Source: Solilutibacter pythonis (lineage in GTDB: Bacteria; Pseudomonadota; Gammaproteobacteria; Xanthomonadales; Xanthomonadaceae). Taken from it: 64,000 nucleotides of DNA. Location of the stretch: the NCBI RefSeq assembly GCF_003697345.1, contig NZ_RFLY01000001.1, positions 186,001-250,000 on the forward strand. Direction: 5' to 3'. Under the pieces are notes generated by a model. It saw nothing but the letters and a program-made list of their open reading frames with translations, was not told the DNA's origin and did not search any database. Positions 1 to 64,000 of this stretch are shown here, piece by piece; position 1 is the stretch's first letter, and the number at the start of each line of letters is the position of its first letter. A program made the position numbers and the translations under genes.

Positions 1-45
1 TCTCGACCGCCGTCGGGATGGCAACATAGCCAGCTGACTCGCACG

Positions 46-1299
46 ATGCCCGCCATGTTCAAACCGCTTCCCGTCGCCATCGGTCTGCGCTACCTGCGCG
101 CCAAACGCCGCAACGGTTTCATCTCCTTCATCTCGATGGCTTCGATCCTCGGCATCGCGCTGGGTGTGGCGGTGCTGATCACCACGTTGGCGGTGATGGG
201 GGGCTTCCAGCGCGAGATTCGCGACCGCATGTTGCAGATGGTCGCGCACGCCACCATCGCCGCCGATGGCGCCGAGATGCCGAACTGGCGCGAGGTCATC
301 GACCATGCGCGCAAGGACAATCGGGTCGCCGGCGCCGCGCCCTACGTCGATACCCAGGGCTTGATCCAGGGGCCGCGCGAGCAGCCGGCGATGATCCGGG
401 GCATTGATCCCGCGCAGGAAAAGCAGGTCTCGGTGATCGCCGACAAGATGCGCCGCGGCACGCTGGAAACGTTGGCGCCGGGCGGGTTCAACATCGTCCT
501 CGGCCGCGAACTGGCGGCTTGGCTTGGGGTCGGCGTCGGCGACAACGTGGTGGTGATGACCTCTAAGATCAGCGCGACGCCGGTCGGGGCGGTGCCGCAG
601 ACCAAGCGCTTTACCGTTTCCGGCATCTTCGACGCCGGCTACAACGAGTTCGACAAGGGGCTTGCGCTGGTCAACATCCAGGACATCCAGCGTGTGTTGC
701 GCATGAACGGCGGCGTGACCGGCGTGCGCCTGAGGATGCACGACATGGACGATGCCGGACGCGTCGCCACCGATCTGGCGCTGGGTCTTGGCGGCCCGTA
801 CCGGGTCAGCGACTGGATGTACGAAAACGCCAACATGTTCCATGCGCTGAAGATGGAGAAGACGGTGATGGGCATCCTGCTCTCGCTGATCATCGCCATG
901 GGCGCGTTCAATCTGGTGTCCTCCCAGGTGATGCTGGTGACCGACAAACAGGCCGACATCGCCATCCAGCGCACGCTGGGGGTGACGCCGGCGCAGGTCA
1001 TGCAGACCTTCATGGTGCAGGGCAGCCTGATTGGCTTGATCGGCACGGTGGCGGGCGTGGTGGGCGGCATCCTGCTGACGTTGAATCTGGAATCCATCCT
1101 GGAGATGATCGAATCGATTCTCGGGGTGAAGCTGCTGCCGGAGGACGTTTACTACATCACCGGACTGCCGACCGAGTTGCGCGCCGACAATGTGGCGATC
1201 ACCGCTTGCGTGGCGCTGGCGATGGCCTTCCTGGCGACGATCTACCCGGCCTGGCGCGCTTCGCGCACGCCGCCGGCGGAGGCATTGCGATATGAGTGA
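46..1299 (+). CDS. lolC: LolC/LolE-family lipoprotein-releasing ABC permease
   Basis: Inner-membrane permease of the Lol ABC complex, which extracts mature outer-membrane lipoproteins from the inner membrane and passes them to LolA. The 417-residue product has the family topology: one helix near residues 25-50, a periplasmic domain of about 220 residues, then three helices (about 275-300, 325-345, 385-405) forming an FtsX domain that ends in a P-A-E-A-L-R-Y-E tail. It overlaps lolD by 8 bp, so the two are translationally coupled. LolC and LolE cannot be told apart without the gene upstream of the window. ATG at 55 is an alternative start; neither start has an obvious Shine-Dalgarno. Confidence 0.88.
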
Positions 1300-2014
1300 G
1301 GTACTCGATATCACCTTCGTGCAGGGCGAGGTCATCCGCGCCGAACAACTCGGCAAGACCTATGCCGAGGGCAAACTGCGCACCCCCGTGTTCGATGGCC
1401 TGGATCTCGCCGTGCGGGCCGGCGAGACGGTGGCGATCATCGGTGCCTCGGGCGCGGGCAAGAGCACCTTGCTGCACCTGCTGGGCGGGCTGGATACCCC
1501 GACCTTGGGCGAGGTGTTCGTCGCCGGGCAAAAGATGAGCACGCTTTCCGATGGTGCGCGCGGCCAATTGCGCAACCGGGCGCTGGGCTTCGTCTATCAG
1601 TTCCATCACCTGCTGCCGGAATTCACCGCGTTGGAGAACGTGATGTTGCCGGTGATGCTGTCCGGCGCCGATATTGCGGAATCGGCCAGGCGCGCAAGCG
1701 CTCTGCTTGAGCAAGTCGGCCTGGGGCACCGCCTCGGCCACAAGCCGGGCGAACTGTCGGGCGGGGAGCGCCAGCGCGCGGCGGTGGCGCGGGCGTTGGT
1801 CAACCGGCCGGCCTGCGTGCTGGGTGACGAGCCCACCGGCAACCTGGATGACAAGACCGCCGCTTCCGTGTTCGACCTGATGCTGGCACTCAATCGCGAG
1901 CAGCACACCAGCTTGGTACTGGTCACTCACGACCGTCGCCTCGCGCGCCGGCTCGACCGCGTGCTGGAGTTGCACGAAGGCAAGTTGCGGGCCGTCCCGA
2001 TCGGCGAGGTATAG
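1292..2014 (+). CDS. lolD: Lipoprotein-releasing ABC transporter ATP-binding protein LolD
   Basis: Cytoplasmic ATPase that powers lipoprotein release by the Lol permease. The 240-residue product shows a Walker A motif (GASGAGKST, about residue 50), the ABC signature LSGGERQR, a Walker B segment running into DEPTGNLD, and a switch His in [14 protein letters not shown] is typical of the MacB/LolD/FtsE branch of ABC ATPases. The start at 1292 (ATG AGT GAG) was chosen over a longer in-frame reading at 1190 because it gives the usual LolD length and the short overlap with the permease gene. comEC follows after 3 bp. Confidence 0.93.
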
Positions 2015-2017
2015 CCC

Positions 2018-4396
2018 ATGCGCGATGCGGCAGGGACGCCGCTGCTGTCTCCTCTCACCGCCGCTTCTCTGCTGGCGGGGATGCTGCTGGCCAGCCGCCT
2101 GCCGGTGCCGTCGCCGTGGTGGCTGGCCGTGGCGCTGGCGGCGGCCGGGGCCGGATTCTGGCTCTTTTCCCCGGGTAAGCGCCGGCTCCTTGGCGCGCTG
2201 GTCTGCGGTTTCGGGCTTCTGGCGGGGCAGGGGGCGTGGCGCTTGCAGCAATGGTTGCCGTCCGCGATGGAATTGGGCGAAGCCGGTATCAGCGGCCGCA
2301 TCGAAAGTCTGCCCCGGCACGAGGCGCGCCGCAGCCGCTTCGATCTGCGTGTCGATGACGACGATTCGATGCCGGAAGCGCTGCGCGGTCGATTGCTCCG
2401 GCTGTCGTGGTACGACCCATGGCGGCAACAGGTCGATGCGCCGCCCGGCCCGCGCTGGCGGGTGCATGCCGGCGAACGCTGGCGGATGCGGGTCAAGCTG
2501 CGCGCGCCACGCGGCTTGCGCAACCCCGGCGGCTTCGATGGCGAGCGGCAGATGCTGCTGGATGGCGTGATCGCCAGCGGCCATGTACGCGACGAGGATC
2601 GCGCGCAACGCCTTGCCGCCGGTGGTGGCATCACGGCCTGGCGCGAGGCGATGTCGGCGCGCATCCTGCGCGATACCCGGGCCGGTTCCGCGCGCTTCGT
2701 CGCCGCTTTGGCGCTCGGCGATACTCGGGCGCTGTCGCGGGATGACTGGCAGACCCTGCGCGCGACCGGGCTGACCCACCTGATCGCCATTTCCGGCTTC
2801 CATGTCGGCCTGGTCGGGATGGCTGCGGCGGCACTGCTGTGGGCGCTGTACCGGCTGTGGCCGTTGCCGGCACGGTATTGCCCACGGCGGATCGCGATGG
2901 CGGTGGCCGCGGCACTCGGCGCGTTGGCCTATCTGTTCGCCACCGGGGCTTCGTTGCCGACGTTGCGCACGGTGCTGATGATCGGCCTGGTCGCCGGCGC
3001 GATGATCCTGCGCCGGCAGACCGGCGTGGCGCAGACGGTGGCAGTTGCCCTGATCCTGATGCTGCTGGCCGACCCGCTGTCGGTCCTGCGCGCCGGCTTC
3101 TGGCTCAGTTTCGGCGGTGTGGCCTGGCTGGCCTGGTGCCTGCATGCGGCGAAGGGCGGCCACATCCGCCAGTTCGTGTTGGCGCAGGCGGTGGTGACGC
3201 TGGGCCTGCTGCCATTGACCGTGACCTTCTTCGGCCAGGCTTCGGCGGTGGCGCCCTTCGCCAATCTGTTGGCGGTGCCGTGGTGGAGCCTGATCGTGGT
3301 GCCGCTGGCCCTGCTGGGCACGTTGGCGGAGTGTTTGCATCCGGGCTTCGGAGCGCCGTTGTGGACGCTCGCGGGTCTGGCGTTCGATCCGGGGTGGCCG
3401 CTGTTCGAAGCGGCCGGTCAGGCGCCGCTGGCCTTGTGGTGGCTGCCGGAAGCGCCATGGTTCGCGTTGCCGCTGGCCTTGCTCGCCGCTTTCGCATGGC
3501 TGTTGCCGCGCGGGATGCCCGGACGCGCACTGGCCGGCATGCTCTGGCTGCCCCTGCTGTGGCCCGGCGCCTATCGTCCGGCGGAGGGCGAGGTCGAGCT
3601 GGTGCAGGCCGACGTCGGGCAAGGGTTGGCGATGCTGGTGCGGACGCGTTCACACGCCCTGCTGTACGACACCGGGCCAGCGCAGAGCGATGGCTACGAT
3701 GCCGGCGAGCACGTCGTGGTGCCGATGCTGCATGCGCGCGGTGTCGGCAGGGTCGACGCGGCCATCCTGAGCCATGCCGATAACGATCACGCCGGCGGAT
3801 TGCAAACGCTCATGCGCGCGCTGCCGGTGGCCAGGGTGCTGGCGCCGCCGGGTGCGCCGGTCGATCTCGCCGAAGCCTGCATTGCTGGGGAAGGGTGGGA
3901 ATGGGATGGCGTACGTTTCCGTTTCCTGCACCCGCCCGCCCATTTCCCCTACCTGAAAAATCAGTCGAGCTGCGTGCTGAGGATCGAGACGGCACATGGC
4001 GCCGTGCTCTTGACCGGCGACATCGACACGCTTGTCGAATCTCGTCTGCTGCGTCTGTCCGCTGCCGACCTGCGCGCCGATGTGATCACCATGCCGCATC
4101 ACGGCAGCGGTGGATCGTCCGGCGAGGCATTCGTCGCCGCCACCGGCGCCCGGCTGGCGTTGGTGTCGGCCGGCTATGCCAATCGCTTTCGGCACCCGCG
4201 CGAAAAAGTGCTTGGCCGCTGGCACGATGCCGGCGCCCTCACGCCGCTCAGCTTCGAGCAGGGCGCGCTTACGGTGCGGATCGGCCCCGGCGGGTTGCGC
4301 TGGCAAGGCGAACGGACGAGGCGGCGGCGCTTCTGGGATGGCGTCTCCCGGCGCGCATCGGCCGAACGGGCGGCGTCGCCGGAACCCCGCCCATGA
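2018..4396 (+). CDS. comEC: DNA internalization competence protein ComEC/Rec2
   Basis: Inner-membrane channel for single-stranded DNA uptake during natural transformation. The 792-residue product has an N-terminal membrane/OB-like region (about 1-190), a polytopic Competence domain (about 200-500, including a TGLTHLIAISGFHVGL-type segment) and a C-terminal metallo-beta-lactamase-like domain. That last domain keeps the metal-binding motif H-A-D-N-D-H near residue 585 and HHGSGGSS near residue 690. Length and domain order match the family. It sits between lolD and exbB, a common arrangement in related proteobacteria, so it is probably expressed as part of the housekeeping operon. Confidence 0.93.
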   Translation: MRDAAGTPLLSPLTAASLLAGMLLASRLPVPSPWWLAVALAAAGAGFWLFSPGKRRLLGALVCGFGLLAGQGAWRLQQWLPSAMELGEAGISGRIESLPRHEARRSRFDLRVDDDDSMPEALRGRLLRLSWYDPWRQQVDAPPGPRWRVHAGERWRMRVKLRAPRGLRNPGGFDGERQMLLDGVIASGHVRDEDRAQRLAAGGGITAWREAMSARILRDTRAGSARFVAALALGDTRALSRDDWQTLRATGLTHLIAISGFHVGLVGMAAAALLWALYRLWPLPARYCPRRIAMAVAAALGALAYLFATGASLPTLRTVLMIGLVAGAMILRRQTGVAQTVAVALILMLLADPLSVLRAGFWLSFGGVAWLAWCLHAAKGGHIRQFVLAQAVVTLGLLPLTVTFFGQASAVAPFANLLAVPWWSLIVVPLALLGTLAECLHPGFGAPLWTLAGLAFDPGWPLFEAAGQAPLALWWLPEAPWFALPLALLAAFAWLLPRGMPGRALAGMLWLPLLWPGAYRPAEGEVELVQADVGQGLAMLVRTRSHALLYDTGPAQSDGYDAGEHVVVPMLHARGVGRVDAAILSHADNDHAGGLQTLMRALPVARVLAPPGAPVDLAEACIAGEGWEWDGVRFRFLHPPAHFPYLKNQSSCVLRIETAHGAVLLTGDIDTLVESRLLRLSAADLRADVITMPHHGSGGSSGEAFVAATGARLALVSAGYANRFRHPREKVLGRWHDAGALTPLSFEQGALTVRIGPGGLRWQGERTRRRRFWDGVSRRASAERAASPEPRP

Positions 4397-4504
4397 CACT
4401 GATCCCGGGCGATGCGGGCGGCTCTCCTCGCTCATCCGCCCGCCGTCGCGGCGGCGGCCTCAGTTATCCTATCGGCCATTCCGAACGTCTCAGATGCGAA
4501 AACG

Positions 4505-5116
4505 ATGATCGAACTGGTGAAGGCCGGCGGCTGGCCGATGATTCCGCTCCTGCTGCTGTCGCTGGTGGCGCTGGCGATCATCGTCGAAAGGTTCTGGACT
4601 CTGCGCCGCGCCGCCGTGATGCCGCCCGGCCTCGGCGCCGAGGTGCGCGCATGGGCCAGCCGCGGCCAGTTGGATCCGGCGCATATCGACTCGTTGCGCG
4701 CCACCTCGCCGCTGGGCGCGTTGCTGGCTTCGGCGTTGGACGTGCGCCAGCGTGGCCGCGAGGCGATCCGCGAGCGGGTCGAGGACACCGGCCGGCATCT
4801 TGTCCATCGCATGGAGAAGTATCTCAACATGCTGGGCAGCATCGCCTCGGCGGGGCCGCTGCTGGGCCTGTTCGGCACCGTGGTCGGCATGATCCAGATG
4901 TTTCTCGTTATCGGCGAGCACGGTGTCGGCGACGTCAATCAGTTGGCGGGGGGCATCGGCAAGGCGCTGGTCTGCGCCGCCACCGGCATGATCGTGGCGA
5001 TCCCAGCGCTGATGTTTCATCGCTATTTCAAGGGGCGTGTCGCCGGTTACATCGTCGACATGGAGCACGAGGCGGCCGAGCTGCTCGACGTGCTGGACCC
5101 ACACGAGAAAGGCTGA
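4505..5116 (+). CDS. exbB: MotA/TolQ/ExbB proton channel family protein
   Basis: Inner-membrane proton-channel subunit that, with ExbD/TolR-type partners, couples the proton motive force to outer-membrane processes such as TonB-dependent uptake. The start at 4505 gives a 203-residue protein with a helix at about 12-32, a cytoplasmic region, then two helices around the conserved segment GPLLGLFGTVVGMI and around LVCAATGMIVAIPAL. A longer in-frame reading from 4412 would add an atypical N-terminus. It is followed 3 bp later by exbD and, after that, by msbA, so its exact partner (TonB-like or a dedicated envelope function) cannot be fixed from sequence. Confidence 0.88.
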   Translation: MIELVKAGGWPMIPLLLLSLVALAIIVERFWTLRRAAVMPPGLGAEVRAWASRGQLDPAHIDSLRATSPLGALLASALDVRQRGREAIRERVEDTGRHLVHRMEKYLNMLGSIASAGPLLGLFGTVVGMIQMFLVIGEHGVGDVNQLAGGIGKALVCAATGMIVAIPALMFHRYFKGRVAGYIVDMEHEAAELLDVLDPHEKG

Positions 5117-5119
5117 TCC

Positions 5120-5563
5120 ATGCGTATCCGCGACCACCGCGCCGATGACGAACCCGAGATCAATCTAGTTCCGCTGATCGATGTCATCCTCGTCCTGATC
5201 ATCTTCTTCGTGGTCACTACCACTTTCGACAGCCGCGCCGTGCTGCGCCTGCAATTGCCGCGCGCCGATGGCGAACCCGCGCCCACCCGGGCGCAGCCGT
5301 TGTCGGTGCTGGTGAATGCCGATGGGCGATATTTCGTTGGCGAACGCGAAGTGCTGCGTACCGATGTCGAGGCGCTGAAGCGCAGCCTGGCCGAGGTGGC
5401 GGGCGATGATCGCGGCCGTCCGGTGCTGCTGCGCGCCGATGCCCGCACGCCGCACCAGGCGGTGGTCACCGCCTACGAAGCGCTTGGCCAGCTCGGTTTC
5501 CGCCAGATCATGATCGCGACGGCGCCGGAGCGGCACGATTCCGCCGCGGGCAAGGCGAAATGA
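5120..5563 (+). CDS. exbD: ExbD/TolR family biopolymer transport protein
   Basis: Partner of the adjacent ExbB-like channel. The 147-residue product has a short cytoplasmic N-terminus, a single membrane helix (about residues 17-38) preceded by EINLVPLIDVILVLIIFF with the membrane Asp expected to carry protons, and a periplasmic domain ending in a conserved GF-R-Q-I-M segment. The stop overlaps the start of msbA by 4 bp. It could serve any TonB-dependent receptor in the cell, including the one in the methanobactin locus of this window; that link is inference. Confidence 0.9.
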   Translation: MRIRDHRADDEPEINLVPLIDVILVLIIFFVVTTTFDSRAVLRLQLPRADGEPAPTRAQPLSVLVNADGRYFVGEREVLRTDVEALKRSLAEVAGDDRGRPVLLRADARTPHQAVVTAYEALGQLGFRQIMIATAPERHDSAAGKAK

Positions 5564-7302
5564 GCGAAGGCGGCGATCCGCGCGGCACCTGGCGTCGCCT
5601 GCGCGGCTATGCCAAGCCTTATCGCGGCCTGTTGGTTGCGGCTTTCCTGGCGATGGCGCTGGAAGCCGGGGCCAGCGCGGCGATCGTCGAGTTGTTGAAG
5701 CACATCGTCGACGACATCTTCGTCGCCCGCCAGTTCGTCTGGTGGCTGCCGGCGGGCATGGTCCTGTTGTTGCTGGCGCGCGGCTTTTTCGGCCTGGTCG
5801 GCGATTACACCATCGCCCGCAGCGGGCGCAATGTCGCCCGCGACTTGCGTCTGCAACTGATGGACAAATACCTGCGCTTGCCCGGCAGCCGTTTCGACCG
5901 CGAAACCGTGCCGTCGATGCTGACCCGCCTGGGCGCCGACACCGAGCAGGTCGCGGAGGCCGCGGTGGATGCGCTGAAGGTGATGGTCAGCAATGCGTTG
6001 CAGATCATCGCGCTTCTCGCGGTGATGTTCTGGAACAGTTGGAAGGTCTCGCTGGTTCTGCTGGTGCTGGCGCCGGCAATGGCCTGGATGATGGGCAAGG
6101 TCGGCAGGCGCTACCGTCGCCTCAACCACGAGATTCAGCAATCCGCCGCCGACATGCTGCAAACCGCCGACCAGGCCCTGCACGCCCAGCAGGAAGTGAA
6201 GGCCTACGGCGCGCAGGATTCGGAGATGGCGCGTTATGGCAACCAGACCGCCCGCAACGTGCGGTTGGCGCTGAAGGTTGAAGTGACCCGTGGTTCGTTG
6301 TCGATGTTCGTGCAGGGCCTGGGGGCGATCGGCATGGCGGCGATGCTGTTCGTCGCCGGCCGCGAGGCGGCGCAGGGCCAGCTGAGCGCGGGTGGCTTCA
6401 TGGCCGTGATGACGGCCATGATCAGCCTGGTGCCGGCGCTGCGCCAGTTGACCAACGTGCAGAGCATGCTCAATCGCGGTATCAATTCCGCCGACCGCGT
6501 GTTCGACATTCTCGATGCCGCCGACGAACCCGATCACGGCACGCGCCCGCTCGAACGCGCGCGTGGCCTGATCGAATTCCGCGATGTCGGCGCCCGCTAC
6601 GAAGGCGCGGATGTACCGGCCCTGCACGGCCTCAGTTTCACCGCGCGGCCGGGTACGGTCACTGCCATCGTTGGCCGTTCCGGCAGCGGAAAGTCCACGT
6701 TGATCAAGCTGATTCCGCGTTTCTACCAGCCGGAATCGGGCGAAATCCTGCTCGACGGCCACCCGCTGGCCGAATACCGGCTGGCCGATCTGCGCCGGCA
6801 GATTGCCATCGTCAGCCAGCAGGTGATGCTGTTCGATGGCAGCATCGGCGAGAACATCGCTTACGGCGAGATGCGCGATGCCGACGCCAAGCGCGTGAAA
6901 GCGGCGATCCATGGCGCCAACGCGATGGAATTCGTCGAACGCCTGCCCGAAGGCATCGACAGCGTGGTCGGCGAGCGTGGCGGCAAACTCTCGGGCGGCC
7001 AGCGCCAGCGCCTCGCCATTGCCCGGGCCATGTTGAAGGATGCGCCGATCCTCATCCTCGACGAAGCTACCGCCGCGCTCGACAACGAGTCCGAACGGTT
7101 GGTGCAGGATGCGTTGAACCAACTGATGCCCGACCGCACCACGCTGGTGATCGCGCACCGGCTGTCCACCATCGAACACGCCGATCAGGTGCTGGTACTC
7201 GACCAGGGCCGGCTGGTGGAGCGGGGCACGCATGCCGAGTTGATCGCCCATGACGGCCTGTACGCGCGTCTGCATCGCATGCAGTTCCGGGAGGCCGTGT
7301 GA
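5560..7302 (+). CDS. msbA: Lipid A export permease/ATP-binding protein MsbA
   Basis: Homodimeric ABC flippase that moves core-lipid A across the inner membrane. The 580-residue half-transporter has a six-helix membrane domain (about 20-310) and an ATPase domain with Walker [10 protein letters not shown] (near residue 372), signature [14 protein letters not shown], Walker [13 protein letters not shown] and switch His in VIAHRLST. Placement directly before lpxK and kdsB, the classic msbA-lpxK pairing, supports lipid A rather than drug export. It overlaps exbD and lpxK by 4 bp each. Confidence 0.93.
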
Positions 7303-8312
7303 GCGTAAAGCCGCATGGGACTCCGCCCTGGTGGCATGGCGAGAAGGCCATTCCGGCATGGGCGCGGCTGGCCTCGAAACTGTACGGCGCGCTGGTGCGC
7401 CTGCGTCGCGGCCTGTACCGGCGCGGCTGGCTGCGCACGCGGAAGGTCGATGCGCCGGTGGTCGTGGTCGGCAATTTCACCGCCGGCGGCAGTGGCAAGA
7501 CGCCGCTGGCGATCGCCATCGTCAATCGCCTTAAGCAGGCAGGCTGGAATCCCGGCATCGCCAGCCGTGGCTACGGGCGCGAGGAAGCCGAAACCGCTCG
7601 CTGGGTCGAGGCCGGAAGCGATCCGCGCACGCATGGCGACGAAGCGGTGCTGATCGCCCGCCGCACCGGCGCCAAGGTCAGGGTGGATGCCGACCGCGTC
7701 GCCGCCGCCCGCGCGCTGCTCGAAGCCGGCTGCGATGTCATCGTTTGCGACGACGGTTTGCAGCATTTGCGTCTGGCCCGTGACATCGCCATTGAAGTGA
7801 TCGATGGCGTGCGCCGCTATGGCAACGGCCGGCTGATCCCCGCCGGCCCGTTGCGCGAACGCCCGGAAGAGGCTGGCGCGCCGGATTTCCGCGTGGTGAA
7901 CCACGGCATCGTCGCCGACCTGCCGGAAGCGCAACTCGGCGAATGGCCGCTGCGGCAGGTGTTCGGGCATCCCTTCCCGATGCAGGGCGCGCGGGCGCGG
8001 TCGTTTGCCGATTTCGCCGGGCGTCGCGTGCATGCGATCGCCGGCATCGGCCACCCCGATCGCTTCTTCGACCTGTTGCGCGCGCAGGGGCTGGGCGTGG
8101 TCCCGCACCCCTTCCCGGACCATCATGCCTACCTGCCGGAAGATCTCGATTTCGGCAGTGCGTTGCCGATCTTCATGACCGAGAAGGACGCGGTGAAGTG
8201 CGCGGCCTTCGCGCCCGACGATAGTTGGTGCGTGGCGATCGAGGCGCGTCTGCCGGAAGCGTTCTGGCTGGCGTTGGAAGACAAACTGGCCTTGTTCCGG
8301 AGCAGGTCATGA
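7299..8312 (+). CDS. lpxK: Tetraacyldisaccharide 4'-kinase LpxK
   Basis: Phosphorylates the 4'-position of the lipid A disaccharide to make lipid IVA at the cytoplasmic face of the inner membrane. The 337-residue protein begins with a GTG overlapping the msbA stop (GTGA). It has an N-terminal membrane-association stretch, a P-loop-like [13 protein letters not shown] segment (about residues 57-69), and the family motifs ASRGYGR and CDDGLQH. kdsB overlaps its stop by 4 bp (ATGA), so lipid A and Kdo synthesis genes are coupled here. Confidence 0.93.
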
Positions 8313-9073
8313 CCGATTTCGTCGTCGCCATCCCGGCGCGCTTCGCCGCATCGCGCCTGCCTGGAAAACCCTTGCGCCCGATCGGCGGCCAGCCGCTGGT
8401 CTGGCATGTCGCCCAGCGCGCGCTGGCGGCCGGCGCGCGCGAAGTGTGGGTGGCGGCCGACGATCCACGCATTCTCGACGCCGTGCGGGGCGAAGGCATC
8501 CGCGTGGCGATGACCTCGCCCGATCATGCCTCCGGCACCGACCGCCTGGCTGAACTGGCCGACATCGCCGGCTGGGCCGACGACACGATCATCGTCAACC
8601 TGCAAGGCGACGAGCCTTTCGCGCCCGCCGCCGGCATCCGCGCGGTGGCCGGGCTGCTCGAGCGCGCCGATTGCGAGATGGCCACGCTGGCCGCCCCTGT
8701 CACGGATCGCGAAACCGTGTTCGATCCGAACGCGGTCAAGGTCGTCACCGACGCCTATCAGCGCGCGCTGTACTTCAGCCGCGCGCCGGTTCCCTGGCAT
8801 CGCGATGCGTTCTCCATCGAGGGGCACGTACTGGACGAAAACCCCTGGCTGCGGCACATCGGCATCTATGCCTACCGGGCGGGTTTCCTGCGCCGTTTCG
8901 CCGCGCTGCCGCCGGGGCGGCTGGAGCGGATCGAAAAGTTGGAGCAACTGAGGGTGATGGAGGCCGGTTTCCGCATCGCCGTCGCTTTGACGCCGGAAGC
9001 CTTTCCGCCCGGCGTCGATACGCCGGAAGACCTGGCGCGCGCCGAAGCGCGCTGGAAGTCCTCGCGGCCGTGA
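8309..9073 (+). CDS. kdsB: 3-deoxy-manno-octulosonate cytidylyltransferase (CMP-Kdo synthetase)
   Basis: Activates Kdo with CTP for addition to lipid A. The 254-residue protein opens with the nucleotide-binding segment [15 protein letters not shown] and contains NLQGDEPF, the SRAPVPW loop and HIGIYAYR, all diagnostic of KdsB. The ATG at 8309 overlaps the lpxK stop; a longer in-frame reading from 8225 is rejected because it lies inside lpxK and lacks family similarity. The end overlaps the GTG of the following phosphatase gene. Confidence 0.94.
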
Positions 9074-9546
9074 AGATATTGATGGTTTGCCTTGGCAACA
9101 TCTGCCGCTCGCCGATGATGCAGGGCTGGCTGGAGACCGCCGTCGCCGGCGAACCTGGACTTGCGGGCCGCATCGAAGTCGATTCGGCGGCGATCGGCCC
9201 GTGGCATGTCGGCCGCCCGCCCGACCCGCGCGCCATCGCCGAGGCGCGGCGCAATGGTGTCGGTATTGCCGGCCAGCGCGCCCGGCAAATCGGGCCGGAC
9301 GATTTCCACGATTCCGACCTGATCCTGTTCGCCGACGCCGATACCCTGCATGAAGGGCGCGTTCGCGCGGGCGGGCGGGGGCGCGCCGAACTCGCCCGCT
9401 ATCTGGACTGGGCCGGCATCGACGGCGGGCGCGACCTGGCCGACCCTTATTACGGCGATGCCGGTGATTTCGAGCGCGCCTGGTGGCGTGTCGCCGAGGG
9501 TGGCGGGGCGGTCGTTCGACGCCTGCTCGACATCCAGCGGCGATAA
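9070..9546 (+). CDS. Low-molecular-weight protein-tyrosine phosphatase
   Basis: Predicted cytosolic phosphatase that removes phosphate from protein tyrosines; in related gene neighbourhoods such enzymes act on polysaccharide or envelope kinases, but the substrate here is unknown. The 158-residue product starts (GTG) with [14 protein letters not shown], which is the C-x5-R-S phosphate-binding loop with the catalytic Cys near residue 7. It carries the general-acid DPYY motif near residue 125. It is sandwiched between kdsB (4-bp overlap) and uvrC. The expected length of about 150-160 residues supports the GTG start. Confidence 0.88.
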
Positions 9547-9553
9547 TCGCGGC

Positions 9554-11392
9554 GTGTCCGAAGCCGCCTCCCAACCCTTCGATGGCCGGGCCTATGCCCG
9601 CGCGTTGACCGCCGCGCCCGGCGTCTATCGCATGTATGCCGCCGATGGCAGCCTGCTCTACGTCGGCAAGGCGGCCGCGTTGAAGAAGCGTGTGGCGAGT
9701 TATTTCAGCAAGGCGCACAGCACCCGCATCGCCAACATGGTGGCGCAGATCGCGCGGATGGAAATCACGGTCACGCGCACCCCGGCCGAGGCGTTGCTGC
9801 TGGAAAACCAGCTCATCAAGACCTTGAAGCCGCGCTACAACGTGATGCTGCGCGACGACAAGAGCTATCCCTACGTGCTCATCACCCGCGAGCGCTGGCC
9901 GCGCATTGCCTCGCAACGCGGGGCGCGCTCGCGGCTGGGGCGTTATTTCGGCCCGTATCCCAGTGCCGGCGCCGTGCGCGAGACGCTCAACCTGATGCAG
10001 AAACTGTTCCAGTTGCGAAATTGTGAGGACAGCGTGTTCCGCAACCGCTCGCGGCCCTGCCTGCAATACCAGATCGGCCGTTGCAGCGCGCCCTGCGTGG
10101 GGCTGGTCGACGAGCGCGACTACGATGAATCGGTGCGCCGCGCGGCGATGTTCCTGGATGGCCGCAGCGACGACCTCACCCGCGAACTGACCGGCGAGAT
10201 GGAAGCGGCCAGCCAGGCGCTGGCCTTCGAGCGCGCCGCGCGCATCCGCGACCTGCTGGCTTCGATCCGCACCGTGCAGGCGCGGCAGTTCGTCGATGGC
10301 AATGCCGCGGAACTCGACGTGCTGGCCTGCGCGCTGGAAGCCGGCCGCGCCTGCGTGATGCTGTTGTCGTTCCGCGACGGCCGCAACTTGGGAACTCGTG
10401 GCTATTTCCCGAAACTCAACGGCGCCGACAGCGCCGAAGAAGTGTTGGCGGCTTTCGTCTCGCAGTACTACGCCGAGCAACCCGCCCCGAGGGAAATCGT
10501 GCTCGACCGGGCGATTGCCGATATCGAACTGCTGGAGGAAGCGCTCGGCGCCGCCGGTGGCCGCCGGGTGCAGATCAAGCACAACGTGCGTGGCGCGCGC
10601 GCGGGTTACGTCGACCTGGTGCGCCGCAATGCCGAAGTCTCGCTGGCGACCGAGCTGTCCGGCCGTGCCGCGCAGGCCGCGCGCCTGGCCGACCTGCAAA
10701 CGATGCTGCGACTGCCGGCGCCACCGGCGCGCATCGAGTGCTTCGACATCAGCCACACCATGGGCGAGGCGACCGTGGCCTCCTGCGTGGTCTTCGATGG
10801 CGAAGGCCCGTTGCGCGCGCAATACCGGCGCTACAACATTGCCGGCATCGAGCCGGGGGACGACTACGCCGCCATGCGGCAGGCGCTGGATAGGCGCTTC
10901 CGGCGCGCGGTCGAGGAGGAGGGCATCCTGCCCGACCTGCTGCTGATCGATGGTGGCGCGGGGCAGCTTGCGCGCGCGCAGGCGGTGCTGGCCGATCTTG
11001 GCGTCGATGGCGTGGCGCTGGTGGGGGTGGCCAAGGGCGAGGCGCGCAAGGCCGGGCACGAAACTCTGTTGCTGCCCGATGGCCGCGAATGGCGGCCCGG
11101 CGCGCATTCGCCCGGCCTGCAACTGGTCCAACAGGTGCGCGATGAGGCGCACCGCTTCGCTATCACCGGGCATCGCGGCCGCCGCCAGAAAGCGCGCAGC
11201 ACCAGCCGCATCGAAGACATCCCGGGCATCGGCCCGCGTCGTCGCTCGGCGTTGCTCAAGCACTTCGGCGGGCTGGTCGGCCTGAAGGCGGCCGGCATCG
11301 ACGAGATTGCGCGCGTCGAGGGCATCAATCACGCGCTGGCCGAACGCATCTACACGGCCTTGCACGGTTTGGGCGAGAATGCCGCATCGTGA
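9554..11392 (+). CDS. uvrC: Excinuclease ABC subunit C
   Basis: Makes the dual incisions in nucleotide excision repair after UvrAB locates damage. The 612-residue protein has the GIY-YIG nuclease domain at the N-terminus (PGVYRM...LLYVGKA, about 22-45), a Cys-rich linker (CLQYQIGRCSAPC), a UVR motif, the RNase H-like endonuclease domain with ECFDISHTMGE, and C-terminal helix-hairpin-helix repeats (EDIPGIGPRRRSALLKHFGG). The GTG at 9554 gives the standard length; the reading from 9350 extends into the phosphatase gene. It overlaps pgsA by 4 bp, the usual uvrC-pgsA order. Confidence 0.95.
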   Translation: MSEAASQPFDGRAYARALTAAPGVYRMYAADGSLLYVGKAAALKKRVASYFSKAHSTRIANMVAQIARMEITVTRTPAEALLLENQLIKTLKPRYNVMLRDDKSYPYVLITRERWPRIASQRGARSRLGRYFGPYPSAGAVRETLNLMQKLFQLRNCEDSVFRNRSRPCLQYQIGRCSAPCVGLVDERDYDESVRRAAMFLDGRSDDLTRELTGEMEAASQALAFERAARIRDLLASIRTVQARQFVDGNAAELDVLACALEAGRACVMLLSFRDGRNLGTRGYFPKLNGADSAEEVLAAFVSQYYAEQPAPREIVLDRAIADIELLEEALGAAGGRRVQIKHNVRGARAGYVDLVRRNAEVSLATELSGRAAQAARLADLQTMLRLPAPPARIECFDISHTMGEATVASCVVFDGEGPLRAQYRRYNIAGIEPGDDYAAMRQALDRRFRRAVEEEGILPDLLLIDGGAGQLARAQAVLADLGVDGVALVGVAKGEARKAGHETLLLPDGREWRPGAHSPGLQLVQQVRDEAHRFAITGHRGRRQKARSTSRIEDIPGIGPRRRSALLKHFGGLVGLKAAGIDEIARVEGINHALAERIYTALHGLGENAAS

Positions 11393-11991
11393 AAATGACG
11401 CTGACCATTCCCACCATGCTGACGCTGGCCCGGATCATGATGATTCCGGTGCTGGTGGTGGTGTTCTATCTGCCCTTCAAGTGGACCAGCGTGGCGGCGA
11501 TGTCGCTGTTCGCGCTGGCCTCTTTCACCGACTGGCTGGATGGCTGGATCGCGCGGCGCTATCACCAGTTCTCGGCGTTCGGCGCCTTCCTCGACCCGGT
11601 GGCCGACAAGCTGATGGTCTCGACCGCGCTGTTCCTGATCGTGCAGGCGCATCCGACGCCGTGGATGGCGTGCTGGGCGGGGGTGATCGTCGGCCGCGAG
11701 ATCGCGGTGTCGGCGTTGCGCGAGTGGATGGCCGAGCTGGGCCAGCGCGCCAAAGTCAAGGTGCAGATGGTCGGCAAGATCAAGACCATGGTGCAGATGA
11801 TCGCCATCGGCTGCCTGCTGTATTCGCCCTCCAGGAATCCACCGGAGTGGCTGTGGCTAGGGCGCGAGGTGTTTCTGATCGGCGATTGGTTGCTGGCCGG
11901 CGCCGCGCTGCTGACCTTGTGGTCGGGATTCGAGTACTTGCGCGCGGCTTGGCCGGCGTTGCGGGCGGGAGAGGGCAAGCGCGCCGCTTGA
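11389..11991 (+). CDS. pgsA: CDP-diacylglycerol-glycerol-3-phosphate 3-phosphatidyltransferase
   Basis: Membrane enzyme for the committed step of phosphatidylglycerol synthesis. The 200-residue product has several hydrophobic helices and a perfect CDP-alcohol phosphotransferase motif: D-x2-DG-x2-AR-x8-G-x3-D-x3-D, read here as DWLDGWIARR followed by G-AFLD-PVA-D (about residues 47-73). The start is the GTG at 11389, overlapping the uvrC stop. It ends the long plus-strand operon just before tRNA-Gly. Confidence 0.95.
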   Translation: MKMTLTIPTMLTLARIMMIPVLVVVFYLPFKWTSVAAMSLFALASFTDWLDGWIARRYHQFSAFGAFLDPVADKLMVSTALFLIVQAHPTPWMACWAGVIVGREIAVSALREWMAELGQRAKVKVQMVGKIKTMVQMIAIGCLLYSPSRNPPEWLWLGREVFLIGDWLLAGAALLTLWSGFEYLRAAWPALRAGEGKRAA

Positions 11992-12041
11992 ACCACATGG
12001 CCGATGCGTTCGCCGCATGGCGAAAATTTTTCACGGAAGTG

Positions 12042-12069
12042 TTGACAGATATCCGGAAGCCCGTAAAAT
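12042..12069 (+). promoter_or_regulatory. Sigma-70 promoter for tRNA-Gly
   Basis: TTGACA at 12042-12047 and TAAAAT at 12064-12069 with a 16-bp spacer, ending 15 bp before the tRNA. A GC-rich GCACGGC stretch follows the -10 box, which would fit a stringently controlled discriminator. Confidence 0.75.
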
Positions 12070-12084
12070 GCACGGCTCAGCGAC

Positions 12085-12160
12085 GCGGGAATAGCTCAGT
12101 TGGTAGAGCGCAACCTTGCCAAGGTTGAGGTCGCGAGTTCGAGCCTCGTTTCCCGCTCCA
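12085..12160 (+). tRNA. glyW: tRNA-Gly (GCC)
   Basis: A 76-nt cloverleaf. The acceptor stem GCGGGAA pairs with TTCCCGC, the discriminator is T and CCA is encoded. The anticodon arm is CAACC-TTGCCAA-GGTTG, giving anticodon GCC, and the T-arm has GAG-TTCGAGC-CTC. It follows pgsA as glyW does in enterobacteria, but the expected next gene, tRNA-Cys, is 10.4 kb away. Confidence 0.97.
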
Positions 12161-12202
12161 ATTTATGATTCGCAGATGTCCGTCGATATCCGCAAGGCGT
12201 TG

Positions 12203-12228
12203 AAAAAAGGAGCTTCGGCTCCTTTTTT
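12203..12228 (+). terminator. Rho-independent terminator after tRNA-Gly
   Basis: AAAAAAGGAGC, TTCG loop, GCTCCTTTTTT: an 11-bp stem with a stable tetraloop whose 3' arm carries the T-run. It can work in both directions and would also stop minus-strand transcription leaving the methanobactin locus. Confidence 0.85.
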
Positions 12229-12230
12229 CA

Positions 12231-12979
12231 TTCCAGCAAAAAGCTACGGGAACTTACCGGCGGCCGGTAAGTTTTGGGTATCCGCTTCTAGTGTGGGACA
12301 ACCCTGCTGGCTGCCCTTGGCTCCCGGTCTCCCGCCCGTGGATTTCCCGGCCTCCATTACCCAGCCTTCCATGCGGAATTAATCCCCTACGGCGAACTGA
12401 AACGCCGTTTCGCAGTTACGCTTGCGATTGGATCATCCAACCGAGCGCATTGGCGAATGGGAAGCTTGGTTCGCAGCTTTGGAGCTGCCTGGCTGACAGC
12501 TTTGCTGTTGGCGACCGGAGCATGTGCGTCGAATGTTTAGAGCACTCAAGGCATTGCCAGCGCATCCAGCCTTCCACATGCGCGAAGCCCGCCCGCGAGC
12601 CTGAAGGCGCAACTGAGCGTGCCGGATGATCACCCCCGCATACAAAAATTCAGACTGCCCTGATAAACCCCGGTATCCGCCACATCCACACTCGGCCCTA
12701 CGCGCCTGAAACCAACGGTAAGGCCGAGTGTCTCGTGCGGATCAGCCCGCGATAGCGGACCTATGCCAGGCCCTACGAAGCTCAGCCGAGCGAAAGGCGG
12801 CCTTGCGCCCTTCATGGAGGGATACAACGGATGCCGACCATGCCCGGCATTCGACCATCAGCCACCCGTGCATCGTGTCGCGGCCATGAGCAACCTCCCG
12901 AGGTTCTACGACCTGGTTGGCAACCAGGCCAAGTCCACCAACCTGAGCACTGGCGCCAACACGGATTCGGCGGCTCGGA
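12231..12979. other. Long intergenic region without a convincing gene
   Basis: About 750 bp between the tRNA-Gly terminator and the convergent unknown gene. Short open frames exist, such as 12630-12827 on the minus strand and 12886-12990 on the plus strand (34 codons, the last of which run into the convergent gene). None has a good ribosome-binding site or a recognisable product. One clear 10-bp inverted repeat is listed separately. It may be a structured or decayed insertion boundary; I cannot name it. Confidence 0.4.
12688..12731. repeat. Inverted repeat with 24-nt loop
   Basis: ACACTCGGCC (12688-12697) is exactly complementary to GGCCGAGTGT (12722-12731). No T-run follows on either strand, so it is not a standard terminator. 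It lies inside the unassigned intergenic stretch at the left end of the island. Confidence 0.5.
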
Positions 12980-14062
12980 TCATTTATTGAAAGTGATTCT
13001 GATGGGCACGTTTTTCAGCGTGAAGTCCGCCGCTCTTTCCGTGTAAGGCGCCTTGTTCCAGCTCCAGTGCTGAATGAAATTGATGGTTACGTCAAAATTC
13101 CCTTCATAGCCATTCTTGGTCGATTTGGGGCCGCCAGCCGGATTAGACGCTACGAAGCTGACTTTTTGCACGGCCCTTTTGATTCTCGCCTTGCCAAAAT
13201 CCCCCCAGCCCTTGCCGTCCAGACCTGTATACATTGCCGCCAGAGTGTCGATCTGATCGCTGTTGAGCGAGTGTTTTACCGGCTCGCCACTGGCTTTGTC
13301 GACGAACATGGGCCGGTCGGTCGTGGGATCGACGTTCCAGATGGGGAATAAAGTCGTGGCGAACGATGGATCGGTGATGTCGAAATATCCATCCAGTGCC
13401 TGCGTCAGTGTGGCGTAGGTCGCGCTTTTTGGCTTGTCGCCTTTGATGGTGACGTGCGCCGGCGTTTTCGTCGCGGCCAGGGTGGATTGATCGACCCGAC
13501 GATAATCGGTTAGCTTGACCTTCGTCAGCCCCTCCAGCACCAGCCGGTCGACATTTTGTTTGCCAATCGTCTTGCCCGCTTGGGCGGTCAGCGTGAAACG
13601 CAGGTGCAGATCGACGATGGGTTGCTGCTTCGAATCAGGAGCCAGATCAGTCAACACTTCCTTCGAACCAGGCTGCATGGAAATCACGACGTTATCCAAG
13701 TTGGCGAGATCGTCCGCTTTCAGCGCGTTTTCGGTGGGCAGGATTTTGTTCAGCGCCGCGACGAATTTCGGTGCGTCCGTCAGATGGCCAGCGACATCGA
13801 TGCCGAGGTTGTGCTGGAGCGCCGCGATGACGGAGATTTTGCGCACCCGCAGACCGGCGCGAGTGGTCGTGTTTTCATTGCCGTCGTTTTCATACGAGGG
13901 TATTGCGTCCTTGAATGCGCTGCCGGTCGCGGCGCTCAGAGCGTGGTCGTTGGTGATACTCGAAATTGACTCGAACATGATGTCTGATGTGGTCATGCCA
14001 TCAGCCGCAACGGCCATTCCGGGCAGTAATAGGGTGATCATTCCTAATTTCTTTAGTTTCAT
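12980..14062 (-). CDS. Exported protein of unknown function downstream of mbnM
   Basis: Not recognised. The 360-residue product has a clear Sec signal peptide (K-rich start, MITLLLPGMAVA, cleavage probably after residue 19) and no further membrane segment, so it is expected in the periplasm or outside. The mature part is rich in Thr, Lys, Asp and Asn, has no Cys pair or haem motif, and ends with a beta-rich tail (VTINFIQHWSWNKAPY...). It has a good ribosome-binding site (AGGA, 8 nt spacing). It lies 374 bp after the MATE gene on the same strand, so it may be its own unit. The DNA is more AT-rich than the surrounding operons, suggesting acquisition with the island. Any role in copper handling is inference. 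Confidence 0.75.
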   Translation of the reverse strand: MKLKKLGMITLLLPGMAVAADGMTTSDIMFESISSITNDHALSAATGSAFKDAIPSYENDGNENTTTRAGLRVRKISVIAALQHNLGIDVAGHLTDAPKFVAALNKILPTENALKADDLANLDNVVISMQPGSKEVLTDLAPDSKQQPIVDLHLRFTLTAQAGKTIGKQNVDRLVLEGLTKVKLTDYRRVDQSTLAATKTPAHVTIKGDKPKSATYATLTQALDGYFDITDPSFATTLFPIWNVDPTTDRPMFVDKASGEPVKHSLNSDQIDTLAAMYTGLDGKGWGDFGKARIKRAVQKVSFVASNPAGGPKSTKNGYEGNFDVTINFIQHWSWNKAPYTERAADFTLKNVPIRITFNK

Positions 14063-14436
14063 TTGAAATTTCCTATCGATTTTCAGGTGAGTGCAACTTG
14101 TATATCACATTGGAGGGTGCTGCGTACCGGTCGGGGCGAATCTTTCCCTTCCGTGACAAAATCTAGCCATTCAAACGGTTGGCCGGTGCCATCGCGCATG
14201 CTGGCGTGTTCATGGATGGGAAGCCGAGGGGGCGGTAGCCCAGCAAGTCCAGGTCCAGCGTTCCCTATACGTCTTCGTCGCCGGTGGTATGAACCGCTGC
14301 GCGCGGTGAGGATGGTGCGGGAGTGCCGTGGGGAGTGGGCCATCGCCCCCTGGATTGGAGACATTTTGTGAATGCCGCGCCCGAGTGCTTCGAGATGAAG
14401 AAAATCCAGCCGTGACTTGCCGGGCCGTCGTTCGCA
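14063..14436. other. Intergenic gap between mbnM and the unknown exported gene
   Basis: 374 bp. No convincing gene: the open frame 14083-14364 on the minus strand lacks a ribosome-binding site and has shadow-like composition. Close to the downstream gene, a minus-strand TGTGATATACA stretch (about 14095-14107) resembles an extended -10 element, so the exported protein may have its own promoter. No matching -35 box is obvious. Confidence 0.35.
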
Positions 14437-15753
14437 TCACGAGTTCTCGGCGATACCCGTGGCGGCATCGCGCATGCGGGCCGATGCCCGGTATCGGAAG
14501 GTCAGCCACGCGAATATCGAAATTTCCGGAAGCCAGAGATAGGCATAGGCCAGTGTCGGCGAATCGAGTTTCAAGCCAATCGCTATCAGTGGCAACCCCA
14601 ATATCCAGCCCATCAGGGAATCGGCCTTGGCCACGTTGTTGAAATCTCCACGGCCTTGCAGCGCGGCGCGCAAGATATTGGTCGCCAGCCGTACCGGCAA
14701 AGACAGCGCCAGAGACCAAACGAAGATGGACCACCACGGTCCTTGTTGTGCGTAAACGCTGAGACCGAGCCAATGCTGCCCCAGCGCGAGCAGCACGGCC
14801 ACCATGGCTATCATCGGAATGCCATGGCTCAGCAATTCACGCATGAGCGCTTGAACCTCGCAGTCGGGCCGACCCGAAAACCGGATGGCGAGGAAGCGCG
14901 AGAGCGCCGCGAGCGGGGAGAAAACGAGCATGGCCAGGGCCACGCCGGCACCGAATGCGTCCAGCCGTTCCGTCGTGACCATTGATATGCCGGGCCATGC
15001 GAACAGGCCGACCGTGATAAGCCCCAATAGTTGCATCGATAGGATGCGTTGCCCCTCCCAGGCGCCCTTGATGGCTTGTTCGCAGCCCCAGCGCTTTGGT
15101 GGCAATAGCGGGAATCCGCCGGTTTGCTTGCGCAAGCACATCAGAACCCAGCCACTCGACGCGGCTTGAACCAGCAGCGAAGCCATGAAGCACCCGACGA
15201 AACCGGCTTCGATGATGTTCAGGAACACGATGTTCATGGCGACTTTGGCCGCCACTTCGCAAACTTTCCAGCGCAAGATGGTGGTCCCTCGATGCGTGGC
15301 GTGCAGCGCAAACGCCGCGCAGGCATTGAGTATCCGAAACGGTGCGCCGGCGACGAACCAGGGAATCGCCGATTCCAGCATCGCCACCAGGGCTTCATCG
15401 CCGCCGGCCACCCACGGCGCCAACGCGGGATAGAGGAGCCACCCCGTCAGCAGTAGCACGATGCCGATCAGCCCCGCCAATCCCATCGCCCAGCGGATGA
15501 CGAGACTGGCACTGCCGTGTCGCGCCGCTTGGGCGATGGCGACCGATACCACCGCGCCGAAGGCCATTGCCGCGACCCAATCGATCAATACCAGCCGCGT
15601 GAACAATACATACGCGCCCGACATGCCGGGCGCGTGCCGGGCGAGCATGGCCACGTCCACCTGTAGCGACAACTGTGCTACGACGAATGCCAGCAACAGG
15701 GCCGCGAAGCCCCGCCAGAATGCGCTGCCGCGAATGGTGGGGGAGGGCGTCAT
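14437..15753 (-). CDS. mbnM: MATE-family exporter, MbnM role
   Basis: Predicted inner-membrane efflux protein, probably exporting the finished methanobactin. The 438-residue product is almost wholly hydrophobic with about twelve helices in two similar halves (FAALLLAFVVAQLSLQVDVAML at the start of the first; MQLLGLITVGLFAWPGISMV at the start of the second), as in MATE/MOP transporters. The ATG at 15753 overlaps the mbnC stop (ATGA), so it is coupled to the biosynthetic genes. A second in-frame ATG at 15771 would lie inside mbnC. MATE exporters next to mbnABC are typical of described methanobactin operons. Specificity is inferred from that context. Confidence 0.82.
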   Translation of the reverse strand: MTPSPTIRGSAFWRGFAALLLAFVVAQLSLQVDVAMLARHAPGMSGAYVLFTRLVLIDWVAAMAFGAVVSVAIAQAARHGSASLVIRWAMGLAGLIGIVLLLTGWLLYPALAPWVAGGDEALVAMLESAIPWFVAGAPFRILNACAAFALHATHRGTTILRWKVCEVAAKVAMNIVFLNIIEAGFVGCFMASLLVQAASSGWVLMCLRKQTGGFPLLPPKRWGCEQAIKGAWEGQRILSMQLLGLITVGLFAWPGISMVTTERLDAFGAGVALAMLVFSPLAALSRFLAIRFSGRPDCEVQALMRELLSHGIPMIAMVAVLLALGQHWLGLSVYAQQGPWWSIFVWSLALSLPVRLATNILRAALQGRGDFNNVAKADSLMGWILGLPLIAIGLKLDSPTLAYAYLWLPEISIFAWLTFRYRASARMRDAATGIAENS

Positions 15754-16328
15754 CGCGGCAGGGCTTGCCATCCGGGAAATCCGTCGTCCAGCGACCGGGC
15801 CGGGAGCAGGAAGTGGCCGAACGGGGTGCCAGGTGCCGGGAGCGCCTCTTCCAGTTCGATGCGCTCGATTTCCCGGCCGCCATCGAGCGATGCGGTTTTC
15901 CAGCCGCAGACGAGATCGGGAACGTCGGCGCCCCCCAGAGCGATTCCCTGGAATTCCGAGCGGTCGCCGGTGGCCCAGCGCGCGGCCGATGCGCCCATCA
16001 AGGCATAGCGCAACCCAGGCGTGACCTGATCGCGAAAGGGGGATTGCCGCAGCCAGATATCCACCCACAGGTAGTAAGTCCAGTTCAGGGATAGTTTCTG
16101 TTCGTTCGCCCACGCCATGAAGGGGCGGAAGATGGAAAGCCCATCCGGGCCGGAGAGTTCCAGCAAGCCGGGGCAAATGTCGAACAGGGTGTGCCAGTAC
16201 ACCCGCAGGCTGGTGTCGATACGTACGAAGGCACGTGATTCGCGCGGGTAGTTTCCTTGACGCGCCGGTACGGTCAGGGCGTCCAGCAGATCCGTATCGA
16301 TCATACGAAGGTCAAGCGCATGATGCAT
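15750..16328 (-). CDS. mbnC: Methanobactin biosynthesis partner protein MbnC
   Basis: Forms the heterodimer with MbnB that modifies MbnA cysteines; it helps bind the leader peptide. The 192-residue product matches MbnC strongly by eye: PARQGNYPRESRAFVRIDTS, the long segment YWHTLFDICPGLLELSGPDG, FRPFMAW, and the C-terminal FPGWQALPR close to the FPGW-x-x-LPR ending I recall from characterised MbnC. I chose ATG 16328, overlapping mbnB by 17 bp; ATG 16304, eight bases after the mbnB stop, is an alternative, and neither has a strong ribosome-binding site. It is followed by the MATE gene with a 4-bp overlap. Confidence 0.9.
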   Translation of the reverse strand: MHHALDLRMIDTDLLDALTVPARQGNYPRESRAFVRIDTSLRVYWHTLFDICPGLLELSGPDGLSIFRPFMAWANEQKLSLNWTYYLWVDIWLRQSPFRDQVTPGLRYALMGASAARWATGDRSEFQGIALGGADVPDLVCGWKTASLDGGREIERIELEEALPAPGTPFGHFLLPARSLDDGFPGWQALPR

Positions 16329-17136
16329 CGCGGGTCCCCATGGATGGTTGGGCGAACAAGGCGCGCAGGCGATCGAGGTCTTCTTCGATCTCCGCTTCCT
16401 CGAAGTTGTCGTCGCGCTCATAGGTGATGGTGGCCCCGGGCGTGTCGAAGCGCGCGCGGTAGCGCTCCAGGAATGCAAGCGTCGTATCGGACAGCGCCCG
16501 GTCGTGGGTATCCACGATCAAATGCGGGGCCAGGATGGACAGGTTGTAGCCGGCGACGTGGAAGTGGCTGTTGGTTTCGATGACCCCCTCCCACGCCTCC
16601 AGCGCAACGCCACAGTTGAGGTGGGCGCATACCGCGTTGGATACGTCGAACAGGACGCCGGCGCCGGTATCGCGCTGCAAGCGCTCGTGGAATCGAGGCG
16701 CGTCGTGCCCGCCATCCATGATCGATGGATAGTTTTCCAGGTGCAGGCGGCATCCCAGTTTCTGTTGCCACCAGTCCACTCGGCGTTTGACCTGCTCGTA
16801 GTCGCGGACGTAGTCGATCTCGGCCAGGTGGTAAAGCTGGCGCCCCTCATGGGTGAAGCGCGCGATGTGATCGGAAACATAGAGCGGCTTGAGTCTGTCG
16901 ATCAAATCGCGCAGCCGCCGCGCCATGCTTTCCAGAGCGGCCTCGTCGTTCTCGATGAACTTGGAGAACATGATGTGAAACCCCACGGGGGCGTCGAAGC
17001 CATTTTCCAGTTCGTCCGGCGGCACCGATAGGAAGTTGTCGATCAACATCTCGACATAATCGATCCGGCCGGACGCCAGCAGGCGGCGCACCAAGGGCGC
17101 GGTATCTCCGAGGGTATAGTTGAATCCAATGCGCAC
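16312..17136 (-). CDS. mbnB: Methanobactin biosynthesis MNIO enzyme MbnB (DUF692)
   Basis: Iron-dependent oxygenase that, with MbnC, converts peptide cysteines into oxazolone plus thioamide pairs. The 274-residue TIM-barrel protein shows a full set of candidate metal ligands in family order: H54 (GFHIMF), H90 (VSDHIARF), E134 (HLENYPS), D164 and N167 (FDVSNAVCAHLN), H193 (FHVAGYN), D209 and H211 (VDTHD), E240 (TYERD). I place the start at the GTG at 17136: it has AGGAG eight bases upstream and gives RIGFNYTL, the usual N-terminus. The longer ATG at 17172 would start inside a hairpin. It lies 63 bp after mbnA and overlaps mbnC. Confidence 0.93.
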   Translation of the reverse strand: MRIGFNYTLGDTAPLVRRLLASGRIDYVEMLIDNFLSVPPDELENGFDAPVGFHIMFSKFIENDEAALESMARRLRDLIDRLKPLYVSDHIARFTHEGRQLYHLAEIDYVRDYEQVKRRVDWWQQKLGCRLHLENYPSIMDGGHDAPRFHERLQRDTGAGVLFDVSNAVCAHLNCGVALEAWEGVIETNSHFHVAGYNLSILAPHLIVDTHDRALSDTTLAFLERYRARFDTPGATITYERDDNFEEAEIEEDLDRLRALFAQPSMGTRDASCA

Positions 17137-17157
17137 GGCGTGCTCTCCTGTGGAAGA

Positions 17158-17190
17158 GCCCGCCACCGGCAATGTCTCGCGGTGGCGGGC
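17158..17190 (-). promoter_or_regulatory. Hairpin between mbnA and mbnB
   Basis: A perfect 10-bp stem, GCCCGCCACC (17158-17167) with GGTGGCGGGC (17181-17190), around a 13-nt loop. On the minus strand it begins 10 bases after the mbnA stop and has no T-run. It is more likely an attenuator or RNA-stabilising stem that lets the peptide be made in excess over the enzymes than a full terminator. Confidence 0.7.
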
Positions 17191-17199
17191 CGGACTTGC

Positions 17200-17295
17200 T
17201 TAGTTCACGCCGACCGGGGCGCAGCACGAGGCGCAGCAAGCGCCCGCGCGTCCGGCGACGACCATCGTGATTTTCCTGGCTACTTTGATCTTCAT
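17200..17295 (-). CDS. mbnA: Methanobactin precursor peptide MbnA
   Basis: 31-residue ribosomal precursor of a copper-binding methanobactin. The leader reads MKIKVARKITMVVAGRA, matching the known pattern of alternating Lys/Val/Ile residues followed by (V/I)-x-GRA. The core is GACCASCCAPVGVN. It aligns with the short Methylocystis-type cores (C-A-S-T-C-A), with the second Cys of each CC pair at the positions that become oxazolone/thioamide. AAGGAG lies 7 bases upstream of the ATG. The gene stands 199 bp after mbnH and 63 bp before mbnB. It is below the size most gene finders report. No tailoring genes are nearby, so the product may carry only the MbnBC modifications. Confidence 0.9.
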   Translation of the reverse strand: MKIKVARKITMVVAGRAGACCASCCAPVGVN

Positions 17296-17494
17296 GAGTT
17301 TCTCCTTGGTGAATCGTGAATTTAAGAAGCGGATGCCTTCGTCATGGCGTCATCGATCTGGATGTTGGGAGCTTTCCCGCAACATCGCCGCAGGCATCGC
17401 GCAAGATTGTTGATTGGGTGAAACATTATTTGTTTATCTCGATAGGCGGCCTCGCTTCTTTGGTTGAAAATCCATGCCGATCGGGGACTCGCGT
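17296..17494 (-). promoter_or_regulatory. Leader/promoter region of mbnA
   Basis: 199 AT-richer bases between the mbnH stop and mbnA. A separate mbnA promoter is plausible because precursor genes are usually expressed more strongly than their enzymes. I see AT-rich stretches (ATAAACAAATAATG on the minus strand near 17425-17440) but no confident -35/-10 pair and no clear Fur or CopY-type operator. A 34-codon frame with three Cys at 17322-17426 lacks a ribosome-binding site. Confidence 0.35.
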
Positions 17495-18634
17495 TTATTT
17501 TTCCGACTTCCACGGGTCCGAGAACCTCGGGTCTTTCAGGAAGGCTTGGTCAGTCAGTGATTTTAGGAAATTCAGCAGGTCCCGCTTCTCTTGTTCGGTA
17601 AGGTCGATTTTCGAGATGAGTCCGCTTTTGTAGGGGTTCATTCGGCCATCGCCCTGGTTCGGGCCGGACGTGGTGATGCGTCCCCCCTGGGAGTACTGCT
17701 CGATGACGTCCTCCAGCGTGGCAACGCTGCCGTCGTGCATGTAAGGGGCGGTGACTTCGATATTCCTCAGGCTGGGCGCCCGGAAGGCGCCCATGTCCTC
17801 AGGCTTCCCAGTGACCTCGAATACGCCCCGATTCGGGTACGGATAGCCGCCCTTGCCGTCGATGTTGTACAGCCCATTGTTGTGGAACAGCGTTTCGATG
17901 GAGCGGCTTTTCTTGTGTACCACCTGGTCGTTGAAGTTGAAACTGCCATGGCAGTGGTGACATTCGGCTTTTTCGCCGAAGAACAGCGCCATGCCACGCG
18001 TTTCGGAATCCGACAGCGTCCCTTTGCCTTGCAGGTAGTGGTCGTAACGGCTGTCGACCGAGACCATGGAGCGCTGGAAGGCCGCGATGGCCTTGATTAC
18101 CGTGCCCATATTCAATGGATCGGCTTCGCCCGGGAAGGATTGCTTGAACAACGGCGGGTAGATCGGTTCGGCCCGCAGGCGATCGAGCACTTCCGGCCGG
18201 TTTGCGTCGTTGACCCCCATTTCAATGGGGTCGTCGCCGAACAGTGGAGTTTCCATTTGCCGTTCCAGCGAAACCAGCGCCGGACTTGCCCAGTTGTAGG
18301 TCGCATGCCAGGCGCTGTTGGCCAGGCTTGGCGCATTGCGATGCGTGCGCTCTCCGGTCGAGCCCAGGGATACTGGCCGTCCATCGGTGAAGGCCCGGTT
18401 CTGGTGGTGGCACGAGGCGCATGACAGCGTGCCGTTTCCGGATAGGCGCATGTCGTAGAACAGGCGCCTGCCGAGTTCCACTTTCGCAACCGACATGGGG
18501 TTGCCCTCCGGCACCCGGGGTTCGGGTATGTGCGAGGGCAGGTCCCACGACCAGGCAGTCATGGCGGCCGTGGCCAGGGCCGCCACGGGCAACGCCGCCA
18601 AACCGATCACGGCGAGCAAGGTTCGGCGCGTCAT
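17495..18634 (-). CDS. mbnH: Di-haem peroxidase-like enzyme MbnH
   Basis: MauG/bacterial cytochrome c peroxidase-type periplasmic enzyme. Its characterised methanotroph relative oxidises a Trp of MbnP to kynurenine. The 379-residue protein has an N-terminal signal/anchor (RRTLLAVIGLAALPVAAL), two c-type haem sites (CASCH at 72-76 and CHHCH at 225-229) and the PYMHDGS motif with Tyr298, a candidate axial or catalytic residue as in MauG. The ATG at 18634 overlaps the mbnP stop (ATGA); the longer frame reaching 18757 lies inside mbnP. The pairing with MbnP right before mbnA supports MbnH rather than a general peroxidase. Confidence 0.88.
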   Translation of the reverse strand: MTRRTLLAVIGLAALPVAALATAAMTAWSWDLPSHIPEPRVPEGNPMSVAKVELGRRLFYDMRLSGNGTLSCASCHHQNRAFTDGRPVSLGSTGERTHRNAPSLANSAWHATYNWASPALVSLERQMETPLFGDDPIEMGVNDANRPEVLDRLRAEPIYPPLFKQSFPGEADPLNMGTVIKAIAAFQRSMVSVDSRYDHYLQGKGTLSDSETRGMALFFGEKAECHHCHGSFNFNDQVVHKKSRSIETLFHNNGLYNIDGKGGYPYPNRGVFEVTGKPEDMGAFRAPSLRNIEVTAPYMHDGSVATLEDVIEQYSQGGRITTSGPNQGDGRMNPYKSGLISKIDLTEQEKRDLLNFLKSLTDQAFLKDPRFSDPWKSEK

Positions 18635-19521
18635 TGCTTTGGACGCACGCGAAATATGGGTGAACGCCCGGGTTTGACCGGGGCGTCCTCGTCGAGCGTA
18701 AGCCCTAGCTGCCTGAATATGGTGTCGCATTCCGGGTCGTCCGGCGCACTCATGCAACCGACCGCGCCTTGGCTGTCTTCCGAAATACGGCTGGTCTGGA
18801 ACAACGCCGCCAGGTCCAATTCGATCCGTTGGTTGGCTGGATCGAATGGATCCATCACCAGTGGAATGCGATTCGAGCGCAGGCAGGAGATCGTCGCGTC
18901 CGTGACCGGGTTGCCGGTACAGCCGGTGGAACCCAGATGCACGTACCAGGATGCGGAGCGGGAGCCATCCGCCTTGACGACGCCGCCTTCCGGGTCGATC
19001 TCCACCTTGATGAACTTGCGGCCCGCCTGCCAGCTCCAGCCCATGGCGAGAATGTCCAGCGGCGCGCCTTCCAATTCCGTGCTGGTGTGGTTCAGCGGCG
19101 AAGGCACGCCGACGGTAAAGGCCAGGCCGGTGTAGCGACCTGCCGGCACCGTCCCGCTGACCAGCATGTTGGTGTCAGGCGTGCCGCCAACGCATGCGCC
19201 AGTGGCATCCTCGAAATCGAGCAGCGCCACCTGTTCGTTCTGCCAATCGTTGGCGGTCAGGGTGATGGGCGTCCGTATGCCGTCGGCATCGATCAACGCC
19301 ACGTCCTGTACGTAGAAGCGCGCATCTCTCAATGTCGCGCGCCTGGCATCGCTGCCGAGCGCGCCCAGCGGTTTTCCGCATCGCGCGGCTTGACCATTGG
19401 CGACCATCTCGAAGGTGATCGCCACAGGTTGTTGGGTCTCCGCAAGAGGTGTGGCGGCGCTTGCGTATCCGCAAATACCGATTATCGGGGCCAATGCCGC
19501 CGCCATGAGGGTCATGTGCAT
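18631..19521 (-). CDS. mbnP: MbnP-family periplasmic copper-binding protein
   Basis: Partner of the di-haem enzyme MbnH; known members bind copper and carry a Trp-derived kynurenine. The 296-residue product has a signal peptide (about 1-22). The mature part holds six cysteines (48, 110, 201, 213, 256, 265) able to form disulfides, and the family segment MGWSWQAGRKFIKVE (160-174), whose Trp162/Trp164 are candidates for oxidation. HLGSTGC near 195-201 is another conserved stretch of the four-Cys MbnP family. It lies 12 bp after the TonB receptor and overlaps mbnH, forming one transcription unit. Exact metal ligands cannot be assigned by eye. Confidence 0.87.
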   Translation of the reverse strand: MHMTLMAAALAPIIGICGYASAATPLAETQQPVAITFEMVANGQAARCGKPLGALGSDARRATLRDARFYVQDVALIDADGIRTPITLTANDWQNEQVALLDFEDATGACVGGTPDTNMLVSGTVPAGRYTGLAFTVGVPSPLNHTSTELEGAPLDILAMGWSWQAGRKFIKVEIDPEGGVVKADGSRSASWYVHLGSTGCTGNPVTDATISCLRSNRIPLVMDPFDPANQRIELDLAALFQTSRISEDSQGAVGCMSAPDDPECDTIFRQLGLTLDEDAPVKPGRSPIFRVRPKQ

Positions 19522-19533
19522 GTCGTCCTCCGG

Positions 19534-21720
19534 TCAGAAGCGGGTGCCGAGCGTGACGTTCACGCTGCGCCCCTCTTCGTAGCTGAAGGTGTTGGCCATG
19601 GATTGCTGGTAGGTGGCGTATTCCTTGTCGAACAGGTTGGTGACGCCGACATCGACGCGGTATCGACGGTGCTCGTAGCCCACCCCGACATCGTGGGTGG
19701 CGTAACCGCTGCGCCGGCGCAGTAGCGTCGAATCGTAATCTTGCGCGCGCACGAACTGGCCGAGGTAGTGCAGGGACCAGTGGCCGTCCAGCCGGTATCG
19801 GGTGCCAAGGGCCAGCTTGTCGGGAGGCGCATACAGGTGGGCGCCAGTCTGGGCGTTCTTCGAGCGCAGCCGCGAATAACCCAGGCCCAGGGCCAGGTCG
19901 TTCCGGACGTAGGCCACCTCCAGCTCGCCCCCGCGTCTTTGGCCCTTGGCGACGTTGAGCCGCTGGAATATGAGCCCGGTGCCGACGAACGGCGCTTCGC
20001 GCGTGTAGCGACCGACCGTCTTCTGCTCGATCATGTCCTCCACGTCCTCGGTGAAATAACTCGCTTTGATCCGTAACTGGTCGCCCGCACCGAGTACCTC
20101 ATCGAAGGAGAGCATGGCGCCCACCTCCTTGGTCTTACTGGCTTCTGGCCTGAGTGCGGGGTTGGGGCGGAAATTGAACAGCGCCCGGTTGGTGTTGAGG
20201 CTGCCGAACATTTCCGTCACGCTCGGCGCTCGAAAGGCTTCGCCGTAGCTGCCGTAGACCGCCAGAAACTCCCATGGCTGGTATTTCAGCGTGAACTTAG
20301 GCGAGACGCGGTCGTGGCTGGACGCGTTCTGTCCCGGTGAGGTCAGCCGGTAATCGTCGCGCCGAAGCGCGCCGATCAAGGTCCAGCGATCCAGAATGGA
20401 AACCTCATCCTGGACGAACAGACCCACGGCGCGCATGCGGCCATTGGGAAGCACCGTGTTGGCCTGTCCGGCCGACGTGTTTTCGTTGGTGTCCCTGTAA
20501 AAGTCCAGGCCATAAGTCAAGCGGTGGGATGCCCATGAGCCCGTCTCGAAACGGCTGCTGTTCTGCAAGCCTGCCCCGACCGTTTGGGTCATCATGGAGG
20601 TCGACGGCTGCCGTGGAACGGAGCGGCTCTCGCCATTGAGCTTGAATCGGGTCTGATAGACCGTCAGCTTGCCGTCGAGCAGAGGGAGATCGGCATCCCG
20701 AAAGGTCCAACTGCCGGTGTACTGTTCCTGGTTGCGCTTGAGTTTCTGGGAGAAGGGGAAAAGCAGGTTTCCGCCCGGGTTGGTGGGCCCCACCAGCTTG
20801 TCCGCGAAACGCTGGTAGCTCATCTCGAAGCGATTGCGTTCACTCGGGGAGAATCCGGCCTTGAACAATCCGCTCTTGAGGTTTCCATCGTTCGGATATC
20901 TCGCATGCTCGCCTCCCGCGCCAGTACGGATATCGCCGAAGTCGCGGTAGGTGGCGCTGGCCAGGAAATCGAACCGTCCCGCGCGCATGGCGGCTGAGAG
21001 ATTCGTGGAGGACGCCTCGTTGGCGCTGCGATAACCGGCTTTCACACGGCCGCCGAAGGTTTGGTCAGGCGACAGGAAGTCCTTGGCGCCGATGGTCTCG
21101 AACGCCATGACGCCGCCCAGGCCGCCACTGCCATAGGCGGCGGACATGGGGCCACGCACCACGTCCACCTGCTTGATGAAATCCGGGTCGATGAGCAGGA
21201 GTGTATTCACGCCGCCATCGTTGTTACGGCGGGCGCCATCGACGGAAATGATGATGCGGGGGCCTTGTAGACCCCGGATCGCCGGGCTTTGAGCGGCCGG
21301 ACGCGGGCCACCGCCATAGTTGACGTTTGGTAGTGTGCGAAGCACCGTTGAAACGGTGCTGGCCTGGGCATCGTCCAATTGCCCCCGATTCACGGTGGAC
21401 ACGGAAGCCGGCACCCCGAAACTCGAGTTGGGACTGCGAGTGGCCGTGACGGTGATCGTGTCCAGAACCGTCACCTTGTCCGCATGGTTCGATGAGTCAA
21501 CGGCCGCATCGGCGGCTTGTTGCGCATGCGCCAAGTTTGCGGTCAGCGAGCAGGAGGCCGCCAGCAACAACGCACACGGTGCAGAGGAACGTTTGGAACG
21601 AGATAAGGTGGAGGCGCTGGCGCGAGGCCGTGAACCGAACTGCGCATTGATGGCGGCGGCAAGCGCGCAGCGGCGCGGAAGCACAGGGACGGCACCCTGC
21701 GCGGAGGAAACTCCGAACAT
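19534..21720 (-). CDS. mbnT: TonB-dependent outer-membrane receptor, MbnT role
   Basis: Likely outer-membrane importer of copper-methanobactin. The 728-residue product has an unusually long N-terminus (about 45 residues) before a hydrophobic signal core (PCALLLAASCSLTANLAHA). A plug domain follows (DTITVTATR..., about 88-200, with GPRIIISVDGARR and VDVVRGPMSAAYGSGGLGG), then a beta-barrel ending in a C-terminal Phe (LGTRF). Overall it looks like the haem/haemoglobin-type receptor class. The far start is supported by GGAG seven bases upstream. It sits 12 bp before mbnP and 73 bp after a DUF2946-like gene. Substrate is inferred from the locus; another copper or haem ligand is possible. Confidence 0.85.
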   Translation of the reverse strand: MFGVSSAQGAVPVLPRRCALAAAINAQFGSRPRASASTLSRSKRSSAPCALLLAASCSLTANLAHAQQAADAAVDSSNHADKVTVLDTITVTATRSPNSSFGVPASVSTVNRGQLDDAQASTVSTVLRTLPNVNYGGGPRPAAQSPAIRGLQGPRIIISVDGARRNNDGGVNTLLLIDPDFIKQVDVVRGPMSAAYGSGGLGGVMAFETIGAKDFLSPDQTFGGRVKAGYRSANEASSTNLSAAMRAGRFDFLASATYRDFGDIRTGAGGEHARYPNDGNLKSGLFKAGFSPSERNRFEMSYQRFADKLVGPTNPGGNLLFPFSQKLKRNQEQYTGSWTFRDADLPLLDGKLTVYQTRFKLNGESRSVPRQPSTSMMTQTVGAGLQNSSRFETGSWASHRLTYGLDFYRDTNENTSAGQANTVLPNGRMRAVGLFVQDEVSILDRWTLIGALRRDDYRLTSPGQNASSHDRVSPKFTLKYQPWEFLAVYGSYGEAFRAPSVTEMFGSLNTNRALFNFRPNPALRPEASKTKEVGAMLSFDEVLGAGDQLRIKASYFTEDVEDMIEQKTVGRYTREAPFVGTGLIFQRLNVAKGQRRGGELEVAYVRNDLALGLGYSRLRSKNAQTGAHLYAPPDKLALGTRYRLDGHWSLHYLGQFVRAQDYDSTLLRRRSGYATHDVGVGYEHRRYRVDVGVTNLFDKEYATYQQSMANTFSYEEGRSVNVTLGTRF

Positions 21721-21793
21721 GAGAAAACTCCAACGATGATCGTGAACGCGCGCGCTCGGGCAGTCATCCCGTGACGACGCGATAGGCGACGGA

Positions 21794-22201
21794 TCAAACG
21801 TTGGAGGGCGGTGCGCGTGCCTGGTGTGTGGTTCTGAAACCTTCGGCTAGGAGGCGCTCGACAGGCGGCGCCTGGGGGGCGTGAGTGTTGAGGTCGGTCG
21901 CGGGGATGAAGGCAGGCGAGGGCGGAATGGCGATGCCGTGTACAAGCGGACACAGCGCGCACATGCCGCCGGAGGACATCGTTCCGGCGTCTTGCTGATC
22001 TTGATCGATGTCGATGCCGAAACCCGACAGGGGGACGGTTTTCATGCCCGTCCCCGTGCAGATGACGATGCTTTCCTTATCCGCCGAGATGGACGCCAGG
22101 GGCATGCTCGCTACGGCGAAGGTCTGCAACAGGAACGCCAGCGCAACGGCAATCGTGCCGAAGCGGTGCATCCTGTGACGAAGCAGCCTCCGAAATCGCA
22201 T
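21794..22201 (-). CDS. DUF2946-like small exported protein at the head of the mbn locus
   Basis: First gene of the minus-strand cluster. From the ATG at 22201 the product is 135 residues: a basic start (MRFRRLLRHRMHRFG), a hydrophobic signal or anchor (about 15-35), VICTGTGMKTVPL, then CALCPLVHG near residue 90. The C-x-x-C-P motif after the signal is the hallmark of DUF2946 proteins, often found beside TonB-dependent receptors. The Cys, Met and His residues could bind metal, but this is unproven. A longer frame reaches 22339 but adds an unlikely N-terminus; the ribosome-binding site at 22201 is weak (AAGAAA). Confidence 0.7.
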   Translation of the reverse strand: MRFRRLLRHRMHRFGTIAVALAFLLQTFAVASMPLASISADKESIVICTGTGMKTVPLSGFGIDIDQDQQDAGTMSSGGMCALCPLVHGIAIPPSPAFIPATDLNTHAPQAPPVERLLAEGFRTTHQARAPPSNV

Positions 22202-22416
22202 GTCGTTTCTTTTCTTGCCTGGATGCGTTGAGATGCAAAATACCCCGACGGCGATGCTACTGCCGTACTTCCTGGCAGTCCAGTGACGTAGAAGACAGTT
22301 CCAGACATCGCGGACGTGTAGACGTTGCACCCCCGCCATTGGTCTCGCATGCCGCCAATCATCGATGGCGCGCGCGATGTCCGTGTTCCTCGATGAAGGG
22401 TGTGGGATGAACTTTG

Positions 22417-22445
22417 TTGTCGAGGACGGGAAATGAAGCTATAGT
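22417..22445 (+). promoter_or_regulatory. Plus-strand promoter divergent from the mbn locus
   Basis: TTGTCG (22417-22422) and TATAGT (22440-22445) with an exact 17-bp spacer. It points away from the DUF2946-mbnT genes, toward a terminator 90 bp on. No coding frame follows it. Confidence 0.55.
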
Positions 22446-22451
22446 GGCGTG

Positions 22452-22555
22452 CTTCACTGCTGGGCGTGGGTGACTGGGAAACAAGACGCTGAGGATCCGT
22501 TGGCTGGCGCGTTTTCCGCTCCGCCCGCCAGAGCCCCGGTTCACCGGGATTTTTC
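22452..22555 (+). ncRNA. Candidate small RNA (promoter-terminator unit)
   Basis: About 100 nt lie between a good sigma-70 promoter and an intrinsic terminator, with no ribosome-binding site or open frame. It could be an independent small RNA, or the decayed remains of a tRNA-Gly transcription unit: 22511-22523 matches the tRNA-Gly 3' end at 12 of 13 positions. Start and function are inferred only. Confidence 0.3.
22536..22555 (+). terminator. Intrinsic terminator upstream of tRNA-Cys
   Basis: CCCGG, TTCA loop, CCGGG, A, then five T. The stem is short but fully GC. It would isolate tRNA-Cys from transcripts entering from the island. Confidence 0.55.
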
Positions 22556-22558
22556 GTT

Positions 22559-22588
22559 TGGACGGATCGCTTCGGCATCTGTCACAAT
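22559..22588 (+). promoter_or_regulatory. Probable promoter of tRNA-Cys
   Basis: TTGACG (22559-22564), 18-bp spacer, CACAAT (22583-22588), ten bases before the tRNA. tRNA-Cys needs its own promoter here because the upstream tRNA-Gly is 10 kb away and terminated. Confidence 0.5.
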
Positions 22589-22598
22589 CCACTTCGAT

Positions 22599-22672
22599 GG
22601 CCGGATGGCAGAGTGGTTATGCAGCGGATTGCAAATCCGCGTACGCCGGTTCGATTCCGACTCCGGCCTCCA
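22599..22672 (+). tRNA. cysT: tRNA-Cys (GCA)
   Basis: A 74-nt cloverleaf. The acceptor stem GGCCGGA pairs with TCCGGCC, the discriminator is T as expected for cysteine tRNAs, and CCA is encoded. The anticodon arm is GCGGA-TTGCAAA-TCCGC (anticodon GCA). Its last 19 paired and T-loop bases recur at 23121, marking an integration site. Confidence 0.97.
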
Positions 22673-22676
22673 TCGA
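22650..22676 (+). repeat. Integration-site repeat, copy in tRNA-Cys (attL-like)
   Basis: TTCGATTCCGACTCCGGCC, then T, then CCATCGA. The same 27 bases with a single change (T to G, at the discriminator position) occur at 23121-23147, 471 bp downstream, as expected when an element integrates in a tRNA 3' end. Confidence 0.8.
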
Positions 22677-22685
22677 AAACAGCAG

Positions 22686-22719
22686 AAAACCTCGGGAAAA
22701 CCGGGGTTTTTTGTTTTTT
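22686..22719 (+). terminator. Terminator after tRNA-Cys
   Basis: AAAACCTCGG, GAAA loop, CCGGGGTTTT, followed by further T-rich sequence. The stem holds one G-T pair. It lies inside the integrated relic, so it came with the element. Confidence 0.75.
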
Positions 22720-22850
22720 CTACCCGTTGCCTTGTGCGTCGCCGGATGTCGTTTTTGCGGAGCGCCCCGCAATTTTCGGGGTTGGCGACGCTTTTCGACC
22801 GACGCGATTGCGCACATGGCGCTGCGTTGTCGCTTCGCGGATGTGGCCGG

Positions 22851-23114
22851 GCAGGTGCGTGGGTCACGCAGTTGGCCGGCTTCGGTAGTGTCTGTCGCGG
22901 CCTTGGCGCGCAGGTCGTGGAATTGCACGCCCTCGACGCCTGCCGCCTTGCAGGTCTCCATCAACCACCGGCTCACCGCATTGGTTCCCACTGGGTTTCC
23001 GTGCAGGTCGACGATCAGGCGAGTGTTGATGCGCTTGCGCCCTGACTTGCGTTCGCGGATGCGTGCCAGCAGTTTGGCGAGGCCGTCGATCACGTTGATA
23101 CGTACCTTCTCGCG
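22851..23114 (-). pseudogene. Tyrosine recombinase (phage integrase) fragment
   Basis: On the minus strand, about 88 codons read REKVRINVIDGLAKLL...GNPVGTNAVSRWLMETCKAAG and then FHDLRAKAATD. This is the box II (H-x-x-R) part of a phage-type tyrosine recombinase. The N-terminal arm-binding region and the segment with the second His and the catalytic Tyr are missing, so it is inactive. It lies between two copies of the tRNA-Cys 3' end and explains them: a nearly deleted prophage or integrative element. Confidence 0.8.
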
Positions 23115-23120
23115 GGTTTT

Positions 23121-23147
23121 TTCGATTCCGACTCCGGCCGCCATCGA
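23121..23147 (+). repeat. Integration-site repeat, distal copy (attR-like)
   Basis: Second copy of the tRNA-Cys 3' end (TTCGATTCCGACTCCGGCC then GCCATCGA), followed at once by its own hairpin. It probably represents the original tRNA-Cys end before insertion. Together with 22650-22676 it bounds 471 bp of relic DNA. Confidence 0.8.
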
Positions 23148-23152
23148 TGAAA

Positions 23153-23184
23153 TGCGAAAGTCCCCAGGAATTTCCTGGGTCTTT
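23153..23184 (+). terminator. Hairpin after the distal att copy
   Basis: GAAAG-T-CCCCAGGAA pairs with TTTCCTGGG-TCTTTC. It probably was the native tRNA-Cys terminator, now displaced by the integrated relic. The T-run is short. Confidence 0.5.
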
Positions 23185-23376
23185 CGTTGTTTCAGGGCTT
23201 GGCCAGGGCGGGGGAGCTGGGGCTGGAACGAAGTGCGAAACGCCCGGGCCGCCCCCGTATTCCGGTGGGCGAGAAACGTGTAACCTTCCCGCCTGCCGTG
23301 TAGGCGAGTCGTCCCGAATGGCGGCCAGGGGGTCGCCCAAGCGACGCGCCGCGTGGTCAAGCGATCATCGCATCAT

Positions 23377-23463
23377 GCCCGGATGGCGAAACTGGTAGAC
23401 GCAAGGGACTTAAAATCCCTCATCCGCAAGGGTATGTGGGTTCGAGTCCCACTCCGGGCACCA
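23377..23463 (+). tRNA. leuZ: tRNA-Leu (TAA)
   Basis: An 87-nt class II tRNA. The acceptor stem GCCCGGA pairs with TCCGGGC, the discriminator is A and CCA is encoded. The anticodon arm is AGGGA-CTTAAAA-TCCCT (anticodon TAA), with a long variable arm. It completes the Gly-Cys-Leu tRNA order. Confidence 0.96.
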
Positions 23464-23523
23464 TTGAGCCGAATAGCCGGATGACGCATCGACGTCGCGC
23501 CGGCGCTTGTCCCGGGAGTTCCC

Positions 23524-25152
23524 ATGCTGCGCCACCTTGCCTGGCATTGTTGCATCGCTTTCGCGTTGGTTTCGTTGGTGTTGGCTCTGGGCGCGCATCC
23601 GGCCTGGTGGTGGGGGTTCGGTGTCGCCGGCACGCTGGCCGCGCTCGGTTTGTGGGACGTGTTGCAGACGCGCTCCACCTTGCGCCGGCTGTATCCGGTG
23701 CTGGCGCATTTCCGCTATGGGCTGGAAGGCATCGGGCCTGAGATCCGCCAATATTTCATCGAGCGCGATACCGAGGAGGTGCCGTATTCGCGCGAGCAGC
23801 GTTCGCTGGTCTACCAGCGGGCGAAATCGGTCAGCGACGTGGTGCCGTTCGGCAGCGAACTGGATGTCTATGGCGCGCGATACGAATGGATCAACCACTC
23901 GATGGCGCCGACGCCCCACCACGATGCCGATTACCGCATCGTCATCGGCCCCGATTCCGCCAAGCCTTACGCGGCCAGCGTGTTCAACATCTCGGCGATG
24001 AGTTTTGGCGCGTTGTCGGCCAATGCGATCCGTGCGTTGAACCTGGGCGCGAAGCGCGGCGGTTTCGCCCACGACAGCGGCGAAGGTTCCATATCGGTCT
24101 ACCACCGCGAGCATGGCGGCGACCTGATCTGGGAGATCGGTTCCGGCTATTTCGGCTGCCGCGATGACGATGGCGCTTTCAGCGCCGAACGCTTCGCCGC
24201 GCAGGCGCGCGATCCGCAGGTCAGGATGATCGAGTTGAAGCTGTCGCAGGGCGCCAAGCCTGGGCATGGCGGCGTATTGCCCGTGGCCAAGGTGACACCG
24301 GAGATCGCCGCCACCCGTGGCGTGCCGATGGGCGTGGATTGTGTTTCGCCAGCACGGCATTCGGTGTTCGATACGCCGGTTGGCTTGCTTGAGTTCGTCG
24401 CCGCGCTGCGCGAGCTTTCCGGCGGCAAGCCGACGGGTTTCAAGCTTGCCATCGGCCATCCCTGGGAATGGTTTGGCATTGCCAAGGCGATGCGGGAGAC
24501 CGGGATACTGCCGGATTTCATCGTGATCGACGGCGCCGAGGGCGGCACCGGCGCGGCGCCTTCGGAATTCATCAATCACGTCGGCGTGCCGATGCACGAG
24601 GGCTTGCAACTGGCGCACAACACGCTGGTGGGGCTGGGGATGCGGGAAAAGATTCGCCTGGGCGCGGCCGGCCGGATCACCAGCGCCTTCGACATCGCCC
24701 GTGTCATGGCGCTGGGCGCCGACTGGTGCAATGCCGCGCGCGGCTTCATGTTCGCGCTGGGCTGCATCCAGTCGCAAAGTTGCCACAACGACCGTTGCCC
24801 GACCGGCATCGCCACCCAGGACGCGCGCCGCTGGAAGCGGCTGGATGTCGCGGACAAGGCCGCGCGCGTGCACGCCTTTCACGACAACACGCTGAAGGCG
24901 TTGCGCGATCTGCTCTGCGCGGCCGGGTTGACGCATCCCCAGGAACTGGGGCCGGAACACATCCTGCGCCGCGTGTCGCCGACGGAGATCCGCGCCTACG
25001 GCAATCTGTTCGCGCGTTTGTCGCCGGGCGAGCTGTTGCAGGAGGCCCCGCCGCGGCACGCGGTATTCCGCGAGTATTGGGGCATCGCGCGCAGCGACAG
25101 CTTCGAGCCGCCGGTGAGCATTGCTTCGTTGCGGCTCAGCAAGGCGCTTTGA
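23524..25152 (+). CDS. FMN-binding glutamate synthase-like protein, membrane-anchored
   Basis: 542 residues: two N-terminal hydrophobic segments (about 5-25 and 28-47), then a GltS-type TIM barrel that in glutamate synthase binds FMN and makes glutamate from 2-oxoglutarate and ammonia. Seen motifs include NISAMSFGALS, GGFAHDSGEGSIS, QGAKPGHGG, IDGAEGGTGAAP, and the Cys cluster CIQSQSCHNDRCPTGIAT, which in GltS binds an Fe-S cluster. The amidotransferase and C-terminal domains of true GOGAT are absent, so the reaction is uncertain. It stands alone between tRNA-Leu and an arsC-like gene on the other strand. Confidence 0.85.
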   Translation: MLRHLAWHCCIAFALVSLVLALGAHPAWWWGFGVAGTLAALGLWDVLQTRSTLRRLYPVLAHFRYGLEGIGPEIRQYFIERDTEEVPYSREQRSLVYQRAKSVSDVVPFGSELDVYGARYEWINHSMAPTPHHDADYRIVIGPDSAKPYAASVFNISAMSFGALSANAIRALNLGAKRGGFAHDSGEGSISVYHREHGGDLIWEIGSGYFGCRDDDGAFSAERFAAQARDPQVRMIELKLSQGAKPGHGGVLPVAKVTPEIAATRGVPMGVDCVSPARHSVFDTPVGLLEFVAALRELSGGKPTGFKLAIGHPWEWFGIAKAMRETGILPDFIVIDGAEGGTGAAPSEFINHVGVPMHEGLQLAHNTLVGLGMREKIRLGAAGRITSAFDIARVMALGADWCNAARGFMFALGCIQSQSCHNDRCPTGIATQDARRWKRLDVADKAARVHAFHDNTLKALRDLLCAAGLTHPQELGPEHILRRVSPTEIRAYGNLFARLSPGELLQEAPPRHAVFREYWGIARSDSFEPPVSIASLRLSKAL

Positions 25153-25162
25153 GCGCGGCGGT

Positions 25163-25507
25163 TCAGAGCAGTTCCAGCACTCGCTCGGGTGGCCGGCCGA
25201 TCACCGCACGTTCGCCATGCTCGAAAATCGGGCGTTCGATCAGGATCGGGTGCTCGACCATGGCCGCGATGATCGTTTCGTCATCCTTGTCCTGATTACC
25301 CAGGTCGAGTGCCTTGTATGCCTCTTCACCCTTGCGCAGCAGCTCGCGCGCGGGGATGCCGAGCTTGGTCAGCAAGGCGCGCAGGGTGGCCGCGTCGGGC
25401 GGGGCGTCCAGATAGGTGAGCACTTGGGGCTGGATGCCGCGCGCTTGCAGCAGGGCCAGGGCTTCGCGGGACTTGGAGCAGCGTGGGTTGTGGTAATAGC
25501 GGGTCAT
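25163..25507 (-). CDS. arsC: ArsC-family reductase (glutaredoxin-type arsenate reductase)
   Basis: 114-residue thioredoxin-fold protein with HNPRCSKSREAL at the start (candidate catalytic Cys10), LTYLDAPPD, and a cis-Pro region HPILIERPI near residue 86. These are the marks of the ArsC/Spx family that reduces arsenate with glutathione. No other ars genes (arsB, arsR) are adjacent, so it may be a related redox protein rather than a true arsenic-resistance enzyme. It converges with the GOGAT-like gene; the two stops are 10 bp apart. Confidence 0.82.
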   Translation of the reverse strand: MTRYYHNPRCSKSREALALLQARGIQPQVLTYLDAPPDAATLRALLTKLGIPARELLRKGEEAYKALDLGNQDKDDETIIAAMVEHPILIERPIFEHGERAVIGRPPERVLELL

Positions 25508-25642
25508 GGTGGAATAGGCCTGGTGGAGTGGGCGTTGCGGGGGAATGGGCCGGGCATGGGCACGCCCAGGCCGATACCAGAATCATGCCCTCGGCTGAGC
25601 TTCATGTGCGCGCATTTCGGTGTGCGATGCCGAAGGAAGGCG

Positions 25643-25673
25643 CAAAAACAAAACCCCCTGAAATCTCAGGGGG
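25643..25673 (-). terminator. Terminator after tRNA-Val
   Basis: On the minus strand, an 8-bp stem (CCCCCTGA with TCAGGGGG, 4-nt loop) followed by TTTTGTTTTTG. It lies 8 bp downstream of the tRNA 3' end. Confidence 0.85.
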
Positions 25674-25680
25674 CCGTTTT

Positions 25681-25755
25681 TGGTGGGCAGTGCAGGGATC
25701 GAACCTGCGACCCTTGCCGTGTGAAGGCAATGCTCTACCGCTGAGCTAACTGCCC
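25681..25755 (-). tRNA. tRNA-Val (CAC)
   Basis: A 75-nt cloverleaf on the minus strand. The acceptor stem GGGCAGT pairs with ACTGCCC, the discriminator is A and CCA is encoded. The anticodon arm is TTGCC-TTCACAC-GGCAA (anticodon CAC, reading GUG). Confidence 0.95.
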
Positions 25756-25817
25756 GAAAGGGCTGCGCAGTATAGGCGCCAGCGCGTCGCTTGCCAAGCC
25801 TCCCGAGGCAGTGGTCT

Positions 25818-26093
25818 TCACCCGAGCTTCTCCGCCAGCACGCGGCGGATCTCGGTTTCGATCATCCCCTGCATCGCCGAGTACGGAAAGCCGAGCTGGG
25901 CGTTGACCTGGGCTCGTCCCGGTGACAGGGCGATCCGGCCATCGACGCCGCCATGCTGGAGCCGCAGTTCGTCGCCCTCCCAGGCGGATTCGATGCCGAA
26001 GCGCTCCCGCAAGGTGCGCGCCACGCCTTCGACAGCCAAGCGTGCCTCGCTCATGCCGAGTGCGGTGGGGTGGAGGATGTCGAGGTCGGCCAT
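25818..26093 (-). CDS. Polyhydroxyalkanoic acid system family protein
   Basis: 91-residue protein resembling the small PHA_gran_rgn family named for proteins near polyhydroxyalkanoate genes. Seen: the short start MADLDILHPTALGMSEAR, LRERFGI, a central LSPGRAQVNAQLGFPYSAMQGMIETEIRRVL stretch and no signal peptide. It is monocistronic and divergent from the next gene. The family has no proven activity, and no PHA genes are in the window. Confidence 0.7.
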   Translation of the reverse strand: MADLDILHPTALGMSEARLAVEGVARTLRERFGIESAWEGDELRLQHGGVDGRIALSPGRAQVNAQLGFPYSAMQGMIETEIRRVLAEKLG

Positions 26094-26172
26094 GGGGTTC
26101 CGTGCGGATGGGGGGAGCGCGATTTTGCCTGCATCGCCACTTGCTTGCAGCCGGTGATGGATTCACAGGTGT

Positions 26173-27006
26173 GTGCCAAAATCGGCCGAAGTGAATACCC
26201 ATCCCGAACCGCAACCCGTCCTCCGCTTCCCCGGCCACGCGCATAGCGACCTGCCGTTGCGGCGTGGCATGAATGGGCTGTGCCGCGACCCGGATTTCGA
26301 CCGGGGGCTGCTGCTGGCTTCCCCTGGAGGACGCTCGCTGATCGATTTCTGCTTCGATGCGCGCGGCCTTTGGCTGCATGTCGCCGAGGGCGTGCACAGC
26401 GTCCACGTCAATGGCCGGCCGGTGCAGCATCTGGCCTTTCTGCGTCTGGGCGACGGCATCCATTGCGAAGGGGTGGAAATGCGCTTGGTGGATCGTGAAA
26501 GCCGCGCCAGACGCGAGCTACCGCCCAGCGAGGAGGACGAGCGGCGGTCCGGGCATCGGCCGCTGCTGCTGCGCGGTCTCTGCGGGCGCGATCACGGTCG
26601 TGCTTTCCCGCTCGACCAACTGGTGCGTGTGGGCGGGCGCAACGCCACGATCCGCCTGGATGGCGCGGATGAAACGGTGGCCGAGCTGTTCCAGCAAAGT
26701 GGCAAGGTCTGGCTGAGCGCGGCCGAACCGCTGGGCCGGGTGCGGGTGAATGACGAGCCGGTCGCGGTCGCCTGTCTGCGTCCCGGCGATCAGCTCGGTT
26801 TCGCCGGTGGCGAGCGCTACGTGCTGGACGTTCCGGGACGTGCCGCCGAGCGCGGCGTGGCGCCGCCCGCGCAGAAGCGGAAGATGCCCGATCCCGCGAG
26901 CGACACCGCCGCCGCCGCGCCGCGATGGCGCATCCCCTGGCTTCTGGTCGCCGCCGTGGCGAGCGCCGCGGCGCTCGCCGCCTTGCTCTGGTTCGGCGTG
27001 CGCTGA
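26173..27006 (+). CDS. FHA-like protein with C-terminal membrane anchor
   Basis: 277 residues with two similar beta-rich modules (about 15-105 and 120-215). Each has a short N-terminal repeat (L-R-x-x-H-x-x-L-P or L-R-G-L-C-G-R-D-H), an R-V-N-D or V-H-V-N-G turn and an L-x-x-G-D ending, which looks like degenerate forkhead-associated folds. A linker rich in Pro and Ala leads to one C-terminal helix ([21 protein letters not shown]), so it is probably tail-anchored facing the cytoplasm. The phosphothreonine-binding residues are not clearly kept. The start is the GTG at 26173; GTG 26191 is an alternative. Function is unknown. Confidence 0.6.
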
Positions 27007-27076
27007 GCTGGGCGCGCCACTTGCCAGCCAACGACGGTTGTGTTGCGATGCGGCATCCGTTTCCGCATCGTCCGAC

Positions 27077-28162
27077 ATGCCCCATCGTGTGTTCAATTTC
27101 AGCGCCGGTCCGGCCACCCTGCCGGCACCCGTGCTGCGTCAGGCGCAGGCCGAACTGCTGGACTGGCATGGCCTTGGCGTCTCCGTTGCCGAGATCAGCC
27201 ATCGCAGCGCGCCCTTCATCGAACTGGCCGCCGAAGCCGAAGCCGATCTGCGCACCTTGCTCTCGGTACCCGACGACTACGCCGTGCTGTTCATGCAAGG
27301 CGGTGCGACGTTGCAACAGGCGCTGATCCCGCTTAATTTCGCTGCGCCGGGGCAGGCCGCCGATTACCTCGTCACCGGCCACTGGGGCCAGACCGCGTTG
27401 AAGCAGGCGCGGCCCTGCGTGGATGCGCGGGTGGCGGCAAGCGGCGCCGAGAGTGGCTTCCGCGAGGTGCCCGCGCGGGGCGAATGGCGGCTTTCCGGCG
27501 ATGCGGCTTATCTGCACGTTACCGCCAACGAGACCATCCATGGCGTCGAACTGCGCGAGCGCATCGAGGCCGACGCGCCGGTATTCGCCGATTTCAGCTC
27601 CAGCATCGCCTCCGAGCCTGTCGAGGTGCGCGATTACGGCCTGATCTACGCGGGCGCGCAGAAGAACCTCGGGCCATCCGGCATCGCCGTGGTGATCATC
27701 CGCCGGGCGCTGCTGGCGCGCGCCGGCCAGCCGCGCGCCGAGATCCTCGCCTATGCCTCGCACGCGGCGCGCGATTCCATGCTCAACACGCCGCCCACCT
27801 TCAACTGGTACCTGCTGGGGCTGTGTCTGAAGTGGATGCTGGCCGAGGGCGGTGTCGAGGCTTTCGGCCAGCGCAATGCCGCGCGCGCGGCGCGGCTTTA
27901 CGCCGCCATCGACGGCTCCGGTGGCTTCTACCGCAACGAGGTGGCGCCGGCGGTGCGTTCGCGCATGAACGTGCCGTTTTTCCTCCACGCCGCCGAACTC
28001 GATGCCGAATTCCTGCGCCAGGCCGGCGAACGCCAACTGATCGGCCTCAAGGGGCACAAAGTGGTGGGCGGAATGCGCGCCTCGCTCTACAACGCGCTGC
28101 CGGACGCGGCGGTGGATGCATTGATCGACTTCATGCGGGAGTTCCAGAAGACCCATGGCTGA
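27077..28162 (+). CDS. serC: Phosphoserine aminotransferase
   Basis: PLP enzyme converting 3-phosphohydroxypyruvate to phosphoserine and also serving pyridoxine synthesis. The 361-residue product starts with [14 protein letters not shown]. It has [17 protein letters not shown], and the PLP lysine in [12 protein letters not shown], and ends with [11 protein letters not shown] and a final helix, matching SerC length and motifs. The ATG at 27077 gives the conserved start; the reading from 26750 lies in the previous gene. It overlaps pheA by 8 bp and heads the serC-pheA-hisC-aroA operon. Confidence 0.95.
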
Positions 28163-29288
28163 AAAGAAGCGGGTGGCGAAGAAATCCGCGGCCGTCGCGG
28201 CCAGGAAGCCGGCGCTCGATCTTGCCGCCGTGCGTGCCGAGATCGATGGCATCGACCGCCGTATCGGCGAATTGATTTCCGAGCGCGCGCGTTGGGCGCA
28301 GCAGGTCGGCCGGGCCAAGGGCAAACTGGCGGCGGCGGTGGATTACTACCGTCCGGAACGCGAGGCGCAGGTGCTGCGGCAGGTGATCGACCGCAACCAG
28401 GGGCCGCTGGCGGACGAAGTGCTGGTAAGGCTGTTCCGCGAGATCATGTCGGCCTGCCTGGCCCAGCAGGAGCCGCTGCGAATCGGTTATCTCGGCCCCG
28501 AGGGCACCTTCTCCGAGCAGGCCGTACACAAGCATTTCGGCCATTCGGTGAAGGCGTTGCCGATGGCGAGCATCGAGGAGGTGTTCGACCAGGTGGCCTC
28601 CGGCGATGCCGATTTCGGCGTGGTGCCGGTGGAGAATTCGGGGCAGGGCACGCTGTATTCCACCCTCGACATGTTCCTCTCCTCGCCGCTGAAGATCTGT
28701 GGCGAGGTGGAGTTGCGCGTGCACCAGTACCTGCTGTCGAGGAGCGGCCGGATCGAGGACGTGGAGCGGGTGATTTCGCATGCCTTCTCGCTTGGCCAGT
28801 GCCGTGCCTGGCTGCGCCAGCACCTGCCGCTGGCCGAGCGGCAATCGGCGCCCAGCAATGCCGAGGCCGCGCGCCGCGTCCGCAATGCCGACGATGCCGC
28901 GGCGATCGCCGGCGAGAACGCCGCGCACGTCTACGGGCTCAAGGTCATCGCCGGTCCAATCGAAGACCGCCAGGACAACACCACCCGCTTCCTGGTGCTG
29001 GGCCGTGAGATGTTTCCGCCCTCGGGCCACGACCGCACCTCGCTGCTGGTGACATCGAGGGACGCGCCGGGCCTGCTTTACCGGGTGCTGGAGCCGCTGG
29101 CGCGCTGCGATATCAGCATGAACCGGATCGAATCGCGGCCCGGCCATGGCCAACTGTGGGAATACGCCTTCTTCATCGATGTCGATGGTCATGCCGGGCA
29201 ACCGCCGCTGGCCGAGGCGATTGCCGAGATGCGCGCGGCTGGCCGCGACGTGCGCGTGCTCGGCGCCTACCCGGTGGCGATGCCGTGA
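28155..29288 (+). CDS. pheA: Chorismate mutase/prephenate dehydratase (P-protein)
   Basis: Bifunctional enzyme of phenylalanine synthesis. The 377-residue product has a Lys/Ala-rich start, an AroQ chorismate mutase domain (about 20-100), a prephenate dehydratase domain beginning [16 protein letters not shown] (near 115) with [11 protein letters not shown] and [10 protein letters not shown], and a C-terminal ACT domain with RIESRPGHG for feedback control by phenylalanine. It is coupled by overlaps to serC upstream and the aminotransferase downstream. Confidence 0.95.
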
Positions 29289-30412
29289 GCCGCGATTTCG
29301 AGGCGCTGGCGCAGGCGGGCGTGCGAGGTTTGCGCGCCTACGATCCCGGGCACGATCTGGTCGCGTTGCGGCGCGAGGCGAAAGCCGCGCTGACCGAACT
29401 GGGCGCCAACGAGAACAGTCATGGCGCTTCGCCGTTGGCGCTGGAAGCCGCGCGAGCCGCATTGGCCGATGTCTGGCGTTATCCCGACCCGCTTGGCGGC
29501 GACTTGAAGCGGGCGCTGGCCCGGCATCATGGTGTCCGGGCTTCGCAGATCGTGCTTGGCAACGGTTCACATGAATTGCTGATGCAGTTCGCGCAGGCAT
29601 TCGCGGGGCCGGGCGAGGAGGTCGTCGCTTCGCGCCATGGCTTCGCCGTATACGCGCTGGCGGCGCAGGCGGCGGGCGCGAAGCTGGTGCTGGCCGATGC
29701 GCTGCCGCGCGATACCGCGATGCCGCTGGGCCACGATCTCGATGCGCTGGCGGCCGCGCTCACACCGCGCGCCAAATTGGTTTACCTCGCCAATCCCAAC
29801 AACCCGACCGGCACCTGGTTCTCCGCCACGGCGTTTGCGGCGTTCATGCGGCGCGTCCCGCCGGAGGTGATCGTGGTGGTGGACGAAGCATATGCCGAAT
29901 ACGTCGACGCGCCGGAATGGCAAAGCGCGGTCGCGCTTTTGCCGACGCATCCCAATCTGGTCGTCACCCGCACCTTCAGCAAGGCGCACGCGCTGGCCGG
30001 GCTGCGGGTGGGGTATGCGTTGGCGCATGCGGAATTCGTGGCGGTGATGGAGCGGCTGCGCCAGAGCTTCAACGTCAACATGCCGGGGCTGGCCGCCGCC
30101 GAGGCGTCGCTGGCCGACCCGGTGCATTTGGAGGCCGCTGTCATCGCCACCCGCCTCGCGCGCGGGCGCTTGGCCGAAGAATTACGATCGCGCGGCTACC
30201 GGGTCTGGCCTTCGCAGACCAATTTCCTGCTGGTGGCGTTCGGCAGCGAAACCCCCGCGCTGGAAGCCTGCCTGCTGGCGCAAGGCGTGGTGCCGCGGCC
30301 GATGGCCGGCTATGGTTTGCCGGAATGCCTGCGCATCACGGTTGGCGATGCCGAGGAGAATGCGCGCCTGCTGGCCGCGCTCGATGCCTGCCGGAGCCAC
30401 GCGCATGGCTGA
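29285..30412 (+). CDS. hisC: Histidinol-phosphate/aromatic aminotransferase (HisC family)
   Basis: Fold-type I PLP aminotransferase of 375 residues starting at the GTG that overlaps pheA. It shows ELGANENSHGASP, DPLGGDLKRALA, ANPNNPTGTW, VDEAYAEY and the PLP lysine in TFSKAHALAGLRVGYA. Lying between pheA and aroA, it may mainly transaminate aromatic keto acids rather than histidinol phosphate; the family cannot be split by eye. aroA begins inside its last codons. Confidence 0.9.
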   Translation: MSRDFEALAQAGVRGLRAYDPGHDLVALRREAKAALTELGANENSHGASPLALEAARAALADVWRYPDPLGGDLKRALARHHGVRASQIVLGNGSHELLMQFAQAFAGPGEEVVASRHGFAVYALAAQAAGAKLVLADALPRDTAMPLGHDLDALAAALTPRAKLVYLANPNNPTGTWFSATAFAAFMRRVPPEVIVVVDEAYAEYVDAPEWQSAVALLPTHPNLVVTRTFSKAHALAGLRVGYALAHAEFVAVMERLRQSFNVNMPGLAAAEASLADPVHLEAAVIATRLARGRLAEELRSRGYRVWPSQTNFLLVAFGSETPALEACLLAQGVVPRPMAGYGLPECLRITVGDAEENARLLAALDACRSHAHG

Positions 30413-31712
30413 CTGGCGGGCGGGTGGGGCGGGCGGGCCGGTACGCGGCCGGATCACGGTGCCGGGCGACAAATCGGTGTCGCACCGGGCGATCATGCTG
30501 GCGGCGCTCGCCGATGGCGTCTCCCGCATCGAGGGCTTCCTGGAGGGCGAGGACACCCGCGCCACCGCGCGCATCTTCGGGCGGATGGGGGTGAGGATCG
30601 AAGCGCCGGAGGCCGGCGTGCGTATCGTGCATGGCGTCGGCATCGATGGACTGCGCGCACCCGATGGCCCGCTCGATTGCGGCAATTCCGGCACCGCGAT
30701 GCGTCTCCTGGCCGGCCTGCTGGCGGCACAGCCGTTCGCCTGCGCGCTTGTCGGCGACGAGTCGCTGTCCAGGCGGCCGATGCGTCGCATCACCGATCCG
30801 CTCGCCTCGATGGGCGCGCGCATCGACACCCGGCCCGATGGCACGCCGCCGCTGCGAATCTCGCCGGCTGCGCGGCTGGCCGGCATCGACTACGCAAGCC
30901 CGGTGGCGAGCGCGCAGGTCAAGTCGGCGCTGCTTCTGGCCGGTCTGTATGGCGATGGCGAAACCACGGTGCGCGAGCCGCACCCGACCCGCGATTACAC
31001 CGAGCGCATGCTGCGCGCCTTCGGCGTGGATGTCGCGTATGCGCCGGGCCATGCGCGATTGCGTGGCGGCCAGCGCCTTTGTGCCGGCGACGTGCGGGTG
31101 CCGGGCGATTTTTCCTCGGCCGCTTTCGCCATCGTCGCGGCCACTTTGTTGCCGGGCTCGGAACTGCTGATCGAGAACGTCGGCATCGACCCGCGCCGCA
31201 TCGGCCTCCTGAGCGCATTGCGCCTGATGGGGGCGGACATCGAGATCGTCGATCCGCGCGAGGAGGCCACGGGCGCTATCGCCGACTTGCGGGTGCGGCA
31301 TGCGCGCCTGCGCGGCATCGAGGTGCCGGTGGCGGTCGTGCCGGACATGATCGACGAATTCCCGGTGCTGTTCGCCGCCGCCGCCTGCGCCGAGGGCACC
31401 ACCCGCGTGCGCGGCGCGGCCGAGCTGCGGGTCAAGGAATCCGACCGTATCGCGGCGATGGCCAGTGGCCTGGCGGCGCTCGGCATCGAGGTGCGGGAAA
31501 CGCCCGACGGGGTGGAGATCGTGGGCGGCCGGCCACGGGGCGGGCATGTGCGGAGCCTGGGCGATCACCGTATCGCGATGAGTTTCGCGGTGCTGGCGCA
31601 ATGCGCGGCGGAGGACGTGCGCATCGAGGATATCGACAACGTGGCGACCTCCTACCCCGGCTTCGATGCGGGGATGCGCGGCATTGGGCTTGCGATCGAG
31701 ACCGTCCGGTAG
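30405..31712 (+). CDS. aroA: 3-phosphoshikimate 1-carboxyvinyltransferase (EPSP synthase)
   Basis: Sixth step of the shikimate pathway. The 435-residue product has GDKSVSHRAIMLAAL for substrate binding, LDCGNSGTAMRL, SAQVKSALLLAGL, EPHPTRDYTERML, DFSSAAF and RVKESDRI, all conserved in EPSP synthases. The ATG at 30405 is favoured over 30312, which lies in hisC. It closes the operon; no cmk or rpsA follows, since the next genes are on the other strand. Confidence 0.95.
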   Translation: MADWRAGGAGGPVRGRITVPGDKSVSHRAIMLAALADGVSRIEGFLEGEDTRATARIFGRMGVRIEAPEAGVRIVHGVGIDGLRAPDGPLDCGNSGTAMRLLAGLLAAQPFACALVGDESLSRRPMRRITDPLASMGARIDTRPDGTPPLRISPAARLAGIDYASPVASAQVKSALLLAGLYGDGETTVREPHPTRDYTERMLRAFGVDVAYAPGHARLRGGQRLCAGDVRVPGDFSSAAFAIVAATLLPGSELLIENVGIDPRRIGLLSALRLMGADIEIVDPREEATGAIADLRVRHARLRGIEVPVAVVPDMIDEFPVLFAAAACAEGTTRVRGAAELRVKESDRIAAMASGLAALGIEVRETPDGVEIVGGRPRGGHVRSLGDHRIAMSFAVLAQCAAEDVRIEDIDNVATSYPGFDAGMRGIGLAIETVR

Positions 31713-31715
31713 CGC

Positions 31716-32192
31716 TCAGATGCCCAGCGCGCGCAGCTCGGCCATCGGGCGGGCGCGCTCCCATGCCTCGTCGAAGCGGCCCGCCAGTGGGCGCGCATGC
31801 TGGCCGCCGTCGCTGAAGGTGGCGGCCAGCGGGGCGCCGCTGTCGAACAAAAGCAGCCGCCCCCGGTCGTCGACCATGAAGCCCTGGGTGGCCGGCGGCG
31901 CGAAATCGGCATTGGTCTGGCGTAGCAGGATGAGGCTGGGCAGGCGTTGGGCCAGCGTGACCAGTGCGGGGTGATCGCGGAGCAGCCCCTCGGTTTCGAC
32001 CAGGAGCACGCGCGCCGCGCGCCGCGAATCGGCGGTGGCGAAGCCGCGCAGGGTGTCGATGAAGGCGGGTGACGACCACAGCGCCGCATCCAGCGCCGGC
32101 ACGAAGCAGGAGAGATGCCGCGAAGCGCCCGCGGCCATGCCGGCGATGGCCGCGTTGAGGGCGTCGATGCCTTCGGCGCGCTGCGTGGTCAT
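31716..32192 (-). CDS. Conserved small protein of unknown function downstream of roxA
   Basis: 158 residues from the ATG at 32192, 4 bp after the roxA-like gene. It has no signal peptide or membrane segment. Features include an Ala-rich helix, ARVLLVETEGLLRDHPALVTLAQRLPSL, and GFMVDDRGRLLLFDSG. Its layout resembles the small unknown-function domain that in some xanthomonads follows an acetyltransferase, but I cannot confirm this. It converges with aroA with only 3 bp between stops. Confidence 0.6.
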   Translation of the reverse strand: MTTQRAEGIDALNAAIAGMAAGASRHLSCFVPALDAALWSSPAFIDTLRGFATADSRRAARVLLVETEGLLRDHPALVTLAQRLPSLILLRQTNADFAPPATQGFMVDDRGRLLLFDSGAPLAATFSDGGQHARPLAGRFDEAWERARPMAELRALGI

Positions 32193-32196
32193 CGGC

Positions 32197-33387
32197 TTAT
32201 TCGTCTTCGACCAGTTGGTAGTGGCCGGCATCGGCCAGCGTCTGCAACAGGGCGCGGCCGCGCGCGGTCAACGTGGTGAGCAATGCCTGGTCGAGCATCT
32301 CCGCCCCGGCGATCCGCCTGGCATCGGCCACGGTGGCCGGCCAAGCGCCGCCGTTGGCGAACAGCAGGGCGTCGTTGCCGGACTGGCGCCAGGCCATGCG
32401 CGAATACGGGTGGCGCGCCCAGACGGCGCCCTCGGCGATGTCGCGGGCCAAGTCGCGCCCGGTGGCATCGGCGGGCGAGGGGGCCTGGCCCTCGGCCACG
32501 CGATAGGCGCTGACGAAACGGCCGAACCATTCGCCCAGTTCGTCGCGGCTGCTCAGGCGCAATTGGTTGAGCGCGCTCAGGGCGCGGTCGAGCGCGGCTT
32601 CGTCGATTTCGTTTGGGTCCTTCGGCAGATCGAGATCGGTATCGGCGTAGCGGATGCGTTCGTCGGCGTCGAAGGCGAGGGTATCGGCGTAATGTTCCAG
32701 TAACTCGGCGCTGGAGGGCGCGCGCAGGCCGACCGAGATGGTCAGGCAGGCGTCCTCGGCGATGCCGTGGTGCGGTACGCCGGGCGGCAGGTAGAGCATG
32801 TCGCCGGGGGCGAGCACCCAGTCCTGGTTGGGATCGAAATGTTTGAGCAGGCGCAGCGGCACGTCGTCGCGATAGGTTTCGTCCGGGCGGGCGCGGGTGT
32901 CGATCTGCCAGCGGCGGTGGCCCACGCCCTGGATCAGGAACACGTCGTAATTGTCGATGTGCGCGCCGACCGAGCCGCCGGGAGCGGCGAACGACACCAT
33001 GATGTCGTCCATCCGCCAGCGCGGCAGGAAGGGGAAATGGTCGAGCAGGGCGCGCACGTCGGCATCCCATTTGTCCACGTCCTGCACCAGCAGCGTCCAG
33101 TCCTGGCGCGGCATGTCCGGGAATTTCTCCTCCGGGAACGGGCCGCTTTCCAACTGCCAGCCATCTGTTTCCCAGTCGTGTCGGACGATCCGGGCCAGTG
33201 CGCCTTCTTCGCAGGCGAGGCCGGCCAGGTCTTCCGGCTGGATCGGCGATTCGAACGCCGGGAAGGCGTTGCGGATCAACAGCGGTTTCTTCTGCCAGTA
33301 TTCGCGCAGGAACTGCACAGGCGGCATGCCGAGCATGCCTTTGCCGCTGGCGTCGATTTCGACGGGAACGATGTGTTGGGCTGACAT
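32197..33387 (-). CDS. roxA: JmjC cupin ribosomal oxygenase (RoxA/YcfD-like)
   Basis: Predicted Fe(II)/2-oxoglutarate arginine hydroxylase for ribosomal protein uL16. The 396-residue product has FLREYWQKKPLLIRNAF at the start, the JmjC metal motif H-x-D in GAHIDNYDVF, the second His in PPGVPHHGIA, GVGHRRWQID, and a C-terminal winged-helix dimer region. These match the YcfD/ROX architecture. It is followed closely by the unknown 158-residue gene and preceded by a VOC protein gene. Confidence 0.88.
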   Translation of the reverse strand: MSAQHIVPVEIDASGKGMLGMPPVQFLREYWQKKPLLIRNAFPAFESPIQPEDLAGLACEEGALARIVRHDWETDGWQLESGPFPEEKFPDMPRQDWTLLVQDVDKWDADVRALLDHFPFLPRWRMDDIMVSFAAPGGSVGAHIDNYDVFLIQGVGHRRWQIDTRARPDETYRDDVPLRLLKHFDPNQDWVLAPGDMLYLPPGVPHHGIAEDACLTISVGLRAPSSAELLEHYADTLAFDADERIRYADTDLDLPKDPNEIDEAALDRALSALNQLRLSSRDELGEWFGRFVSAYRVAEGQAPSPADATGRDLARDIAEGAVWARHPYSRMAWRQSGNDALLFANGGAWPATVADARRIAGAEMLDQALLTTLTARGRALLQTLADAGHYQLVEDE

Positions 33388-33390
33388 GGG

Positions 33391-33798
33391 TTATCCGTGG
33401 GTCGTGATGATGGCGTCGTAGCCTGTGGCGTTGAATTCGATCAGGCACCAGCCGTGGCCGAAGGGATCGGCAAGCTGCACGATGCGCCCGAAAGGTTCGT
33501 TGCGGATATCGCCTTCCCGCCTTGCTCCGGCGTCCAGGGCACGTTCGAGAACTGCCCGGAGGTCGTCCACGGCGATGTCGCAGTGCAGCGGTGTCCAGTG
33601 GCGCGAATAGCGTCGCGCTTCGCCGTTATGGGCGCAGGTGCCGGCGGCGTTTTCCAGCAGGAATACCGCCAACGGCGCGCCGCTCATTTCGATGGCCGCG
33701 TCACCCAGGCGGCGTTCCTTGCGCCAGCCGAACGCCTGGCCGTAAAAGCGCGACGCGGCTTCAAGGTCGGGAACGTCGATGTTGAGCAGCATCCGCAT
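33391..33798 (-). CDS. VOC (glyoxalase/dioxygenase) family protein
   Basis: 135 residues with the vicinal-oxygen-chelate pattern: LLNIDVPDLEAASRFYGQAFGW at the start, an H-C-D-I-A-V-D-D module start near residue 72, and FGRIVQLADPFGHGWCLIEF at the end. Likely metal residues are His in the second module and a terminal Glu. Substrate unknown. It sits 3 bp before roxA and 12 bp after purB, so it is probably co-transcribed. Confidence 0.8.
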   Translation of the reverse strand: MRMLLNIDVPDLEAASRFYGQAFGWRKERRLGDAAIEMSGAPLAVFLLENAAGTCAHNGEARRYSRHWTPLHCDIAVDDLRAVLERALDAGARREGDIRNEPFGRIVQLADPFGHGWCLIEFNATGYDAIITTHG

Positions 33799-33810
33799 GA
33801 TGGGAGGCGC

Positions 33811-35304
<1,494 letters not shown>

Positions 35305-35385
35305 TCATGCGGCCGGCCTGACGATACGCCATCATGCCGGTATGGAGGCATGATGGCTTCCACCATCCATATAGGAGCGAAGGCG

Positions 35386-36783
<1,398 letters not shown>

Positions 36784-36798
36784 GCGGCGAAAGGCGGC

Positions 36799-37062
36799 TT
36801 ATTCGAGCGCGTTCACCGCCTTGCCGCCGATGCGGACAATCCCGGCATCGCGCAGATCGACTTCCGCATCGGCGGCCGGGCGCGGATAGTGCACGCCGCC
36901 GACGCTCAGCGCCGTGGCATCGAGCAGGGCCTCGATATCGTCCGCCTTCACCGTGGCGGCGCCCCCACACGAGGACACCGCCACATGGCCCGGCGGCAGC
37001 AGAAAGCGCACGCCCTCCAGGCTGGCGGTGGAGCCGCTCATGGCCTGTACGCTGGTACACAT
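36799..37062 (-). CDS. Small protein of unknown function next to a DUF2884 gene
   Basis: 87 residues starting 3 bp after the neighbouring DUF2884-like gene; ATG 37041 is an alternative start. It contains LEGVRFLLPPGHVAVSSCGGAATVKADDIEALLDATALSVGGVHY and no signal peptide. A competing open frame (36740-37060) covers the same DNA, but the close spacing to the upstream gene favours this one. I do not recognise the family. Confidence 0.5.
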   Translation of the reverse strand: MCTSVQAMSGSTASLEGVRFLLPPGHVAVSSCGGAATVKADDIEALLDATALSVGGVHYPRPAADAEVDLRDAGIVRIGGKAVNALE

Positions 37063-37065
37063 CGA

Positions 37066-37710
37066 TTAGCGGATGCCCTCACGGACCCGCGTGCGCATGT
37101 CGGGCGCGCGGGCGGTGGCGCCGTTTTCCTTCAGGCAATCGTCGACGTCGGCCTGGGTGAGGCGGGCATATGGCTTGAACTCGGGCAGGGCGGCGGCCAG
37201 CTTGTCCTGAGTGGCGAGCAGCGCGGGCAATTGCGCGCAGATGCGTTTGGCATCGGCTTCCAGCTTTTTCGCCCCGGCCTCGATTTTCTGCCCGATCTGT
37301 TCGGGCTTGCCCTCAAGCAGGCCGCCTATCGCTTCCTTCACCGCTTGGCCGGCCAGGTCGGCACCCTGGATGCCGATCGCCATCCCGGTCTCGGCGATGC
37401 CGTGCATGCCCTTGCGATACTTCAGCAGCAGCGCGCGCTGGGCGTCGTCGATCTTTACCGGCTTGCCTTCGATCAGGAACTCGCCCTGCGGATCGATTTC
37501 GGCGGCGGGTTGATCGCCGCCACCGACAGGTATGCCCCGGCCGCTTTCAAGCGTCAGGTTTTCGGTCGTCATTTCCTTGCGTGCCTCGCCGATGGCGGCC
37601 TCGACCGCCTGGCCGATCGCGGTCCGTGGCGGGGTGGCGGGCGGCGGCGCGTTGTTGCAGGCGGCCAGCGACAGGGCGGCCAGAACGGGAACGATGAGGC
37701 GAAGTTTCAT
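37066..37710 (-). CDS. Putative lipoprotein, DUF2884/YggN-like
   Basis: 214 residues from the ATG at 37710 with a lipoprotein signal (lipobox LAAC, lipidated Cys near residue 18). A Pro-rich linker follows, then a helical domain (ALLLKYRKGMHGIAETGMAIGIQGADLAGQAVKEAI) and a late Cys pair (CAQLPALL and DDCLKEN). This resembles the YggN/DUF2884 periplasmic family of unknown role. It is 28 bp after the ABC permease gene and probably last-but-one in that operon. Confidence 0.65.
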   Translation of the reverse strand: MKLRLIVPVLAALSLAACNNAPPPATPPRTAIGQAVEAAIGEARKEMTTENLTLESGRGIPVGGGDQPAAEIDPQGEFLIEGKPVKIDDAQRALLLKYRKGMHGIAETGMAIGIQGADLAGQAVKEAIGGLLEGKPEQIGQKIEAGAKKLEADAKRICAQLPALLATQDKLAAALPEFKPYARLTQADVDDCLKENGATARAPDMRTRVREGIR

Positions 37711-37738
37711 ATTGGAATCCTCGAAAAAGACCCGAGCG

Positions 37739-38785
37739 TCAGGCATCGTCGCGCCAACGGCGCAGGCGGATGGCGAGAAGAATCATGGCGATGCCGGCGG
37801 CCGCGCCGATCCACAGGCTGGGATTGCGATAAACATCGCCACCGAACACCAGCGACAGATTTTGCGCCAGCTGATCGCCGCTGCCTCCCGACCCGATAAA
37901 CCGGGGGCCCTTGGTCATGCCGAATAGGTGGCTGAGAGGCCACGCGCTGGTCAGCAGACGCGCCACGATGTGCTCCCAGAACCAGTTCGAACCGATATCG
38001 AAGAACTCGAACCAACTCACCAGGACGCCGGCCAGCAACGGCACCAGCACCGCCCACAGGAATGGCTTGGATCTGGCCCAGGCCGAGCACAGCATCAGCC
38101 AGCCGGCCGTCGGCAGCGCCCACAGCATGTAGATCGGAATCCAACTGAACAACAGGGTGAGTAACCTGAAGGGCCGCAGTTGCGCCCAGTAGATGGTGAA
38201 TGGATTGCCGCCATTGATGGCGATGAACAGGCTGACCAGGATGCCGAAGCCCAGCATCACCGCCAGCGCGACCAGCACGGCGGTCAATGGCGCCACCAGC
38301 AGCGCGGTCAGCAGTTTGCTCCACACGGTGAGTCCGTCGGAGACCGGCAGCGACTTCCAGAACAGCACGCTGCGATCCCGGCGTTCGTCGTACAGCGCGC
38401 CCAGCAGGTAGAAGAACACCACGAAGCCGAACACCAGCAGCGGCCAGAACGCCGACATCAGCGTGATGCCATTGATGGCGTCGCTCAGTTGGCGCAGTTT
38501 CTCGGTGGGGACGTTGGCGAACAGGTCGTTCCAATTCATGCTGGAGAGCGGGACTTCCTTGCCCTCGAAATCGACGACCTGGTCGCTGTAACGGGCGAAC
38601 ATGAGCTGCCCGGTGCCGCCGCCGAGCAAGGTGAAGAACAGGAAGATCGCGCCGGCCACCACCGGCGCCCACAGGAAGCCGCCCCTGTGCTCCCAGAATT
38701 CGCGTTTCAGCAGCCACTTCAGTTTCTGGGTGGCTCGCGGTGCCGCGCGGACCGGCGTGGGGCTTTCGTTGACGGTGGCGTTCAT
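37739..38785 (-). CDS. ABC transporter permease (ABC-2 type)
   Basis: 348-residue integral membrane protein with about six helices (the first at about 40-58, FLWAPVVAGAIFLFFTLLGGG; others near 110, 155, 190 and 240, the last at the C-terminus) and a long extracytoplasmic loop after helix 1, as in ABC-2 permeases. The start overlaps the stop of the ATPase gene by 4 bp (ATGA). Substrate unknown. In GntR/YtrA-type operons such pumps often answer envelope-active peptides; that is context only. Confidence 0.8.
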   Translation of the reverse strand: MNATVNESPTPVRAAPRATQKLKWLLKREFWEHRGGFLWAPVVAGAIFLFFTLLGGGTGQLMFARYSDQVVDFEGKEVPLSSMNWNDLFANVPTEKLRQLSDAINGITLMSAFWPLLVFGFVVFFYLLGALYDERRDRSVLFWKSLPVSDGLTVWSKLLTALLVAPLTAVLVALAVMLGFGILVSLFIAINGGNPFTIYWAQLRPFRLLTLLFSWIPIYMLWALPTAGWLMLCSAWARSKPFLWAVLVPLLAGVLVSWFEFFDIGSNWFWEHIVARLLTSAWPLSHLFGMTKGPRFIGSGGSGDQLAQNLSLVFGGDVYRNPSLWIGAAAGIAMILLAIRLRRWRDDA

Positions 38786-39642
38786 GCGTAGGTTCCCTTC
38801 ATGGTGGCGACGAACAGATCGGCGAGGCCGGGAATGCGGGTTTCGCCGTATTCGCGCAATCGCGGTGCCGGCACGCCGTCGAACAGCATCACGGTCTTGC
38901 CGAAGGCCAGCGCGCGCTCGTCGAGCGGTTTGAGCGCGCGCGCCTCGTCGAGCCTGCCGGCATCGACCAGCACTTCGACGTAGCGCTGGCCGATGTCCTC
39001 CATCGAGGTGTCCAGCACCACCTTGCCGTCGCGGATGAACATCACGTCGCTGAGGATGTGTTCGACCTCCTCCACCTGATGGGTGGTGATGAGGATGGTC
39101 TTTTCCTCGTCGAAATAGTCTTCCAGCAGACGCTGGTAGAACTGCTTGCGATAGAGGATGTCGAGGCCGAGGGTAGGCTCGTCCAGTACCAGCAGGCGGG
39201 CGTCGATCGCCATCACCAGGGCCAGGTGCAGCTGCACGATCATGCCTTTCGACATCTCCTTGACTTTCATCGCCGGGTGCAACCGGGTGCCTTGGATGAA
39301 GCGTTCGAAGCGCTCGCGCGAGAAGCGCGGGTGCACGCCTTCGACGAAATCGGCGACTTCGCGGACGCGGATCCAGCGCGGCAGCACGGCGACGTCGGCG
39401 ATGAAGCAGATGTCGTTCATCAATTCGTCGCGCTGGCTGCGCGGGTCTTTGCCTAGCACCTTCAGCTCGCCCTCAAACTGGATCAGGCCGAGGATAGCCT
39501 TGAGCGCCGTGGTCTTGCCCGCGCCGTTAGGACCGATCAGGCCGACGATGCGGCCGGCCGGAATCTCGAAATCGGCGCCATCCAGCGCCCGTTTATTCTT
39601 GTAGACCTTACTCAGGCCGCGTGCGTTGACGGCGATGTTCAT
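38782..39642 (-). CDS. ABC transporter ATP-binding protein
   Basis: 286-residue ATPase partner of the adjacent permease. Walker A is GPNGAGKTT (about residue 38), Walker B is LLVLDEPTLGLD, and the switch His is in ITTHQVEEVEH. The signature region reads EMSKGMIVQLHLALVMA, a relaxed version of the usual LSGGQ seen in this ABC-2 subgroup. The ATG at 39642 overlaps the GntR stop (ATGA). The long frame to 40095 is not the true start. Confidence 0.88.
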   Translation of the reverse strand: MNIAVNARGLSKVYKNKRALDGADFEIPAGRIVGLIGPNGAGKTTALKAILGLIQFEGELKVLGKDPRSQRDELMNDICFIADVAVLPRWIRVREVADFVEGVHPRFSRERFERFIQGTRLHPAMKVKEMSKGMIVQLHLALVMAIDARLLVLDEPTLGLDILYRKQFYQRLLEDYFDEEKTILITTHQVEEVEHILSDVMFIRDGKVVLDTSMEDIGQRYVEVLVDAGRLDEARALKPLDERALAFGKTVMLFDGVPAPRLREYGETRIPGLADLFVATMKGTYA

Positions 39643-40010
39643 TTCGCTCCCCATTTCTTCGATGGATCGATCAATTCGTTCGGGTCCAGGCCAAGGCGCT
39701 CGATACGTTCGAGCACCAGCGGCCATTCCTCGCCAAGAAAACGCTGGCGTTCGCTGGCCAGCAGTTTCTGCGGCGCGCCCTCGATCACGAACATGCCGAG
39801 GCCGCGGCGTTTTTCCACCAGGTCCTCGTCGGCCAGCTCCTGGAAGGCGCGCGAGACGGTGATCGGGTTCAACTGGTATTCGGCGGCGATGGTGCGTACC
39901 GAGGGCAAGGCATCGCCGGGCTTGAGTTCGCCGTCGATGATCTTTGCCACCACCAGTTCCTTCAACTGGCGGTAGATCGGAACGCCATCGGCCCATTGGT
40001 GCTCGCTCAT
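39639..40010 (-). CDS. GntR-family (YtrA subfamily) transcriptional regulator
   Basis: 123-residue repressor with a winged-helix domain (VPIYRQLKELVVAKIIDGELKPGDALPSVRTIAAEYQLNPITVSRAFQEL..., broken here for length) and a very short C-terminal dimer region, as in the YtrA subgroup that controls ABC transporters. The start at 40010 overlaps the stop of a small membrane-protein gene by 4 bp. A palindrome over the operon promoter (40207-40230) is its likely operator, giving autoregulation. Confidence 0.87.
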   Translation of the reverse strand: MSEHQWADGVPIYRQLKELVVAKIIDGELKPGDALPSVRTIAAEYQLNPITVSRAFQELADEDLVEKRRGLGMFVIEGAPQKLLASERQRFLGEEWPLVLERIERLGLDPNELIDPSKKWGAK

Positions 40011-40183
40011 GGCGTGAGGCTCCGGGGCAATAGCGAGAAGAACGTCGCCGGCTTGGCGCCGGCCTCCAGCGCGCGCGGGGCGGTGGAGCCGGCATCGAGG
40101 GGAATGAGGCAGACCAGGCCGAACAGGGCCAGCGACAGCGTCATGATCGGCAGGAGGGCCAAGGCGGGGCGGTGGCGTCGCAT
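40007..40183 (-). CDS. Small membrane protein leading the GntR-ABC operon
   Basis: 58 codons: a basic start (MRRHRPALALLP), one helix (IMTLSLALFGLVCLIPL) and a short tail. Its stop overlaps the GntR start (ATGA) and it is the first gene after a strong promoter, both signs of real translation. Family unknown; it may help the transporter or be a leader for coupled expression of the repressor. Confidence 0.65.
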   Translation of the reverse strand: MRRHRPALALLPIMTLSLALFGLVCLIPLDAGSTAPRALEAGAKPATFFSLLPRSLTP

Positions 40184-40206
40184 GATGGGACTCGTGTCGA
40201 AAGTTG

Positions 40207-40230
40207 GTGTTGTATTTAACTATAACACCA
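40207..40230. promoter_or_regulatory. Palindromic operator for the GntR-family regulator
   Basis: A 24-bp imperfect palindrome with perfect outer half-sites GGTGTT and AACACC and an AT-rich centre (TTTAA). It covers the -10 box of the operon promoter, so binding would block transcription. The half-site spacing suits a dimeric YtrA-type repressor. Confidence 0.7.
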
Positions 40231-40247
40231 GACTGGAAGCCGTCAAG
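40220..40247 (-). promoter_or_regulatory. Sigma-70 promoter of the GntR-ABC operon
   Basis: On the minus strand, TTGACG (40242-40247) and TATAGT (40220-40225) with a 16-bp spacer. It lies 36 bp before the small membrane-protein gene and overlaps the palindromic operator. Confidence 0.75.
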
Positions 40248-40388
40248 TTCCCGTCTACCCAACTGAAGTCATGGTGGCGCGCAGCCAACGCGAGCTGAAG
40301 CGCGGCGCGGGCAATGGCCGGTTCGATTGCCGTTGCATGGCCCGCGCACCACAATGTCGCAATGCCTACGAAAATGGAGAAATTTCGA

Positions 40389-41333
40389 GTGAAAACGGCT
40401 GTCCTTGGCGTGGTTTTCGCGCTGTCGTTCGTCCATGCCGGCCCGGTTCATGCGCAGGCAACGCCATCGGCCGTCGGCGCCAAGCCGCTGGCCGGCGAGC
40501 GCGAAAGGCTCGGTTATGCCATCGGCATGGAAGTGGGCGCGGACAATGCCTTGCAAGCGGCGCTTCCCGATCTCGACTTGGCAGCCTTCGAACAATCGAT
40601 ACGGCGCTCGATCAGCGGTGCCGAGCCACTCATGAAACCCGCGGATGCGCAAAAGACCTCGCTCGCGTTGATGCAGCGCGTGCAGGCCCGCCAGTCCGGC
40701 AATGCCGGGAAAGCGCCGGCGGTGTCGCGGCAGCAGGTCGGGGAGCTGCTCGGCATCAACGTCGGCCGCTCGCTGGCGCCGGTGCGTGACGAATTCGATC
40801 TGGCCGCCTTCATGCGCGGGTGGCGGGTGGTGGTGGAAAAGGGTAAGCCGCTCATCCCGCCGGCCGAGGCGCAGGCGCTTCGTGGCACCTTCGCCGAGCG
40901 CCTGCGCGAGCGCAATGCCGCCAGGCGGGCCGAGGCCGGCGAGCGCAACCGCAAGACGGGCGAGGCGTTTCTGGCCGCCAACCGCGGCGCCAAGGGGGTG
41001 GTGACTACCCGCTCCGGCTTGCAGTACCAGGTGCTGAAGCCCGGCGCCGGCGCACGGCCGCTGCCGAGCAGCCGGGTCAAGGTCGATTACGAGGGCAAGC
41101 TGCTCGATGGCAAGGTCTTCGACAGCTCCTACCAACGTGGCGAGCCGGCGGTGTTCGCGCTCAATCAGGTGATTCCCGGCTGGACCGAGGGGCTCGGCCT
41201 GATGGCGGCCGGCGCCAAGTATCGTTTCTGGATTCCCGGCGATCTCGCCTATGGCCGCCGCGGATCGCCGCCCAATATCGGCCCGAACGAAACCCTGGTC
41301 TTCGATGTCGAACTGCTCGATATCGTCAAATGA
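40389..41333 (+). CDS. FKBP-type peptidyl-prolyl isomerase, periplasmic
   Basis: Folding catalyst of the Mip/FkpA type. I place the start at the GTG at 40389, which has GGAG nine bases upstream and opens a clean signal peptide (VKTAVLGVVFALSFVHAG, cleavage near HAQA). ATGs at 40362 and 40374 are in frame but add polar residues. The product (about 314 residues) has a helical N-terminal dimer domain (GYAIGMEVG...) and a C-terminal FKBP domain (VKVDYEGKLLDGKVFDSS, VIPGWTEGL, ETLVFDVELLDI). A paralogue with the same layout follows at 41412. Confidence 0.88.
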   Translation: MKTAVLGVVFALSFVHAGPVHAQATPSAVGAKPLAGERERLGYAIGMEVGADNALQAALPDLDLAAFEQSIRRSISGAEPLMKPADAQKTSLALMQRVQARQSGNAGKAPAVSRQQVGELLGINVGRSLAPVRDEFDLAAFMRGWRVVVEKGKPLIPPAEAQALRGTFAERLRERNAARRAEAGERNRKTGEAFLAANRGAKGVVTTRSGLQYQVLKPGAGARPLPSSRVKVDYEGKLLDGKVFDSSYQRGEPAVFALNQVIPGWTEGLGLMAAGAKYRFWIPGDLAYGRRGSPPNIGPNETLVFDVELLDIVK

Positions 41334-41358
41334 TCGATAATCCCCGCTTCTGAATCGT

Positions 41359-41378
41359 CGTCCGGCCCGCGCCGGACG
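41359..41378. repeat. GC-rich hairpin between the two FKBP genes
   Basis: CGTCCGGC, CCGC loop, GCCGGACG: a perfect 8-bp stem without a T-run. It may act as an mRNA-stabilising stem or weak terminator between the paralogues. Confidence 0.5.
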
Positions 41379-41411
41379 GCCCCCCGCACGCATACGCACC
41401 GGAGTTCCCGC

Positions 41412-42200
41412 ATGAAGTCATGTTCCGTTCTGGCCGTCACCGCATTGGCCGCCGCCCTCTCGCTTGCCGCTTGCGACAAGACCGCCGACAAGGCCGCCGG
41501 CAAGGAGAGCGCCGATAAGTCCGCCGTTGCCGAGGGCGCCAAGGATGCCAAGACCATTCCCGGCCTGAAGGACGAAAAGGCGCAGGCGAGCTACGTGGTG
41601 GGCTTGACCATGGGCAAGCAGTTGGCGGACATCAAGAGCGACATCGAGCTGGAAACCGTGGTGCGCGGCCTGAAGGACGAATTGTCCGGTGGCAAGAAGC
41701 TGGTCGACGACGGGCAGGCGCGCGAGATCATGGCCGGCTTCATGGAGAAGATGCAGGCCAAGATGATGGCCGAACAGATGGCCAAGGCGCGCAAGAACAC
41801 CGAAGAGGGCCAGAAGTTCCTGGCCGAGAACGGCAAGAAGGAAGGCGTCAAGACCACCGCCTCCGGCCTGCAATACCAGGTCGTCACCGAGGGCAAGGGC
41901 GCCAAGCCGGGCGAGGGCGATGCGGTCAAGGTCAAGTACAAGGGCACGTTGCTGGATGGCACCGAATTCGACAGCACCGAGAAGCAGGGCGGCGAGCCGG
42001 CCGTCCTGCCGCTGGATCGGGTGATTCCGGGCTGGGCCGAGGGCATCCGTCTGATGCCGGTCGGCAGCAAGTACAAGTTCTGGATTCCCTCCAACCTCGG
42101 CTATGGCGAGCAGGTGCCCCCGGGCGCGCCGTTCCCGCCGAACGCCACGCTGGTGTTCGATGTCGAACTGCTCGACATCGTCAAGGCGCCGAAGCACTGA
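41412..42200 (+). CDS. FKBP-type peptidyl-prolyl isomerase, lipoprotein
   Basis: 262 residues with a lipoprotein signal (LAACDK, lipidated Cys near residue 21), a Lys/Ala-rich linker, a Mip-like helical domain (ASYVVGLTMGKQL...) and a full FKBP domain (VKVKYKGTLLDGTEFDST, VIPGWAEGIRLMPVGSKYKFWIP, PFPPNATLVFDVELLDIV). It is a tandem paralogue of the upstream gene, here anchored to a membrane. Likely helps fold outer-membrane or secreted proteins. Confidence 0.9.
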   Translation: MKSCSVLAVTALAAALSLAACDKTADKAAGKESADKSAVAEGAKDAKTIPGLKDEKAQASYVVGLTMGKQLADIKSDIELETVVRGLKDELSGGKKLVDDGQAREIMAGFMEKMQAKMMAEQMAKARKNTEEGQKFLAENGKKEGVKTTASGLQYQVVTEGKGAKPGEGDAVKVKYKGTLLDGTEFDSTEKQGGEPAVLPLDRVIPGWAEGIRLMPVGSKYKFWIPSNLGYGEQVPPGAPFPPNATLVFDVELLDIVKAPKH

Positions 42201-42209
42201 AGGCAGTCC

Positions 42210-42235
42210 GATGACAGTAAAATGAAACTGTCATC
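42210..42235. repeat. 9-bp inverted repeat after the FKBP lipoprotein gene
   Basis: GATGACAGT (42210-42218) and ACTGTCATC (42227-42235) around an 8-nt AT-rich loop. There is no T-run. It could be an operator for ugd or part of a two-hairpin terminator with the stem at 42252. Confidence 0.55.
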
Positions 42236-42251
42236 ACCATGAAGCAAACTG

Positions 42252-42283
42252 CGACTGCCGCCGATGCGGCAGTCGTCGTTTTC
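42252..42283 (+). terminator. Intrinsic terminator between FKBP gene and ugd
   Basis: CGACTGCCGC, CGAT loop, GCGGCAGTCG, then TCGTTTTC. The stem is 10 bp with a moderate T-run. It ends 14 bp before the ugd ATG, so it might also attenuate ugd. Confidence 0.65.
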
Positions 42284-42296
42284 GAGGGAGGCTCTC

Positions 42297-43646
42297 ATGC
42301 GCGTCGCGATTTTCGGCACCGGCTACGTCGGCCTGGTCACTGGTGCCTGCCTGGCCGAGGTCGGCCACCAGGTGGTGTGTGTGGATGTCGATGCGGCCAA
42401 GGTCGCGGGCCTGGAAAACGGCGTCATTCCGATCTACGAGCCGGGCCTGGAATCGATGGTCAAGGCCAACCATGCCGCGGGCCGGCTGCGCTTCACCACC
42501 GATGCGGCCAGCGCTGTCGATTTCGGCGATGTCGTCTTCATCGCCGTCGGCACGCCGCCCGACGAGGATGGCAGCGCCGATCTCCAGTACGTGCTGGCGG
42601 TGGCGCGCAGCATCGGCCGGCACCTCGCGCGTCCGGCGGTGGTCGTGGACAAGTCCACGGTACCGGTCGGCACCGCCGACAAGGTGCGCGCGGTGATCGC
42701 CGAAACGCTGGCCGGGCGCGGCGCGGATATCCGCTTCGAGGTGGTTTCCAACCCCGAATTCCTCAAGGAAGGCGATGCGCTCAACGACTGCATGCGCCCG
42801 GATCGCATCGTCATCGGCGCGGACAACGCCGAGGCCATCGAGACCATGCGTCGTCTGTACGCCCCGTTCAACCGCAACCATGAGCGCATGGTGACGATGG
42901 ACGTGCGTTCGGCCGAGCTGACCAAGTACGCCGCCAACGCCATGCTGGCGACCAAGATTTCGTTCATGAACGAAATCGCCAACATCGCGGAGAAGGTCGG
43001 CGCCGACATCGAGATGGTGCGTAAGGGCATCGGTTCCGACCCGCGCATCGGCTGGCATTTCATCTATCCCGGCGCGGGCTACGGCGGTTCCTGCTTCCCC
43101 AAGGACGTGCGGGCGCTCGCGCGCACCGCTTCGCAATACGGGTATGCGACCCGGATTCTCGATGCCGTGGAGGCGGTCAACGAAGCGCAGAAGGGGCACC
43201 TGTTCGAATTGATGGCGCGCCACTATGGCGGTGCCGGCGCGCTGCGCGGGAAGACCATCGCGCTCTGGGGCCTGGCTTTCAAGCCGAACACCGACGACAT
43301 GCGCGAGGCGTCCAGCCGCCGCCTGCTGGCGCAGTTGTGGGAAGCCGGCGCGAAAGTGCGCGCCTTCGACCCCGAGGCGCGCGACGAGGCGAGACGCATC
43401 TTCGGCGAACGCGCCGAGCTGACGCTCTGCGACAGTACCGACGCCGCGCTGGAAGGGGCCGACGCGCTGGCCGTGGTGACCGAATGGAAACAGTTCCGCA
43501 GCCCCGATTTCGCCCACCTGCGCGAGCGCCTGGCCGACCGCGTGGTGTTCGACGGCCGCAATCTGTACGAACCGGCCGAAGTGGAAGCGGCGGGTATCGC
43601 CTATTGGGGCATCGGTCGCGGCCGATCTGTCAAAATGGACGCATGA
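42297..43646 (+). CDS. ugd: UDP-glucose 6-dehydrogenase
   Basis: Oxidises UDP-glucose to UDP-glucuronate with NAD for polysaccharides or lipid A modification. The 449-residue product has the Rossmann start [42 protein letters not shown], and the catalytic Cys in [12 protein letters not shown], with the C-terminal [22 protein letters not shown] precedes the ATG at 42297. slyX overlaps its stop by 4 bp. Confidence 0.95.
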
Positions 43647-43855
43647 CCGAGACTGAACGCATCGCCGAACTGGAAACCCGCATCGCCTTCCAGGAGCACG
43701 CGCTCAACCAGTTGAGTGACGCGTTGGCCGATGCGCGTGTCGAAATAGCCCGCCACTCGTTGTTGCTGACACGGGTGGTGGAAGAACTGAAATCCGCGCG
43801 CGGCTCGGGCGTCAGCGTCGATGCCGCCGACGAACCGCCGCCCCCGCATTACTGA
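43643..43855 (+). CDS. slyX: SlyX family protein
   Basis: 70-residue coiled-coil protein, [20 protein letters not shown]..., ending in a Pro-rich tail PPPPHY typical of SlyX. The start overlaps the ugd stop (ATGA). The family has no firm biochemical role. Confidence 0.85.
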
Positions 43856-43867
43856 TCCCGCTTCGCC

Positions 43868-44452
43868 ATGTCCAACTCGCTCCGCGACCAGCTTCTCGGC
43901 CTTGGCTTCAAGGCCGCCCCGAAACCCGAACGCAAACCGCCGCCGAAGGCCGGAGGTAGGCCGGCCTCGGCGCGGCTGCCGCAAACGAAGACGCCGGGCA
44001 GGCCCCAGGCGAGGAAACCCAAGGCTGCCGAGATGGATCTGGCCAAGGCCTACGCCATCCGCGCCCAGAAGGAAAAGGAAGAACGCATCGAGGCCGAGCG
44101 GCAGAAGCAGGAGGCCGCCCGCCTGCGCCGGGAAGCCCGCGCGAAGCTGGCCGAATTGCTGGTCGGCAAGGCGTTGAATGCCGAGGAAGCCGAGATCGCC
44201 CGCCACTTCGAGTACGGCGGCAAGATCAAACGCATCTACGTCACCGGCGAGCAGTTGAAGGCGCTCAACGCCGGTGAGCTGGGCGTGGTGCAGCACAATG
44301 GCCGCTATCTGCTGGTGGATGCGGAGACGCTGGCCGCCGCCGGGTCGGTGTTCGCCGATGCCGTCGCGCTCAAGGTGGACCCGGACGCGCCGGTCGAGGC
44401 CGATCCCTACGGCGATCCGAAGTATCGGATCCCGGACGATCTGGTTTGGTAG
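43868..44452 (+). CDS. DUF2058 domain-containing protein
   Basis: 194 residues: a basic low-complexity start (MSNSLRDQLLGLGFK, then KPPPKAGGRP), a charged coiled coil (about 55-100, EKEERIEAERQKQEAARLRREA), and the DUF2058 core HFEYGGKIKRIYVTGEQLKALNAGELGVVQHNGRYLLVDAE. It resembles E. coli YaiL and is likely a nucleic-acid-associated cytoplasmic protein, but its function is unknown. It follows slyX by 12 bp and is probably in the same operon. Confidence 0.85.
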   Translation: MSNSLRDQLLGLGFKAAPKPERKPPPKAGGRPASARLPQTKTPGRPQARKPKAAEMDLAKAYAIRAQKEKEERIEAERQKQEAARLRREARAKLAELLVGKALNAEEAEIARHFEYGGKIKRIYVTGEQLKALNAGELGVVQHNGRYLLVDAETLAAAGSVFADAVALKVDPDAPVEADPYGDPKYRIPDDLVW

Positions 44453-44533
44453 ACGCGCGCCGCCGCGATCACGCGATGTTTCCATCCACTGGGTGAGAAT
44501 GCCCCGCTTTGCCGCAAGCGGAGCGCGTCTCGC

Positions 44534-46122
44534 ATGGTATTTCGCCTTTCATTGATCCTGCTGATGACGTTGGTGCTGGCCGGTGTGCTGGCGCCCGAGC
44601 GCTTCGGTGAGCTGACCCGGCACGCCGAGTTGGCCACCCTGGCCGGGGGCGGCTGGTTGTATCTCTTGATCGTGTTCGGGGTGCTGATGTTTCTCGGCTT
44701 CCTGGCCGTCAGCAAGCTGGGCAACCTGCGCATCGGCGGTCCCGACGCCGAACCGGAGTTCTCGCTAGGCGCCTGGTTCGCCATGTTGTTCTCGGCCGGC
44801 ATGGGCATCGGCCTGGTGTTCTGGGGCGTGGCCGAGCCGCTGTCGCATTACGCTCACCCGCCCGAAATGCTGGATGGTCAAAGCGTGGAGTCGGCGCGCG
44901 CGGCGATGCGCTACGCCTTCTTTCACTGGGGGCTGCACCCGTGGGCGATTTATGCGCTGATGGGGCTGGCGATGGCCTGGTTCCAGTTCAACCGCCGCGC
45001 GCGCGGTTTGCTGAGCGACTTGCTGGAGCCGCTGCTGGGCCGCTGGGCACTGGCCGCGCCGGGCAAGCTGGTGGATGTGCTGGCGGTGGCGGTGACCGCC
45101 ATCGGCGTGGCCACCACGCTGGGTTTCGGCGCCTCGCAGATCGGTGCCGGACTGCATCGGGTGATGGGGGCGCCGGAGGGTTTCAGCACCCAATTGGCGG
45201 TGATCGGCGTCGCCTTCGTGCTCTACATGATTTCCAGCGCCACCGGCCTCAAGCGCGGGATCAAGTGGCTTTCCGGCTTCAACATGGCGATGGCGGCGCT
45301 GTTGCTGGCACTGGTCATCGTGCTCGGGCCGACCGCCTTCATCTTCGACATCCTCACCACCACGCTCGGTAGCTATATCAACCAGTTGCCGTCGATGAGC
45401 CTGCGGATGTCGCCGTTCTCGCAGAACAGCTGGGTCGGCGACTGGACGATCTTCTACTGGGCCTGGTGGATCGCCTGGGCGCCGTTCGTGGGTGCGTTCT
45501 TCGCCCGGATTTCCTATGGCCGCACCGTGCGCGAGTTCATCGTTGGGGTGATGCTGGGGCCGGCGCTGGTGAGCTTCCTGTGGTTCTCGGGTTTTGGCGG
45601 CACCGCGTTGTTTCAGCAGATGTTTGGCCAGGTCGATTTGTTGCCGGTGCTCGAGCGGGGCTACCAGTTCGTGTTGTTCAGCGTGTTCGAGCAACTGCCG
45701 CTGGCCGCATTGCTGTCATGGTGCGCGATCGTGCTGCTGCTGAGTTTCTTCGTGACCTCGGCCGATTCGGCCACGCTGGTGTTGGCCTCGATGTCGAGCG
45801 AATCCGCCGAGGACCCGCCGCTGTCGCGGCGGATGATCTGGGGTGTGATGCAGGCGGCCATCGCCATCGCGTTGCTGGCCGCGGGCGGCCTGGCCGCATT
45901 GCAGGCGGCGGTGATCGTCGCCGCGTTGCCGTTCGCGCTGCTGCTGGTGGCGGTGGCGATCTCGCTGTTCAAGGTGCTGGGCGAAGAACAGCGCCGCGAG
46001 GCGCGCGAGGCGCGCGAGTTGCACCGCGCCGAGTTGCGTTGGCTGGCCGAGGAGCGTGGTCGCTTGCAGGCGGTGCTGGATGAGGCGGCGGGCGAATCCT
46101 CCGACGATGCGCCCGGACGGCC

Positions 46123-46138
<16 letters not shown>
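44534..46138 (+). CDS. BCCT-family compatible solute transporter
   Basis: 534-residue secondary transporter for betaine, choline or carnitine with twelve predicted helices. Family marks are [39 protein letters not shown], the Trp-rich substrate region [24 protein letters not shown] followed by GRTVREF, and [19 protein letters not shown] charged C-terminal tail ([15 protein letters not shown]) may sense osmotic strength, as in related carriers. Its stop overlaps the end of the convergent metH gene by 16 bp. Confidence 0.92.
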
Positions 46139-48810
<2,672 letters not shown>

Positions 48811-48928
48811 GGCGTGCCGGCCAAGGATGTGCGTGAACACGCGCCGGTGAAGCGGGTTGGCGGCGCCAGTCGGGGCGGTTTGGAATCCGCCGGCGGGCGG
48901 CTTGCCGGGAACGGAGAATGGTGCGCGC

Positions 48929-50029
48929 TCATGCCGCGTCCTCCAATGCCGGGCGGCGGCGTGGCGGCAGATCGGCGAGCGCCGCGGCGATCGCGGCGAT
49001 GTGCGCCGGCGTGGTGCCGCAGCAGCCGCCAACGACGTTCACCAGCCCGGATTGCGCGAAGCCGCGCAGGATCGCGGCCATGTCCTCGGGCGTTTCGTCG
49101 TAGCCGCCGAAGGCATTGGGCAGGCCGGCGTTGGGGTGGGCGGTGACGTAGGCGTCGGCGACCTGCGCCAGGGTGTCGATGTGGGCGCGTAGTTCCTTGG
49201 CGCCGAGCGCGCAATTGAGGCCGATGGCGAGCGGGCGCGCGTGCCGCAGCGAATGCCAGAAGGCTTCGGCGGTCTGGCCCGAGAGCGTGCGGCCGGAGGC
49301 GTCGGTGATGGTGCCGGAGATCATCACCGGCAGACGCGCGCCGAGGGCGTCGAAGGCTTCTTCGATGGCGAACAGCGCGGCCTTGGCGTTCAGCGTGTCG
49401 AACACCGTTTCGACCATGAGGATGTCGGCGCCACCTTCGACCAAGCCGTCGGCGGCCTCGCGGTAGGCGTCTTTCAACGCGTCGAAGGTGATAGCGCGGT
49501 AGCCGGGGCGGTTGACGTCGGGCGAGAGCGAGGCGGTGCGGCTGGTCGGGCCGAGCACGCCAATGACGAAGCGTGGCTTGCCGGGCGTTTTCGCTTCCGC
49601 CGCGTCGCAGGCGGCGCGCGCCAGTTTCGCGCCTTCGCGGTTCAACTCGCGTACCAGGTGTTGCAGCCGGTAATCGGCCAGCGAGATCGAGGTGGAGTTG
49701 AAGGTGTTGGTCTCGACGAGGTCCGCGCCGGCGTCGAGGTATTCGGCATGGATGCCGTGGATGATGCCGGGCCGGGTCAGCGAGAGCAGGTCGTTGTTGC
49801 CGCGCTGGTCGTGGCCTTCGCAGCCGCAATGCGCGCCATGGGTGTGGCCGGCCGGCGCGAACAGCGTGTCGTAGCCATCGCGGAAGCGTTCGCCACGGTA
49901 GTCGGCTTCTGTCAGGTCGTGGCGCTGGATCATCGTGCCCATCGCGCCATCGAGGATCAGGATGCGGCTTTCCAGCGCGGCCAGCAGCGCGTCGGCGCGC
50001 GTCGGGTCGCGCCAGGGGAGGGGCGTCAC
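48929..50029 (-). CDS. Methionine synthase, homocysteine-binding part
   Basis: First half of the split enzyme: a 366-residue homocysteine S-methyltransferase barrel. It opens with [23 protein letters not shown], has [26 protein letters not shown], and zinc ligands in LNCALG and GGCCGTTP. The GTG at 50029 overlaps the regulator stop (GTGA). In many bacteria both parts are one 1200-residue MetH; here a 118-bp gap separates the genes. Confidence 0.93.
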
Positions 50030-50955
50030 GGCTTCACTCCGATCATTGCGATCACCTCGAAATGCGGCGGCCGGCGCTCGCGCGTCACGGTGCCTTCGTC
50101 CTGCAATTCCAGCCCGGCTTTTCCGATGAATTTTTGCAATTCCTTGCGGGAGAAACCCAGGTTGACGTGGCCGAACGGCTCCACCGCCGAGGCATGCGCG
50201 TGCTTGCCCAGGCTGGACAACAGCAACCGCCCGCCGGGACGCAGCACGCGGGCGGCCTCGGCGACCGCCTGCTGTGGTTTGGCCGCATAGGTGAGGGCAT
50301 GCATCATCACCACCAGGTCGAAGCTGGCGCCGGCATAGTCCAGCGCGTGCATGTCGCCTTCGTGGACTTCGACGTTGGCATGGGTGCGGAGCCGTTCGCT
50401 GGCGGCGTTGACCACGCGGCGGCTGGCATCCAGGCAGATGTAGCGGCCGGAATGCGGGGCGAGGAGTTCCGCCAGCACGCCGTCGCCGGAGGCGATGTCG
50501 AGCACGTCGCCGGGGTCGAGCAGCGGCAGGGCGCTCCTGGCCAGCGCTTCCCAGGTGCGGCCGGGCGAATAGTGGCGCTCCATGTCGCCGGCCACGTTGT
50601 CGGCCCAGTTCTGGTCGTTGGCGCGGGTGGCCAGCACCTGCGGCAGGCGGGCGGCGTCCTGTTCCAGCAAGGGATCTTCGCTGCCGTCGCGCAGTGCCTG
50701 CCACAGGGTGCGCTGGGCGGGGTCGAGCGCGTCCTCGTCGAAACGGTAGTAGGCTGACACGCCTGCCCGGCGGTCGCGCACCAGCGCGGCTTCCTTGAGT
50801 TTGGCGAGGTGGGTCGATACGCGCGGCTGCGCCAGCCCGGTGATGGCGGCGAGTTCGGCCACCGTCAGTTCGTCCCTGGCCAGCAGCGCCAGCAGACGCA
50901 CACGGGTGGCATCGGCGAATACCTTGAGCCGGCTCGACCAGGCTTCCAGATCCAT
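50026..50955 (-). CDS. ArsR-family regulator fused to SAM-dependent methyltransferase (SahR-like)
   Basis: 309 residues: an ArsR/SmtB winged helix (about 1-90, with [30 protein letters not shown]) joined to a class I methyltransferase fold ([19 protein letters not shown] near 165, [22 protein letters not shown]). No metal-binding Cys motif is present in the ArsR part. Position before metH suggests a SahR-type repressor that senses S-adenosylhomocysteine through the methyltransferase domain; the fold could also be catalytic. ATG 50955 has better ribosome-binding spacing than ATG 50961. Confidence 0.85.
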
Positions 50956-50959
50956 ATTC

Positions 50960-50983
50960 ATCTCTTTATTCGAATTTAGAGAT
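50960..50983. promoter_or_regulatory. Palindromic operator before the ArsR-metH operon
   Basis: A 24-bp near-perfect palindrome: outer arms ATCTCT and AGAGAT, centre ATTCGAAT, with only the two A/T bases between arm and centre differing. It ends 5 bp before the chosen start of the regulator, so the regulator probably represses its own operon by binding here. Confidence 0.75.
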
Positions 50984-51082
50984 GGATTGTCCTCCCTCCC
51001 TGTCCATACGGTCAAGCAGCGTGGGTTCCACGGCGCTGGCGGGCTACAATCGCGGTTTCCATTTCCGATGCGAGGGCATGCC

Positions 51083-52231
51083 GTGGATTTCAGCTTCACC
51101 GAAGAGCAGTTGATGATTCAGGACGTGGCCCGGCGCATCGCGCAGGAAAAGATTGGCCCCTCCGCCGAGCACTTCGACAAGACCGGTGAGTTTCCGCTGG
51201 AAAACATTCGCCTGTTGGGCGAAAACGGCCTGATGGGCATCGAGGTGCCGGCCGAATACGGCGGTGCCGGCATGGACCCGATCGCCTACGTGCTGGCGAT
51301 GGTCGAGATCGCCGCTGGCGATGCCGCGCACAGCACGATCATGTCGGTCAACAACTCGCTGTTTTGCAATGGCATCCTCACCCACGGCAGTGAGGAACAG
51401 AAGCAGAAATACGTGCGCGCGATCGCCGAGGGCAGGGAAATCGGCGCCTTCGCCCTGACCGAGCCGCAGTCCGGTTCCGATGCCACCGCGATGCGCTGCC
51501 GCGCCGTGAAGCGGGACGATGGCAGCTTCGTCATCAACGGCAAGAAGAGCTGGATCACTTCCGGGCCGGTGGCCAAGTACATCGTGCTGTTCGCCATGAG
51601 CGAGCCGGACAAGGGCGCGCGCGGTATCACCGCCTTCCTCATCGATACCGAGCGCGCGGGCTTCGGCCGCGGCAAGACCGAGCCGAAGCTGGGCATCCGC
51701 GCCTCGGCCACCTGCGAGATCGAATTCGAGGATTACCTCGTCCAACCTGACGAAGTGCTGGGCAAGGAAGGCGAGGGCTTCAAGATCGCGATGGGCGTGC
51801 TGGATGCCGGCCGCATCGGCATCGCCTCGCAGGCCATCGGCATCGCCCGCGCCGCTTACGAGGCCACGCTGGCCTACGTCAAGGAGCGCAAAGCCTTTGG
51901 CCAGCCGATCGGCGCGTTTCAGATGACCCAGGCCAAGATCGCCGACATGAAGTGCAAGCTCGACGCCTCGCTGTTGCTCACCCTGCGCGCGGCATGGAAG
52001 AAGGGCCGAGGCGAGCGTTTCAGCACCGAGGCGGCCGTCGCCAAGCTGACCGCTTCCGAGGCGGCGATGTGGATCGCCCACCAGGCCGTGCAGATTCACG
52101 CCGGCATGGGCTACAGCAAGGAAATGCCGGTCGAGCGTTATTTCCGCGATGCCAAGATCACCGAAATTTACGAGGGCACCAGCGAGATACAGCGCTTGGT
52201 CATTGCCCGCAACGAGACCGGTTTGCGCTGA
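51083..52231 (+). CDS. Acyl-CoA dehydrogenase
   Basis: FAD enzyme of beta-oxidation or branched-chain amino-acid breakdown. From the GTG at 51083 (GAGG seven bases upstream) the product is 382 residues: VDFSFTEEQLMIQDVARRIAQEK, FALTEPQSGSDATAM for FAD/substrate binding, WITSGPVAKYIV, AYVKERKAFGQPIG, and near the end the catalytic Glu region YEGTSEIQRLVIARNE. It is short-chain-like, but chain length cannot be told by eye. It is divergent from the ArsR-metH operon. Confidence 0.93.
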   Translation: MDFSFTEEQLMIQDVARRIAQEKIGPSAEHFDKTGEFPLENIRLLGENGLMGIEVPAEYGGAGMDPIAYVLAMVEIAAGDAAHSTIMSVNNSLFCNGILTHGSEEQKQKYVRAIAEGREIGAFALTEPQSGSDATAMRCRAVKRDDGSFVINGKKSWITSGPVAKYIVLFAMSEPDKGARGITAFLIDTERAGFGRGKTEPKLGIRASATCEIEFEDYLVQPDEVLGKEGEGFKIAMGVLDAGRIGIASQAIGIARAAYEATLAYVKERKAFGQPIGAFQMTQAKIADMKCKLDASLLLTLRAAWKKGRGERFSTEAAVAKLTASEAAMWIAHQAVQIHAGMGYSKEMPVERYFRDAKITEIYEGTSEIQRLVIARNETGLR

Positions 52232-52270
52232 CGGTCACTTCCATACGTCCCGCCTGTACAGGTAGATGAG

Positions 52271-55200
52271 ATGACAAGCAAGAAAGCCGCCCCGCGCGCC
52301 GCTTCCGCAGCGCGTGCCCCCGTTGCTTTGCACCAGGCCGTTCTCGAAAGTCTTGGCAAGCACGGGGATGTCCGCCGTTTCGCCGAAGCGTTGTATGCGC
52401 GAATGTCCGATGCCGAACTCGGCACCTATCCGGCCGAGGTCTGGGCCGCGCTGGCCGCCGATGCCCTGGCCTTCGCCCGCACGCGCAAGGCCGGCCGGCC
52501 CTCGATCCGGGTGTTCAGCCCGGAGGCGAAGAAAAATGGCTGGGATTCGCAGCGCAGCGTCCTGCAAATCGTCAATGACGACATGTCGTTCCTGGTGGAT
52601 TCCGTCACCAACGCGCTGACCGAGCGCGGTATCGGTGTGCATGTGCTGATCCACCCGGTGCTGCCGATCAGCCGCGACAAGGCCGGCAAGCTGCGGGCGG
52701 TGGGCGAAGGCGGGAACGAATCGTTCATGCACGTCGAGATCGACCGCCTGGACAATGCCGATGCCCGTGCGCTGGAGGACACCATCGCCGGGGTGCTGAC
52801 CGAAGTGCGCGCGAGCGTCGAGGACTGGCCGGAGATGCAGCGCCGCATGAACGATGCCGCCGAGAGGCTCGCGGGACAGGGCGAGCCGGTGCCGGCCGAG
52901 AGCGTGGTCGAGGCGCAGGCGTTCCTGCGTTGGGCGGCCGACAACCATTTCACCTTCCTCGGCTACCGCGAATACGCCGTGAGGAAGCGGGGCAAGGAGG
53001 ACGTGCTGGTGGCGGTGGCGGGTTCCGGCCTGGGCATCCTGCGCGAGGACGACAGCAAGCCGCGCATACTGAAATCGATGGACGCCTACCGGGTGCAGAA
53101 GGCCGGCAGGCTAGACCCGCTGATCCTGTCCAAGACCAATGCCCGCGCCACCGTGCATCGCCGCGGCTACATGGATTACATCGGCGTGGTGCGCTACGAC
53201 GCCAGCGGCAAGCCGGTCGGCGAGAAGCGTTTCATCGGCCTGTTCACTTCCAGCGCCTACAACCGCCGGCCGTGGGAAATCCCGGTGGTGCGTTCCCGCT
53301 TCGATCAGGTCATGGCCGATTCCGGCCTGCTCGCCTCCGGCCACAGCGCCAAGACCCTGCGCCACGTGCTGGAAACCTTGCCGCGCGACGAACTTTTCCA
53401 GGCCAGCGCCGCTGAGCTTGCCGCGCTCGGCAGCGGCATCCTGGGCTTGCAGGAGCGTGCCGATAGCCGGTTGTTCATCCGCCGCGACCGTTATGGCCGT
53501 TTCTATTCGGTGCTGGTCTACGTGCCGCGCGAGCGCTTCAACACCGACGTGCGCCTGCGCATCGAATCCATGCTGAAGGAAGTGCTGGCCGCCGATCACG
53601 TCGAGAGCCACGTGCTGATGGGCGATTCGCCGCTGGCGCAGATTCATCTCATCGTGCATCCGCGCGATGACGCCGAAACCGTGGCCGATCTCTCGGCGCT
53701 GGAAAGCCGGTTGGCCGGCATCGTGCGCAACTGGCGCGACGACCTCAACGATCTGTTGATCGAGCGTCATGGCGAGATCGAAGGCGTGGCGCTGGCCAAA
53801 CGCTACGGCAGGGCGCTTAGCCCGGCCTACATCGAGCAGGCAAGTCCCGCCGCGGCCGCCGACGACGTGGCCCGGCTCGCCGCCCTGGGCGGCGCCGGTG
53901 ATCTCGGCATCAGCCTGCGCGTCGACCCCGCCGCCAGCCGCAACGCCGGCGCGATCGAGGTCAAGCTGTTCCATCGCAACGACAGCCTGCCGCTCTCCGA
54001 CGTGCTGCCGATGATGGAGAACATGGGCCTGAAGGTGATCGAGGAATACCCGCACCGGATCGAGGCCGAGGACGAAGTCGCCTACATCCAGGATTTCGAG
54101 GTTGCGCTCTCCGACGAAGCGGCCGACCCGAACGGCAACTCGGCCGCCTTCATCGAAGCCTTCGGCCGCGTCTTCCGTGGCGAGCTGGAGAACGATGGCT
54201 TCAACAAGCTGATCCTGGGCGCCGGCCTGAGCTGGAAGCGGGTCGCCATGCTGCGCGCCTACTGCAAGTACCTGATGCAGGCCGGGGTGCCGTTTTCACA
54301 GCAATACGTCGAAGCCACGTTTGCCCGCTACCCGTTGCTGGCGCGTTTGATGGTCGAATATTTCGAGGCGCGTTTCGACCCCGCCACCGGCCGCGAGAGC
54401 AAGGCCGAGATCAAGGCCGGCGCCGATGCGTTCGCCGCCCAGATCGACGTGCTTTGCCGTGGCGATGATGCCGCCTGCGTCGCCGTGAAGCCGGTGATCG
54501 CCGCGCGCAGCCAATCGCGCAAGGCGCAGATGGAAGCGACCCGTACCGCGTTCCTCGGCCTGCTCGACCGGGTCAAGAGCCTGGACGAAGACCGTATCCT
54601 GCGCAGTTTCATGGGCGTGATCGATGCGACGCTGCGCACCAACTACTACATCGATTACGCCGGCGGCCTGCGCAAGGATGGCGGCCCGGCCGACTACCTC
54701 GCCTTCAAGCTCGATCCCTCCCTGGTGCCGGATCTGCCCAAGCCGCGTCCTTACCGCGAGATATGGGTCTGCGGGCCGCGCGTGGAAGGCACCCACCTGC
54801 GTTTCGGCCCGGTGGCGCGCGGCGGCCTGCGCTGGTCGGATCGCCGCGAGGATTTCCGCACCGAGGTGCTCGGCCTGGTCAAGGCGCAGATGGTGAAGAA
54901 CACGGTGATCGTGCCGGTCGGCTCCAAGGGCGGCTTCTTCGCCAAGCAGTTGCCCGACCCGGCGGTGGATCGCGATGCCTGGTTCGCCGAGGGCGTGGCC
55001 TGCTACAAGTGCTTCATCAACGGCCTGCTCGACATCACCGACAACTTCGCCATCGACGGCAAGATCGTGCCGCCGGCCGGCGTGGTGCGTCATGATGGCG
55101 ACGACCCGTACCTCGTCGTCGCCGCCGACAAGGGCACCGCGACCTTCTCCGACATCGCCAACGGCATCGCCCAGGCGCATGGTTTCTGGCTGGACGACGC

Positions 55201-57220
55201 GTTCGCCTCCGGCGGCTCGGTGGGCTACGACCACAAGGGCATGGGCATCACCGCGCGTGGTGCGTGGGAGTCGGTCAAGCGCCATTTCCGCGCGCTCGGC
55301 CACGATACCCAGAAACAGGCGTTCACCGTGGTCGGCATAGGCGACATGTCCGGCGACGTGTTCGGCAACGGCATGCTGCTGTCCAAGCACATCCGCCTGG
55401 TCTGCGCTTTCGATCACCGTCACGTGTTTATCGATCCCAATCCGGATGCCGCCCGCTCGTTCAGGGAACGCCAGCGGCTATTCAAGCTGCCGCGTTCGTC
55501 CTGGCTGGATTACGACAGCGCACTCATCAGCAAGGGCGGCGGGGTGTTTTCGCGGGCCGAGAAATCGATCGAACTGACGCCGGAAATGCGCGCGGCACTG
55601 GGTATCGATCCCGAGGTGCGGCGCCTGAGCCCGACCGAACTCATCTCGGCCGCGTTGAAAGCGCCGGTCGATTTGTTGTGGAACGGCGGCATCGGCACTT
55701 ACGTCAAGTCCAGCCGCGAGAGCGACGCCGATGCCGGCGATCGTGCCAACAACGCGCTGCGCGTCAACGGGGCCGATCTGCGCTGCAAGGTGGTGGGCGA
55801 GGGCGGCAACCTGGGCTTCACCCAGCTTGGCCGGGTCGAGGCCGCCCAGCACGGCGTGTTGCTCAATACCGATTTCATCGACAACTCGGCCGGCGTGGAC
55901 ACCTCGGACCACGAGGTCAACATCAAGATTCTGCTCAACGGCGAAGTGCAGAAGGGCAAACTCAAGCTGGCCGATCGCAACAAACTGCTGGCGTCGATGA
56001 CCGACGAAGTCGCGCGGCTGGTGTTGAACGACAACTACCGGCAGAACCAGACCCTGTCGCTGATGGAGCGCATGGGGCAGGCCCGGCTCGGCTCCAAGTT
56101 GCACTTCCTGCGTACACTGGAGGCCCAGGGGCAGTTGGATCGCAACATCGAGCATCTGCCGTCGGATGCCGAGATGGCCGAGCGCAAGGCGCGCGGGCAG
56201 GGCTTCACCCGGCCCGAACTGTGCGTGCTGCTGTCGTATTCCAAACTGGTGGCCTACCCGCAACTGCTCGACAGCGACGTGCCGGAAGACCCGTACCTGT
56301 CGAAGGAACTGGTGCGCTACTTCCCCGAGCCGCTGCAAGCCAAGTACGCCAAGACGATGGAGCACCACCGGCTGAAGCGCGAGATCATCGCCACCGCCGT
56401 CACCAACTCCACCATCAACCGCATGGGCGCGACTTTCCTCATGCGCATGCAGGAGGATAGCGGTCGCAGCATCGGCGACATCGCCAAGGCCTACACCATC
56501 ACCCGCGAGACGCTGGACGCGCGCGAGCTGTGGGTGCAGATCGACGCGCTCGACGGCAAGGCCGCCGACGAGACCCAGATCGACGCCTTGCAGGTGATCT
56601 GGGAAGCACAGCGCGGCTTCACCCGCTGGTTGCTGTCGCGCCCTGGCGCCATCCCCAGCATCACCGCCGCGGTCGACCGCTACCACGACGGCTTCCGCGA
56701 CATCCGGGCCGGCGAAGGCATCCTGCCGCCCTCCCAGCGGCCCGCCTACGAGGCCGCGCGCAAGGAATGGCGGGCGAAGGGTGTGCCGGCACGCCTGGCC
56801 GACCAGCTCGCCGCCTTGCCCTACCTGGAGCCCAGCCCGAACATCATCGAGTTGGCCCGCGAGCGCAAACTGCGGGCGGTGGAAGTGGCGAAGGTCTATT
56901 TCCGCCTGGGAGACGCCCTGCGCGAGCCGTGGCTGCGTGAACAGATCGAAGCGCTGAAAGTGGACGGCCGCTGGCACGCGGTGGCGCGTGGCGTACTGCG
57001 CGACGAACTGGCCGCGCAGATGCGCAAGCTCACCGAGCAGGTGCTGGCGATGCCGGGCAAGGATGCCGAGGCCAAGGTCACGGCCTGGCTGGAGCGTGAC
57101 GACCCGACGCTGCGCTTCACCCTCGCCATGCTGAACGAACTGGCCGCGCAGAAGACGCTCGATTACCCGACCGTTTCGGTCGCGGTGCAGCGTCTGGCGC
57201 AACTGGCCTCGCGCGGCTGA
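52271..57220 (+). CDS. gdhB: NAD-dependent glutamate dehydrogenase (large, GDH-180 type)
   Basis: Very large enzyme that deaminates glutamate to 2-oxoglutarate, feeding amino-acid carbon into the TCA cycle. The 1649-residue product has long N-terminal regulatory modules (ACT-like, about 1-700) and the catalytic dehydrogenase region around 840-1250, with GPVARGGLRWSDRREDFRTEVLGLVKAQ and VGSKGGFF, and DMSGDVFGNGML for NAD binding. A C-terminal helical domain follows. Length and order match the Xanthomonas/Pseudomonas GDH-180 class. It is monocistronic. Confidence 0.95.
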   Translation: MTSKKAAPRAASAARAPVALHQAVLESLGKHGDVRRFAEALYARMSDAELGTYPAEVWAALAADALAFARTRKAGRPSIRVFSPEAKKNGWDSQRSVLQIVNDDMSFLVDSVTNALTERGIGVHVLIHPVLPISRDKAGKLRAVGEGGNESFMHVEIDRLDNADARALEDTIAGVLTEVRASVEDWPEMQRRMNDAAERLAGQGEPVPAESVVEAQAFLRWAADNHFTFLGYREYAVRKRGKEDVLVAVAGSGLGILREDDSKPRILKSMDAYRVQKAGRLDPLILSKTNARATVHRRGYMDYIGVVRYDASGKPVGEKRFIGLFTSSAYNRRPWEIPVVRSRFDQVMADSGLLASGHSAKTLRHVLETLPRDELFQASAAELAALGSGILGLQERADSRLFIRRDRYGRFYSVLVYVPRERFNTDVRLRIESMLKEVLAADHVESHVLMGDSPLAQIHLIVHPRDDAETVADLSALESRLAGIVRNWRDDLNDLLIERHGEIEGVALAKRYGRALSPAYIEQASPAAAADDVARLAALGGAGDLGISLRVDPAASRNAGAIEVKLFHRNDSLPLSDVLPMMENMGLKVIEEYPHRIEAEDEVAYIQDFEVALSDEAADPNGNSAAFIEAFGRVFRGELENDGFNKLILGAGLSWKRVAMLRAYCKYLMQAGVPFSQQYVEATFARYPLLARLMVEYFEARFDPATGRESKAEIKAGADAFAAQIDVLCRGDDAACVAVKPVIAARSQSRKAQMEATRTAFLGLLDRVKSLDEDRILRSFMGVIDATLRTNYYIDYAGGLRKDGGPADYLAFKLDPSLVPDLPKPRPYREIWVCGPRVEGTHLRFGPVARGGLRWSDRREDFRTEVLGLVKAQMVKNTVIVPVGSKGGFFAKQLPDPAVDRDAWFAEGVACYKCFINGLLDITDNFAIDGKIVPPAGVVRHDGDDPYLVVAADKGTATFSDIANGIAQAHGFWLDDAFASGGSVGYDHKGMGITARGAWESVKRHFRALGHDTQKQAFTVVGIGDMSGDVFGNGMLLSKHIRLVCAFDHRHVFIDPNPDAARSFRERQRLFKLPRSSWLDYDSALISKGGGVFSRAEKSIELTPEMRAALGIDPEVRRLSPTELISAALKAPVDLLWNGGIGTYVKSSRESDADAGDRANNALRVNGADLRCKVVGEGGNLGFTQLGRVEAAQHGVLLNTDFIDNSAGVDTSDHEVNIKILLNGEVQKGKLKLADRNKLLASMTDEVARLVLNDNYRQNQTLSLMERMGQARLGSKLHFLRTLEAQGQLDRNIEHLPSDAEMAERKARGQGFTRPELCVLLSYSKLVAYPQLLDSDVPEDPYLSKELVRYFPEPLQAKYAKTMEHHRLKREIIATAVTNSTINRMGATFLMRMQEDSGRSIGDIAKAYTITRETLDARELWVQIDALDGKAADETQIDALQVIWEAQRGFTRWLLSRPGAIPSITAAVDRYHDGFRDIRAGEGILPPSQRPAYEAARKEWRAKGVPARLADQLAALPYLEPSPNIIELARERKLRAVEVAKVYFRLGDALREPWLREQIEALKVDGRWHAVARGVLRDELAAQMRKLTEQVLAMPGKDAEAKVTAWLERDDPTLRFTLAMLNELAAQKTLDYPTVSVAVQRLAQLASRG

Positions 57221-57385
57221 GCGCCGGCGCGGGGTGGGGCGGTCCCGCTTCAGTACGCGTTTGGCGGCTGAATGGGACTTTCCCACCCCGGTGCCAGGGT
57301 GAAATCTCGGGCCGGCGCATCCACGAAACCGGATGCGCCACGGCCCCTGGGCGTGCCGCCAGACAGCGCTTTCGCTGGAGGAACA

Positions 57386-58159
57386 ATGTTCGATACGGGA
57401 AGCATCCTATCCGTGGGCGACGCCGCTCTGTTCGTATCGGAAGCGGGCCGGGCCGATGGGCCGCCGATCGTCCTGCTTCATGGCGGGTTGGGGAGCCGCA
57501 ACGACTTTCTGCCGCTGGCGAAGCATCTTGCCGCCGACCACCGCCTTGTCGCCATCGACAGCCGTGGGCATGGGCGCTCGACGCTGGGGAGCGCTTCGCT
57601 CACCTACCACCGGCTTGAACAGGACACCGCCGCCATCCTGACCGAACTCGGGCTGACAGATGCCGGGATCATCGGCCATAGCGACGGGGGAATCGTTGCC
57701 TTGCGCCTTGTCGCCTCCGGCGCCATCGCGCTTCGCTTCGTCGTCGCGGTCGGCGCGCATTGGCGGATGCCGGCCGATGACCCGACGCGCGCGCTCTATC
57801 GGCAAATCACGGTGGACGAGTGGCGTGGCATGTTTCCGGCGCAAGTCCGCCACTACGAGGCCGAGAATCCCGCAGCCGATTTCGGGAAGTTGTTCGACGC
57901 CACCGTGTCCATGTGGCTCGGTAGCGGCGACGAAGCCTATCCAGGCGAGTCGGTGCGTTCGATCGCCAGCCCGCTTCTGGTGGTGCATGGCGATGAAGAT
58001 TTCCTGGTTTCCCGTCGCCAGGCTTTCGAACTGGTCGAGCAAGTCGAGGGCGCGCGCTTACTGAACCTGCCTTTCGCTTCGCACACCGTGCTGGAAGACA
58101 GCCCCGGGGAAATACTCCCGGCGCTCAAAGCGCTTCTCGCCAGCCTGCCGGGCCAATAG
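57386..58159 (+). CDS. Alpha/beta hydrolase
   Basis: 257 residues with the alpha/beta-hydrolase fold: [12 protein letters not shown] (oxyanion region), IDSRGHGRS, the nucleophile elbow [11 protein letters not shown] (Ser near residue 95), an acid in [11 protein letters not shown] and the catalytic His in [13 protein letters not shown] precedes the ATG at 57386. Substrate unknown; it looks like a small esterase or hydrolase. It stands 165 bp after the glutamate dehydrogenase gene, with no obvious shared promoter. Confidence 0.85.
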
Positions 58160-58244
58160 TCAGGATTCATGTGTGGAGAGACGCATGGCTTCGTTTTCGC
58201 ATTGCCCATCCATGCGTCACCGGTCTTCGCGTTATGCTCGGCGT

Positions 58245-59012
58245 ATGAGCTCCTCTCGCTTCGCCTTCCTCGCCAGTCCCGCCGCCGATGCCCAGGCGGC
58301 ATTGGCCGCGCTGGTCACGCTGCATGGCCAGTGCGAGCCGGCCGAGGCCGAGGTGCTGGTCGCGCTGGGCGGCGATGGCTTCATGTTGCAAACCCTGCAT
58401 CGCCACGGCGATCTGGGCAGGCCGGTATTCGGGATGAAACTCGGCACGGTGGGTTTCCTGATGAATCAGTACCGGCTGGAAGCGCTGCCCGAACGCCTTG
58501 CCGAAGCCGGGCCGGCGGTGCTGCGGCCACTGGAAATGGTCGCGCAGACCGAATCCGGCGCGAGCATCGGTTCGTTGGCCTACAACGAGGTTTCGCTGCT
58601 GCGCCAGACTCGGCAGGCGGCGCATGTCGCCATCGATCTCAACGGTATCCAGCGGCTCGACGAGTTGATCTGCGATGGCGTGATGGCCGCCACCAGCGCC
58701 GGCAGCACGGCATACAATTTTTCCGCCGGCGGGCCGATCCTGCCGCTGGGCACCGGCGTGATCGCGCTGACCCCGATCGCCGCTTTCCGCCCCCGGCGCT
58801 GGCGCGGCGCGGTGCTGAAGGCCGATACCGAAGTCCGCTTCCGAGTGCTGGACCCTTACAAGCGCCCGGTCAGCGCCACCGCCGACTCGCACGAGGTGCG
58901 CGATGTGGTGGAGGTGACGATCCGCGAATCGAGAACACGCACCGTCACGTTGCTGTTCGACCCGGAGCACAATCTCGAAGAGCGTATCCTGGCCGAACAA
59001 TTCGTGGCTTGA
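58245..59012 (+). CDS. nadK: NAD kinase
   Basis: Makes NADP from NAD and ATP. From the ATG at 58245 the product is 255 residues with the catalytic motif [10 protein letters not shown] (GGDG near residue 40), [20 protein letters not shown], and the [20 protein letters not shown] loop. These four motifs define the family. Earlier in-frame starts add an atypical N-terminus. Confidence 0.93.
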
Positions 59013-59160
59013 GCGCATGGGCGGGCGGATATCTCACCGGCCGAGTATCGGCAATGGTGTCCGCAGCCTGGTATCAGTATGGGGGAACAAAGATATTCGT
59101 GGCGGAATACCAGAAGCGCGGTATACGAATCCACTGCTCAGACGGCTGGCTGGGGTAGGG

Positions 59161-61722
59161 ATGGTTGCCTGGCTGTGGAGCCTGTTGGCGTTTGTGCTGG
59201 GGGTGGTCATTAGCTTCTGGTTCGCGGGCCTGGAGGACGAACGGGCCATCAAGGAGCATGCACGCGTTTTTCAAGCCGGGGCGGAGAGCGTCTACAGCGC
59301 GCTGGAGTATCGCCTGCAATCCTGCGAGCTCGTGCTGCGCTCGATGCAGTTGTTTTACCTGTCCTCGGATGAAGTGAGAGAGGACGAATTCGATGTCCTG
59401 GCCACCAATCTGATGACCGGACGCGGGCTGCCGGACTTGCAGGCGGTCACCTATTCCCGCCGCGTCGATTCCGCGAGTGGCATCGATTTCATCATCGAAA
59501 GTGTGGTTCCGCGGGCGGGCAACGAAACGTTGTACGGGCGCAGGCTCGGCTCGCGCCCAGGCGACCGCCAGGCCGCGCTGGCCTCCGCCGATGGCGACGA
59601 TGTCAGGTTGTCGGCTCCCCTTCACTTGCGCCAGGTCGGGACTGAGGGTGCCGGCATCGGGGTGGTGATGCGGCTGCCTGTTTATTCGCCGGGGGGGCTT
59701 CCGCGCAATACGGCCGAACGCCGCCAGCGCTTGCGCGGCATGCTGGCGGCCTCGTTTCGCGTGAGTAAGTTGATCGAAGGCGCGGGCGCGATCATGCGGA
59801 AGCATCCATTGCGGGTGGAGGTGAAAGACCTGGGCAGCGGCGAAATCCTGCATGAGGGCATGGCGACGAAGCAGACGCCCGGTTTCATTCGCAATTTGGA
59901 CTACGGCGGGCGTAGCTGGCAGGTGGCGATTGAGGACAGCGCGCCGGTGCATGCCGTATCCCGCTGGATGCTCGTGTTCTGGCCGGGCGTGTTTTCCAGC
60001 CTGCTTTTTGCCGCGCTGCTCCACTTGCTGGTGTTGCGGCGTAGCCGGGCGATGGAACTGGGGCGGGCAATGAGCGAACGCTACCGAGCCAGCGAGACGC
60101 GTTTCCGCAGGCTCAACGAGCTGCTGCCGACGCTGGTGTTGCTGATCGACGAAGAACACGGACGCATCGTCTACGCCAACCTGGCCGCCCGTGAGTCGCT
60201 GGGCATAGGTGAGCGCAATGTGCTGCTGGCCGGGCTGCTGGTCGATTCCGAGGAGACGACGCGGATCTCGGATGTTCTGAAGGCGGGAACCGGCAGTCGT
60301 GATTTCGAGATGCAATCGACCAGGGGGCAATGCTTCTGGGTGCATGCGACCTTCACCTCGATGCAGGTCGAAGAGCGGCGCAATTGGCTGATGGTGGCCA
60401 GCGACGTCTCCGAGCAGCGTCGTCTCACCGAGCGCCTGAGCTGGCAGGCCAGTCATGATGCGCTGACCGGGCTATTCAACCGCGACGAGTTCGAGCGGCG
60501 TCTACGCCAGGTGCTCGAAACGCAGGGGGACGGATACCACGTGCTTCTGTTTATCGATCTCGACCAGTTCAAGGTCATCAACGACACCGCGGGCCACGTC
60601 GCGGGCGACCAGTTACTGGTGCAACTGGCCAGGCAGATGAGCAAGAGCATTGGCGCGAACGACTTGCTGGCAAGGATCGGTGGCGACGAGTTCGGGGTGC
60701 TGATGTGTGACGTGGCGGACATGGATGCGGCGCTGGCGCGGGCCGAATGCCTGCGTTGCGGCATCGCCGGTCACAAATTCGTCTGGGAGGAGCAGCGTGG
60801 CTACGCGGTCAGCGCCAGCATCGGCGGGGTGCTGATCGAGAGCCGGGACGTATCGATCAAGGAATTGTTCATGCAGGTCGATACCGCCTGCTACATGGCG
60901 AAGGAGAAAGGCCGCAATCGCGTGCATTTCTATTTCGCCAATGACGATGCCAGTACGCGCCGGCGCAGCGAGATGGAATGGGCCAACCGCCTGCACGAGG
61001 CGATCGAGTGGAACCGGTTGCTGTTGTCCTACCAGGAACTGCGGCCCCTGCAACCGGATCTCGACACCGCGCCGTGCATCGAACTCTTGCTGCGCTTGAA
61101 CGACGAGAACGGGCGGGAGGTTCTGCCTGGCGCCTTTCTGCCCGCGGCCGAGCGCTTCGGCCTGATGCCGCGAATCGACCGTTGGGTCATCGCCACCGCG
61201 CTCGCCAATCTCGACCGGCTGCATCCGGCGGGCGAAGGCCTGGCCCGGTGCGCGATCAACTTGTCCGGCGACAGCCTGGAGGACCCGTCGCTCGGCGATT
61301 TCGTGCTGGAACACCTTGCGCTTCATTGCGTCGATCCACGCCGCATTTCGTTCGAGATCACTGAAACCGTGGCGGTGCGCAACCTGACCGCGGCCAACAA
61401 CCTGATCGAACGCCTGCAAGCCATGGGATGCGGCATTGCCCTGGATGATTTCGGCTCCGGCATGTCCTCGTTCGGTTATTTGAAGAACCTGCGGGTGGAC
61501 ACGGTGAAGATCGATGGCAGTTTCGTGTTCAACCTCCGCTCCGACCCCATGTCGCTGGCCATCGTCCGCGCGATCACCGATATCTGCCACCAGCGTGAGC
61601 TCAAGGTGGTGGCCGAATGGGTTCCCGATGCCGATACCTGCGTTCCATTGGCCTCGATCGGGGTGGATTACGCCCAGGGCAATGCTCTGCATTCACCGGA
61701 GCGGGTGGTTTTCCAGCGCTGA
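59161..61722 (+). CDS. Membrane sensor with CHASE-like, PAS, GGDEF and EAL domains
   Basis: Predicted cyclic di-GMP enzyme. From ATG 59161 the product is 853 residues: helix 1 (about 5-22), an extracytoplasmic CHASE-like domain (about 30-270), helix 2 (about 275-300), a PAS domain (about 325-420), a GGDEF domain with intact IGGDEFG and DLDQFKVIND, and an EAL domain reading IELLLR instead of EAL. The other catalytic residues look kept (AINLSG, FEITET, LDDFGSG, VKID, VVAEW). ATG 59017 would add 48 residues. It may make or break c-di-GMP. Confidence 0.88.
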   Translation: MVAWLWSLLAFVLGVVISFWFAGLEDERAIKEHARVFQAGAESVYSALEYRLQSCELVLRSMQLFYLSSDEVREDEFDVLATNLMTGRGLPDLQAVTYSRRVDSASGIDFIIESVVPRAGNETLYGRRLGSRPGDRQAALASADGDDVRLSAPLHLRQVGTEGAGIGVVMRLPVYSPGGLPRNTAERRQRLRGMLAASFRVSKLIEGAGAIMRKHPLRVEVKDLGSGEILHEGMATKQTPGFIRNLDYGGRSWQVAIEDSAPVHAVSRWMLVFWPGVFSSLLFAALLHLLVLRRSRAMELGRAMSERYRASETRFRRLNELLPTLVLLIDEEHGRIVYANLAARESLGIGERNVLLAGLLVDSEETTRISDVLKAGTGSRDFEMQSTRGQCFWVHATFTSMQVEERRNWLMVASDVSEQRRLTERLSWQASHDALTGLFNRDEFERRLRQVLETQGDGYHVLLFIDLDQFKVINDTAGHVAGDQLLVQLARQMSKSIGANDLLARIGGDEFGVLMCDVADMDAALARAECLRCGIAGHKFVWEEQRGYAVSASIGGVLIESRDVSIKELFMQVDTACYMAKEKGRNRVHFYFANDDASTRRRSEMEWANRLHEAIEWNRLLLSYQELRPLQPDLDTAPCIELLLRLNDENGREVLPGAFLPAAERFGLMPRIDRWVIATALANLDRLHPAGEGLARCAINLSGDSLEDPSLGDFVLEHLALHCVDPRRISFEITETVAVRNLTAANNLIERLQAMGCGIALDDFGSGMSSFGYLKNLRVDTVKIDGSFVFNLRSDPMSLAIVRAITDICHQRELKVVAEWVPDADTCVPLASIGVDYAQGNALHSPERVVFQR

Positions 61723-61732
61723 GGACGGCGGT

Positions 61733-62683
61733 ATGGCAGACCGTGCGACGGCAATCTGGCATCCTGCCGGCATGGATACGCAAACCGCCCCACCCGAGCC
61801 GCTGGTCGTTGCGATCACCGCCCGCGCCTTGTTCGACATGGAGCACAGCCACGCCCTCTTCGAGCGCGAAGGCGTCGAGGCTTTCAGCGCCCACCAGCGC
61901 GCGCGAGAAGAGGAGCCGCTCGCTCCCGGCATCGCGTTTCCCCTGGTGCGGAAGCTGCTAGCGCTCAATCTCGGCATGCCGGCCGAGGAGCCGCGCGTCG
62001 AGGTGATCCTGCTCTCGCGCAATTCCGCCGATACCGGGTTGCGCGTCTTTAATTCCATCCAGCACCACGGTCTCGACATCCGACGCGCCACCTTCACTTC
62101 CGGCGCGCCGGTCTGGCCCTACATCAAGCCCTTCGGCGCGCATCTGTTTCTTTCGGCCAACCCGGAATCGGTGCGGCGGGCGCTGGAAGCCGGCATCGGC
62201 GCGGCGTCCATCCTGCCGGCCGGCGCGGCGGAGTCCCGCCACGACCAGTTGCGCATCGCGTTCGATGGCGATGCGGTGATCTTCAGCGACGAAAGCGAGC
62301 GTGTCTCGCGCGAGCAGGGCATCGAGGCATTCGGCATACATGAGCGCGAACGCGCCCGCGAGCCTCTATCGGGCGGTCCGTTCCGGGGGTTTCTCCAGGC
62401 TCTGCACGATCTCCAGCAGGTGTTTCCGGCCAGCGAAGCCGCGCCGATCCGCACGGCGCTGGTCACCGCCCGTTCCGCGCCCGCGCACGAGCGGGTGATC
62501 CGCACCCTGCGCGAATGGGGCGTGCGCCTCGACGAGGCGCTGTTTCTCGGCGGCCGCGACAAGGGGGCTTTCCTCGATGCTTTCGGCGCCGACATCTTCT
62601 TCGACGATTCGCTGCACAACGTCGACTCGGCGCGCCGGCACGTGGCGGCCGGGCATGTGCCGCACGGGGTGGCAAACCCTTAG
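61733..62683 (+). CDS. 5'-nucleotidase (NT5C1-like)
   Basis: 316-residue protein resembling the cytosolic 5'-nucleotidase IA/IB family that removes phosphate from AMP or related nucleotides. Seen: LVVAITARALFDMEHSHALFEREGVEAF, ILLSRNSADTGLRVFNSI, YIKPFGAHLFLSAN, the candidate HAD-like FDGDAVIFSDESERV, and FFDDSLHNVD. GAGG lies eight bases before the ATG at 61733; ATG 61772 is an alternative without a ribosome-binding site. It follows the signalling gene by 10 bp. Confidence 0.85.
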   Translation: MADRATAIWHPAGMDTQTAPPEPLVVAITARALFDMEHSHALFEREGVEAFSAHQRAREEEPLAPGIAFPLVRKLLALNLGMPAEEPRVEVILLSRNSADTGLRVFNSIQHHGLDIRRATFTSGAPVWPYIKPFGAHLFLSANPESVRRALEAGIGAASILPAGAAESRHDQLRIAFDGDAVIFSDESERVSREQGIEAFGIHERERAREPLSGGPFRGFLQALHDLQQVFPASEAAPIRTALVTARSAPAHERVIRTLREWGVRLDEALFLGGRDKGAFLDAFGADIFFDDSLHNVDSARRHVAAGHVPHGVANP

Positions 62684-62753
62684 CGGTGTCGTTGCCCGGA
62701 GGCGCGCCGGGAGAGGGCCGTCGCGGGCGTTCCGCTTCGCGCGCGCTAGCCGA

Positions 62754-62787
62754 GTGTGCGGCTGTTCGAAGCGACGGGGTGTGACAC
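62754..62787. repeat. 34-bp direct repeat, left copy
   Basis: Shares GCTGTTCGAAGCG, CGGGG and GTGACAC with the copy at 62884-62917, with four differences over 34 bp. It lies in the gap after the 5'-nucleotidase gene and marks the outer side of the transposon relic. Confidence 0.6.
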
Positions 62788-62883
62788 CTTCCGCATTTTG
62801 CTTCGCGTGCCATCAGAGGCGCTGGCCCCGCACGCGGTCATGGGAATGATTGGTCGATCAGCGGGTTCAAAGGGTTCTAAATT

Positions 62884-62917
62884 GTGTGTCGCTGTTCGAA
62901 GCGCCGGGGCGTGACAC
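62884..62917. repeat. 34-bp direct repeat, right copy at the transposase break
   Basis: Second copy of the 34-bp repeat (see 62754-62787), 130 bp from the first. It begins exactly where the transposase sequence stops being recognisable, so it marks the truncation point. Confidence 0.65.
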
Positions 62918-63550
62918 AGTCCTCGGGTTGCGTGAACCGCTGCGCCTCGGTGACGCTCTCGGCGAAAGCATCCCAGGACATGACGGCCCCGATGGCGGCG
63001 AACGAACCGCGGCCCGCTTGCTTGGTCTCGATCAGCGCCTGGCCGATGCGCCCGAACAGCCGCGCCTTGGCATTGATCGCCTTGCCGGATGCCTGGAACT
63101 GCTGCTGATGTTTGTTCTTGGCGGCATTGAACAGCTTGCCCAGGATGCGGTCGTGCAGGTCGATGATTTCGTCGGTGACGGTGGCCATGCCCTCAATGGC
63201 GAGCGCCACCAGGGGCGCGTAACGCCGCTGAGGCTCGAACTTCGCCAGGTCGGCGGGCGTCATCTGGCCACCCTCGCGGGCAATCTTGAGCAGCCGGTTC
63301 TGGTGAACCAGCCGCTCGATGCCGGAGGGCAGGTCGAACGCCTGCCACGCCTTGAGGCGTTCGATGTGTTCCAGCATGTGCCGCGAGTTCGGTTTGAGCG
63401 GGGATTGCCCCAGCCAGGCCAGCCACGTCGTCTTGCCGTTGTCGCGGCGCTTGAGCAGATCGTCGAGGCGACGGCGATGCACGTCCGTCAGTGGCTCAGC
63501 CAAGGCGTCGTAGAGACGCCGGTTGGTGCGGATAATCGCTTCGGCGCTCG

Positions 63551-63610
63551 CCCGTTCGCCCGTTCGCCCGTTCGCCCGTTCGACGGCTTGACGGCTCGAC
63601 GGCTCGACGG
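63551..63610. repeat. Two adjoining 8-bp tandem repeats inside the transposase relic
   Basis: CCCGTTCG occurs four times (63551-63582), then ACGGCTTG once, ACGGCTCG twice and a partial ACGG. They insert about 15 extra residues (PSSRQAVERANGRTG) at a point where Tn3-type transposases normally run on without them. It is probably slippage in a gene no longer under selection. Confidence 0.8.
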
Positions 63611-64000
63611 CGTTGAGGGCGGGCACAATGACCGACTGCCGCCGCAGGTGCTCGATCAAGGTGCTGGCCAGCACGATGCCCTTGTCGGTTTGCATGGCCA
63701 GCTCGGTCAGCAACTGGACGGCTTGCCGGTAGTGGCCTATCGTGAACGGCTGGAAGCTGAACACCGTTTGCAGCTCGACCAGGTGCCCGTGTCGGGTCTG
63801 CTCACACTGCCCGTACTCGTCCCGGCTTTCGATGCCGACCTTGAGCTGGAGCGCCAAGGATGACGCCGGGAAAGCGCAGGTAGCAGAGCCGCACCGCGAA
63901 GCCCAGCCGATTGGCCGCGCCGCGCCGCTGCCGGATGGTGGAGAGGTCGCTTTCGCTCAACGTGTAGTGACGGATCAACTTATCCTTGGTGTCCGGCAAC

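Follow-up and report, generated by a model that had tools for sequence, protein, structure and literature searches.

How methanobactin genes came to be scattered over unrelated bacteria has been a puzzle since the genome mining of 2013 (PMC3621798, in part), and a chalkophore locus in a Lysobacteraceae chromosome raises the question afresh: is the operon complete, and by what route did it arrive? Section 13 of that paper, in the part consulted, notes integrases, insertion sites and conjugation-related proteins near mbn genes and names no element. Gene coordinates in the window (the whole stretch of DNA analysed, 64 kb) were refined relative to a preliminary description, and the predicted proteins were scanned against Pfam and curated NCBIfam/TIGR models with their cut-offs (Table 1). 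The chromosome had been described as being of Xanthomonadales type, in agreement with a UvrC 86% identical to that of Lysobacter (Solilutibacter) oculi.

Table 1. Features of the tRNA-Gly island and its methanobactin operon, in window coordinates
Feature	Position	Strand	Details
tRNA-Gly(GCC), island insertion target	12085..12160	+	3' 18 bp (12143-12160) = attL
Probable relic of integrase-side end, ICEclc-type element	12161..12265	+	matches to L041/L032/L035
Weak transposase-like (rve_3) trace	12672..12734	+	PF13683 E 0.01, 16 bits vs cut-off 26.5
Putative periplasmic protein outside mbn operon	12980-14062	-	360 aa; GC 54.9%
mbnM, MATE exporter	15753-14437	-	438 aa; NF045578 585.4 vs cut-off 285
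mbnC, partner protein	16328-15750	-	192 aa; TIGR04160 297.8 vs cut-off 185
mbnB, multinuclear iron enzyme	17136-16312	-	274 aa, GTG start; TIGR04159 461.5 vs cut-off 325
mbnA-mbnB stem-loop	17157-17191	-	predicted fold; 10-pair helix
mbnA precursor	17295-17200	-	31 aa; PF25751 E 2e-15; TIGR04071 54.1 vs cut-off 24
mbnH, di-haem MauG-like enzyme	18634-17495	-	379 aa; TIGR04039 499.7 vs cut-off 362.85
mbnP, copper-binding-family partner of MbnH	19521-18631	-	296 aa; PF20243; TIGR04052 291.3 vs cut-off 140
TonB-dependent receptor, mbnT position	21720-19534	-	728 aa; PF07715 + PF00593; TIGR01785 459.2 vs cut-off 316.85
DUF2946 gene, first in operon	22201-21794	-	135 aa; PF11162 E 8.8e-10
Promoter-like block upstream of operon, CTGGACTGYCA ... 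GTARMAT	22254..22283	-	conserved in alignment with L032, L035, L041
attR, degenerate copy of tRNA-Gly 3' end	22506..22523	+	14/18 bases

The genes named in the preliminary description, including the 31-codon mbnA, are present on the minus strand in the order it gave, and the scores of the operon proteins on curated models are far above chance. MbnA, MbnB, MbnC, MbnM, MbnH and MbnP all exceed curated cut-offs and none of the eight operon genes contains an internal stop, which bears out the claims of a complete locus and of an MbnC matching its family. MbnA has the basic leader and C(G/A/S)(S/T) core of a methanobactin precursor; its C-terminal end is GACCASCCAPVGVN, with the core CCASCC, and a CCxSCC core recurs in 10 of 11 related loci. 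The operon arrangement is likewise that of methanobactin loci, with mbnB, carrying the tri-iron ligands, directly downstream of mbnA and mbnC next. Between mbnA and mbnB, the helix of the stem-loop shows two-sided changes at four of its ten pairs among eight loci compared. By tblastn, seven of the 11 related mbn loci have DUF2946 in the equivalent place, and a Pfam scan of the TonB receptor (E <= 1) detected plug and barrel only, with no N-terminal signalling domain. MbnP and MbnH match the solved structures 7l6g (E 9.3e-84) and 6e1c (E 9e-162), respectively; in such pairs, MbnH converts a tryptophan of MbnP to kynurenine. For both MbnB (E 5.4e-103) and MbnC (E 4e-56) the closest solved structure is 7fc0, which we take to be that of Rugamonas rubra MbnABC. 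Retention of the metal residues of MbnB, as first described, extends to all eight iron ligands on the list drawn from PMC8888699 (in part); the Group III R. rubra complex treated there shares these eight ligands. Its genes, their order, their reading frames and the iron ligands together show a Group III methanobactin operon that is both complete and intact.

The gene first described as a periplasmic unknown is a real gene, backed by 26 other homologues, of which the named ones are mainly Salmonella hypothetical proteins, and its product has no Pfam or NCBIfam match. It is not a member of the operon, however, because tblastn found a match to it in none of 11 related mbn loci.

Assignment of the locus to the methanobactin type rather than to bufferins or other MNIO-modified peptides is supported by both model scores and phylogeny. 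Against the MbnB model, MbnB reaches 461.5 bits, compared with 80 on the BufB model NF050167, whose cut-off is 310. In a tree of eight other MNIOs of the family (chosen from 18 outgroup loci) and some of the 120 listed MbnB proteins, in which L002 keeps a long branch, the window MbnB falls on the MbnB side of a split with support 100/100, within an 11-row clade (99/95) that includes MbnBs of Comamonas, Rhodanobacter, Thauera and Achromobacter. MbnB thus groups with methanobactin relatives and not with a bufferin-type clade, the check that the preliminary description had proposed, and the bufferin or other-MNIO reading was rejected on score and placement. Bufferin and oxazolin (Hvf) loci also encode MNIO-modified copper peptides, but their precursors carry a Sec signal peptide, their partner proteins differ and their MNIO belongs to another clade (PMC12452194, in part).

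As defined in PMC3621798 (in part), Group III is indicated by the two cysteine doublets of MbnA and by an MbnB that groups with the Pseudomonas/Azospirillum type, apart from that of Methylosinus/Methylocystis. Group I features were not seen, the receptor having no signalling domain and the scanned island ORFs including no mbnI or mbnR. Group III operons of Pseudomonas, Azospirillum, Cupriavidus, Methylobacterium and Tistrella (Kenney and Rosenzweig 2013, PMC3621798, in part) share with the window an mbnA that encodes two cysteine doublets and is followed by mbnB, mbnC and mbnM, an upstream mbnPH and TonB receptor in the same orientation, and no mbnI or mbnR seen; the window differs in its Lysobacteraceae host, in having DUF2946 as first gene (common to the seven fetched loci above) and in its delimited tRNA-Gly island. 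Since such operons were reported from non-methanotrophs in 2013, the kind of operon is itself already known, and NCBI names an MbnB in Rhodanobacter, by name a relative from the same order. To present the locus as an outstanding find was therefore too strong. What is new is the route of arrival and not the operon; the tRNA-Gly island and its probable ICE link are both absent from the preliminary description.

The operon lies in an island of 10.36 kb at the 3' end of a tRNA-Gly(GCC) gene, delimited by a direct repeat of the tRNA 3' end as in ICE-type insertions at tRNA-Gly, with attR degenerate. The interval 12980..22201 first assigned to the locus does contain the operon, but the mobile unit is slightly wider, reaching to the att copies. 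At the level of at least 14 of 18 bases attR is the sole other plus-strand site in 64 kb, with one further site on the minus strand, and its position fits the empty site of L046; by eye, the ICE-side bases adjoining it are unlike those of the Comamonas and metagenome-assembled (MAG) elements. An empty site is present in same-genus genomes, and the host flanks joined without the island align by BLAST across the junction with same-genus sequence, nearly full length in L046. An MbnB above cut-off was found in one of 395 family genomes, and at E <= 1e-60 in one of 398 order genomes and one of 369 class genomes, in every case the window's own. Vertical inheritance in Lysobacteraceae was rejected, as the family and order genomes searched gave no other MbnB at these thresholds.

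Elements of Comamonas, Achromobacter and a Cellvibrionaceae MAG have, at their tRNA-Gly end, a match of 77-105 bp to one end of the island, and window positions 12085-12265, 12085-12252 and 12085-12237 are 84.5-85.0% identical to the corresponding place in L041, L032 and L035, respectively. The 16 further genomes of the genus gave no match to the segment 12161-12265, which is matched in 16 of the 395 family genomes (own included), and an end of this type lies directly 3' of tRNA-Gly in all eight loci examined, again including the window's own. Of 11 related mbn loci, only three have both tRNA-Gly and an integrase within the flanking sequence fetched; a tyrosine integrase is present in L032, L035 and L041 (domains scanned on L041), and that of Comamonas composti (L035) is 81% identical to the L041 copy over its length. 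Among the three, Comamonas has a whole relaxase and the MAG a fragmented one, and none was found in the flank fetched for Achromobacter. In Comamonas composti two att copies with an exact 12-bp core, separated by 79.6 kb, enclose the operon in an element that carries an integrase, a relaxase of the MobH/PFGI-1 class (detected with TraG_N by domain scan) and other genes for conjugation, as well as CopC-CopD and PCu(A)C. Above cut-off in this element are PFGI-1 ParB, TraD, TraC and two conjugative-element proteins, and with integrase, relaxase and att repeats it has the gene set of an ICEclc/PFGI-1-type element. ICEs of this type (ICEbph-sal KF716 and ICEclc) target tRNA-Gly, with anticodon GCC for ICEclc, and their integrase comes next to an att repeat that lies at the 3' end of the tRNA (PMC8704644, in part). 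The Comamonas element agrees with them in families and layout and differs in its cargo, which is methanobactin, CopC-CopD and PCu(A)C instead of aromatic degradation.

The window copy differs further in having lost integrase and transfer genes. Integrase, relaxase, TraG_N, CopC-CopD and PCu(A)C have no match within the window and no MobH relaxase was found in its genome, so that the window copy is a relic and not an ICE, and its descent from an ICE is read from the operon, roughly 100 bp of sequence and the insertion site. The operon DNA is only about 73% identical to the ICE copies; the transfer was therefore old, or came from an unsampled lineage. No paper linking methanobactin to ICEs was found among the open papers searched. 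It is very probable, on this comparison of sequences, that an intact Group III operon, predicted to direct the synthesis, export and re-uptake of a Cu(I)-binding peptide, lies on a likely ICEclc/PFGI-1-type relic.

Delivery by another means, such as plasmid recombination, transformation or IS activity, with an ICE end adjacent by chance and the operon never ICE cargo in this lineage, could account for the missing ICE genes and for the weak transposase-like trace (PF13683, E 0.01) that adjoins the operon. It is also compatible with eight of the 11 mbn loci, whose flanks as fetched show neither integrase nor tRNA-Gly, with five records of methanotroph mbnB on plasmids, and with such ICE ends in 15 other family genomes, none of which has an MbnB above cut-off. 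This delivery is nevertheless unlikely: three other element copies (L032, L035 and L041) have operon and element end in the relative order and orientation seen here, the clade that includes these copies is sister (97/69) to the window MbnB, and a second att copy is found at the place expected from the empty site.

That the product of the island is a Cys-modified copper buffer for tolerance rather than acquisition is quite improbable: MbnA has, by eye, no signal peptide, a dedicated exporter and a TonB receptor are present, and MbnB is distant from BufB by score and tree, even though bufferins, other MNIO products, aid growth under copper stress (PMC12452194, in part) and DUF2946 and, in the ICE copies, the neighbouring CopC-CopD would also suit such a role. 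A silent relic, with genes intact yet unexpressed, would fit an island in which no regulator gene was seen among the ORFs scanned against Pfam and NCBIfam; the LysR genes found in the ICE copies were likewise not seen in the window. A scan for sigma-70 consensus gave no promoter on the coding strand and one site on the other strand, and did not pick up the promoter-like block upstream of the operon. This block and the mbnA-mbnB hairpin are retained, however, and at dS values of 0.9-1.9 against the ICE copies the frames are unbroken and dN/dS is 0.07-0.22 in all 14 comparisons (seven genes against two loci), an argument that is not conclusive because dN/dS spans both lineages; silence is accordingly rated a rather slim prospect. 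The best reading of the sequence, and a likely one, is of an ICE relic that has been domesticated and whose chalkophore system still works.

The element would have come in by conjugation and then shed CopC-CopD, PCu(A)C and the genes for integrase, relaxase and type IV secretion, so that the operon stayed behind under what may be purifying selection. MbnBC would convert Cys21 and Cys25 of MbnA to oxazolone-thioamide groups, a protease would remove the leader, MbnM would export the finished peptide and the TonB receptor would re-import its copper complex, with MbnP, presumably matured by MbnH, and perhaps the DUF2946 protein handling periplasmic copper. As to the use of this copper, the non-methanotroph reading first put forward is supported, although not proven, by a whole-genome search without an AMO/PmoA family match, a weak result since control genomes gave none either, and a methanotroph host was set aside on the same weak basis. 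The host encodes a copper nitrite reductase, NirK (378.4 against a cut-off of 296.3), which is a likely client of the acquired copper. NosZ was not found over cut-off in the host and was rejected as a client, its single weak match falling inside the NirK gene.

A predicted methanobactin maker with a copper nitrite reductase and no methane-oxidation gene detected would allow the copper-scavenging role to be examined independently of methane oxidation. As a foreign island and likely conjugative-element remnant, the locus would explain the presence of methanobactin genes in unrelated bacteria. We consider it probable that methanobactin is a transmissible trait: an ICEclc-type ICE family of about 79 kb would move the genes for making, exporting and taking up a chalkophore between beta- and gammaproteobacteria, in a single copper-acquisition cargo that also includes CopC-CopD and PCu(A)C. 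Recipients, this Lysobacteraceae strain among them, would domesticate it by dropping the transfer genes and keeping the chalkophore, here feeding enzymes such as NirK. With a candidate vehicle, target site, cargo and domesticated descendant revealed by the sequence, both the transfer and its copper benefit could, in non-pathogenic strains, be tested directly.

The preliminary description had placed eight genes, from DUF2946 to a MATE exporter, at this locus, and the minus strand carries all of them in the claimed order, every operon gene being intact. The nearest solved structure for both MbnB and MbnC is 7fc0, with 6e1c nearest for MbnH and 7l6g for MbnP. Window MbnB retains 8/8 of the residues that PMC8888699 gives as iron ligands of the Vibrio enzyme, plus His211 (Vibrio numbering), confirming the metal residues expected at the outset.

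Features of the methanobactin locus and its flanks (scores in bits against curated models unless stated)
Feature	Position	Evidence
tRNA-Gly(GCC)	12085-12160	flanks operon
Island	12161-22523	10.36 kb
Element end	12161-12265	matched in other genomes
360-aa gene	12980-14062	GC 54.9% (operon 62.2%)
DUF2946 protein		Pfam match
MbnP		291.3, cut-off 140; also Pfam
MbnH		499.7, cut-off 362.85
MbnA		54.1, cut-off 24; Pfam E 2e-15
MbnB	start 17136 (GTG)	461.5, cut-off 325
MbnC		297.8, cut-off 185
MbnM		585.4, cut-off 285
tRNA-Gly end repeat	22506-22523	14/18 bases
tRNA-Cys	22599-22672	flanks operon
tRNA-Cys 3' end repeat	23120-23143	22/24 bases (window 22649-23143)

MbnB scored over the cut-off in 1/395 family genomes and matched at E <= 1e-60 in 1/398 order and 1/369 class genomes, each time the window's own; as these sets are even draws from larger groups, further carriers exist. 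Among the 120 of 161 matches listed, NCBI-named MbnB proteins included one from Rhodanobacter lindaniclasticus at 85% identity and one from a Thauera MAG at 84%. An IQ-TREE phylogeny combined selected proteins from this listing with 11 related mbn loci from other genomes and 8 outgroup multinuclear iron enzymes (75 rows); in it, window MbnB was sister (97/69) to sequences from Comamonas, Rhodanobacter, Cellvibrionaceae and Achromobacter within an 11-row clade (99/95) separate from Methylosinus and Methylocystis. Judging from its UvrC, which is 86% identical to that of Solilutibacter oculi, the host is a member of Lysobacteraceae, probably in the genus of that species. Homologue search and tree thus both uphold the methanobactin assignment.

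The precursor, MKIKVARKITMVVAGRAGACCASCCAPVGVN, is encoded upstream of mbnB, as in 11/11 related loci, and its C-terminal GACCASCCAPVGVN is identical in five of these. Two cysteine doublets are said in part of PMC3621798 to mark most Group III precursors, and CCxSCC is present in MbnA of all related loci except that of Gallionella (10/11). Since modification of Cys21 or Cys25 is described for R. rubra MbnA in a passage of PMC8888699 and window MbnA has cysteines at 20, 21, 24 and 25, Cys21 and Cys25 are by position the predicted modification sites.

The order DUF2946-TonB receptor-mbnP-mbnH-mbnA-mbnB-mbnC-mbnM on a single strand is shared by 7/11 related loci: L032 (Cellvibrionaceae MAG), L034 and L036 (both Pseudomonas), L035 (Comamonas composti), L041 (Achromobacter veterisilvae), L033 and L039. 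The Gallionella locus has no DUF2946 match; in the Chromatiales and Plasticicumulans loci the receptor follows mbnM, and mbnP, mbnH and DUF2946 had no match; in the Cupriavidus locus mbnP, mbnH and receptor are on the opposite strand, with neither mbnM nor DUF2946 matched. This distribution argues that DUF2946 belongs to the operon subtype. In both Pseudomonas loci a second mbnC-like match (43-45%) lies approximately 7 kb upstream of mbnB (L034 3024-3509, L036 3055-3465). A conserved block upstream of DUF2946 is common to the window and three loci in alignment.

The gap separating mbnA from mbnB contains a GC-rich stem-loop. When the window and the seven loci sharing its gene order were aligned (8/12 loci, 7 distinct rows), 90% of cells paired in a 10-pair helix, with four pairs changing on both sides. 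Sliding the helix partners by 1-3 columns reduced pairing to <=55.9%, and 0 of 500 shuffles matched the pairing or covariation score, with 21 attaining four two-sided pairs and 42 the pair-type number; these controls are partial because the helix was read from the sequences on which it was tested. As the stem-loop has no T-run, it may be a processing or partial-termination element.

The periplasmic unknown with which the preliminary description ended the locus does not belong with it, the gene having no counterpart in 11/11 related mbn loci. It encodes a putative 360-aa secreted protein of a family without a name. Besides itself 26 homologues were listed, 24 of them 57-88% identical and two, including one from Mycoplasmoides, at 37-39%; the 14 with an organism name comprised 11 Salmonella and one each of E. 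coli, Klebsiella and Mycoplasmoides.

In 12/16 other same-genus genomes both flanking tRNAs were found on the examined piece, 44-77 bp apart; on the remaining four pieces, two of them cut by a contig end, one or both were not found. The island had no match in the examined pieces of these 16 genomes. The repeat of the last 18 bp of tRNA-Gly at the far end of the island is the sole other plus-strand site at this level in the 64 kb, with one more on the minus strand. With the island excised, the joined host flanks align across the junction with same-genus sequence (L046, positions 3-410 of 410, 79%; L044 and L047 visibly spanning the junction). The tRNA-Cys repeat is overlapped by an integrase-like relic (PF00589 E 1.4e-5, 25.4 bits, below the cut-off of 27.1), and together these represent the relic of a second, separate element in the same Gly-Cys-Leu tRNA array.

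From 12085 to 12237-12265 the window is 84.5-85.0% identical, in the same orientation, to the tRNA-Gly side of the Comamonas, Achromobacter and Cellvibrionaceae mbn loci, and in all three a tyrosine integrase follows along the DNA. That of Achromobacter has Arm-DNA-binding and integrase domains over Pfam cut-offs and scores 187.6 on its one matching NCBIfam model, below the cut-off of 434. CopC-CopD, PCu(A)C and LysR-like genes lie between mbnM and integrase; the copper genes, present in all three, pass Pfam cut-offs in Achromobacter, where CopC and CopD fall under those of NCBIfam. On the far side of the operon Comamonas carries a MobH/PFGI-1-class ICE relaxase (367.9, cut-off 200; 295.6, cut-off 161.4) and a TraG_N protein; in the Cellvibrionaceae MAG the relaxase is in three pieces and TraG_N partial, and neither was found in the Achromobacter flank. 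A 12-base att core has a same-strand repeat 79,625 bp off in Comamonas, adjoining a second tRNA-Gly and tRNA-Cys, and 78,785 bp off in the Cellvibrionaceae MAG, with an exact 18-bp copy. The three genomes contain the core at 5, 12 and 6 places, so these pairings rest on strand, distance and flanks. The Achromobacter contig is too short for such a pair. Of nine Comamonas proteins scanned, six passed cut-offs (ParB (TIGR03764), topoisomerase III, TraD, TIGR03747, TIGR03752 and TraC); ParA and a protein cut by the locus end fell under, and one had no match.

Matches to the element end turned up in 16/395 family genomes, one of them the window's own, and in 0/16 other same-genus genomes. In 8/8 loci examined from those 16 family genomes it lies directly behind tRNA-Gly, with an integrase match in four, one a 33-residue piece. 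Neither integrase nor tRNA-Gly(GCC) was found in the examined flanks of 8/11 mbn loci. Nothing in the window matched integrase, relaxase, TraG_N, CopC-CopD or PCu(A)C, and nothing in the host genome matched MobH relaxase.

The Cellvibrionaceae and Achromobacter mbn elements are 97.9% identical over 14.9 kb, though their named hosts differ in family, a sign of recent transfer unless the MAG contig was wrongly binned. By eye, the Comamonas ICE (L077-L080) has additional cargo, for example AraC-like and MerR-like regulators with hydrolase-like ORFs at approximately 16-19 kb and, at 20.4-22.5 kb, an ORF resembling a TonB receptor. Near-identical counterparts of the AraC-like, MerR-like and hydrolase-like ORFs sit immediately upstream of the Achromobacter operon (L041 295-3206), a hint that the ICE there may be rearranged.

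Values of dN/dS against the Comamonas and Achromobacter loci were 0.07-0.22 (7 genes each, mbnA left out), covering both lineages and rough because dS was 0.9-1.9. The host genome encodes a NirK-type copper nitrite reductase (378.4, cut-off 296.3) with a cytochrome-like C-terminal part (43.6 bits on ccoP, under its cut-off). Its gene, at 2809-4329 of host locus L063, adjoins ORFs that by eye are SCO-like, HemN-like and CRP/FNR-like. No NosZ passed the cut-off in the host genome, and PmoA/AMO had no match there in a search run without a working control. The mbn system is probably one of copper acquisition, likely serving NirK and other copper enzymes. Non-methanotrophs were reported to have Group III operons, with mobility genes nearby, in 2013 (PMC3621798), and titles and abstract openings of the open-licence papers listed on methanobactin or chalkophore mobility yielded no ICE carrying methanobactin. 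The operon type is already known; its carriage on an ICE, with a likely domesticated descendant in this host, is the new part.
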